Source: Solirubrobacterales bacterium
GTDB lineage: Bacteria > Actinomycetota > Thermoleophilia > Solirubrobacterales > Solirubrobacteraceae
Reading direction: 5' to 3'
NCBI GenBank assembly: GCA_003165655.1
Contig: PMOY01000375.1
Span: 1 to 40,028, forward strand
Length of the DNA stretch: 40,028 nt
In this document: positions 1-40,028 of the stretch, piece after piece
How the letters are laid out: every line of letters begins with the position of its first letter
Position numbering within the stretch: position 1 is the stretch's first letter
The notes under the pieces: generated by a model
What the model was told of the DNA's origin: nothing
What the model saw: the letters and a program-made list of their open reading frames with translations, nothing else
Databases searched by the model: none
Translations under genes and position numbers: made by a program

Positions 1-448
1 TCAGGATGCCCTTGGCACGCTCGGTGAGCGCACGACGCCCGAAGGCGCCTTCGAGCTCGTGGTACTCCGCGAAGCGCCGCAGCACGATGTCGATCGAGCT
101 CTGCCACTCGGTGGAGTCGGCGTCGGTGATGTAGGCGAAGGCGCCCCGCTTGGACGCCTCCTTGACGAAGGCCGCGTCGGGCTCGTGGAGCAGGACGATC
201 ACCGGGCAGGCCGCCTCCTTGACGATCTTCTCAATCATGCGCAGCGCGCGGCGGGAGCTCTCCCCGAGCCCGACCAGAGCGACGTCGGGGCGCTCACGCG
301 CCGTCACGGCTCCGACGTCGGCAACGGCGATCTCACGCGCGATCACCTCGTGCCCGAGGGCGGCGACGATCGGCGCGACGAGAGCCAAGTGGTCCTTGCG
401 CTCGTTGGCGATCAGCACGCGCAGATGCTCGGTCTCGTCGTGGCTCAT
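1..448 (-). CDS. ANTAR-domain response regulator, C-terminus cut by the window edge
   Basis: Reverse translation from ATG at 448: MSHDETEHLRVLIANERKDHLALVAPIVAALGHEV...LEGAFGRRALTERAKGIL; receiver-like N-terminus and ANTAR-like 'RRALTERAKGIL'. Open to base 1, so absent from the ORF track. Confidence 0.8.
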   Translation of the reverse strand, partial: MSHDETEHLRVLIANERKDHLALVAPIVAALGHEVIAREIAVADVGAVTARERPDVALVGLGESSRRALRMIEKIVKEAACPVIVLLHEPDAAFVKEASKRGAFAYITDADSTEWQSSIDIVLRRFAEYHELEGAFGRRALTERAKGIL

Positions 449-643
449 CGCAGTTCCGGCCGGACGAGTCTAGCTCGCGGTAGGCGATCGCTGGCCGTCG
501 ACCTCTCGACTCGGTTTGTGGTACGGTCGAAGCAGCCCCGCCTCAAACCCCGGCGGGCGGCACTCTCCGGCTCCAGCTCTCGGCCGTCATGGCGTTTTCC
601 ACCTCATCGAGGTCAACGCCGAACGCCAACGTCAGGAGCCAGT

Positions 644-2206
644 ATGTCGATCTCGACACCGACCCACGCGCCCAGCGCTGCGGATTCCAGCCATTCTTTC
701 GCCGGCCTGCCCGAGGGCTCGGCCGAGCGCTTCCAGAACTTTGTCCGTAACCCCGGGCGCCTGCTGATCGACGGCGAATGGGTCGACGCGGTGAGCGGGA
801 AGACCTTTGAGACGTTCAACCCGGCTACCGAGGAGAGCCTCGGGTCGGTAGCGCACGGCGCGGCCGAGGACATCGAGCTCGCCGTCGCGGCGGCTCGTCG
901 CTGCTTCGACGACGAGCATTCGGACTGGCGCCGGATGACACCGTCCGAGCGTGGCAAGCTGATCTATCGCATCGGCGATCTCATCGAGCAGCATGCGGAC
1001 GAGCTCGCCCTGCTCGAGACGCTCGACAATGGCAAGCCGCTGACGATCGCGAAGGTCGCTGACGTCGCGCTGTCCGCCGACCTCTTCCACTACATGTCGG
1101 GCTGGGCGACGAAGATCGAGGGCGGCACGATCCCGATCTCCGCGATCACCGCACCCGGGTCGGAGTTCCTGGCCTATACGCGCAAGGAGCCGGTGGGCGT
1201 CGTCGGGCAGATCATCCCGTGGAATTTCCCGTTGCTGATGGCGGCCTGGAAGCTCGGCCCGGCCCTGGCGGCCGGTGTGACGGTGGTGCTGAAGCCCGCC
1301 GAGCAGACGCCGCTCTCGGCACTGCGACTGGGTGAGCTGATGCTGGAGGCCGGGCTGCCCGCCGGCGTGGTCAACATCGTGACCGGGTTTGGTGACGCCG
1401 GCGCGGCGATCGCGGCCCACGACGGCGTCGACAAGGTCGCCTTCACCGGCTCGACCGAGGTCGGCCGCCTGATCGTCCACGCGGCGGCGGGCAATCTCAA
1501 GAAGGTCTCGCTCGAGCTCGGCGGCAAGAGCCCGCAGGTGCTCTACAAGGATGCCGACATGGACGTGGCGATCCCCGGTGCGGCCAACGGCATCTTCTTC
1601 AACCAGGGCCAGTGCTGCAACGCCGGGTCGCGCCTGTACATCGAGCGCGACGTCTACGACGAGGTGGTCGAGGGCGTTGCGAACGAGGCCAAGAAGATCA
1701 CGATCGGCCCAGGGATCAACGCCGACACCCAGATGGGACCGCTGATCTCCCAAGAGCAGCACGAGAAGGTGCTCGGCTACCTGTCCTCGGGCCTCGGCGC
1801 GGGCGCACATGCCCCGACCGGCGGTGGCAGGGCGGGTGTGCACGGGTACTTCGTGGAGCCGACCGTGCTCACTGACACCACCCCCGATATGAAGGTGGTG
1901 CGCGAGGAGATCTTCGGCCCCGTGGTCTGCGCGATTCCGTTCGACTCCGGAGACGACGACGTGATCCGCAGCGGCAACGACACGAACTACGGCCTCGCGT
2001 CGGGGATCTGGACGCGCGACATCAACAAGGCGCACCGGACCGCCCACCGCCTGCGCGCCGGCACCGTGTGGATCAACTGCTACAGCGTGTTTGACGCCGC
2101 GATGCCGTTCGGCGGCTACAAGGAGTCGGGCTGGGGCCGCGAGATGGGCCACAACGCGCTCGAGAACTACCTCGAGACGAAGTCCGTCGTCGCTCAGCTC
2201 GCGTAG
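644..2206 (+). CDS. NAD(P)-dependent aldehyde dehydrogenase
   Basis: MSISTPTHAPSAADSS...; ALDH motifs VLKPAEQTPLSAL, FTGSTEVGR, VSLELGGKSPQ, FFNQGQCCNAGSRL, EEIFGPVV, PFGGYKESGWGRE. CAGGAG about 6 nt upstream of ATG 644. Confidence 0.95.
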   Translation: MSISTPTHAPSAADSSHSFAGLPEGSAERFQNFVRNPGRLLIDGEWVDAVSGKTFETFNPATEESLGSVAHGAAEDIELAVAAARRCFDDEHSDWRRMTPSERGKLIYRIGDLIEQHADELALLETLDNGKPLTIAKVADVALSADLFHYMSGWATKIEGGTIPISAITAPGSEFLAYTRKEPVGVVGQIIPWNFPLLMAAWKLGPALAAGVTVVLKPAEQTPLSALRLGELMLEAGLPAGVVNIVTGFGDAGAAIAAHDGVDKVAFTGSTEVGRLIVHAAAGNLKKVSLELGGKSPQVLYKDADMDVAIPGAANGIFFNQGQCCNAGSRLYIERDVYDEVVEGVANEAKKITIGPGINADTQMGPLISQEQHEKVLGYLSSGLGAGAHAPTGGGRAGVHGYFVEPTVLTDTTPDMKVVREEIFGPVVCAIPFDSGDDDVIRSGNDTNYGLASGIWTRDINKAHRTAHRLRAGTVWINCYSVFDAAMPFGGYKESGWGREMGHNALENYLETKSVVAQLA

Positions 2207-2254
2207 CGGGCGACCGAGCAATCGCCCCGTAACGCCTATGGAGAGGGAATCACG

Positions 2255-4309
2255 ATGAAGGCCACGATCGATCATGACGCGAGCTCGTCCACCAGCGCCG
2301 CACCCGTCCGGGAGGCGGGTGCGGCGCCTGGGCTCTTGTCCGGCGAGGCGCTCGAGCGGCGGCTCGAGGCGCTCATGCACCAGGACCGCTTCGCACCGCC
2401 CACGCGTATCGTCACCGCCGAGAGCGTCAACGAGGCGTCGCTGCACGCCCGTGCCGAGCACGACCCGGACGCGTTCTGGGCCGAGCAGGCACGAACGCTG
2501 GATTGGGACGTGCCGTTCACGACCGTGCTCGACGACTCGAACCCGCCCTTCTACAAGTGGTTCGTCGATGGCAAGCTGAACGTGTCATACAACTGCCTGG
2601 ACCGCCATGTCGAGGCAGGCCGCGGAGACCGCGTCGCCTTCCATTGGGCCGGCGAGGAGGGCGAGCGCCTCGCGATCACCTACGCCGATCTCCACCGCGA
2701 CGTACAGAGGCTGGCGAATGCCCTCAAGGATGCCGACATCGGCAAGGGCGATGTGGTCGGGATCTACCTGCCGATGATTCCTGAGGTCGTCGTCGCGATG
2801 CTCGCGTGCGCCCGCATCGGCGCGCCGCACAACGTCGTCTTCGGTGGGTTTGCGCCAGAGGCGGTCAAGGAGCGCATGGAGGTCTCGAACGCGAAGGCGC
2901 TGATCACGGTCGACGGCGCACGGCGCAAGGGCAAGACCGCGCCGGTGAAGGCCGCGGTTGACGAGGTCATGGGCGATCTCGAGTCGCTCGAGACGATCGT
3001 CGTCGTGCGCCACGCGGGCATCGACGTCCCGATGACCGCCGGACGAGACGTGTTCTTCGACGAGATCGTCGCGAACGCCGACCCGATCTGTGCCCCCGAG
3101 CCGATGGAGGCCGAGCATCCGCTGTTCATCCTCTACTCCTCGGGCTCGACTGCCAAGCCGAAGGGGATCGTCCATACCACCGGCGGGTATCTGACGGGCG
3201 TCAGCTCGACCCACCGGCACGTGTTCGACCTCGACCCCGAACGCGACGTCTACTTCTGCTCGGCCGACGTCGGCTGGGTCACCGGGCACTCGTACATTGT
3301 CTACGGGCCGCTCTGCAACGGCGCGACGAGCGTGATGTACGAGGGCGCCCCCGACTACCCGCACAAGGGCATCTGGTGGGAGCTGATCGAGCGCTACGGC
3401 GTGAGCATCTTCTACACGGCCCCAACGGCGATCCGCGCGTGCATGAAATGGGGCGCCGAGCACCCGAACGCTCACGATCTCTCATCGTTGCGGGTGTTGG
3501 GGTCGGTCGGTGAGCCGATCAACCCGAAGGCGTGGCTGTGGTACCACGTCGTGGTCGGCCGCGAGCGCTGCCCGATCGTCGACACGTGGTGGCAGACGGA
3601 GACCGGTCAGATCATGATCTCGCCGCTCCCCGGGCTGACCGAGACCAAGCCGGGCTCGGCGACGTTTCCGCTGCCGGGAGTGGTCGCCGATGTCGTCGAC
3701 GAGACGACGGGCGAGAGCATCGAGCAGGGCCAGGGGCTGCTCGTGCTCAAGCGTCCATGGCCGGGAATGCTGCGGACCCTGTACGGCGACGACGAGCGCT
3801 ATGTCGAGACGTACTTCTCGCGCTTCGGCAACGACACCTACCTCGTCGGCGATGCGGCAATTCGCGACAAGGAGGGCTACCTGTGGATCGTCGGCAGGAT
3901 TGACGACGTGATCAACGTCTCCGGTCATCGTCTCTCCACAGCCGAGGTGGAGTCGGCGATCGTCGCGCACGAGAAGGTCGCCGAGGCGGCCGTCGTGGCC
4001 CAGTCAGATGAGCTCACCGGGCAGGCGATCGTCGCGTTCGTGACGCTCCAGGGCGAGCTCGAGGGCACCCCCGAGATCGAGGGCCAGATTCGCGATCACG
4101 TGGCCGCGCAGATCGGCAAGCTCGCACGACCCAAGCGCATCCTTTGGAGTGACGACCTGCCCAAGACCCGCTCGGGGAAGATCATGCGTCGCCTCCTCAG
4201 AGACATCGCCGAAGGACGCGCGCTCGGAGATGTGACCACGCTGCGGGACCCGACGGTCATGGCGGCGCTCGAACAGAAGATCGTCACCGCCCAGGCGGAC
4301 GAGCGCTAG
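2255..4309 (+). CDS. acsA: Acetyl-CoA synthetase (AMP-forming), acetate/propionate-CoA ligase
   Basis: ILYSSGSTAKPKGIVHTTGG, TWWQTETGQIMISPLPG, VGRIDDVINVSGHRLSTAEVESAI and the C-terminal acetylation-site motif PKTRSGKIMRRLLR. Confidence 0.93.
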   Translation: MKATIDHDASSSTSAAPVREAGAAPGLLSGEALERRLEALMHQDRFAPPTRIVTAESVNEASLHARAEHDPDAFWAEQARTLDWDVPFTTVLDDSNPPFYKWFVDGKLNVSYNCLDRHVEAGRGDRVAFHWAGEEGERLAITYADLHRDVQRLANALKDADIGKGDVVGIYLPMIPEVVVAMLACARIGAPHNVVFGGFAPEAVKERMEVSNAKALITVDGARRKGKTAPVKAAVDEVMGDLESLETIVVVRHAGIDVPMTAGRDVFFDEIVANADPICAPEPMEAEHPLFILYSSGSTAKPKGIVHTTGGYLTGVSSTHRHVFDLDPERDVYFCSADVGWVTGHSYIVYGPLCNGATSVMYEGAPDYPHKGIWWELIERYGVSIFYTAPTAIRACMKWGAEHPNAHDLSSLRVLGSVGEPINPKAWLWYHVVVGRERCPIVDTWWQTETGQIMISPLPGLTETKPGSATFPLPGVVADVVDETTGESIEQGQGLLVLKRPWPGMLRTLYGDDERYVETYFSRFGNDTYLVGDAAIRDKEGYLWIVGRIDDVINVSGHRLSTAEVESAIVAHEKVAEAAVVAQSDELTGQAIVAFVTLQGELEGTPEIEGQIRDHVAAQIGKLARPKRILWSDDLPKTRSGKIMRRLLRDIAEGRALGDVTTLRDPTVMAALEQKIVTAQADER

Positions 4310-4364
4310 GTCGACCGCCAGGCGGACTAGCGCTAGGTCGACCGCCCAGGCGGACGAGCGCTAG
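4286..4364 (+). repeat. Three tandem copies of a 27-28 bp unit spanning the acsA stop codon
   Basis: accgcccaggcggacgagcgctaggtcg / accgccaggcggactagcgctaggtcg / accgcccaggcggacgagcgctag; the TAG stop (4307-4309) lies in unit 1. Confidence 0.9.
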
Positions 4365-4417
4365 TTCCGTTGCTCGAGACACGCTCCAGCAGGTGCGGCG
4401 TGGTCACATCGGCTTGA

Positions 4418-4963
4418 ATCGCCGGCTTCGGCGCTGCGCAAGGGATCAATAACGCTGGTATCACGATCGATAAGACCGTTCTGAAGATGTCCGACGAGGA
4501 CTGGTACAAGGTGATCGCGGTCAATCTCTCGGGCGCGTTCTTCATGTCGCAGGCGGTCTTGCCGCACATGATCGAGCGGGGCTCCGGGCGGATCGTGAAC
4601 ATCTCCTCGATCGTCGGTGAGATCGGCAACATCGGCCAGGCCAACTACGCGGCCTCGAAGTCGGGCCTATTCGGGCTCACTAAGACGCTCGCGCGCGAGG
4701 CGTGCTATCAGCTGGCCAAGGAGGGAAAGCTTGGTGAGGACTCGATCGGGGTCACGATCAACACCGTCGCACCGGGCTTCATCGCTACCGAGATGCTCGA
4801 GCACGTCCCCGAGAAGGTGCTCGACCGGATCAAGGCGCAGATCCCCGTGGGACGGCTCGGACGCCCCGACGAGGTCGCGCGCACGGTGCACTTCCTCGTT
4901 TCGGACCATTCCTCCTTCATCACCGGTCAGGTCTTCAATGTCAATGGTGGCCAGGAGATGTAG
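4418..4963 (+). pseudogene. 5'-truncated short-chain dehydrogenase (acetoacetyl-CoA reductase/FabG-like)
   Basis: In-frame TGA at 4415-4417 then [45 protein letters not shown]...NISSIVG...[17 protein letters not shown]...[39 protein letters not shown] and YxxxK motifs present; the N-terminal TGxxxGxG cofactor-binding segment is absent. Confidence 0.8.
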
Positions 4964-5068
4964 CGGTTAAGTCGCCTCGCCCCGGCCCGCGAGCTTGGCT
5001 ACGCAGTTTCAACGCGTGGTCTGGCGGGCGGCTACGGATGCCAGAGCCGCGGGTGCGCCGTACGGTGT

Positions 5069-7828
5069 GTGCCCATGCTCGTTCGCCCGAACGTCGATTC
5101 CACTCGTGCTGAGAAGAGGCAGCTGCCGTACACGTCCTACCCCGCGGGCGAGGCCGTGGACGTCGCGGTCCGCGACGGCTCGAGCATCCACATCCGTCCG
5201 GTTCAGGGCACCGATCTCGACGCGATGCGGGCGTTCTTCGAGGGGCTGTCAGGCGACGCGATTTGCTTTCGCTTCTTCGGGCAGGCGAACATCGAGTGGG
5301 CGACGAAATGGTCGGTCGAGTTCGACGACGCCACCCGTTACGCACTTGTCGCGACCGCCGGACCCGAGCACGCGATCGTTGCTCACGGCGTCTACGCTCG
5401 GATCGACGCCGCCCATGCCGAGGTGGCGTTCGTCGTCGCCGACGCATGGCAGCGGCTGGGGATCGCGACGATCATGCTCGCCCATCTGGCCACTGCGGCT
5501 GAGTACCACGGGATCTCGACGTTCACCGCCGAAGTCATGCCGGCCAACCATCGCATGATCCAGGTGTTCCGCGACAGCGGCTTTCCCGTCGCCGTGCGCG
5601 CCAGGGGTGGAACGATCGAGATCGAGCTCCCGACGTCACTCTCCGATGACGCTCGGAGGCGGTTCGAGGACCGCGAGCGCTTAGCCGCGGTCGCTGCCGT
5701 GCGAAGCTTCCTGAACCCCGGCTCAGTCGCCGTGATCGGTGCGTCGCGGCGGCGCAAGACGGTCGGGGCGGAAATTCTTCACAACCTGACGAGCGGCGCT
5801 TTCACCGGCTCGGTGTATGCAGTCAATCGCTACGCGCACGCAATCCAGGACCGCCCGGCGTACGCGACGATCACCGACGTCCCCGCGCCGGTCGAGCTCG
5901 CGGTGATCGTGGTTCCCGGCGCTGCGGTCAACGAGGTTGCGCGCGAATGCGGAGCGGCGGGTGTGCGTGCGTTGCTCGTGATCTCGGCGGGGTTCGGCGA
6001 AGCCGGGGCCGAAGGCGCCCGGCGCCAGCACGAGCTGCTCGCGATCTGTCGTGACGCCGGCATGCGGCTGATCGGCCCGAACTGCTTCGGTGTGCTCAAC
6101 ACAGCGCAGGACGTGCGCCTCGACGCGACGTTCGCGGCCCACGCCCCGCCGCCCGGCAACGTCGGCTTCTTCTCCCAGAGCGGTGGCCTGGGGATCGCGA
6201 TGATCGAGGCCGCCGGACGTCTCGGTCTGGGGATCTCGTCGTTCGTGTCCGTCGGCGACAAGGCCGACGTGTCAGGCAATGATCTGCTCGAGTACTGGGA
6301 GGAAGATCCGGCGACCGATGTCGTCCTGCTCTACCTCGAGTCGTTCGGCAACCCGCGCCGGTTCGCGCGGATCGCCCGGCGTGTCAGCGCGTCGAAGCCG
6401 ATCGTCGCGGTCAAGAGCGGTCGCTCGCCTGCGGGTGCGCGGGCGACCTCATCGCACACCGGCGCGCTGATCTCCGCGTCGGACGTGACCGTCGACGCAC
6501 TGTTTCAGCAGGCGGGCGTGATCCGCGCCGACACGATGCACGAACTATTCGACGTCGCGACGCTGCTGTCCGCTCAGCCGGTGCCGCGCGGGGACCGCGT
6601 CGCGATCGTCACGAACGCGGGCGGTCCCGCGATCTTGTGCGCCGACGCCTGCCAGGCGAACGGACTCGAGGTCGTCGAGCTCTCAGACGACGTTCGAAGC
6701 GAGTTGGCGGGGTCCCTCCCACCCGAGGCTTCGCTCGGCAACCCGATCGACATGATCGCGACTGCGTCGGCGGACGACTACCGTCGTGTGATCGAACTGC
6801 TCGTCGCACGGCAGGCGTGCGACGCGATCATCACGATCTTCGTCGCGCCGCTCGTCACCGCCGAGCGCGACGTAGCCGAGGCGATCACGTCCGCGGCGCA
6901 AGGGGCCGGTGAGGTGACGCTGGCTTCGGTGTTCATGGGTGGATCCGCCGCCGCGCCCGCGAAGGAAGGCGGGACAGCAGCGCGCGTCCCGAGGTTCGAC
7001 TTTCCCGAAGATGCCGCCAGGGCGCTGGCGCACGCCGCTCGCTACGCGCGCTGGCGGGCGCGGCCCGCGGGCGTCGTCGCACCGCCGAGCGACTGCCGGC
7101 CAGACGAAGCAGCGGCGATCATCGCCGCCGCACTCACCGACGGCGAGGAATGGCTCGGCCCACGCGAAGTCGCCGCGTTACTGCACTGCTATGGGCTGCC
7201 GCTGATCCCGAGCCGGATCGTCAGCGACGCGAGCGAAGCGGTAGCGGCGGCGGCCGAGCTCGGCGTTCCGGTGGCCCTCAAGGCCATCGCGCAGGATCTG
7301 ATCCACAAGACCGACGCCGGTGGCGTGGCGCTCGGCCTTGAGGGTCCCACCGCGGTACGCCGCAGCGCGCGGCGGATCGAAGCAGCGGTCTCGAAGGCCG
7401 GGCATGCGCTCGAGGGGTTGATCGTTCAGCCGATGGCGGCCGCCGGCGTCGAGCTCCTCGTCGGTGTCGTGCACGATGAGAGCTTCGGAGCGGTGATCGC
7501 CTGTGGCGCAGGCGGGACCAGCGCAGAGCTCCTGGGGGACGTCGCGGTGCGCATCACCCCCCTGACCGACCTCGATGCCAAGGAGATGGTGCGGTCGCTG
7601 CGCACGTTCCCGTTGCTTGACGGCTATCGTGGCGCGCCTCGGTGCGACCTCAACGCGATCGAGGACGTGCTGCTGCGACTGAGCGCGCTCGTCGAGGCAC
7701 ACCCGGCGATCGCCGAGCTCGACTTCAACCCGGTGATTGCGCGCGGCGACGGCGCGCTGATCCTCGACGCGCGCGTCCGGGTCCAGGCGCCCCCGTCTCG
7801 CCGACCTCCGTTCGTGTTGCGAGGCTGA
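5069..7828 (+). CDS. GNAT acetyltransferase fused to NDP-forming acyl-CoA synthetase (Pat-like protein lysine acetyltransferase)
   Basis: N-terminal GNAT (VAFVVADAWQRLGIATIMLAHL), CoA-binding domain (GSVAVIGASRRRKTVGAEILHNL), succinyl-CoA-ligase-like region (GNVGFFSQSGGLGIAM, SHTGAL) and ATP-grasp (GVPVALKAIAQDLIHKTDAGGVALGL, GVELLVGVVHDESFGAVIACGAGG). GTG start. Confidence 0.9.
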   Translation: MPMLVRPNVDSTRAEKRQLPYTSYPAGEAVDVAVRDGSSIHIRPVQGTDLDAMRAFFEGLSGDAICFRFFGQANIEWATKWSVEFDDATRYALVATAGPEHAIVAHGVYARIDAAHAEVAFVVADAWQRLGIATIMLAHLATAAEYHGISTFTAEVMPANHRMIQVFRDSGFPVAVRARGGTIEIELPTSLSDDARRRFEDRERLAAVAAVRSFLNPGSVAVIGASRRRKTVGAEILHNLTSGAFTGSVYAVNRYAHAIQDRPAYATITDVPAPVELAVIVVPGAAVNEVARECGAAGVRALLVISAGFGEAGAEGARRQHELLAICRDAGMRLIGPNCFGVLNTAQDVRLDATFAAHAPPPGNVGFFSQSGGLGIAMIEAAGRLGLGISSFVSVGDKADVSGNDLLEYWEEDPATDVVLLYLESFGNPRRFARIARRVSASKPIVAVKSGRSPAGARATSSHTGALISASDVTVDALFQQAGVIRADTMHELFDVATLLSAQPVPRGDRVAIVTNAGGPAILCADACQANGLEVVELSDDVRSELAGSLPPEASLGNPIDMIATASADDYRRVIELLVARQACDAIITIFVAPLVTAERDVAEAITSAAQGAGEVTLASVFMGGSAAAPAKEGGTAARVPRFDFPEDAARALAHAARYARWRARPAGVVAPPSDCRPDEAAAIIAAALTDGEEWLGPREVAALLHCYGLPLIPSRIVSDASEAVAAAAELGVPVALKAIAQDLIHKTDAGGVALGLEGPTAVRRSARRIEAAVSKAGHALEGLIVQPMAAAGVELLVGVVHDESFGAVIACGAGGTSAELLGDVAVRITPLTDLDAKEMVRSLRTFPLLDGYRGAPRCDLNAIEDVLLRLSALVEAHPAIAELDFNPVIARGDGALILDARVRVQAPPSRRPPFVLRG

Positions 7829-7853
7829 CGTGAGGGCGTGATGCGAGGGCGTG

Positions 7854-7875
7854 AAACCCGTGCGACTGCGGGTTT
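7854..7875 (+). terminator. Possible intrinsic terminator downstream of the Pat-like gene
   Basis: Perfect 7-bp inverted repeat aaacccg-tgcgactg-cgggttt followed by tt. Confidence 0.5.
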
Positions 7876-7939
7876 TCCGCACCAGCTCGGCGCCTTTCCC
7901 CCCTTATGGAGGCGGACCGCAGCGGGTAGCGTGAAAGCC

Positions 7940-8620
7940 ATGGCAGCCCACCTCCAGCTCGCGCCTAAGCCACGCGGATCCTCGTCGACCGATGGGTCGA
8001 TTCGCGTCGTCCTCGCAGACGACCACGCCCTCATGCGCCGGAGTCTGCGACTACTGCTCGACAGCGCGGAAGGAATCGAGGTCGTCGACGAGGCCAGCGA
8101 TTTGGCTGAGGTCACGCACCACGTTCACGGGCACCGGCCGCACGTGCTCGTGCTCGACCTCGGAATGCCCAACGGATCGAGCATCGAAGTCATCCGGCGC
8201 CTGCGCAAGCAGGTGCCCGACACCGAGATCGTCGTGCTGACCATGGAGGACGGCCCCGGGTTCGCGCAGCAGGCGCTCGACGCCGGCGCGATCGGGTTCG
8301 TGCTCAAGGACTACGCCGACACCGAGCTGCCGCGGGCAGTGCGAAGCACCGCCCGAGGCGAGGAGTACCTCAGCCCACGCGTCGCGGCGCGTCTCCAGTC
8401 GCTCAGGCGATCCGTCGCGGACGACAACTTGACCCTACGGGAGACCGACGTTCTGCGGTTGATCGGACTCGGTCATACGAGCGCTGAGATCGCGGCCAAG
8501 CTACATCTTTCGAGGCGAACCGTGGAGACCTATCGCACGCGCCTGTATCGGAAGCTCGGGGTGGCTACGCGGGCCGAGCTGGTGCGCTACGCGCTAGGAC
8601 GCGGTCTGCTGAGCGCGTGA
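7940..8620 (+). CDS. NarL/LuxR-family response regulator
   Basis: Receiver IRVVLADDHALMRRSLRLLL...VLVLDLGMPNG...GFVLKDYAD and HTH LTLRETDVLRLIGLGHTSAEIAAKLHLSRRTVETYRTRLYRKLGV. ATG 7940 preferred to the track start. Confidence 0.93.
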   Translation: MAAHLQLAPKPRGSSSTDGSIRVVLADDHALMRRSLRLLLDSAEGIEVVDEASDLAEVTHHVHGHRPHVLVLDLGMPNGSSIEVIRRLRKQVPDTEIVVLTMEDGPGFAQQALDAGAIGFVLKDYADTELPRAVRSTARGEEYLSPRVAARLQSLRRSVADDNLTLRETDVLRLIGLGHTSAEIAAKLHLSRRTVETYRTRLYRKLGVATRAELVRYALGRGLLSA

Positions 8621-10372
8621 GCGCCCGGCAACATCCAGGCCCTCCCGCACCGGCAGGTGCCCGCGCAACAGAGTGCCCTCGGGTCCCGACTCGACCCCCA
8701 GCACGCCGCCGGCCAGAAACACGCGCTCGCGTATTCCCGCGAGGCCGAAGCCCGACTTGGGCTCCTCCACCGCGAAGCCGACACCATCGTCCTGCACCTC
8801 GACGGTGACGGTACCGTCGCTCGCGGTGACGGCCACTCGCACTTTGCGCGCTCGCGCGTGCTTGACGACATTCGTCAGCGCCTCCTGGACGAGGCGGTAG
8901 ATGGTCGTCTCGAACTCTGGGCTCAGTCGCTCGTCGCCGGCCCGCGGATCTGGGAGCCGTAGCTCGGATGTGATTTCGAGGTCGTCCTGTCCGCGCCGTT
9001 CGATGAGGGCGCTCAACGCCGCGCGGAGCCCCAGGTCGTCGAGCGCGGCCGGGCGCAGGTCGGTGATGATCGCACGCAAGTTGCCAATCGCCGTCTCGAT
9101 CTCCTCGATCGCCTCCCTCATCGCCGCTTCGTTCTCCTCTGGGTCGCCGCGCTGGAGCACCGAGGCGAGGAGCACCTTCAGTCCGCCGAGTCCCTGAAGC
9201 GTTTCGTCGTGCAGCTCCCGCGCCCAGCGGCGCCGTTCGCCCTCCGCTACGGCGAAAGCTTCGCGCAGGCGCTCCGCGGCGACCGTCTGCGCCGTCGCGA
9301 CCGCGGTCGCGGCGCTGGCCGCGAACGCGCGCAGGGCGTGCTCGTCGTCATCGCTGAATGCGGACTGGGACCCGTGATCGAACGCGATCAGCACCCCGAG
9401 CTCGCTGGCCCGGTAGACGAGGGGGACGATCAGGCCGGTGTGCGCGCCCTCGACCCCAAGGAGCTCGGGCGCGATCCGCAGACGTGTGCGCACATCCGCG
9501 ATCCGCTCGGGGCGGCGGCGGCGGAGCACCTCTCCCGAGGTCGATCCCACGAGCGGAATGCGCTGGCCGTGCGCAGGGTCGGCCTGTCCAGCGCTGGCGA
9601 CCACCACCAGCTCCTCGCCCTCGCGCAACAGGATCAACAGGCTCCGGGCATGCACCAATGCCCGGCCGCGCTTGACGATCAGCTCGAGCACACGAGTCAG
9701 GTCGGTCTCGCCGCCGATCGCCAAGGCGATCGCTCGGGAGGCCTCCAGGCCACGCGCGGCGCGCTCGAGCTCGGCTCCGTGTCGCTGCGCGGACTCGTAC
9801 AGTCGCGCGTGTTCGATCGCGATTCCCGCCCAGTCGGCCAGCATCACGACCGCTTCCTCGTCGGCCTGATCGAACTCGCCGCCGTCCTTCTCGGTGAGGT
9901 AGAGGTTGCCCCACGCCTGCCCGCGCACGAGGATCGGCACCCCGAGAAACGTGCTCATCGCGGGGTGGCCGGCGGGAAAGCCGTAGGAGTGGGGGTGCTC
10001 ACCGACGTTGGCCAGGCGCAACGGCGACGGGGACGCGATCAGCTCACCGAGCACGCCACGTCCCCGGGGAAGGTCGCCGATCGCATGCTGTTCGCGCATA
10101 TCGATCCCACGCACGAGAAACCGCTCGAGCTCACGCCCGGACGCGTCCATGATCCCCAGCGCGGCGTAGCGCGCGCCGGTGATCTCGCGGGCCGTCTCGA
10201 GTACCCGGTCAAGGAGCGCCTCCTCATCGAGCTCGGACAAGATGTCGCGCCCGACTGCGATCACGCGCCGCAGCAGCTCGGCGTCAACCGAACCAGGCCC
10301 CCGCGAATGTGTGGTTGAGGGGCTGGCGATAAGAACCGATGATACGCCCGCGTTTGCCGGCGTCGCCGTCAT
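8594..10372 (-). CDS. GAF-domain sensor histidine kinase (HisKA_3 / DevS-like)
   Basis: Two GAF-like regions, phosphoacceptor RRRWARELHDETLQGLGGLK, ATPase LVQEALTNVVKHARARKVRV...DDGVGF...GFGLAGIRERV. Start chosen at MTATPAN; uncertain. Confidence 0.9.
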   Translation of the reverse strand: MTATPANAGVSSVLIASPSTTHSRGPGSVDAELLRRVIAVGRDILSELDEEALLDRVLETAREITGARYAALGIMDASGRELERFLVRGIDMREQHAIGDLPRGRGVLGELIASPSPLRLANVGEHPHSYGFPAGHPAMSTFLGVPILVRGQAWGNLYLTEKDGGEFDQADEEAVVMLADWAGIAIEHARLYESAQRHGAELERAARGLEASRAIALAIGGETDLTRVLELIVKRGRALVHARSLLILLREGEELVVVASAGQADPAHGQRIPLVGSTSGEVLRRRRPERIADVRTRLRIAPELLGVEGAHTGLIVPLVYRASELGVLIAFDHGSQSAFSDDDEHALRAFAASAATAVATAQTVAAERLREAFAVAEGERRRWARELHDETLQGLGGLKVLLASVLQRGDPEENEAAMREAIEEIETAIGNLRAIITDLRPAALDDLGLRAALSALIERRGQDDLEITSELRLPDPRAGDERLSPEFETTIYRLVQEALTNVVKHARARKVRVAVTASDGTVTVEVQDDGVGFAVEEPKSGFGLAGIRERVFLAGGVLGVESGPEGTLLRGHLPVREGLDVAGRSRAQQTAS

Positions 10373-10454
10373 CGTTGCGAGGAACCGTACTGCGATGTTC
10401 CTCCCGCACAATGTCGGTGCCCACCCACGACGTTCGAGACGAGAGGTCAGACGC

Positions 10455-11156
10455 ATGAGCGAATCCGAGGAGTTCATCATTGGCAGCGAAGTCGCCTGTA
10501 GCGATGGCGTCTGCGGGGATCTGAGACGCGTGGTCGTCGATCCGGTCGCTCGCGCGATCACCCATCTCGCGGTCGAGCCACGGCAGCGCGGAGGCACCGG
10601 TCGTCTTGTCCCGATCGATCTCGTGACCTCCTCAGTAGGGAAGGAGATCCGGCTGCGCTGCACGCAATCTGAGTTCCACGCGCTCGAGGACGCTGAAGAG
10701 ACGCAGTTCCTGCCCGGAGCGAGCGGACAATGGGGCTACCCGCAAGACCAGATGATCTCGTTGCCCTACTACGGACTTGGCCCGGGTGGCATGGGCGCGG
10801 GTGTCATCGGCACGGGTATGGGCGTGGGCGCGGTTCCCCTTGGCGGCATCGGCTCGGGGACGACCGGTCCCCATCCGGCCACCTATGACCACATACCCGT
10901 GGGTGAGGTGGAGGTGCGTCGCGGCGACCACGTCGACGCCACCGATGGGGCGATCGGACGGGTCCAGGGACTGGTCATCGATCCCAGCGATCATCGTGTG
11001 ACCCACTTCCTCCTCGCCGAGGGTCACCTGTGGGGCGAGAAGACGGTGGCCATTCCCATCAGCGCCGTTGCGCACGTCGGCGAAGTCGTGCGGCTCGAGC
11101 TCACCAAGGACGAGGTGCGGGACCTACCACCGGTCGACGTGGATCACCGCGATTGA
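10455..11156 (+). CDS. Protein with two PRC-barrel-like domains and a Gly/Met-rich linker
   Basis: MSESEEFIIGSEVACSDGVCGDLRRVVVDPVARAITHLAVEP and VEVRRGDHVDATDGAIGRVQGLVIDPSDHRVTHFLLAEGHLWGEKTVAIP, linked by GLGPGGMGAGVIGTGMGVGAVPLGGIGSG. Confidence 0.8.
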   Translation: MSESEEFIIGSEVACSDGVCGDLRRVVVDPVARAITHLAVEPRQRGGTGRLVPIDLVTSSVGKEIRLRCTQSEFHALEDAEETQFLPGASGQWGYPQDQMISLPYYGLGPGGMGAGVIGTGMGVGAVPLGGIGSGTTGPHPATYDHIPVGEVEVRRGDHVDATDGAIGRVQGLVIDPSDHRVTHFLLAEGHLWGEKTVAIPISAVAHVGEVVRLELTKDEVRDLPPVDVDHRD

Positions 11157-11181
11157 CCCCTCGTCAAGATGGGCGCGGCAC

Positions 11182-12333
11182 TCACGCCGAGCTCTCAGCC
11201 ACGGTGTCGAGCTCGTCCAGGTAGGGCGCCAGGTACTTGGCGGCGATCTTGCTGGGCGGCGTCCAGGTCGGCGCGTCGCCGATGAAGGAGCTCGATCCAT
11301 GTCCGCCGGTGACGTGGGCGCTGAGATAGCGCGGCTTGCCGCCGGTGAGCAGGATTCCCTGAATCACCGGGTGGAACGGCGCCGGCTCAGTCGCGAGGCC
11401 GGCGAAGGCGGCGATCGCCTGCGCGGCGGTGTCGGCTTGTTGGGAGGCGATTCCGCCGTGCTTGATCGCGAAGTCGGTTGCGTCACCGGCGGCGTAGACG
11501 CACTCGAGGCCACGGACCTTGCAATGCATGTCGACCGGGATGAAGCCCCCGTGGGCGCCGCTTGGGACGCCTGATACCGATGGGCCGTGGAGCTCTGGCA
11601 GCGCAATTACCCGGTCGACTTCGATCTGGCGCGCGCCGCGGCTGATCGTTACGCGGCCCGGTCCGGGAACCTCGCAGTGCGCCGAGGTGATCGTGGTGAT
11701 CCCATTCTCCTCGAGTAGCCGCTCGATCCCTTCGCTCGCGTCGCGGCCGAAGATCGCCAGTGGCGCGTCTTCGGGGGTGATGATCGTGATCTCGAGCTCG
11801 GCGCTGCTGTCGTAGGCGCGCGCCGCGGTCATCAGCGCGAGCTCGTACGCCGGGAGCGGCCACGCGTGCCCGGACGGAATCACGAACGCGAGCGAGTGCA
11901 CGTACTCGCCCTCGATGTCCTGGATCAGTCCATGGAGAAGCTCGTCGAGGCGCTGATCGTCGATCGTCAGCGCGTGCGGGTAGCGAGGGTACTGGCGCGC
12001 GCCGAGCGCGAGCAGCAGCGCGTCGTAGGCGAGCCGCCCGCCGCTCTCGGTGTGGACGACGCGCTCTGGAGCGTCGAGCCACTTGAAGCTGTCGCTGAGC
12101 AGCTCCGCGTCGAGATCGCGGGCGATCTGCTCGAGCGGGTAACGCCGCGCGACGGTGTACCCGAACGGCTCGCGAACGGTCATCGGCCGGTAGACGAACT
12201 CGTGCTCCGGGGCAAGGATCCTCGTCGCGACGCGCTCGCCGCCCAGCTCGCGCAGCGCGAGCGCAGCTTCGAGCCCCGCCACCCCAGCGCCGACGATCAG
12301 AATATTGAGTGGCTGAGAAGAGGTCGATGTCAT
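11182..12333 (-). CDS. FAD/NAD(P)-dependent oxidoreductase (NDH-2/SQR-like)
   Basis: LNILIVGAGVAGLEAALALRELGG (dinucleotide-binding GxGxxG), ...VYAAGDATDF (FAD motif). ATG 12333. Confidence 0.85.
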   Translation of the reverse strand: MTSTSSQPLNILIVGAGVAGLEAALALRELGGERVATRILAPEHEFVYRPMTVREPFGYTVARRYPLEQIARDLDAELLSDSFKWLDAPERVVHTESGGRLAYDALLLALGARQYPRYPHALTIDDQRLDELLHGLIQDIEGEYVHSLAFVIPSGHAWPLPAYELALMTAARAYDSSAELEITIITPEDAPLAIFGRDASEGIERLLEENGITTITSAHCEVPGPGRVTISRGARQIEVDRVIALPELHGPSVSGVPSGAHGGFIPVDMHCKVRGLECVYAAGDATDFAIKHGGIASQQADTAAQAIAAFAGLATEPAPFHPVIQGILLTGGKPRYLSAHVTGGHGSSSFIGDAPTWTPPSKIAAKYLAPYLDELDTVAESSA

Positions 12334-12500
12334 GACAGCGATCCTATGCCGCGGCGGCGGCGTAGACAGCCGCGAAATGCCCGGTTCTTCGTGCGGAGAA
12401 ATACGGAAGGGCGCGCGCGGGCGGCGTTTCAGCCTTTTCCACGTGATCCGCACGGACAAATACCGATGGCCGGCCGCTGCATCGTGCGTACGGTTAACCG

Positions 12501-13034
12501 ATGCCCAGTCGCTCGCGGAGAAACCAGGCTCAGATCGGGTCCGCGCACTTGCGCCTCGTTCCGAGGCGAGACGCCGCGCTCCCGACGGCGAGTGAGCGAA
12601 CGATTCGAGTCGTGCTCGCCGACGACCGCGCGCTCATGCGACGTAACCTGCGGCTCCTCCTGCACGACGAGGAGGGCGTCGAGGTGATCGCCGAAGCAGC
12701 GGATCTGGTGGCGGTCGCGTGTCAGCTGCACGCGCATCGTCCGGATGTCCTCGTGCTCGACCTCGGGATGTCCAACGGGTCGAGCATCGAGGCGGTGGGG
12801 CGGCTACGCGAGCAGGAGTCGAGCACCCAGATCGTGGTTCTGACGATGAATGACAGCCCGGTGCTCGTGCAAATGGCGCTCGATGCGGGCGCGATCGGCT
12901 TCGTGCTCAAGGAGCTCGCGGACGCCGAGCTTGCCCCGGCGGTACGGAGCGCTGCCGACGGACGGGAGTACCTCAGCCCGGGCGTCGCGGGAAGGCTCGA
13001 GTCGCTCAGACGGTCGCTGGGCCGCGGCAGCTGA
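12501..13034 (+). CDS. Receiver-domain response regulator lacking the LuxR HTH
   Basis: IRVVLADDRALMRRNLRLLLHDEEGVEVIAEAADL...VLVLDLGMSNGSSIEAVGRLREQ...GFVLKELADAELAPAVRS..., close paralog of 7940-8620, stops right after the receiver (SLRRSLGRGS*). Confidence 0.85.
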   Translation: MPSRSRRNQAQIGSAHLRLVPRRDAALPTASERTIRVVLADDRALMRRNLRLLLHDEEGVEVIAEAADLVAVACQLHAHRPDVLVLDLGMSNGSSIEAVGRLREQESSTQIVVLTMNDSPVLVQMALDAGAIGFVLKELADAELAPAVRSAADGREYLSPGVAGRLESLRRSLGRGS

Positions 13035-13089
13035 CGGCGCGCGAGATCGGGCGCGTCGGCGTCGCCTACCGCCTCGTAGACTGCGCTGG

Positions 13090-13416
13090 ATGGTCTTGCC
13101 ACCGGGACATCACCGAGAGATCGCGAGCGGACGTCAATTCTCGACGCGCGAGACGCGGATCATCGGGGCCGTGCTCGTCGGCTTGGCGATTTTCGCCGTC
13201 GCGATCATCATCGCGCTGACCGGACCGAGCCAGAGCACGACTCCCGGCTGCGTCGACGTCTCGATCTTGGGCGCGACAGGGGCGGCCGCGCTCCACCAAT
13301 GCGGCGCCGATGCGCGTTCACTGTGCCTCTCGGCCGGCAAGCCGAACGGCTACTTCGGGGAGACCGGCCGGGAGATTCAGGCGGTGTGTCGCAAGGACGG
13401 GTTCCCCGTCGGCTGA
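13090..13416 (+). CDS. Small single-TM protein of unknown function, Cys-containing C-terminal part
   Basis: MVLPPGHHREIASGRQFSTRETRIIGAVLVGLAIFAVAIIIALTGPSQSTTPGCVDVSILGATGAAALHQCGADARSLC...AVCRKDGFPVG. Confidence 0.6.
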   Translation: MVLPPGHHREIASGRQFSTRETRIIGAVLVGLAIFAVAIIIALTGPSQSTTPGCVDVSILGATGAAALHQCGADARSLCLSAGKPNGYFGETGREIQAVCRKDGFPVG

Positions 13417-13439
13417 GCTCAAGGAAACGGAGAAGCCAT

Positions 13440-14549
13440 TTGTCACAGCCAGCCCCAGCATCGAGCGACCCGGACGTGTTTCGCGCACAGTTTCCAGTGC
13501 TCGATCGGCTCGTCTATCTCAACGCGGGCACCGAGGGCCCGGTACCGCGGGCCGCCGCCGAGGCGGCCACCGCGCGGATCGAGGTCGAGCTTTCGCGCGG
13601 TCGCTGCGGACGTGGGTACTTCGAGGAGCTGATCGGGATGGCGACCGACCTCCGCGCCCGCTACGCGGCGGCGCTCGGCTGTGATTTCGCCTCGGTCGCC
13701 CTCACCGGATCGACCACCGACGGCGTCAACACCGTGCTCGCCGGGCTCGATCTGCGTCCCGGGGAGGAGATCATCACCAGCGACGAAGAGCATCCGGGCC
13801 TGCTCGCGCCCCTGGCCAGGTCGCGGCTGCGCCACGGGATCACCCTACGAGTGGTGCCATGGGACGAGCTCGCGCATGCTGCCTCATCCTCGACCCGGCT
13901 GATCGCCTGCTCGCACGTCTCATGGGTCTCCGGCCGCGTGATGGACGTCTCCGCGCTCGCCGCCTCCGGCGCGCCGGTCCTGCTCGACGGTGCCCAGGCG
14001 CTGGGGGCGGTTCCCGTCAACGTCCGTTCCCTCGGATGCGCCTTCTATGCCGCCTCCGGTCAGAAGTGGCTGTGCGGACCCGAGGGAAGCGGATGCCTGT
14101 TCGTCGACCACGACCGCCTCGACGACCTGTTGATTCCATGGCCGAATTACGGCTCCTTGACCCGAGGAAGCAATCCCCTGGATCTCATCCCGGCGGACGG
14201 TGCGACCCGGTTCGACCACGGCTTTCCACCCGGCGTGCGCAGCGCCATGGCGCTTGCGTCGCTCGAGGTGCTGGAGGCGCCGGGCTGGGAATGGGTACAC
14301 GGGCGCGCGGCCGATCTCGCCGCCGCCCTCGCCTCCGGCCTCGAGGCGCGCAACCTCGAGGTCGCACCACGCGGGCGCTCGACGCTCGTCTCGTGGCGCA
14401 GCACAGACCCCGATGCCGAGGTGCAGCGGTTCGCCGACGCTGGGGTCATCGTTCGCAGCATTCCCGGTCAGGGGCTGGTTCGCGCCTCGGTCGGCGCGTG
14501 GTCCTCCGCGGGCGATGTCGACACTCTCGCGCGCCTCGCCGCCGCATAA
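13440..14549 (+). CDS. Class V aminotransferase / cysteine desulfurase-like PLP enzyme
   Basis: TTG start; LVYLNAGTEGPVP, ALTGSTTDGVNTVL, SHVSWVSGRVMDV, VLLDGAQALGAVPVNV, FYAASGQKWLCGPEGSGCLFV (PLP Lys). Confidence 0.9.
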   Translation: MSQPAPASSDPDVFRAQFPVLDRLVYLNAGTEGPVPRAAAEAATARIEVELSRGRCGRGYFEELIGMATDLRARYAAALGCDFASVALTGSTTDGVNTVLAGLDLRPGEEIITSDEEHPGLLAPLARSRLRHGITLRVVPWDELAHAASSSTRLIACSHVSWVSGRVMDVSALAASGAPVLLDGAQALGAVPVNVRSLGCAFYAASGQKWLCGPEGSGCLFVDHDRLDDLLIPWPNYGSLTRGSNPLDLIPADGATRFDHGFPPGVRSAMALASLEVLEAPGWEWVHGRAADLAAALASGLEARNLEVAPRGRSTLVSWRSTDPDAEVQRFADAGVIVRSIPGQGLVRASVGAWSSAGDVDTLARLAAA

Positions 14550-14622
14550 CCGGGACGCGTCCGCGACCGTCAACCGGGAGCCGGCAACCTTGGGCGCCGC
14601 GGAGACGGTCGGCCAACGCGGC

Positions 14623-15384
14623 TCAGCCCGCCACTGCGCCAAGCACCCGCTGGGCATGGGTATACACGTTGACGCTGGTCCCGCGCGCGAATCCGCACAG
14701 CGTGAGCCCCCGGTCCTCTGCCAGCTCGATCGCCAGCGAGCTCGGCGCTCCCACCCCAACGAGGATCGGAGCGCCCGCAACCGCGGCCTTCTGGACGAGC
14801 TCGAATGACAGCCGCCCGCTCACGCAGAGAACGAGGTCGTGGAGCGGGAGCGAGCCGTCGATCAGCGCGCGCCCGATCACCTTATCCATCGCGTTGTGCC
14901 GGCCTACGTCCTCGCGGCTCAGCAGCAACTCGCCGCGATCGTCGAACAGGCCGGTGGCGTGCACGCCGCCGGTGCGCTGGAACGCGGGCTGCGAGAGCCG
15001 CTCCGGAAGCCGTGCGATCAGCGCGCGCGCGAGCGTTGGGCCCGCAGGCAAGGCCGCGCTGTACACGGCGACCTCCTCCAGCGCGCCCTTGCCGCATACG
15101 CCGCACGAGGACGTCGTGTAGAAGCGCCGAGCGCCGATCTCGCGCAGCAGCGGCCCCGCCACCTCGATCGTGTTCGTGGCGAGGTCCTCGGTCAGGCCGG
15201 CGTCGTGGACACGGTCGATCAGTCCCTCGCCGTACAGGAAGCCGAGCGCCAGTTCCTCGTCGTGCCCGGGCGTCCGCATCGTCACCGCCAGCGGCCGGCC
15301 GTCGACCCGGATTTCGAGTGGTTCTTCGATGGCCACATCGTCGCTGCCCGCGTCGTGGCGAATCGTTCGATACAGAGCGGACAC
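14623..15384 (-). CDS. fdhD: Formate dehydrogenase accessory sulfurtransferase FdhD
   Basis: [40 protein letters not shown] (CxxC), [34 protein letters not shown]. Confidence 0.93.
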
Positions 15385-15389
15385 CCCTC

Positions 15390-16046
15390 CTACGCGCTCG
15401 CCTTCCCCTCCGCCCGCGGGAACGCGCGCTCCATGTCGGCCAGCGTCGGCGGGCGGCCGCTCAGCCGCTCGCTTGTCCCGACCGGCCGTAGTGCCGCTCG
15501 AACGAGCTCGAGCTGGCGCGCGGCGATGTCGGCGTCGACCGAGGAGAAGGCCCGCGTGGCCTCGCAGACGCCCTTGAACATCATGAGCACGTCGAGCGCG
15601 CCGACGTCGTCGCGAACCGCCCCGGCGTCCTGCGCTCGGCCGAGCAACTGATCGAGCACGCCGACCAGTTCCGTATGGGCGGCGCGGATGTCCTCGTTGG
15701 ACAGGAACGTGTCGGCAACAGCTTCGAACAGCGAGCGATCGGCTTGCTGGGAGCCGAGCATGCTGGCGAGTAGCTCAAACAGGGCCCCGTCGGGGTCGGG
15801 GTCGGTGAGCACCTCGCGTCCGCGGGCGGTCGCTTGATGCATGCGGTCGACGACGATCGCTGCAATCAGATGCTCCTTCGTCGGGAAGCGGCGGAAGACC
15901 GTGCCCTGGCCGACGCCGGCGCGGCGGGCGATCTCCGCGACGCCAACCTCGAGCCCATGCTCCGCGAACGCGTCGGCGGCGGCGTCGAGAAGGAGCCGCC
16001 GGTTGCGCTCGGCATCCGCCCGTAGAGGCTTGGAGGTTTCGGGCAT
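15390..16046 (-). CDS. TetR/AcrR-family transcriptional regulator
   Basis: [51 protein letters not shown]. Confidence 0.92.
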
Positions 16047-16058
16047 GGCTTCATTGTC

Positions 16059-17516
16059 CTACGTCACCACGGGTGACGGGGCCAGATCGATCCCCACGAC
16101 GTGACGGCGTCGTAGCCCGAACGCAAGCAGCACCGCACCGGACCCCAGCACGATGGCTCCGCCTGCGAACGCCAGGTGATAGCCGCTGACCAGCGCGGCG
16201 AGGTGAGCCGTTGCCCCGACGTTGCCGTGCAGCAGGCCGGCGGTGTGACTGGCCGCCAGCGTCGCGAGGACCGCCAAGCCGAGCGCCCCGCCGACCTGCT
16301 GCGCCGTGTTGAACAACCCGGAGGCGAGGCCGGCGTCGTCTGGTTGAACGTTGCCCGTCCCGAGCAGGGTGATCGGGACGAACGTGAGTCCCATCCCGAT
16401 GCTCAGCGGCATCAGCCCCACGAGCAGGTCCCCGGCATAGCTGCCGTGGACCGGCACGCGGGTGAGCAGGGCCATTCCGACCGTCGCGATCGTGATCCCC
16501 CCGACCGCGACCGCCCGCACGCCCAGGCGGCGGATCAGCTGCTGTGCGGCAGCGGCGCCGATTCCGATCCCCGCCGTCACGGGGAGGAACGCGAGCCCGG
16601 CTCGCAGCGGGCTGTAGCCGAGGATCTCCTGTACGTACAGCGAGGCGAAGAAGAACATCGAGAACATGCCCGAGGCGACGAGCAGCATGACGACGTCGGC
16701 GACCGTCAGCGTCCGGATTCGGAAGATGCTCGGCCGCACGAGCGGGGCCGGGCTTCGTCGCTCGATCGCTGCGAACGCCGCGAGCAGAGCAAGGGCGCCC
16801 GCGATCATGGCGACGGTGCGCGGCGAGCCCCAACCGAACGACTGCGCCTTGACGATCGCGTAAACGAACAGGACGAGACCGCCGGTGACGGTCGCCGCTC
16901 CGGCGAGGTCGAACGTGCGGTGCGCGGTCGAGGCTCGCGATTCGGGAACGAAGCGGACCGCCATCGCGAGCGCGATCATTCCCACCGGGACGTTGACGAA
17001 GAAGATCCACTGCCACGAGAGCAGATCGGTGAGCACCCCGCCGAGCAGCAGTCCGACGGCGCCGCCGCCGGCGGCGATCCCGCTCCATACTCCGAGCGCC
17101 TTCGTCCGCTCCTCGCTTGAGGTGAAGGTGGTGGTGATGATCGAGAGCGCGGCGGGGGAGACGAGCGCGGCGCCGAGGCCCTGGAGAGCACGGCCGGCGA
17201 TCAGCATCCCGGGCGACTGCGCGAGTCCGTTCAGGAGCGAGGCGAACGAGAACAGCGCGACACCGACGCTGAACAGACGCTTGCGGCCGATCAGGTCGGC
17301 TGCGCGCCCACCGAGCAAGAGGAAGCCGCCGAAGATCAGCGTGTAGCCGTTCACCACCCACTGCAAGCTCGAGGGGGAGAAGTGCAGGCCGTGCTGGATC
17401 GACGGGAGCGCCACGTTGACGATCGTGACATCGAGGACGACCATGAACTGCGCAAGGCAGGCGATCACGAGCACAAGCCAGCGGTTGGTGGACGGGGATG
17501 CAGACGCGGCGGTCAC
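16059..17516 (-). CDS. MFS drug transporter, DHA2 (EmrB/QacA) type
   Basis: NRWLVLVIACLAQFMVVLDVTIVNVALPSIQHGL...LQWVVNGYTLIFGGFLLLGGRAADLIGRKRLF...; many TM segments. GTG 17516 preceded by AGGAGG. Confidence 0.93.
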   Translation of the reverse strand: MTAASASPSTNRWLVLVIACLAQFMVVLDVTIVNVALPSIQHGLHFSPSSLQWVVNGYTLIFGGFLLLGGRAADLIGRKRLFSVGVALFSFASLLNGLAQSPGMLIAGRALQGLGAALVSPAALSIITTTFTSSEERTKALGVWSGIAAGGGAVGLLLGGVLTDLLSWQWIFFVNVPVGMIALAMAVRFVPESRASTAHRTFDLAGAATVTGGLVLFVYAIVKAQSFGWGSPRTVAMIAGALALLAAFAAIERRSPAPLVRPSIFRIRTLTVADVVMLLVASGMFSMFFFASLYVQEILGYSPLRAGLAFLPVTAGIGIGAAAAQQLIRRLGVRAVAVGGITIATVGMALLTRVPVHGSYAGDLLVGLMPLSIGMGLTFVPITLLGTGNVQPDDAGLASGLFNTAQQVGGALGLAVLATLAASHTAGLLHGNVGATAHLAALVSGYHLAFAGGAIVLGSGAVLLAFGLRRRHVVGIDLAPSPVVT

Positions 17517-17575
17517 GGGGGCCTCCTGATCGATCGGCTGACGATCCGCCGCGCCGCGAGTGTGACAATGAGCAC

Positions 17576-17599
17576 TAAGCGGACCCAGCGGTCCGCTTA
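17576..17599. promoter_or_regulatory. Palindromic operator O1 (probable TetR site)
   Basis: taagcggacc-cagc-ggtccgctta: perfect 10-bp arms, upstream of the MFS-TetR transcription unit. Confidence 0.75.
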
Positions 17600-17609
17600 G
17601 CCTAACACA

Positions 17610-17631
17610 AAGTGGACCGTCGAGTCCGCTT
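17610..17631. promoter_or_regulatory. Palindromic operator O2 (probable TetR site)
   Basis: aagtggac-cgtcga-gtccgctt: same half-site and N6 spacing as O1 with one mismatch. Confidence 0.68.
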
Positions 17632-17681
17632 GGCACATCCCGGCGCGATGACGACGGCGGCGACTAGGGTAGGACCGTGCT

Positions 17682-18263
17682 ATGACACCCGAGACGGCTC
17701 CCGAGACGGCACCCGAGACCACGGCACCCGAGACCACGGCAGCTCACTCGAATGAGTGCTCGGTCCTGAAGGCTTCGCGCAGCATCCGCGCTCGTAAGGG
17801 CGTTCGGGCCCCTCCCGAAAGCCTCTACGAGTTCCTCGGCACGCTCGACAACCACTGGCTGCTGACCGACCGTTTCGTCTCGCTGGTGCGCCTTCACGGG
17901 CCGGTGCAGTCGCGCACCGGCGGGGAGATCACCATTCGCGGGCCGTGGGGTCTGCGCCGCCACGCGCGCACGTGGCTCGACGCCGACGAGCACGGCTTGC
18001 GGCTCGTCGGGACGGCGGTGGTCGGACGGCGCACGGTTGCGCGCGTGACCTGGGCGCTGACGCCGATTCCCGGCGGGACCGACGTCGAGCTCACGGCCTC
18101 GGTACTTGCGGCGAGCCCGCTCGACCGTACCCTGTTGATCGTGGCGGCACCGTGGCTGCGCCGGCGATTCCTGGCGGCGATTGATCGGCTCGAGGAGCAG
18201 GCTCTGCATCCGCCTCGCCCGGCACGGTTCACCGGCACGAGCGTGCCGCCACGCGACGCCTGA
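17682..18263 (+). CDS. SRPBCC/polyketide-cyclase-like protein with PET-repeat N-terminus
   Basis: N-terminus MTPETAPETAPETTAPETTA; body SIRARKGVRAPPESLYEFLGTLDNHWLLTDRFVSLV... typical of SRPBCC proteins. Confidence 0.65.
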   Translation: MTPETAPETAPETTAPETTAAHSNECSVLKASRSIRARKGVRAPPESLYEFLGTLDNHWLLTDRFVSLVRLHGPVQSRTGGEITIRGPWGLRRHARTWLDADEHGLRLVGTAVVGRRTVARVTWALTPIPGGTDVELTASVLAASPLDRTLLIVAAPWLRRRFLAAIDRLEEQALHPPRPARFTGTSVPPRDA

Positions 18264-18274
18264 GGTGGCCGGGC

Positions 18275-21200
18275 TCAGGCGCTGCTGAAGCTGGTGAGGA
18301 ATCGGTGCTGGGCGCCGCGCCCCTGGGTGAGCTTCTTGTTGGCGATGCCGATTTCTTGGATGATGCCGTTGCGGACTTTGAGTACCCCTCGGCTGGCGAC
18401 GCCAGGGGCGATGTACCACTCGTAGCGGCCGATGTGGAAGGCCTTGCCGATCCCTAGCCGCTTGGCGACCCTCTTCAGTCGCATTCCGGGACGCGCTCTG
18501 TCGAGGGCGTAGTAGGGGTCCGAGGTCATCGCGAGCACGATCCGTCCCTTCACGCGGGTGCGCTCGCTTGCCGACAGCGTGCGGAGCAGCTTGGTCGAGG
18601 GGTAGCCGGCGTGAATGCCCCAGCCACCGAAGAGGCAGAAGTCGTCCAGGCCCTTGCTTGTCGTATATCGCTTGAGCTTCGCGCGCGCGTGCGTGCGCGT
18701 GAAACCGAGCTCGAGCGGACCGAGCGACACACCGTGCAGGCGGCCGCTGGGCTTGACGCACCTCAACGTTCCGGGTTCGGCGACGACGATCGCCGCGCTC
18801 GTCCCGGGCGTTCCGGTGCCGGCGGCGTTGGTGGCGGTGACCGTGCACGTCAGCGAACTGCCCTCGTCGGCGATCTGGACGGTATACGTAGCAGCCGAAG
18901 CGCCCCCAATCGGAAACCCGTTCCGGTTCCACTGGTAGACGAAGCCGGTCGGGCTGTTGCTCCAGGTTCCATTCGAGCAACTCAGCGTGTTCCCCGGGGT
19001 TGGCGTGCCCGTGATCACCGGCGCTCCCGTGGTCACCGGCGAGCCCGGCGGTGGCGGGGGTACGGGGACTCCGGCGCTCGTCGCCGGTCCGCCTGAGCCG
19101 GATCTGTTGGACGCGATCACGGTGCACGTCAGCGTGTGGCCTTGATCCGCGGCGCCGACCACGTAGTTCGAGTTCGTCGACCCCGGGATCGGCGACCCGT
19201 CGCGGTTCCACTGATACGTGAATTTGGTCGGCCCGTTGCTCCAGATGCCCTCTGAGCAGCTCAACGTCTGACCCACGCTCGGCGTCCCGGTGATCGTGGG
19301 CGCATCCGCGTTCGCCGGCGTCGGAAAGACGTCGAGTATCACACCGGCGGAGACGTAATCGGCGCTGTAGGCGCTCGCGCTCGGCCCCGTGAGCGTCAAC
19401 ACCCCGGTCGGCGTCGAAGTGGAACTGATGACCTTGAACGTAGCGCCCAGGGGCGGTGCGAAACCGTGGCCGTCAGTCAGGCGCAGGACGCCGCCCAGCG
19501 ACGTCGCACCGCCGACGCTCAGCTGGCTGAAGCCGCTGCCCGGCGTCGTTCCGTCGAGCACGATCGCCAGCGTCCCGCCCGCGCCCTGCGAATACTTGCC
19601 GGTCACCTTCAGCGCGCCGAGGGCGTCTCCTGGCGACACTGTGCCGGAATTGTTCGTCACCGGACCGTTGACCGTTCCTCTGCCGATGAGCGTGCCGCCG
19701 GTCAGGGTCGTCGATGAGGCGGTGACGGTGCCGTCGTCCCGCAGGGTGCCCTTGACCGTCAACGGACCGCTGAGGAGCTTGTTACCGCCGGCGACGGTCG
19801 TCGTCCCGCCTGCCAGCACGAGGCTATCGGCGCCGAACCCGCTCGTGCCGCCGCCCGGCACGACGCCGTCGGCGCTGAAGGTGGCGCCGCTCCCGCCGAT
19901 GTCCACCCCGGCGCCGAGCGCGATCGTGCTCGGCGTCGTCACGTGCGCATCTGTAGCGTCGAAGCCCGCGCCGGTGATGCTCACGGGGCCTGCGGCGGTG
20001 ATCGAGCCCCCGTCCAGGGACCCTGGACCGGATATCGAGAACGGGGTGCCGGTCTGGTCGATCGCGATCGGGCTGCTCGGGGAGACCGCGCCGCCGGTCC
20101 ACGCGAAGCCACCGAACACCGCGAGCGAACCCGGGCCATTGAGGGCGCCGGCGCCGATCGCGAGGTTGCCGATGCTTGCGCTGTCCCCGATGTCGAGTGC
20201 GCCGCCACTCACCGTCGTGTTCGTGGCGCTGTACGTGCCGCCGCCCGAGACCGCCAGTGCCCCTCCGGGCACGGCGACGCTACCGGTGGTGGAAAGCGCC
20301 CCGCCGCCCGCGACCGCCAGTGTGCCCTGGGCGACGACGACGCTGCCGGTGGAGAGTGTGCCGCCGGAGGCGATCGTGCTCGTCCCGCCGCCGCTCTTGG
20401 TGAAGGTTCCGGCGCCGGAGATGGTGCCCGAGATCGGACCGCCGCCGGCGCTCAGGTCCGAACCCGACGGTACCTTCAGCGTCGTGCCCGGGTCGGTGGT
20501 CAAGTACCCCAGGGTCAGTGTGCTACCTGCCGCAAGGCTGCTGCCCGCGCCCGCCGTCAAGTGAACGACGAACGACGGCGCCGTCACGTCGCCGCTCGTG
20601 CTCAGTCCCGCGGCGGTGACCGCCACGGAGCCACTCGTGAAACTGCCAGGCCCGACCGTGACGGTGCTCGACGTGGCCAGCGACGCACCGCCGGAGCCTT
20701 CGAAGTTCGGGTTGGTGATCGAGACCGGACTGGCGGTGGTGACCGATCCGCCGGCGAAGTCGGGAGTGGAGGCGGTTCCGTCGATCGCCAGCGCGCCGGC
20801 GTCGATCGCCATGCCCGAGCCAGGCGCACCGTTGAGCGTGGCGGGCCCGCTGCCCGACCCTCCCCAGTCGAAGCTGCCGGGGACGGTCAACGTCTGCCCG
20901 CTCGGACCGTCGAGCTCGCCGCCACCTTCCAGCGAGAGATCAGCGACGGTCGAGTCATCCGCGCCCGTGAGCGCGAGATCGCCGCCGGTGATGTCGAGAT
21001 CGCCGCCGGCCTGGATCGAATCGGCCGTGTCTCCCAGGGTGGAGACCGTTACCGTCGTCCCGGCGGGCCAGCACGCGACCTCGGTTCCGGTCGGAATCGC
21101 GTTGACCAGGGGCACGCCGTCGACTTCCCAGTTCGCGGGGTTCGACCAGTCGCCTGACGGCGAGATGAATTCGTCGAAGTTGGTGGCGGGGCAGGCGGGC

Positions 21201-21319
21201 TGTGCATCGGCGGTCGCGCTCAGCATCCCCGCGAGGACGAGCGCCGACGCCATGATCACAGCCACCAACACTGACCGCCGCCCGTGGCCGGACAGACGAT
21301 GTACGCGTGTACCCCTCAT
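18275..21319 (-). CDS. Large secreted beta-helix/Ig-like repeat protein with conserved C-terminal domain (paralog A)
   Basis: Signal peptide RRSVLVAVIMASALVLAGMLSATADAQ; G/S/T-rich autotransporter-like repeats; two Ig-like repeats (SVGQTLSCSEGIWSNGPTKFTYQWNRDGSPI...); C-terminal GTLRCVKPSGRLHGVSLGPLELGFTR...FLTSFSSA. Confidence 0.85.
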   Translation of the reverse strand: MRGTRVHRLSGHGRRSVLVAVIMASALVLAGMLSATADAQPACPATNFDEFISPSGDWSNPANWEVDGVPLVNAIPTGTEVACWPAGTTVTVSTLGDTADSIQAGGDLDITGGDLALTGADDSTVADLSLEGGGELDGPSGQTLTVPGSFDWGGSGSGPATLNGAPGSGMAIDAGALAIDGTASTPDFAGGSVTTASPVSITNPNFEGSGGASLATSSTVTVGPGSFTSGSVAVTAAGLSTSGDVTAPSFVVHLTAGAGSSLAAGSTLTLGYLTTDPGTTLKVPSGSDLSAGGGPISGTISGAGTFTKSGGGTSTIASGGTLSTGSVVVAQGTLAVAGGGALSTTGSVAVPGGALAVSGGGTYSATNTTVSGGALDIGDSASIGNLAIGAGALNGPGSLAVFGGFAWTGGAVSPSSPIAIDQTGTPFSISGPGSLDGGSITAAGPVSITGAGFDATDAHVTTPSTIALGAGVDIGGSGATFSADGVVPGGGTSGFGADSLVLAGGTTTVAGGNKLLSGPLTVKGTLRDDGTVTASSTTLTGGTLIGRGTVNGPVTNNSGTVSPGDALGALKVTGKYSQGAGGTLAIVLDGTTPGSGFSQLSVGGATSLGGVLRLTDGHGFAPPLGATFKVISSTSTPTGVLTLTGPSASAYSADYVSAGVILDVFPTPANADAPTITGTPSVGQTLSCSEGIWSNGPTKFTYQWNRDGSPIPGSTNSNYVVGAADQGHTLTCTVIASNRSGSGGPATSAGVPVPPPPPGSPVTTGAPVITGTPTPGNTLSCSNGTWSNSPTGFVYQWNRNGFPIGGASAATYTVQIADEGSSLTCTVTATNAAGTGTPGTSAAIVVAEPGTLRCVKPSGRLHGVSLGPLELGFTRTHARAKLKRYTTSKGLDDFCLFGGWGIHAGYPSTKLLRTLSASERTRVKGRIVLAMTSDPYYALDRARPGMRLKRVAKRLGIGKAFHIGRYEWYIAPGVASRGVLKVRNGIIQEIGIANKKLTQGRGAQHRFLTSFSSA

Positions 21320-21458
21320 TCGGCCCCTTCTCGCACGACAGGACGCGGTGAGTCTACGGTTCTGGAGCGCCGCATGCACCACCAGCCGTCCGCGCGCGGT
21401 CGATTCCAGCGAACCACCGGCGGCCGCGGCGGCCCGCGCGACCCGACGCGGTCAGGCC

Positions 21459-24400
21459 TCAGGCGCCGCTGAAGCTCGTGAGGAACGACTGCTGGGCGGC
21501 GCGTCCGTGGGTGAGCTGCAGGCTGGCGATCCCGATTTCTTGGATGATCCCGCCGCGAACCCTGAGCACACCCTGGCCGGCCGTGCCGGCGGCGATGTAC
21601 CAGTAGTTGCGGCCGATGTGGAAGCTCTTGCCGACCTTGAGCCTCTTTGCCACCGCGCTGAGTCGCATCCCGGGGCGTGCCCCGTTCAAGGCGTAGAAGG
21701 GGTTCGAGGTCAGCGCGAGCACGATCCGCCCCGTCACGCGTCCGCGCTCGCTCGCGGAAAGGCTGCGGAGCAGCTTGCTCGACGGGTAGCCGGCGTGGAC
21801 GCCCCAACCGCCGTACAAACAGAAGTCCTCGACGCTGCCGGCCGCTGAATAGCGGCTCAGCTTGCGGTGCGCGCGCGCGCGCGTGAACCCGAGTGCGAGC
21901 GGACCGAGGGAGCCACCGCCGAGCCGGCCGGTGGGCTTCGGGCACGAGAGCGTCCCGGGCTCGGCGACGATGATCGCGGCGCTCGTCTTCGGCCTCCCGG
22001 CGCCGGCCGCGGTCAATGCCGTCACGGTGCACGTGAGCGGACTGCCCTCTTCGGCGATCTGGACCGTGGAGGTCGCGCCCGTCGCCCCCGCGATCGGTAA
22101 CCCGTTCCGGTCCCACTGATACTTGAAGGCGGTCGGGCCGGCGGTCCAGATCCCGCGCGAGCAGCTCAGAGTGTTTCCCGGGGTCGGCGTCCCCGTGACC
22201 GTCGGCGCCACGGTGTTGGTCGGCGCGCCGGGCGCCGGCGGCGCTACCGGTGGCGGCGCAGGCGGGGCGGGCACCGACACCCCGGAGCTTGTCGCCGAGT
22301 CGCCTGAGCCCTGTTCGTTGGCCGCGGTCACGGTGCACGTGAGCGAGTCGCCCCGGTCTGCCGCCACGACCAGATACGTCTGGCCGGTGGCGCCCGAGAT
22401 TGGCGAACCGTCCCGGTTCCATTGATACGTGAACGCAGTCGGGTAAGCGCTCCATTTGCCCTCTGAGCAGCTCAACGTCTGACCCACACTCGGCGTCCCG
22501 GTAATGGCCGGTGCCACCGCGCTCCCCGGCGCCCGATTGACCTCGAGCGTGACGTCATTCGAGTCGTACACAGCGGCGTAGGAGCCTGCGCCCGACCCTG
22601 TGAGCGTGAACGCCCCTCCAAGCGATGAACTGGAACTGATGATCTCGAACGTGTCGGCCGGCGGCTCGGGTATGAAGCCGCTCCCGTCCGTGAGTGCGAG
22701 ATCACCCTTCAGCGAAGTGGTGCCGCCAACCCTGAGCTGGCTGAAGCCGCTCCCGGCTGTTGTCCCATCGAGCTCGATCGCAAGCGTCCCGCCGCTGTCC
22801 TGCTGATAGGTGCCACCGACGCTCAGCACGCCGGGAGCGCCGTCACCAGGCGAGACCGTCCCGGACGCGTTCGTCACCGCGTGGTCGACCGTCCCGGTAC
22901 CGTCGAGCGTGCCGCCCGTAAGCGTCGTCGAGGAGGGGTCGACGGTGCCGTCGTCCTGGACAGTGCCGCCCTGGACCGTCAGCGCACCGCTGGTCAGAGT
23001 ACTGCCGCTCGGCACCGTCGTCGCTCCGCCCGTCAGCACGAGGCTGTTGCCGCCGAACCCGTACGTTTGCGCTCCTGTCCCCGTTGCGTTGACACCGGCT
23101 GCCGTGAAGGTGGCCCCACCGGTCCCACCGATATCCACACCGGAGCCGAGCGTGATCGTGCTCGTCGTGGTCAGGATCGGCGCGCCCGAGGTGTCGAAGT
23201 GCGTACTGGTGATGCTCACGGGGCTCGTGGTCGTGAGCGAGCCGCCGTCCACGGACGGGGTACCGGTGCCGGAGATCGAGAACCCGGCTCCGGTCTGAGC
23301 GATCGCCAGATCGCCGCCACCGGCGTTGATCGTGCCGCCGCCGCTCCACCCGAGGAGACCCGTGACGGCCAACGTGTTGCCGTCGCTCCCGTTCAGCTCC
23401 CCACCGCCTGTGAGCGACAGATTGCCAGTCGTACCGCTGGCTCTGAGGTCCAGCGTGCCGGAGCCGATCGTGGTCTCGATCGCGGCGTCGTAGGCGGCGT
23501 CGCCGTCGACGGTGAGACCGCCCCCGCCCAGGTCGACGCCGGCGGTTGAGAGGTCGCCGCCGTTCTCGATCACGGTCGTACCGCTGCCGCCGCTCGCCGC
23601 CGTGAACGTGCCCGCGCCGGTGATCGCTCCCGAGATTGCTCCCGAGCCTGCGTTCAGCGCCACCCCGGCCGGCACCGTCAGCGTCGTGCCGGCGTCGGTG
23701 ATCAGATCCTCCACGTTCAGCGTGCCGGCAAGGCTGCTCGCGCCGGTCGTCAGGTGAAGAGCGAAGCCCAGCACCGAGCTCGTCGCGCCGGTGGTGGTGA
23801 TCGTCGGGGCGGTGATCGTCCCGGGCGAGCTGCTCGCCGCCAGGTCGGCGGTGTCGAACGTGACTCCCGCGTTCGCGTTCAACACCGGTGCGCCCGTGTC
23901 GGTGAGGTCTGAGCCGCTGATCGTGACCGGGCTGGCGGTCGAGATCGACCCGCCGCCCCACGCCGCGGCGCCCTCGATGGTCAAGCCGGCTCCGGTGGTC
24001 TGGCTGATCTTCAGCGCGTCATCCGGGCCGTCGTTCAGTCGCGTAGCGCCGCCGCTCGTCCCATCCCAGTCGAAGCCCCCGTCGACGGTCAGTCGCTGGC
24101 CTAGGCCACCCAGATTGCCGCCGTCGCTCAGCGACAGCGCATCGCCGCCCGGGGCGTTCGTCGATGTCGAGATGACCGAGTCATTCGCGGCCGTGGCCGA
24201 GTCGAGTGTCAGCTCGCCACCGTTGATGTCGAGTGCGCCCCCCTGGACCGACGCCACGGTCTCATCGCCGCTGCTCAGCGTGACCGTCGTCCCCGTGCTC
24301 CAGCACGCAATCGAGCCCGAACCGGGGACGGCGGGCAACCAGGTCCCGCCGCCGTTCCACTCGCCGCTGTTCCCGCTGGTCGGGGTGAAGACATCGCTCC

Positions 24401-25703
24401 CTGACGGGCAGTTCGCAGGCGGGACTAAAGCCGTCAAGGTGACTCCTGAGCCGCCGTAAGCGGGGAGGTAGGTGCCGGCGCTGGGCCCGCTGAGGTTGAA
24501 GGTGCCCGATGACCCGGAGCCGTAGGTGAGGATCTCGAAGGTACTGCCCGTCGCGGGTGCAGAGCCGGTGTCGGTCAACGAGAGGTCGCCGCCGAGCGTT
24601 GCCGTGCCGCTCACCGTCAGCTGGCTGAAGTCGGTGCCGGGTGTGGTGTAGCCCGTGAGCTCGATCACGAGCGTCCCGCCGCTGTCCTGCTCATAGGTGC
24701 CACCGATGCTCAGCACGCCGGGAGCGCCATCACCAGGCGACACCGTCCCGGAGGTATTCCTCACCGGCCCGTCGACCGTGCCCGTGCCGTCGAGCGTACC
24801 GCCCGTGAGCGTCATCGACGAGGGGTCGACGGTGCCGTCGTCCTGCACGGTGCCGCCCTGGACCGTCAGGGGACCGCTGGCCAGGGTGTTGCCGCCCGAC
24901 ACCGTCGTCGCCCCGCCCGTCAGCACGAGGCTGTCGCTGCCAAACCCGTAGGTGCCGGTCGTGCCGGTGCCGGCGACGACACCGGCTGCCGCGAAGGTGG
25001 CCCCACCTGTCCCACCGATGTCCACACCGGATCCGAGCGTGATCGTGCTCGTTGTGCTCAGTGTTGGCGCATTCGCGGTCTCGAAGTTCGCGTTGGTGAT
25101 CGAGACCGGGCTGCCGATGGTGATCGAGCCGCCGAGGAACTCAGGCGTGGAAGTGGTTCCGTCGACTGTCAACGAGCCGGTGGTAATCGCCAGGTTCGAG
25201 CCAGGGACGGTCGCGTTGTTGTCGAGGGCCGCGACCCCTGTGCCCGACCCTCCCCAGTCGAAGCTGCCCTCGACCGTCAACGTCGGAGCGCTCGTAACGT
25301 CTGGACCGTCAAGCTCGCCGCCACCTTCCAGCGAGAGATCACCGACGGTCGAGTCATCCGTCGATGACGTCAGCGCCAGCACGCCGCCGCTGACGACGTC
25401 GAGATCCCCATCGGCCTGGATCGAATCGACGCTTTCGCCGTCCGAGACTGTCACCGTCGTGCCGGCGTCCCAGCACGCGACCTCGGTCCCCGACGGAGGA
25501 GCAAGCAGCGACCAGTTGGTGCCCACCGACCAGTCGCCGGACGTTGCGGTGTATTGGTCGAAGTTGCCGGCGGGACACGTCGCCTGCGCACCCGCCGTCG
25601 CGCTGAGCACGCTCGCGAGGGATATCGCCGCGATACTCCCCGCCACCAGCGCCAGAACCCAACGCCTGAACCCGCACAGACGGTCTGCGCGTGCACCCCT
25701 CAT
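21459..25703 (-). CDS. Large secreted beta-helix/Ig-like repeat protein with conserved C-terminal domain (paralog B)
   Basis: Signal peptide RRWVLALVAGSIAAISLASVLSATAGAQ; two beta-helix modules in series; two Ig-like repeats; C-terminal GTLSCPKPTGRLGGGSLGPLALGFTR...FLTSFSGA aligns with paralog A throughout. Confidence 0.87.
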   Translation of the reverse strand: MRGARADRLCGFRRWVLALVAGSIAAISLASVLSATAGAQATCPAGNFDQYTATSGDWSVGTNWSLLAPPSGTEVACWDAGTTVTVSDGESVDSIQADGDLDVVSGGVLALTSSTDDSTVGDLSLEGGGELDGPDVTSAPTLTVEGSFDWGGSGTGVAALDNNATVPGSNLAITTGSLTVDGTTSTPEFLGGSITIGSPVSITNANFETANAPTLSTTSTITLGSGVDIGGTGGATFAAAGVVAGTGTTGTYGFGSDSLVLTGGATTVSGGNTLASGPLTVQGGTVQDDGTVDPSSMTLTGGTLDGTGTVDGPVRNTSGTVSPGDGAPGVLSIGGTYEQDSGGTLVIELTGYTTPGTDFSQLTVSGTATLGGDLSLTDTGSAPATGSTFEILTYGSGSSGTFNLSGPSAGTYLPAYGGSGVTLTALVPPANCPSGSDVFTPTSGNSGEWNGGGTWLPAVPGSGSIACWSTGTTVTLSSGDETVASVQGGALDINGGELTLDSATAANDSVISTSTNAPGGDALSLSDGGNLGGLGQRLTVDGGFDWDGTSGGATRLNDGPDDALKISQTTGAGLTIEGAAAWGGGSISTASPVTISGSDLTDTGAPVLNANAGVTFDTADLAASSSPGTITAPTITTTGATSSVLGFALHLTTGASSLAGTLNVEDLITDAGTTLTVPAGVALNAGSGAISGAITGAGTFTAASGGSGTTVIENGGDLSTAGVDLGGGGLTVDGDAAYDAAIETTIGSGTLDLRASGTTGNLSLTGGGELNGSDGNTLAVTGLLGWSGGGTINAGGGDLAIAQTGAGFSISGTGTPSVDGGSLTTTSPVSITSTHFDTSGAPILTTTSTITLGSGVDIGGTGGATFTAAGVNATGTGAQTYGFGGNSLVLTGGATTVPSGSTLTSGALTVQGGTVQDDGTVDPSSTTLTGGTLDGTGTVDHAVTNASGTVSPGDGAPGVLSVGGTYQQDSGGTLAIELDGTTAGSGFSQLRVGGTTSLKGDLALTDGSGFIPEPPADTFEIISSSSSLGGAFTLTGSGAGSYAAVYDSNDVTLEVNRAPGSAVAPAITGTPSVGQTLSCSEGKWSAYPTAFTYQWNRDGSPISGATGQTYLVVAADRGDSLTCTVTAANEQGSGDSATSSGVSVPAPPAPPPVAPPAPGAPTNTVAPTVTGTPTPGNTLSCSRGIWTAGPTAFKYQWDRNGLPIAGATGATSTVQIAEEGSPLTCTVTALTAAGAGRPKTSAAIIVAEPGTLSCPKPTGRLGGGSLGPLALGFTRARAHRKLSRYSAAGSVEDFCLYGGWGVHAGYPSSKLLRSLSASERGRVTGRIVLALTSNPFYALNGARPGMRLSAVAKRLKVGKSFHIGRNYWYIAAGTAGQGVLRVRGGIIQEIGIASLQLTHGRAAQQSFLTSFSGA
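22793..23050 (-). repeat. Internal direct repeat of paralog B, copy 1
   Basis: ccgctgtcctgctgataggtgccaccgacgctcagcacgccgggagcgcc... closely matches 24680-24945. Confidence 0.7.
24680..24945 (-). repeat. Internal direct repeat of paralog B, copy 2
   Basis: ccgctgtcctgctcataggtgccaccgatgctcagcacgccgggagcgcc... about 1.9 kb from copy 1. Confidence 0.7.
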
Positions 25704-25899
25704 ATCGCCCCCTGTCTCAAGGCGACCTCTCGTCGCCCGGTCACGCTGATTCTACGCCCTCGAGCGCCAGATGCCACCATCAGCCGATACAGGCTCGTCC
25801 ACCCTGGCGCGTCGAGCCTCGTGCATTCGTCGGCGGCGGTCGCTGACCACGCGCCCCTAGACCCTTTCGCTGCAAAGCCGAAGGTTCTACCCTCTAACC

Positions 25900-27108
25900 A
25901 TGGCTGACCGGCTCGTGTACGTCTCACGTCTCGTACGACGACCACTCGTCGGGGCGGACGGCGCCGAGGTTGGGCGCGTTGTCGACGTCGTGCTGGGCTC
26001 CGGTGGGCGACCGCCTCGAGTCAACGGCTTCGTCGTCGCCAACCAGCGCCGGCACGTCTTCGTCGGCGCGGGCCGCGTGGGAGAGATCGACTCCGACGGC
26101 ATCCGGCTGCGGCGCGGGTCGATCAACCTACGCCAGTTCGAGCTCCGAGCAGGCGAGCGTCTGGTTGCCGGGGAGCTGATCGGAACCCGGATCGGAGAGG
26201 GTCGCGTGGTCGATATCGGACTCACTCCGGCACCGGAGCCGTTCGCGTGGGAGGTGGCGACCGTCGCGCTGGGTCACCGTGGACTGCCGGGGCGGCGAAG
26301 GGCACCGACGGTGATCGATTGGAGCGAGGCGGGCGAGTTGTTCGCCGACGATCGCCCGATCGATCGCCAGGCGGCGGCGCTCGGCGGGCTCCACCCGGCC
26401 GAGATGGCGGCGGCGATCCGGAGCCTGCCCCTGAGCCGTCGTCGCGTACTCGCGTCGGCGCTGGAGGACGAGCGGCTGGCCGACCTGCTCGAGGAGCTCT
26501 CCGAGGATGAGCAGGTCCGCCTCATCGAGGGCCTCGATCACGCTCGTCTGGGGCGGGTGCTCGACGAGATGGAGGCCGATGACGCAGCCGACCTCTTGGC
26601 GGAGTTCTCGGCCACTCGCCAGGCCGAGCTGTTGGGCGCGATGGACCCCGAGGAGGCCGAGCCGGTTCGCAGGCTGCTCAACTATGCACCGGACACCGCG
26701 GGCGGGCTGATGACGCCCGAGCCGATCATTCTCGGTCCGCAGGCCACGGTGTCTGAGGCGCTTGCGCGGATTCGCGACCCCGACCTGCCGGTCCCCCTGG
26801 CATCCCAGGTGTTCGTGTGCCAGCCACCGTTGGAGACGCCGACCGGTCGCTACCTGGGAGTGGTCGGGGTGCAGCGGCTGCTGCGCGAGGCGCCTTCCAA
26901 ACCCGTCGGGCGCTGTCTCGACGAGGACTGGGAGCCGATCGAGGCGGAGGCGAGTGACCGTGAGGTCGCCGCGCGCCTGGCGGCCTACGACGTCGTTGCG
27001 CTGCCGGTCACCGACGGCGCGAAGCGGTTGGTCGGCGCGGTGACCATCGACGACGTCCTCGACCGCTTGCTGCCCTCGGACTGGCGCCTCGCGCGCTCGG
27101 CTCGCTGA
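25900..27108 (+). CDS. PRC-barrel + MgtE N-terminal + CBS-pair protein without transporter domain
   Basis: MADRLVYVSRLVRRPLVGADGAEVGRVVDVV (PRC), LHPAEMAAAIRSLPLSRRRVLASALEDERLADLLEELSEDEQ (MgtE_N), DTAGGLMTPEPIILGPQATVSEAL...VVALPVTDGAKRLVGAVTIDDVLDRLLPSDW (CBS). No TM helices after CBS. Confidence 0.88.
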   Translation: MADRLVYVSRLVRRPLVGADGAEVGRVVDVVLGSGGRPPRVNGFVVANQRRHVFVGAGRVGEIDSDGIRLRRGSINLRQFELRAGERLVAGELIGTRIGEGRVVDIGLTPAPEPFAWEVATVALGHRGLPGRRRAPTVIDWSEAGELFADDRPIDRQAAALGGLHPAEMAAAIRSLPLSRRRVLASALEDERLADLLEELSEDEQVRLIEGLDHARLGRVLDEMEADDAADLLAEFSATRQAELLGAMDPEEAEPVRRLLNYAPDTAGGLMTPEPIILGPQATVSEALARIRDPDLPVPLASQVFVCQPPLETPTGRYLGVVGVQRLLREAPSKPVGRCLDEDWEPIEAEASDREVAARLAAYDVVALPVTDGAKRLVGAVTIDDVLDRLLPSDWRLARSAR

Positions 27109-27644
27109 TGGCTCGACACGACGATCTGGGGAAGCCCCGCGGCACCCCCGGCGGTCCGTCTTACGACCCCGATGCCTTCGCGCGCTACGCCGAGCGGATG
27201 GCACGCTTCCTCGGCACGGGTCGCTACTTGGCCGCCCAGACCGTGATCGTCGTCCTCTGGATCGCGCTGAACGTCTTGGTGCTCGCGTTGCGCTGGGACA
27301 AGTACCCCTTCATCCTCCTCAACCTCGTGTTCTCCACCCAGGCCGCGTACGCGGCGCCGATGATCCTGCTCGCGCAGAACCGCCAGGCGGACCGGGAGCG
27401 TGCGGAGATCGAGCGCGATCGCGACATGAACTCCCGCTCGCTGGCCGACACCGAGTTCCTCGCTCGAGAGATGGCGGGGATCCGGCTTGCGCTCGAGCAC
27501 AAGGCCGACCGCGAGGATGTGACTGAAGCGATCGACCGGCTCACCCACACGCTCGAGCACATGCATGGCGTTGAGCTCGGCCAAGAGTCAGGAACGATCG
27601 CCGGACGCGCGCGCGGCGAGCTCCGCGAACCGGACGCGGACTAG
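27108..27644 (+). CDS. DUF1003-like membrane protein
   Basis: MARFLGTGRYLAAQTVIVVLWIALNVLVLALRWDKYPFILLNLVFSTQAAYAAPMILLAQNRQADRERAEIERDRDMN; start overlaps the upstream stop. Confidence 0.88.
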   Translation: MARHDDLGKPRGTPGGPSYDPDAFARYAERMARFLGTGRYLAAQTVIVVLWIALNVLVLALRWDKYPFILLNLVFSTQAAYAAPMILLAQNRQADRERAEIERDRDMNSRSLADTEFLAREMAGIRLALEHKADREDVTEAIDRLTHTLEHMHGVELGQESGTIAGRARGELREPDAD

Positions 27645-27666
27645 ATCACCCGAGGGGAGCCGCGCG

Positions 27667-28014
27667 ATGCTCGTCGCCGTGACCGACCACGCGGCGCAGC
27701 GCTTCCTCCAGCGCGTGCGCGGAACGCTCGATGCCAAGACGGAGATCGCGGCGCGTGTGGCGCGCGCGCACGCGGCTGGTCGCGTCGAGGACGGTTCGCG
27801 CGCCACGGTTCTCGTTCGTGACCTCGAGCGCCGGGACCTCGTCTACGTCTGTCGTCCCGAGTCGCGTGAGCTTGTCGTCCTGACCCTGTGGGAGGAGGGC
27901 GATGATGCGGCGGTTCCCAAGCGCTTTACCGACGCCCTTCGCTCCGACGATGATCGCGTCGCGAACCAGCGGCCATCGCGCGAGCTGGACGGAAAGCCAG
28001 AGCGCAAGGGCTGA
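27667..28014 (+). CDS. Small hypothetical protein
   Basis: MLVAVTDHAAQRFLQRVRGTLDAKTEIAARVARAHAAGRVEDGSRATVLVRDLERRDLVYVCRPESRELVVLTLWEEG...; between collinear genes. Confidence 0.6.
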   Translation: MLVAVTDHAAQRFLQRVRGTLDAKTEIAARVARAHAAGRVEDGSRATVLVRDLERRDLVYVCRPESRELVVLTLWEEGDDAAVPKRFTDALRSDDDRVANQRPSRELDGKPERKG

Positions 28015-28085
28015 TCTCGCTGCCATCTGCCGTCGCGACGGACAGACTGTGCGTGCGAGGGCAATCGCTGTGCGACACTCGCGGC

Positions 28086-28856
28086 GTGCGCGGTCGTCTG
28101 GTGACAATTCCGATCAGCCACTTCTGCGAGAAGGCACGCTGGGCGTTGGACCGCGCCGGAGTCGACTACGTCGAGCACCCGCACCTGCAGCTCATCCATG
28201 TCTTCGCCGCGCGGTTCGCCGGAGGAGGTAGGACGGTGCCGGTGTTCGTCACGGACACCAGGGAGGTGCTCGCCGAATCGGCGGACATCCTCCGTTGGGC
28301 CGACACCCGGGTCGCGACCAACCGACGGCTCTATCCGGAGGGCGATCTGGGTGCGCAGGCGACGGCGCTGGAGGCCTGGCTCGATGAGGGCTTCGGGCCC
28401 GATGGCCGCCTGTGGATGTACCACGGGACGCTCCCGGTGGTGCACGAGATGGGCCAGTGGGCGCTGGCCGGCATCCCGGCTTGGGAGCGCGGCGTCTTCC
28501 GCGTCGGTGGGCCTGCCATCGACGTGGCGATCCGCCGCTACCTCGGAATTGACGCGGCTGCCGCGAGCATGGCGCTCGACCGGGTCAACGGCGTGTTCAA
28601 TGACATCGCCGGGCGCTTATCGGATGGGCGCCGCTTCCTTCTCGGCGACCGCTTTACCGCCGCCGACCTGACATTTGCCGCACTCGCGGCGCCGATGCTG
28701 CTGCCCGCGCGGTACGGCTCGCCGCTGCCGCCGCCGGAAGCGATGCCGGATGGGCTGGCTCGCGAGGTGCGACGTCTCCGCGCCCATCCCGCCGGTGTGT
28801 TCGCGGACCGCCTGTACGCCGAGGAACGCGTGCCTCGAGCATCTGCCGCGGCCTGA
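28086..28856 (+). CDS. Glutathione S-transferase-like protein
   Basis: GTG start; VTIPISHFCEKARWALDRAGVDYVEHPHLQLIHVF...VPVFVTDTREVLAESADILRWADT; C-terminal GRRFLLGDRFTAADLTFAALAAPMLLP. Confidence 0.85.
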   Translation: MRGRLVTIPISHFCEKARWALDRAGVDYVEHPHLQLIHVFAARFAGGGRTVPVFVTDTREVLAESADILRWADTRVATNRRLYPEGDLGAQATALEAWLDEGFGPDGRLWMYHGTLPVVHEMGQWALAGIPAWERGVFRVGGPAIDVAIRRYLGIDAAAASMALDRVNGVFNDIAGRLSDGRRFLLGDRFTAADLTFAALAAPMLLPARYGSPLPPPEAMPDGLAREVRRLRAHPAGVFADRLYAEERVPRASAAA

Positions 28857-28913
28857 GCGCGTCCACGACGAGCCTGACCGCGTCGACTACCAGCCTGAGC
28901 GCGTCGACTCTGT
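28851..28913 (+). repeat. Three tandem 21-bp units spanning the GST stop codon
   Basis: gcctgagcgcgtccacgacga / gcctgaccgcgtcgactacca / gcctgagcgcgtcgactctgt; stop TGA (28854-28856) is in unit 1. Confidence 0.85.
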
Positions 28914-28964
28914 GCGCCGAGGATCCCGGGCCCGCCGCGCAGCCTGAGCTTGACAGGCAGCTAT

Positions 28965-28980
28965 GTAAGTGTAGCCTTAC
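28965..28980. promoter_or_regulatory. Inverted repeat upstream of the ArsR gene (possible operator)
   Basis: gtaag-tgtagc-cttac, 9 nt before ATG 28989, downstream of ttgaca (28950-28955). Confidence 0.5.
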
Positions 28981-28988
28981 CGTTCGTG

Positions 28989-29303
28989 ATGACTTACGGA
29001 ACGGGACTGGCGGCCCTGGGCGACCCGACAAGGCGAGCGATCTTCGAGCGCCTCGCCGATCGTCCGCGTGCGGTCGGAGAGCTGGCCCGCGAGCTACCGG
29101 TCAGCCGGCCCGCCGTCTCCCAGCACCTCAAGGTGCTGAAGGACGCGGGACTCGTGATCGACCGTCCAGCGGGCACGCGCCGCATCTATCAGCTCGACCC
29201 CGACGGAGTCGAGGCCCTGCGGGCGTACCTCGACCAGTTCTGGAATCGCGCCCTCACCGCTTTCAAGGCAACCGTCGAGCAATCAGAAGAGGAGAGCACA
29301 TGA
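28989..29303 (+). CDS. ArsR-family HTH regulator
   Basis: MTYGTGLAALGDPTRRAIFERLADRPRAVGELARELPVSRPAVSQHLKVLKDAGLVIDRPAGTRRIYQLDPDGV. Confidence 0.93.
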   Translation: MTYGTGLAALGDPTRRAIFERLADRPRAVGELARELPVSRPAVSQHLKVLKDAGLVIDRPAGTRRIYQLDPDGVEALRAYLDQFWNRALTAFKATVEQSEEEST

Positions 29304-29782
29304 CCATGCAGGCAGCGGACACCTCCGTCCGGACGTCGATCGTCGTGCAGGCGCCGATCGAGCGGGCGTTCTCGGTCTTCACCGAGGGGATCGGGAGCTG
29401 GTGGGCCAAGGACCACCACATCCTCGAAGCGGAGCTCGACGAGATGGTGTTCGAGCCTCGCGAGGGCGGCCACGTCTACGACCGCGGAGTGGACGGCAGC
29501 GAATGCCACTGGGCGCGCGTGCTCGCCTATGAACCGCCGCGGCGGTTCGTCATCAGCTGGGACATCAATCTCCGGTGGCAACTGGAGACCGACCCCGGGA
29601 AGACGAGCGAGGTCGAGGTGCGGTTCGTCGCCGAGGCGCCGGATCGGACGCGGGTCGAGCTCGAGCACCGCAACCTCGAGCGCCACGGAGACGGCTGGGA
29701 GCAGCTGCGCGATGCCGTCGGATCGCCCGGCGGCTGGAGCGACGGCCTGCGGCTGTTCGCCGATGCCGCTCGAGCGGCGTGA
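29300..29782 (+). CDS. SRPBCC/AHSA1-family protein
   Basis: TSIVVQAPIERAFSVFTEGIGSWWAKDHHILEAELDEMVFEPREGGHVYDRGVDGSECHWARVLAYEPPRRFVISWDI; overlaps the ArsR stop by 4 nt. Confidence 0.9.
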   Translation: MTMQAADTSVRTSIVVQAPIERAFSVFTEGIGSWWAKDHHILEAELDEMVFEPREGGHVYDRGVDGSECHWARVLAYEPPRRFVISWDINLRWQLETDPGKTSEVEVRFVAEAPDRTRVELEHRNLERHGDGWEQLRDAVGSPGGWSDGLRLFADAARAA

Positions 29783-29832
29783 GCCTCCCGCGCGATCGAG
29801 CGGCGTGATCCTCCCACCCGATCGAGCGGGCT
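29768..29832 (+). repeat. About 2.4 tandem copies of a 26-bp unit spanning the SRPBCC stop codon
   Basis: gctcgagcggcgtgagcctcccgcgc / gatcgagcggcgtgatcctcccaccc / gatcgagcggg; stop TGA 29780-29782 is in unit 1. Confidence 0.85.
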
Positions 29833-29857
29833 CGGATTCGCCCGGTAGCCTGTGTCG

Positions 29858-30310
29858 GTGTCCAACCACGCGGCGGAAGCTCACGGCCAGGGGCGCACGA
29901 GCGCGGTCGAGCGGTTCGCGTTTCGCTTCGACCCCGCTTATCGCCGTGTCGCTCGGCTCTTCGCAATCACGCCTGCGAACGCGTGGGTGGAACTACGCAA
30001 CGGCGAGCTGGAGGCACGGTTCGGTCGCTGGCGCGTGCGCACCGCGCTGCTCAACATCGCGAACGTCGAGGTCACCGGGCCATATGCGTTCCTCAAGACC
30101 GCGGGACCAGCACGCCTGGCCGTGACCGATCGGGGCCTGACGTTCGCCACCAACGGCGACCGTGGTGTGCTGGTCACGTTTCGTGTCCCGGTGCCGGGGA
30201 TCGAACGATCAGGCCTGCTTCGGCACCCCGAGCTGACCGTCACCGTGGCCGATGTGGACGCGTTCGCGACCTGCCTGCGGGCGCGGATCGCGACGAGTCA
30301 GGTCACCTGA
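29858..30310 (+). CDS. Conserved hypothetical protein
   Basis: GTG start; FRFDPAYRRVARLFAITPANAWVELRNGELEARFGRWRVRTALLNIANVEVTGPYAFLKTAGPARLAVTDRGLTFATNGDRGVLVTFRVPVPGIE; beta-rich. Confidence 0.65.
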   Translation: MSNHAAEAHGQGRTSAVERFAFRFDPAYRRVARLFAITPANAWVELRNGELEARFGRWRVRTALLNIANVEVTGPYAFLKTAGPARLAVTDRGLTFATNGDRGVLVTFRVPVPGIERSGLLRHPELTVTVADVDAFATCLRARIATSQVT

Positions 30311-30314
30311 CGCC

Positions 30315-30797
30315 GTGGGCACACCCGCTGTCGCGCGACGGGTGGTCGCTCTGCTCATGCTCGCCGCGCTGGTGGCCGGGTGTGGGGCCGATACGAAGGG
30401 CGATTTCGTTGCGCGCGCCAATGCGATCTGCGCGAGCACCGTGCGCGAGACGCGCTCGATCGCGCCGCCGAGCTTCACCCACTCCAAGGCGCAGCAGCTG
30501 AGGGCCCTCGCCGGCTACCTGGCCAGCGTGTTGCCGGTCGTGCAGTCGGAGGCGACTCAGCTTCACGCTCTGCGGCGTCCCACCGAGGTCGCTCACGATC
30601 GTGCCGCGCTCGCGCGCTACCTCAGCGCCGTGACCCAGGTCCTCGGCGACTACCGGGAGCTCGCTGCGGCAGCGAAGCGCGGTGATGCCCGAGGCGTGGC
30701 GAGCGCCGAGGCGGCATTGAGGGCCAGTCCGGTCACCTCGCTCGCCGCCGCCTACGGGCTGCGCTCGTGTGGAAGCCCGGGGGCGACCGTCGCCTGA
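30315..30797 (+). CDS. Putative lipoprotein of unknown function
   Basis: GTG start; signal VARRVVALLMLAALVAGCGAD with lipobox LVAGC. Confidence 0.7.
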   Translation: MGTPAVARRVVALLMLAALVAGCGADTKGDFVARANAICASTVRETRSIAPPSFTHSKAQQLRALAGYLASVLPVVQSEATQLHALRRPTEVAHDRAALARYLSAVTQVLGDYRELAAAAKRGDARGVASAEAALRASPVTSLAAAYGLRSCGSPGATVA

Positions 30798-31777
30798 GGG
30801 CGAGCCCCTGCTCGTGGGGGCGACGCGAGCACCCCGTCCGCCGCGGGGAGCGGGAACTGGGCGCCGCCGAGGACGCGGACGCGGACGGTGTCTCCCGGCC
30901 GGGGAGCCGGGAGCGGCGCGACCGTGTAGAGCCGTCCGCGCTCGAGCTCGAGCTCGAGGCGGACGCCGTCTTCGAGCGGGACGGCGCGTGTCACGCGGGC
31001 CGACAGGGGGCCGGCGGGATCGAGCGTGACGTGCGCCGGTCGCGTGAGCAACATCTCGCCGGCGTCCTGCAGCGATCCGTCGAAGCCGAGAAAGCGCGCC
31101 ACCGCCGTGCTTGGTGGATGCTCGAGCAGCTCGCGGGGAGGGCCCGCGGCGACGAGCTCACCGGCGATGAGGATGAACAGACGATCGGCGAGCGCCCACG
31201 CCTCGGCCCGGTCGTGGACGACGACGAGGGTCGCCCTGGTCCCCGAACGCAGTGCGGAGACGGCGTCCTCGAGCAGGTTCGCGCGCGTCTCGGCATCGAG
31301 GCCGGCGAACGGCTCGTCGAGCATGAGGATGTCGGGGCGTACCGCGAGTGCCCGAGCGAGGTGAACGCGGCGCCGCTCACCGCCTGAGAGGGCCCCGGCG
31401 GGACGCTGCGCGAGGTGCTCGGCGCCCATTGCGCGGAGGGCCTCGCGCGCGCGCACTGCCCGCTCGGAACGCGGAACGCCCCACCACGCGAGCGCGAGCA
31501 TCACGTTCGCGAGGACGCTGCGGCGGGCCAGGTCGGGAGCCTGGAGCGCGATCGCCACGCGGCCATGGCGCTCGATCTGCCCTTGCGCGGGTGCGAGGAC
31601 ACCCCCGAGCGCGTCAAGCAGCGTGCTCTTGCCGGCGCCGTTCGGTCCGAGCAGCGCGACGAGCTCACCCACGCGAAGCTCGACGCTGACATCACGCACG
31701 ACCTCGCGATCCCCGCGACGGACGCTTACGTGCTTGCAGCGAAGCAACACCTCGCCGGTTGCAGACGCGTCGCTCAC
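30752..31777 (-). CDS. ABC transporter ATP-binding protein (tungstate/molybdate type)
   Basis: GPNGAGKST, LSGGERRRVHLARALAV, ILMLDEPFAGLD, C-terminal TOBE-like extension. Confidence 0.88.
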   Translation of the reverse strand: MSDASATGEVLLRCKHVSVRRGDREVVRDVSVELRVGELVALLGPNGAGKSTLLDALGGVLAPAQGQIERHGRVAIALQAPDLARRSVLANVMLALAWWGVPRSERAVRAREALRAMGAEHLAQRPAGALSGGERRRVHLARALAVRPDILMLDEPFAGLDAETRANLLEDAVSALRSGTRATLVVVHDRAEAWALADRLFILIAGELVAAGPPRELLEHPPSTAVARFLGFDGSLQDAGEMLLTRPAHVTLDPAGPLSARVTRAVPLEDGVRLELELERGRLYTVAPLPAPRPGDTVRVRVLGGAQFPLPAADGVLASPPRAGARPQATVAPGLPHERSP

Positions 31778-32496
31778 GTTACGGACCGGAAGCGCAGACG
31801 GATGCCGCCGCCGCGCTGCTGAAGCACCCCGAGGCCGCCCATGAGGATGAGGATGAGCCCGATCAGCACGATGCCGATCGCGATGGCTTGGGCGTAACGA
31901 GCCGCGTTGGCATCAAACAGGATCGCGCTCGCCAGCGTCTGATCGAAGCCATAGACGTTGCCTCCGACGATGACGATGGCTCCGACCTCGGAGAGCGCGG
32001 ATCCGAGCGCGGCGATCACGGCGGCCAGCACACCGATCCTCGCTTCGCGCACCGCGAGCGCGTAGAGCTGAGCTCGCCCGGCGCCGAGGGCCCGGGCTTG
32101 AGCCAAGAGCCCGGGCGGGAGTCCCTGGACCGCGGCGGCGGTGAGCGCGACGATATACGGGAGCGCCAGGAGCGTCTGCGCGATGAACACGGCCTTCTTG
32201 GACAAGATGAGGTTGTACCCGCCGAGCGGGCCTTGCGGGACGAACAGCAGGAACAGGAAGAGACCGGCGAGCACCGGCGGCAGACCGAGGCTCGCGTTGG
32301 CCAGGATCTGCAGCACGCGCCTGCCGCGGAAGCGCCCGAGCCCGATCGTCAGTCCGATCGGCAGTCCGATCGCGGCCGCCACCACCGTCGCCACCACGGC
32401 AACCTGAACCGTGAACCAGATGATGCTGAGGAGGTAAGGATTCCCGTGGAAGATGAGCGGCACGGCAACCTTCAGCTCCTCCCACCACAGTCGCAT
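31774..32496 (-). CDS. ABC transporter permease, TupB-like (permease 2)
   Basis: MRLWWEELKVAVPLIFHGNPYLLSIIWFTVQVAVVATVVAAAIGLPIGLTIGLGRFRGRRVLQILANASLGLPPVLAGL...ALGSALSEVGAIVIVGGNVYGFDQTLASAI. Confidence 0.88.
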   Translation of the reverse strand: MRLWWEELKVAVPLIFHGNPYLLSIIWFTVQVAVVATVVAAAIGLPIGLTIGLGRFRGRRVLQILANASLGLPPVLAGLFLFLLFVPQGPLGGYNLILSKKAVFIAQTLLALPYIVALTAAAVQGLPPGLLAQARALGAGRAQLYALAVREARIGVLAAVIAALGSALSEVGAIVIVGGNVYGFDQTLASAILFDANAARYAQAIAIGIVLIGLILILMGGLGVLQQRGGGIRLRFRSVT

Positions 32497-32532
32497 CTCA
32501 GTGGCTCTGCCGGCGGGGGGCGGACGCGTCGG

Positions 32533-33258
32533 TCATGTCGAGGTCCGGAAGCGCAGCTGGATGCCACCGGTGCGTTGTTGAAGCACGGTGAGGACGCCGA
32601 TGAGCACGAGGATCAACGCGAGCAGCACGAGTCCGATCGCCACCGCGTTCGGGTAGTCGGCGTAGTTGCTGACCTGCGCGACGACGGCGCTCGCGAGCGT
32701 CTGGTCGTAGTTCTCGATGTTGCCGCCGACGATGATCACCGCTCCGACTTCCGAGAGCGCGGAGCCGAGGGCTGCGATCACCGCTGCGATCACCCCGATC
32801 TTCGCTTCGCGGAGCGCCAGCAGCGAGAGCTGGCGTCGTCCGGCGCCGAGCACTCGCGCTTGGGCGAGCAGCCCGGGCGGAAGTGCCTGGATCGCGGCGG
32901 CGCTCAGCGCGACGATATACGGGAGCGCGAGGATGGTCTGCGCGACATACACGCCGCGCAGCGTGAACTCAATGCGCAGTCCCCCGAACAGGCCTTGCGG
33001 GAGGAGAAAGATCAACACGACAACACCGACGAGCACGGGCGGGAGGGCGAGGCTCACGTTCGCGAGGACGTGCAACGCACGTCGACCGCGGAAGCGCCCG
33101 AGACCGATCGTCAGACCGATCGGCAGGCCGAGCACGAGCGCGACCCCGGTGGAGACGAGAGCAACCTTGATCGTTACCCACGTCACGCTGAGGATGTAGG
33201 CGTTTCCGCTCGTGATCAGCGGGAACGCGCTGCGCAGCTCGTGCCAGAGATACCCCAC
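32533..33258 (-). CDS. ABC transporter permease, TupB-like (permease 1)
   Basis: MGYLWHELRSAFPLITSGNAYILSVTWVTIKVALVSTGVALVLGLPIGLTIGLGRFRGRRALHVLANVSLALPPVLVGV...ALGSALSEVGAVIIVGGNIENYDQTLASAV; GTG start abutting the upstream stop. Confidence 0.88.
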   Translation of the reverse strand: MGYLWHELRSAFPLITSGNAYILSVTWVTIKVALVSTGVALVLGLPIGLTIGLGRFRGRRALHVLANVSLALPPVLVGVVVLIFLLPQGLFGGLRIEFTLRGVYVAQTILALPYIVALSAAAIQALPPGLLAQARVLGAGRRQLSLLALREAKIGVIAAVIAALGSALSEVGAVIIVGGNIENYDQTLASAVVAQVSNYADYPNAVAIGLVLLALILVLIGVLTVLQQRTGGIQLRFRTST

Positions 33259-33594
33259 TCAATGCTTCCTCTGGCGGGGGGCCTGCTGAACGTAGACGAG
33301 CTGTCCGTTGGCGAGGCGATAGACGTTTCCTGCCAACGTGCCGGGACCGATCGTCCGCGCGCCCGGTTTTGGCAGCGGTGCGACCGTCTGTCCGGGCTGG
33401 ATCTCGATCACCTTGGCTGCGTTCTCGCGCAGTCCGTGGCGGGTGATCGTCCCCGCGAGGTGCAGCGAAGAGAGGGCTGCGAGCAGGAACGCGACCGAGA
33501 GCACGATACCGAGGTCGAAGAGGTTGACGAGACCGTCGAGCGGGTCGCCGGCTCGGTCTCCGCGGTTGTGGGCTTGCGGGGTGACCGAGATCAT
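33259..33594 (-). CDS. DUF2149-like small single-TM protein
   Basis: DPLDGLVNLFDLGIVLSVAFLLAALSSLHLAG plus short soluble C-terminus; ATGA overlap with the upstream ExbB-like gene. Confidence 0.75.
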   Translation of the reverse strand: MISVTPQAHNRGDRAGDPLDGLVNLFDLGIVLSVAFLLAALSSLHLAGTITRHGLRENAAKVIEIQPGQTVAPLPKPGARTIGPGTLAGNVYRLANGQLVYVQQAPRQRKH

Positions 33595-34313
33595 GTTGCT
33601 CCTTCGATCGAATGCGGTTCGCTGATGAGCGTTGCCGTGGGCTGCGGGTCGCGGATAACCGCCCCGGTGGGGCGCGGGTCGCTGATCACTGCTGCGAGGT
33701 ACTGAAGATCGGAGAGGTCCTGGCCGTACATGCGGTCACGCGAGAGCGAGAGCCCGAACGCGACCGCGCCGATCATCAGCCCGACGACGGTCACGCTGAA
33801 GGCTACGCGGAGGTCCTGGCTGAGCGCGGACGTGTTGCCGTTGGCGAGTCCCGTGAGCGCCGGGGACAGCGGGATCAGCGTTCCCATCAGCCCGAGCGCC
33901 GGACCGGCGCGAACGAGCAGCCGGGTGCGCCCGAGCCGGCGCTGCGCATCGAAGTCGAAGTCCGCGAGCGCCTTGTTGATCTGATGATCACTCCCGGCCG
34001 TGCGCGCATTCTCGACGATGAACGCGAGCGTGTCGGCCATCGCCTGGCTCCGCGCGAGCCCGCTCACGGCCGCGGCGGCGCCCACCCGATCGTTCGCCAG
34101 GAGCGCGAGACGCGCCCGCTCGGCATCGACCGAAAGCGTCGCGAAACGCCGCCGTCGGCGACCGCGCACCTCGATCACGTAACTGCCGAGCTCAAAGATG
34201 ACGAGCGCGAGCGCGAGCAGCGCGAGGAGCAGCACGGGCACCTGCAGGGCGCTCGCGACGTGGAAGATCGCCTCATCGATGTCGTGGGTGCCCAGGGCGG
34301 CGATGACGAGCAC
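33591..34313 (-). CDS. MotA/TolQ/ExbB proton-channel family protein
   Basis: N-terminal TM, then RTRLLVRAGPALGLMGTLIPLSPALTGLANGNTSALSQDLRVAFSVTVVGLMIGAVAFGLSLSRDR, characteristic ExbB/MotA TM pair. Confidence 0.85.
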   Translation of the reverse strand: MLVIAALGTHDIDEAIFHVASALQVPVLLLALLALALVIFELGSYVIEVRGRRRRRFATLSVDAERARLALLANDRVGAAAAVSGLARSQAMADTLAFIVENARTAGSDHQINKALADFDFDAQRRLGRTRLLVRAGPALGLMGTLIPLSPALTGLANGNTSALSQDLRVAFSVTVVGLMIGAVAFGLSLSRDRMYGQDLSDLQYLAAVISDPRPTGAVIRDPQPTATLISEPHSIEGAT

Positions 34314-34322
34314 GAGCGGGTC

Positions 34323-35816
34323 TCAGCTACCGAAGCGCACCGCGCGCCAACCGCGCCGCCCGCGCAGCTCGCGCCCGGCACCGAGGCTGAACAGGACGAA
34401 GACGGCGAATCCCGCCACGAGGGGGGGTAGCAGCGAGGGGTTGGCCGATCGTCGCACCGCCGGAGCGGTGGCGAGGGCGCCGGGCACGGCGTGCACGAGC
34501 GGGCTCTCGCCGGCCGGCAGCGGTGTCACGTCACTGACCAGGCGTCCGACGATGCGCGGCGCCTGCGGGGCTGTGTTCCTCGCCGGTGGCGCCGGCGCCC
34601 TGACGGGTGTGGTGCGGTGCCCACCGGACTGCTTCGGCGTGGCTGCGGGGTGACGGCTCGTGGTCGCGCTCTCTCCCGGGGACGAGCCCGACACCCCCGC
34701 GGTGCTGGAGGTGCCAGACGTGCCCTTCGATGCGGGCGTCGTGCCGTGATCGGCTGACCCCGGCTTGTCGGTGTGCGTGCCCGACGTAGCAGGCTTCGGG
34801 CTCCCGCGCTTACCTGAGGTCGTGCCCTTGACCGGGTGATGTCCCTTCTTGCCCCCGGCGACGTTACCGTTGCTTGACGTGGGTCCGGTCGGCGCCGTCG
34901 ACGTCGTCGCCGGCGTGGTCGCCGCGTTGACGGTGATCGGGATTGTCGTCCCGCCACTGCCGCCGTCGGGGTCGGTGACCTCGACCGTGACGTCGTACGT
35001 GCCCGCGCTGGCGAACGGCACCTGAGGAGTCGACGCCGTCGAAGTCGGCGCCGCACCGTCGAAGTTCCAGCTGTACGAGAGCGTCGACGGCGTCCCGCCA
35101 CCTGCCTCGGTCACCGTCGCACTGAAGCTGACAGTGGCTCCGGCGCTGACCGCATCGCTGGCGGGGTTGGCCACGACGTTGAGATGCGGTCCCTCGAACA
35201 CCTGGATCTCCAGGGGCGACGGGTCTGGCTCTGTGACCTTGTCGTTGTAGTTGTTGTCGGTTCCGCCGCGCCACGGGCGCAGGTAGGTGATGTTGTCCCC
35301 GTCGCTGAAGACCAGGGGAGCCTCCTGATTATTGGCAAAGTCGGTGGGGGCGACCAGGTCGCCAGGGAGGAGTTGCGAGCCCTCGGACTCCTCCGGGGCT
35401 CCATCCACATTGGTGACGGTGACTCCGGTGATGGCGCTGATGTTGACGGGGTCCTGGAGGCATTTCAGTACGGTCGCGAGGGACCACGCTAAGCTGTCCT
35501 GGAACCCCACGGCCTGGAGAACGGACCCGTTTGATCCATACAGGTCGACGGGGTTGGGGCCGGAGTAGGTCGGGCATCCGGAGTTCGCCTCCAGATCGGC
35601 GATCGAGACGGAGTCAGACGTGACCCCGCTCGATTGATAGATCTGCGCGCTCACGGTCTGGCCGGAGTTCTCGTCGGCCACTGCAACACCGCCCGAGCAC
35701 GCCAGTGAGACCACCGCGAGCACGAGCGTCAACGCGAACCGCCGCCCCGGGACGATCCCGGGACGGCGGCTGGCTGGCCGGCTCTGTTCGTCGAAGCGAA
35801 TTCGCTGGCGCCTCAC
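34323..35816 (-). CDS. PKD-domain surface protein with S/T/P/G-rich stalk and C-terminal TM anchor
   Basis: Signal RRFALTLVLAVVSLACSGGVAVA; PKD SAGATVSFSATVTEAGGGTPSTLSYSWNFDGAAPTSTASTPQVPFASAGTYDVTVEVTDPDGG; TM PPLVAGFAVFVLFSLGAGRELRGRRGWR. GTG 35816. Confidence 0.82.
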   Translation of the reverse strand: MRRQRIRFDEQSRPASRRPGIVPGRRFALTLVLAVVSLACSGGVAVADENSGQTVSAQIYQSSGVTSDSVSIADLEANSGCPTYSGPNPVDLYGSNGSVLQAVGFQDSLAWSLATVLKCLQDPVNISAITGVTVTNVDGAPEESEGSQLLPGDLVAPTDFANNQEAPLVFSDGDNITYLRPWRGGTDNNYNDKVTEPDPSPLEIQVFEGPHLNVVANPASDAVSAGATVSFSATVTEAGGGTPSTLSYSWNFDGAAPTSTASTPQVPFASAGTYDVTVEVTDPDGGSGGTTIPITVNAATTPATTSTAPTGPTSSNGNVAGGKKGHHPVKGTTSGKRGSPKPATSGTHTDKPGSADHGTTPASKGTSGTSSTAGVSGSSPGESATTSRHPAATPKQSGGHRTTPVRAPAPPARNTAPQAPRIVGRLVSDVTPLPAGESPLVHAVPGALATAPAVRRSANPSLLPPLVAGFAVFVLFSLGAGRELRGRRGWRAVRFGS

Positions 35817-35821
35817 GCGGC

Positions 35822-37651
35822 CTAGTGTACGGCGATCGATCTCACCTTCGAGTAGACCGACGTGTGGCCCTTCTGGACGTACTCGAGCTGCAGTACCCAT
35901 CGGAATCCACGCGCGAGCTTCGCCTTGATCTTGAACGTCGTCTTATCCGTCCCGAGGGACGTATGGCCGACCTCCTTGAATGAGGCACCTCCCGTGCGCA
36001 GAGCCAGGAGCTCGATGCGCGCGCCCTTCGTGCTCGGCGGCGGCACGAGCGTCCCGGTCACCGTGAGCGCGCCCCTCTTGACCGTCACCTTCTTGAAGCC
36101 GATGGACCCCGAGGTGCCAAGGCCCTTCACGGTCAGCTTCGCCGCGGTTGACGCGCCCGGCGACAGGATGTCGGAGTAGACCGGACTGAGGGTGGCGTTC
36201 TCGATCTGGGTGATCTGACCCGTCGAGACCTGATAGGAGCCGCTCGAGGTCGGCACGAACGCGATCTTGTAATCGCCGGTCGCGTTCGTCTTTCCGCTGG
36301 CGACGGCCACCGGTAGCCCGGCCTCGATCTCGTCGAGCGTGACCGTCTTACCTGCGAGCACCGGATAGCCGACTTCGGCGTTTGTCACGCTTCCGGTCAC
36401 CGTCACCGACTTCCCCACGCCAATGTTATGGGGGATGCCCGTTGCGGTGATGATCGGCGAGGCATCGGCCACGAACGGCGGGCCGCCGCCCGGGTCATTG
36501 TCGGCAGGCGAGCCGTCCAGGTAGTACTTCAGCTGTGATTGGACGGCCGGCGAGGTGAGGAAGTTGACGAAGTCCTGAGCCGCGGCCAGATTGACCGGCT
36601 CCTTCGTCGTCCCCCCCACCACGGTTGCCGCCGGGTTGACGATATAGGCGTGGAAGTAGTTGATCAGCTTGTATGCGCCTCCGGGGGCGGCGGCGCTGTT
36701 GTCACGGGTGAGGATCGAGAGGTTGGGGATGGCGCCGGCCGGATCCAACCCGGATGACAGGTAGTCAAACGTGCCGCGGTCAGTCAAGACGTAGCAGGTG
36801 TTGACGGGGCTGGCGTAACCGGTGCAGGCGTTGGTGGCGATCACGGTCGGGCCCTGGCCCGTCGTTGTGCCGATGTACCACGATGGGAAGTCCGTGGCGG
36901 GCGGAAGCCCGTCGTTCCCGCCGGCGGGGCATGGGTCGCCGGATGCGGCGACGACGCCCGCTTTGACCGGCGTCTCGCCACCGCCGATGGCAGCGGGGAC
37001 CGTGCAGAGGACCAGACCCGGCGGCGGGCTGGCCTGCTGGCCGACCAGTGACCAGATCGAGTGCTCCTCGACGGACGTACCCGACCCGCTGTCGCGGGCG
37101 ACGAACGTCGCCTTGGGAGCGCCTCCCCCGTTGAACCCGGCCGTCGCGACGTCCGCGAACGCTTGGACGATGTTGTTCGGCGCGTTCTTCGACACCCCGG
37201 CAGGATCGGTGACCGGTCCGGCGAAGACGAAGTCGTTGCGGAAGATGGCGAGGCCGGCGGGCAGGTAGGAGAACCCGTCCGCGACGAATTGGTTCTCGAT
37301 CGACGCGGCGTGGACGATCAGGATGCTCGCGCCCTCGGAGCCGGTCTCGACGTCGGTGATCGCCTCACCCGTGGCCGTGCCGATGTACTTGAAGGTGAAC
37401 TGCGGGTAGGCTGCGTGGAACTCCGGCTGGATCACGTTCTGCATGAGGCCGGAGTCGCTCACGTCGCTGGTGCCGACGGCCGTGAGGGTCGTCGAGGTGT
37501 CGGCGCTCGCGAGCGCGGGGGCGAGCAGCGCCGCCGCGGCGAATAAAATGCCGAGAAGAGGTACTGCGAGAAACCGGCGCACAGCGCCGGAGCGGCGAGG
37601 AACGTCGCCGGGCCGCACGAGGCGGCGAAGGGAAGGTGGGGTTTCGCTCAT
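35822..37651 (-). CDS. TupA/PstS-like substrate-binding protein fused to C-terminal Ig-like region
   Basis: VGTSDVSDSGLMQNVIQPEFHAAYPQFTFKYIGTATGEAITDVETGSEGASILIVHAASIENQFVADGF...RNDFVFAGPVTDPAGV resembles TupA motifs; C-terminal VTVTGSVTNAEVGYPVLAGKTVTLDEIEAG. Confidence 0.85.
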   Translation of the reverse strand: MSETPPSLRRLVRPGDVPRRSGAVRRFLAVPLLGILFAAAALLAPALASADTSTTLTAVGTSDVSDSGLMQNVIQPEFHAAYPQFTFKYIGTATGEAITDVETGSEGASILIVHAASIENQFVADGFSYLPAGLAIFRNDFVFAGPVTDPAGVSKNAPNNIVQAFADVATAGFNGGGAPKATFVARDSGSGTSVEEHSIWSLVGQQASPPPGLVLCTVPAAIGGGETPVKAGVVAASGDPCPAGGNDGLPPATDFPSWYIGTTTGQGPTVIATNACTGYASPVNTCYVLTDRGTFDYLSSGLDPAGAIPNLSILTRDNSAAAPGGAYKLINYFHAYIVNPAATVVGGTTKEPVNLAAAQDFVNFLTSPAVQSQLKYYLDGSPADNDPGGGPPFVADASPIITATGIPHNIGVGKSVTVTGSVTNAEVGYPVLAGKTVTLDEIEAGLPVAVASGKTNATGDYKIAFVPTSSGSYQVSTGQITQIENATLSPVYSDILSPGASTAAKLTVKGLGTSGSIGFKKVTVKRGALTVTGTLVPPPSTKGARIELLALRTGGASFKEVGHTSLGTDKTTFKIKAKLARGFRWVLQLEYVQKGHTSVYSKVRSIAVH

Positions 37652-37672
37652 CGCGCCACTATATAGGTATTT

Positions 37673-37705
37673 CATAGGTCTGCGGCGCTTTGCATAAGTC
37701 TGCGG
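37673..37705 (-). promoter_or_regulatory. Two direct repeats (CATARGTCTGCGG, 20-bp spacing) upstream of the Tup/ExbB operon
   Basis: cataggtctgcgg (37673-37685) and cataagtctgcgg (37693-37705); a TATATAG tract lies between them and ATG 37651. Confidence 0.65.
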
Positions 37706-37756
37706 TGAATCGCCGTCGGCGGAGCCGGTCGAGGGTGGCGAGCCCTCGCGCGTCGC

Positions 37757-38205
37757 TCACTCGCCGTCGGGTCGGCACGGGGTGAGGGCGTGGTCGAAGG
37801 CGAAGATGACGGCCGCTGCTCGGTTGCGGAGATCCAGCTTGGCGAAGATGTGGTTGACGTGCGTCTTGACTGTCCTGCGCTGACGACCAGCTCACCGGCG
37901 ATCTCGGCGTTCGTCCGTCCGGCACCGATCAGGGCGAGCACCTCCCGCTCCCGGGCGGTCAGCGCCGCCAGGCCGTCGTCGTCGCGAGCCGGTAACACAG
38001 GCGCCTCGCGGTAGACCGCGAGGACGCGGCTCGTCACGCTCGGGTCGAGCCACCGCGCCGCCCTCGGCCACGACGCGAACCGTCTGCTGGAGGTCGGCCG
38101 CCGGAACGCCATTGAGCACGAAGCCCGACGCGCCCGCCCGGAGCATGCCGGCGAGCGCTTCGTCGTCGTCGAAGGTCGTGAGCAACCTCACCCTCGCGCA
38201 CATCG
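37757..38205 (-). pseudogene. NarL-type response regulator remnant with two frameshifts and truncated receiver
   Basis: RVRLLTTFDDDEALAGMLRAGASGFVLNGVPAADLQQTVRVVAEGGA | RWLDPSVTSRVLAVYREAPVLPARDDDGLAALTAREREVLALIGAGRTNAEIAGELVVS | RTVKTHVNHIFAKLDLRNRAAAVIFAFDHALTPCRPDGE*, in three reading frames. Confidence 0.85.
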
Positions 38206-38285
38206 AGGTCCACCCCATCGACGACCGGGCGTCCGCCATAGGACTTGCACAGGCTCCGGACTGTCACTACGTCGTTAGTAATCAT
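38184..38285 (-). pseudogene. N-terminal fragment of an ABC transporter ATP-binding protein
   Basis: MITNDVVTVRSLCKSYGGRPVVDGVDLDVREGEV; no Walker A follows and the sequence passes into the response-regulator remnant. Confidence 0.75.
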
Positions 38286-38468
38286 GGGTAGGACGATGAC
38301 ATCGTCACGGCATCAGCACATCGGCTCGCGGGTCGATCTTCGCGTCAACCCTTGGGCAGAGGAAACCCGCCGCCTGGGGACTTCGTGCGGCCGATCCGGT
38401 GGAGGAGGTCGCTGCCTGTTGTACGTTGTCGTCGTGGTCCTGATCGTCTGCCCGGCTCACGCGGCCTG

Positions 38469-38870
38469 ATGTTCCAGAAGATCCTGCTCGCCTGGGAGGA
38501 CGCGCATCCGCCGCAGCGTGCACTCGCGGTCGCCACCGAGATCACCCGCGTGTACGGCGCCCGGCTCAGCGTCGCCACGCTCGTTGCCGATGCCCGCCAC
38601 CCGCATCTGCAGGTACCCACCCCGGCCGCGCTCGGGGGCGACTACGAGTGCACGATGATCATCGATCGCCACCCGGTGGCCGGCATGCTCGCGCTCGCGC
38701 ACGAGCACGGGTTCGACCTCGTCGTCGTCGGCCATCATGCCCCCGAGCGGACCCACCGGGTATTCACGCACGACATGGCGCGCGACCTCGTGCGTGAGTC
38801 GATTGTCCCCGTGCTCGTGGTCGCGGAGGGGGATTTCAGCGGCGCCAGGGCTCCAGAGCTTCAGTCGTGA
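38469..38870 (+). CDS. Universal stress protein (UspA-like)
   Basis: MFQKILLAWEDAHPPQRALAVATEITRVYGARLSVATLVAD...HGFDLVVVGHHAPERTHRVFTHDMARDLVRESIVPVLVVAEGD. Confidence 0.82.
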   Translation: MFQKILLAWEDAHPPQRALAVATEITRVYGARLSVATLVADARHPHLQVPTPAALGGDYECTMIIDRHPVAGMLALAHEHGFDLVVVGHHAPERTHRVFTHDMARDLVRESIVPVLVVAEGDFSGARAPELQS

Positions 38871-38881
38871 ACAAAGGGCGA

Positions 38882-39346
38882 TCAGGCGCGAAGCGTCGCA
38901 GCGAGCGCTCGGGTGTCAAGGAGCAGGTCGAGTGCGTCGTTGACTGACGCGCACACGACGTCGGCACAGCGGAGCGCCGCCGAGCTCGCGCCTTCGGGCC
39001 CGACGATGGCGATCCCGAGCGTTGCCGCCTCGAGCGCGAGCGCGTCGTTGCGCCCGTTGCCGATCACTGCGCAGCGATCTCGCCCGAGCTTGTTCACCAG
39101 CTCGAGTTTCTCCCTGCCCTCGCCGAGGCGAGTAGCGGCGACCGCGAGCGTCCGCGCGATCGCGTCCATTGTCCCGAATGTGTCGGCCGAGATGAGCCTC
39201 ACCTCGATCAGGGCACGCAGGACCTCGATCCTCGCCGCCACGCCATCGAGCAGCGTCCCGCGGTCCGACAGCGTTCCGTTGACGTCGAGCAGGAGATGCT
39301 CGAGCGCGAGCGCCGGTACGCCCGGAGGTGAGAGCTCGATCGTCAT
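38882..39346 (-). CDS. HAD-superfamily hydrolase (soluble P-type ATPase-like)
   Basis: LEHLLLDVNGTLSDRGTLLDGV...LGRDRCAVIGNGRNDALALEAATLGIAIVGPEGASSAALRCADVVC. Confidence 0.87.
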   Translation of the reverse strand: MTIELSPPGVPALALEHLLLDVNGTLSDRGTLLDGVAARIEVLRALIEVRLISADTFGTMDAIARTLAVAATRLGEGREKLELVNKLGRDRCAVIGNGRNDALALEAATLGIAIVGPEGASSAALRCADVVCASVNDALDLLLDTRALAATLRA

Positions 39347-39436
39347 CGCCCGAATCTCCCATGCCTCATGGACTCTGCCATGGGGCGTGGGAGCCCTGGC
39401 CCGGAAGGACGGCGTTGTGGCGTCAACGGCGCGCCG

Positions 39437-39793
39437 CTATGCGGCCTTCGCGGTGTCGTGCTCGCGCACTCGGGAAAGGACGTGAGGTTCTGGCTGACCG
39501 CCATGATCTGGCGTGACGCGCCATACGGCGCGCTGGCCGGTCGCGAAATCGCCTTGGACCAGGCCGGCGACTCGACGGTTACGGAGCCCGGTGGCGAAGT
39601 CTCCGATTGTCATCCGGATTGGTGTGCTTCTCATGCCCGTGGCGAAATCGCCGCGCGGGCTAGCGTCTGGCTGAGACGGCGAACGTCGACAGCCGGCTGC
39701 GAAGTCACCGTCGTAACACCGGTCATGAGTGTTAGTGCCGGGGCCGCCGTTTGCGGCCAGCGAGTATTGCGAGGACAACGGATGTGCCTCCAT
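39437..39793 (-). CDS. Small protein with four GDFATGxR-type repeats, function unknown
   Basis: MEAHPLSSQYSLAANGGPGTNTHDRCYDGDFAAGCRRSPSQPDASPRGDFATGMRSTPIRMTIGDFATGLRNRRVAGLVQGDFATGQRAVWRV...; ATG 39793 preceded by GGAGGT at 8-9 nt; repeats differ mainly at synonymous positions. Confidence 0.65.
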   Translation of the reverse strand: MEAHPLSSQYSLAANGGPGTNTHDRCYDGDFAAGCRRSPSQPDASPRGDFATGMRSTPIRMTIGDFATGLRNRRVAGLVQGDFATGQRAVWRVTPDHGGQPEPHVLSRVREHDTAKAA

Positions 39794-40028
39794 TCCAACT
39801 ACCTCCACTAATCGGGGTGGAATAGAAGCCATCAGCGGCGGCGCCGCATTCAGAGCGAGCTTCATCGCTCAAGTCGAACATAGCACAGCTGGTTGACCAC
39901 ACCAAGAAACTGAGTAGTGACGTTCGTCACAATCACTGGAGGGAACGCCGGCGCGTCCTGGTGACGCAACGAACCGGTGTCTGTTACCGATCGAAGTGCA
40001 CGACTCTTAGTGCTGTCGGTCGTAAATC

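What the first reader, a model, noticed from the sequence alone, without database searches (positions are those of the whole stretch)
30752..37705. Seven-gene operon coupling a Tup-type ABC importer to an ExbB/MotA channel, a DUF2149-like protein and a PKD surface protein
Seen: seven collinear minus-strand genes packed end to end (ATGA overlap at 33591-33594, TGA/GTG abutment at 33258-33261, 4-bp overlap at 31774-31777): TupA-like SBP with Ig-like tail, PKD protein with TM anchor, ExbB/MotA/TolQ protein, DUF2149-like small TM protein, two TupB-like permeases, ABC ATPase. Established: TupABC imports tungstate/molybdate using ATP; ExbB-type channels use proton motive force and work with a single-TM ExbD-like partner to drive surface or periplasmic machinery. 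Inference: the DUF2149-like protein takes the ExbD role and the PKD/Ig modules form an extracellular capture or gating device, giving an oxyanion importer powered by both pmf and ATP.
Basis: partly seen in the sequence, partly recalled or inferred. Interest (0 to 1): 0.88.

Follow-up and report, generated by a model that had tools for sequence, protein, structure and literature searches.

The report
Proton-motor surface module on metal importer
Soil actinobacteria that appear to have only one membrane carry a conserved operon joining an ATP-driven importer resembling tungstate transporters to a TonB-type proton motor and a surface protein, which suggests that such motors help feed importers even in cells where no outer membrane is known.

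Summary
In detail: seven tightly packed minus-strand genes encode a TupA-like binding protein, a PKD surface protein with a C-terminal membrane helix, an ExbB/MotA protein, a DUF2149 protein, two TupB-like permeases and an ATPase. The order SBP-PKD-ExbB-DUF2149-TupB-ATPase recurs in 17 loci in Solirubrobacterales and in records named Frankiaceae, Microbacteriaceae and Nocardioides. A single clade for the Tup-linked ExbB/DUF2149 pairs is rejected (p = 6e-5). DUF2149 is the likely ExbD substitute: its helix and invariant Asp align with ExbD D25 and TolR D23 better than any of 162 control proteins, and no ExbD was found in 151 related genomes. The same pair also sits beside heme-type and cobalt-type importers. 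The protein encoded just upstream of ExbB nearly always ends in a membrane helix with a G-x-x-x-E motif, in PKD proteins and in unrelated toroid proteins alike (45 of 49 against 0 of 36 controls). I read this as a docking helix for interchangeable capture domains. Tungstate as substrate is unproven: NCBIfam TupA scores 41 bits against a cut-off of 400, and the TTTS motif has changed. Coupled pmf and ATP drive remains inference. New variant of a known kind.

The parts
35822..37675 (-). TupA-like substrate-binding protein with a C-terminal Ig-like/CarboxypepD_reg-like tail; predicted signal peptide cleaved after A-x-A, no lipobox
   Evidence: Pfam PBP_like_2 E 2.6e-18; best PDB match tungstate-binding protein 3lr1 E 1.3e-13; NCBIfam TupA 41 bits vs cut-off 400; family motif comparison; N- and C-termini
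34323..35816 (-). PKD surface protein: signal peptide, conserved N-terminal beta-rich domain, PKD domain, low-complexity linker, C-terminal membrane helix (start GTG 35816 likely; longest ORF starts 35900)
   Evidence: Pfam PKD E 2.7e-10; 36-member alignment A1; AF2 mean pLDDT 88; start candidates
34368..34433 (-). C-terminal membrane helix of the PKD protein ending in G-A-G-R-E (GxxxE, codons 34368-34382), proposed docking helix
   Evidence: GxxxE in 35/37 PKD and 10/12 toroid proteins with a C-terminal TM, 0/36 control proteins
33591..34313 (-). ExbB/TolQ/MotA-type protein; T145 (33879-33881) and T175 (33789-33791) invariant in 74 relatives
   Evidence: Pfam MotA_ExbB E 9.5e-8; conservation table; only MotA_ExbB hit in the genome
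33259..33594 (-). DUF2149 protein: short N-terminus, one membrane helix starting at NLFD (D27, 33514-33516), small C-terminal domain; ExbD-like partner
   Evidence: Pfam DUF2149 E 9.4e-13; D27 in 74/75 relatives; hhalign to ExbD and TolR with control
32533..33258 (-). TupB-like permease 1
   Evidence: NCBIfam ABC_perm1 151 bits (above cut-off 100), TupB 108 bits (below 320)
31774..32496 (-). TupB-like permease 2 (second permease only in the window's own clade; the other lineages have one)
   Evidence: NCBIfam ABC_perm1 168 bits, TupB 116 bits
30752..31777 (-). ABC ATPase with C-terminal TOBE-like extension
   Evidence: Pfam ABC_tran E 8.4e-28, TOBE_2 E 0.0011 below cut-off

Best explanation
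The operon encodes an ABC importer of the TupABC/ModABC type joined to a pmf-driven surface-capture module. EXB (ExbB-like) and the DUF2149 protein (ExbD-like, with an essential-looking Asp at the start of its membrane helix) form the proton motor in the cell membrane. The PKD protein docks onto that motor through its C-terminal GxxxE helix and carries an extracellular arm (N-terminal domain, PKD domain, flexible linker). The motor moves or re-sets this arm so that it holds or loads the secreted, non-lipidated binding protein, or pulls ligand out of the wall matrix, and hands the ligand to the TupB-like permeases, which import it using ATP. Shown: the genes, their coupling, conservation of the order across lineages, motor residues, lack of a detected alternative partner, and the shared GxxxE helix. 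Inferred: docking, movement, hand-over, and the ligand (probably an oxyanion or other small metal species, not necessarily tungstate).
For: Gene order conserved in 17 Tup-linked loci, with ExbB>DUF2149 and DUF2149>TupB junctions mostly -4 to +2 nt. Of 13 relatives carrying this SBP, 10 have DUF2149 on the same contig, 2 have contigs that break just after SBP-PKD, 1 lacks it. The Tup-linked pairs are not one clade (p-AU 6e-5; at least 3 changes forced), so the link was kept or made repeatedly. DUF2149 D27 aligns with ExbD D25 and TolR D23, and 0 of 162 control TM proteins score as high. EXB keeps two invariant Thr at positions matching ExbB T148/T181 (the E. coli numbering is from my own knowledge). 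No ExbD in 151 relatives and one MotA/ExbB protein in the genome. GxxxE helix in the gene just upstream of ExbB in two unrelated surface families. HmuU/HmuV, the same pair, is described as ExbB/ExbD-like and pmf-linked in heme uptake (PMC10100974, PMC12583661).
Against: The PKD-ExbB-DUF2149 trio occurs without a recognised ABC importer in 12 of 74 loci, and the bare ExbB-DUF2149 pair in 10, so the motor does not need the importer. One Tup-linked locus (L112) lacks the PKD gene. No structure of the complex could be predicted. AF2 of DUF2149 alone is weak (pLDDT 72). Another SBP in the genome also lacks a lipobox, so the tether idea has no specific support. No expression or transport data exist.
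Confidence: 0.5

Rival explanations
1. The PKD-ExbB-DUF2149 trio is an independent cell-envelope machine (a Tol-like or wall-remodelling motor) that shares regulation with metal importers because both respond to the same starvation or stress, without physical coupling to transport.
For: Trio without a recognised importer in 12 of 74 loci and bare pair in 10; the trio also sits beside different importers (FecCD type, CbiQ type).
Against: DUF2149>TupB translational coupling (-4 to +2 nt) kept in most Tup lineages. Where recognised, the neighbours are repeatedly metal or cofactor importers (Tup 17, heme/FecCD 12, CbiQ 4 of 74 loci), and the same pair is tied to heme uptake in Bacteroidota.
Confidence: 0.28
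2. ExbB-DUF2149 is a sensor: proton flow or ligand-bound PKD protein sets a conformational signal (gene regulation or gating of the permease) rather than doing mechanical work.
For: A surface protein is encoded directly upstream of the channel gene in most loci.
Against: No cytoplasmic signalling domain in EXB or DUF2149; no regulator gene sits inside the window's operon.
Confidence: 0.1
3. Vestigial, non-functional remnants of a Ton system, as suggested for incomplete Ton systems seen in monoderms.
For: PMC12204202 states that incomplete Ton systems in Actinobacteria are likely non-functional.
Against: Motor residues, DUF2149 D27 and PKD GxxxE are kept across deep divergence, with tight operon coupling. 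DUF2149 is a separate family from ExbD (no PF02472 in relatives), so this is not a decayed ExbD.
Confidence: 0.05

Closest known systems
HmuU/HmuV (MotA/TolQ/ExbB + DUF2149) of the hmuYRSTUV heme operon, Porphyromonas/Bacteroides
   Same: Same two families, adjacent; described as ExbB/ExbD-like and linked to pmf-driven uptake (PMC10100974, PMC12583661, PMC10434189)
   Different: There it serves an outer-membrane TonB-dependent receptor and a chelatase (HmuS); here it sits with a PKD surface protein and an ABC importer in Actinomycetota. PMC10100974 calls HmuV diagnostic of heme transport and not used for other ligands, which this locus contradicts at family level
TupABC tungstate ABC importer
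   Same: SBP, permease and ATPase homologous to TupA/TupB and relatives; H59, R118, T124 and D170 equivalents kept
   Different: SBP and permeases below NCBIfam equivalog cut-offs; TTTS motif changed to GT[S/T]D; Ig-like tail; two permease genes in the window's clade; motor genes inside the operon
ExbB-ExbD-TonB / TolQ-TolR-TolA
   Same: ExbB-type protein; partner with one N-terminal helix and an Asp at its start; a separate bitopic protein reaching outward
   Different: DUF2149 is not in the ExbD family (PF02472 absent in relatives); the reaching protein is anchored by its C-terminus, not its N-terminus; no outer-membrane receptor seen in the operon

Membership tests
TupABC tungstate importer | SBP above the NCBIfam TupA equivalog cut-off (400 bits) | tested here: not met
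   41.3 bits
TupABC tungstate importer | TTTS oxyanion motif in lobe A | tested here: not met
   GTSD in the window; GT[S/T]D or STTD/STTS in the other members of the 17-sequence set; motif from PMC5517513
TupABC tungstate importer | H59, R118, T124, D170 ligand-site residues | tested here: met
   Equivalents invariant in 17 sequences
TupABC tungstate importer | Binding of tungstate with pM affinity | not testable with these tools
   Needs ITC
MotA/TolQ/ExbB family | PF01618 above gathering score | tested here: met
   32.3 bits vs 22.9
MotA/TolQ/ExbB family | Two pore Thr in the second and third membrane helices | tested here: met
   T145 and T175 invariant in 74 sequences; match to ExbB T148/T181 is from own knowledge
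DUF2149 (HmuV-like) | PF09919 above gathering score | tested here: met
   48.8 bits vs 27.1
ExbD/TolR family (PF02472) | PF02472 match | tested here: not met
   No PF02472 match in own genome or 151 relatives
ExbD/TolR family (PF02472) | Asp at the start of the single membrane helix | tested here: met
   D27 in 74/75; aligns with ExbD D25 and TolR D23. Works like ExbD; not filed as a member
Ton system | TonB protein and TonB-dependent outer-membrane receptor | not tested
   None seen in the operon; the genome was not searched for TonB families
hmu heme operon | HmuS (CobN-like), HmuR and HmuY next to the pair | tested here: not met
   None in the operon

The most novel reading that the evidence does not exclude
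Actinomycetota without a known outer membrane have a modular counterpart of the Ton system: one ExbB-DUF2149 proton motor drives interchangeable surface capture proteins (PKD type, toroid type), all docked by a C-terminal GxxxE membrane helix, and feeds different ABC or ECF importers (Tup-like, heme/FecCD, cobalt/cobalamin).
Probability: 0.4. Interest if true: 0.9.

Novelty: new variant of a known kind. Interest (0 to 1): 0.7.

Why it matters
ExbB-type motors of the Ton and Tol systems are explained by the need to energise an outer membrane. A conserved motor tied to ATP-driven importers in cells where no outer membrane is known would show that pmf can power ligand capture through a cell wall, would give DUF2149 a role, and would contradict the published view that HmuV/DUF2149 is specific to heme. 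The GxxxE helix gives a single residue to mutate to test docking, and incomplete Ton-like systems in monoderms would no longer need to be called vestigial.

Tried and rejected
(1) CobN/HmuS neighbour: the two large ORFs at 18275-25703 were checked as possible CobN; they match Ig domains, not CobN. (2) Sulfite-oxidase-like (SUOX) fold for the PKD protein's N-terminal domain: Foldseek listed SUOX entries (TMq about 0.3) and a pterin-binding protein appeared at E about 1, but hhalign against E. coli MsrP gave probability 0.6% and there was no Pfam hit; not claimed. (3) DUF2149 against PDB: no relative. (4) Missing lipobox as evidence that the PKD protein tethers the SBP: the SBPs lack one, but so does another SBP of the same genome, so it does not discriminate. 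(5) Promoter and terminator scans found nothing above chance. (6) Plasmid records: no DUF2149 relative. (7) A search of the held papers found no description of an ExbB motor joined to a Tup-type importer.
Full report
Observation. The junctions are tight: SBP>PKD +5 nt with the likely GTG start at 35816, PKD>ExbB +9, ExbB>DUF2149 -4, DUF2149>TupB1 0, TupB1>TupB2 +36, TupB2>ATPase -4. The window is contig C307 of a 4.2-Mb assembly, about 76% complete, in 434 contigs, so statements that something is absent from this genome are provisional.

Conservation. A scan with DUF2149 found 42 of 151 related genomes, 13 of 397 spread over the phylum and 66 further loci in public genomes. Profile labelling of those loci shows ExbB next to DUF2149 in practically all. 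In 74 distinct loci the surroundings fall into: Tup-type importer 17, heme/FecCD-type 12, PKD protein without recognised importer 12, toroid protein without recognised importer 10, CbiQ (ECF cobalt type) 4, bare pair 10, contig too short 9. The 17 Tup loci, where the contig covers the region, keep the order SBP-PKD-ExbB-DUF2149-TupB(-TupB)-ATPase; one (L112) lacks the PKD gene. They come from Solirubrobacterales and from records named Frankiaceae (a metagenome bin), Microbacteriaceae (Frondihabitans, Galbitalea) and Nocardioides. The overlaps recur: ExbB>DUF2149 is -4 in 12 of 14 loci checked and DUF2149>TupB lies between -4 and +2 in 12 of 14.

The converse test. The window's SBP was sought in 151 relatives: 13 genomes have it. 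In 10 DUF2149 is on the same contig, in 2 the contig breaks just after SBP-PKD, and in 1 (G043) there is no DUF2149. A tree of ExbB+DUF2149 needs at least 3 changes of the Tup label on well-supported branches, and holding all Tup-linked rows as one clade is rejected, p-AU 6e-5. The quick tree has long branches, so the exact number of gains and losses is open; either the link is old and was lost several times, or it was made more than once.

DUF2149 as the ExbD substitute. The helix begins D-P-L-D-G-L-V-N-L-F-D, and D27 is present in 74 of 75 relatives. A profile of 67 DUF2149 sequences aligned by hhalign to E. coli ExbD and TolR puts D27 on ExbD D25 and TolR D23. In a control with 162 other proteins having an N-terminal membrane helix from the same loci, the best score was 21.9, against 25.6 for ExbD and 29.3 for TolR. 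The similarity covers only the helix region, so this supports a like role rather than proven descent. No ExbD (PF02472) was found in the genome or in 151 relatives, and the window's ExbB is the only MotA/ExbB-family protein found in its genome. ExbB keeps two invariant Thr, T145 and T175, in 74 relatives, in the positions of ExbB T148 and T181 (numbering from own knowledge). For the same pair in Bacteroides, PMC10100974 describes HmuU and HmuV as like ExbB and ExbD.

A shared docking helix. The gene directly upstream of ExbB encodes, in most loci, a surface protein with a C-terminal membrane helix that ends in G-x-x-x-E (window...FVLFSLGAGRELRGRR). The motif is in 35 of 37 PKD proteins with such a helix and, strikingly, in 10 of 12 unrelated alpha/alpha-toroid proteins (SQHop/prenyltransferase-like fold) that take the PKD protein's place in Patulibacter, Conexibacter and related loci. 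It is in 0 of 36 other proteins of the same loci with a C-terminal membrane helix. The members of each family are related, so the Fisher value (7e-20) overstates the case; the independent point is that two unrelated families share it. The more distant DUF2149 clade (L098-L103) lacks it. I interpret it as the helix that docks exchangeable surface modules on the motor. This is inference.

The PKD protein. It has a signal peptide, a conserved N-terminal beta-rich domain, one PKD domain, a Pro/Ser/Thr-rich linker and the helix. AF2 of the N-domain plus PKD is good (mean pLDDT 88). PDB matches are PKD domains; hints of a sulfite-oxidase-like fold in the N-domain were not supported by hhalign to MsrP.

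The importer. The SBP is nearest to TupA structures (3lr1, E 1e-13) but scores 41 bits against the NCBIfam TupA cut-off of 400; the permeases pass the broad ABC_perm1 model and fail the TupB one. Against the TupA ligand site described in PMC5517513, the equivalents of H59, R118, T124 and D170 are invariant in 17 sequences, while TTTS has become GT[S/T]D in most. An Asp in place of the serine suggests a changed ligand. So the substrate is left open: a small oxyanion or other metal species, not certainly tungstate. The window's clade has two permease genes; the other lineages have one.

How it most likely works. EXB and DUF2149 form a proton motor; the PKD protein docks to it by the GxxxE helix; the motor drives the extracellular arm to hold, load or release ligand or the secreted SBP; TupB-like permeases and the ATPase import the ligand with ATP. 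Genes, order, residues and the helix are shown; docking, movement and hand-over are inferred. The strongest counter-evidence is that the trio or bare pair also occurs with no recognised importer nearby (22 of 74 loci), so an independent envelope role remains possible.

Relation to the literature. PMC10100974 proposes that HmuV (DUF2149) is diagnostic of heme transport and not used for other ligands; the Tup-linked loci contradict this at the level of the family. PMC12204202 regards incomplete Ton systems in Actinobacteria as likely non-functional; the conserved residues and operon coupling here argue against that for DUF2149 systems. That these bacteria lack an outer membrane rests on general knowledge of Actinomycetota and was not tested. 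I found no paper in the held library that describes an ExbB motor joined to a Tup-type importer.

Verdict. Observation confirmed; interpretation partly supported and extended. New variant of a known kind.

Noticed in passing
L069, L074, L076, L079, L084, L089, L093, L096 (gene upstream of ExbB): Unrelated alpha/alpha-toroid (intrinsic-factor-like fold) surface proteins carry the same GxxxE C-terminal helix as the PKD proteins
   Followed up: yes
L049, L050, L067, L075, L085, L092, L124: PKD and ExbB-DUF2149 genes beside a FecCD/Peripla_BP_2 ABC importer and/or a HugZ-like (CREG/DUF2470) protein: a probable heme version of the same system in Actinomycetota
   Followed up: partly
L077, L081, L082, L069: ExbB-DUF2149 beside CbiQ and an ABC ATPase (ECF type), mostly with a toroid protein: a probable cobalt or cobalamin version
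   Followed up: partly
L043, L066 and relatives: Bare ExbB-DUF2149 pair with no surface protein next to it; in L043 a metH (B12-dependent methionine synthase) gene lies directly upstream on the other strand
   Followed up: partly
window 37672-38285, - strand: Broken pieces that look like a LuxR/NarL-type response regulator and the N-terminus of an ABC ATPase just upstream of the operon: probable pseudogene remnants (judged by eye)
   Followed up: no
window 18275-21382 and 21459-25703, - strand: Two very large proteins (1035 and 1414 aa) with Ig_2 domains, probably surface proteins
   Followed up: partly
window 39437-39865, - strand: ORF with repeated GDFATG(x)R motifs of unknown meaning
   Followed up: no
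window EXB C-terminus, about 33591-33690: Imperfect tandem repeat (VISDPRPTGA / VIRDPQPTAT / LISEPHS) at the ExbB C-terminus; that part of the protein is poorly conserved in relatives
   Followed up: no
L150 (G043): TupA-like SBP without the motor genes has an uncleaved-looking N-terminal membrane helix instead of a cleavable signal peptide
   Followed up: no
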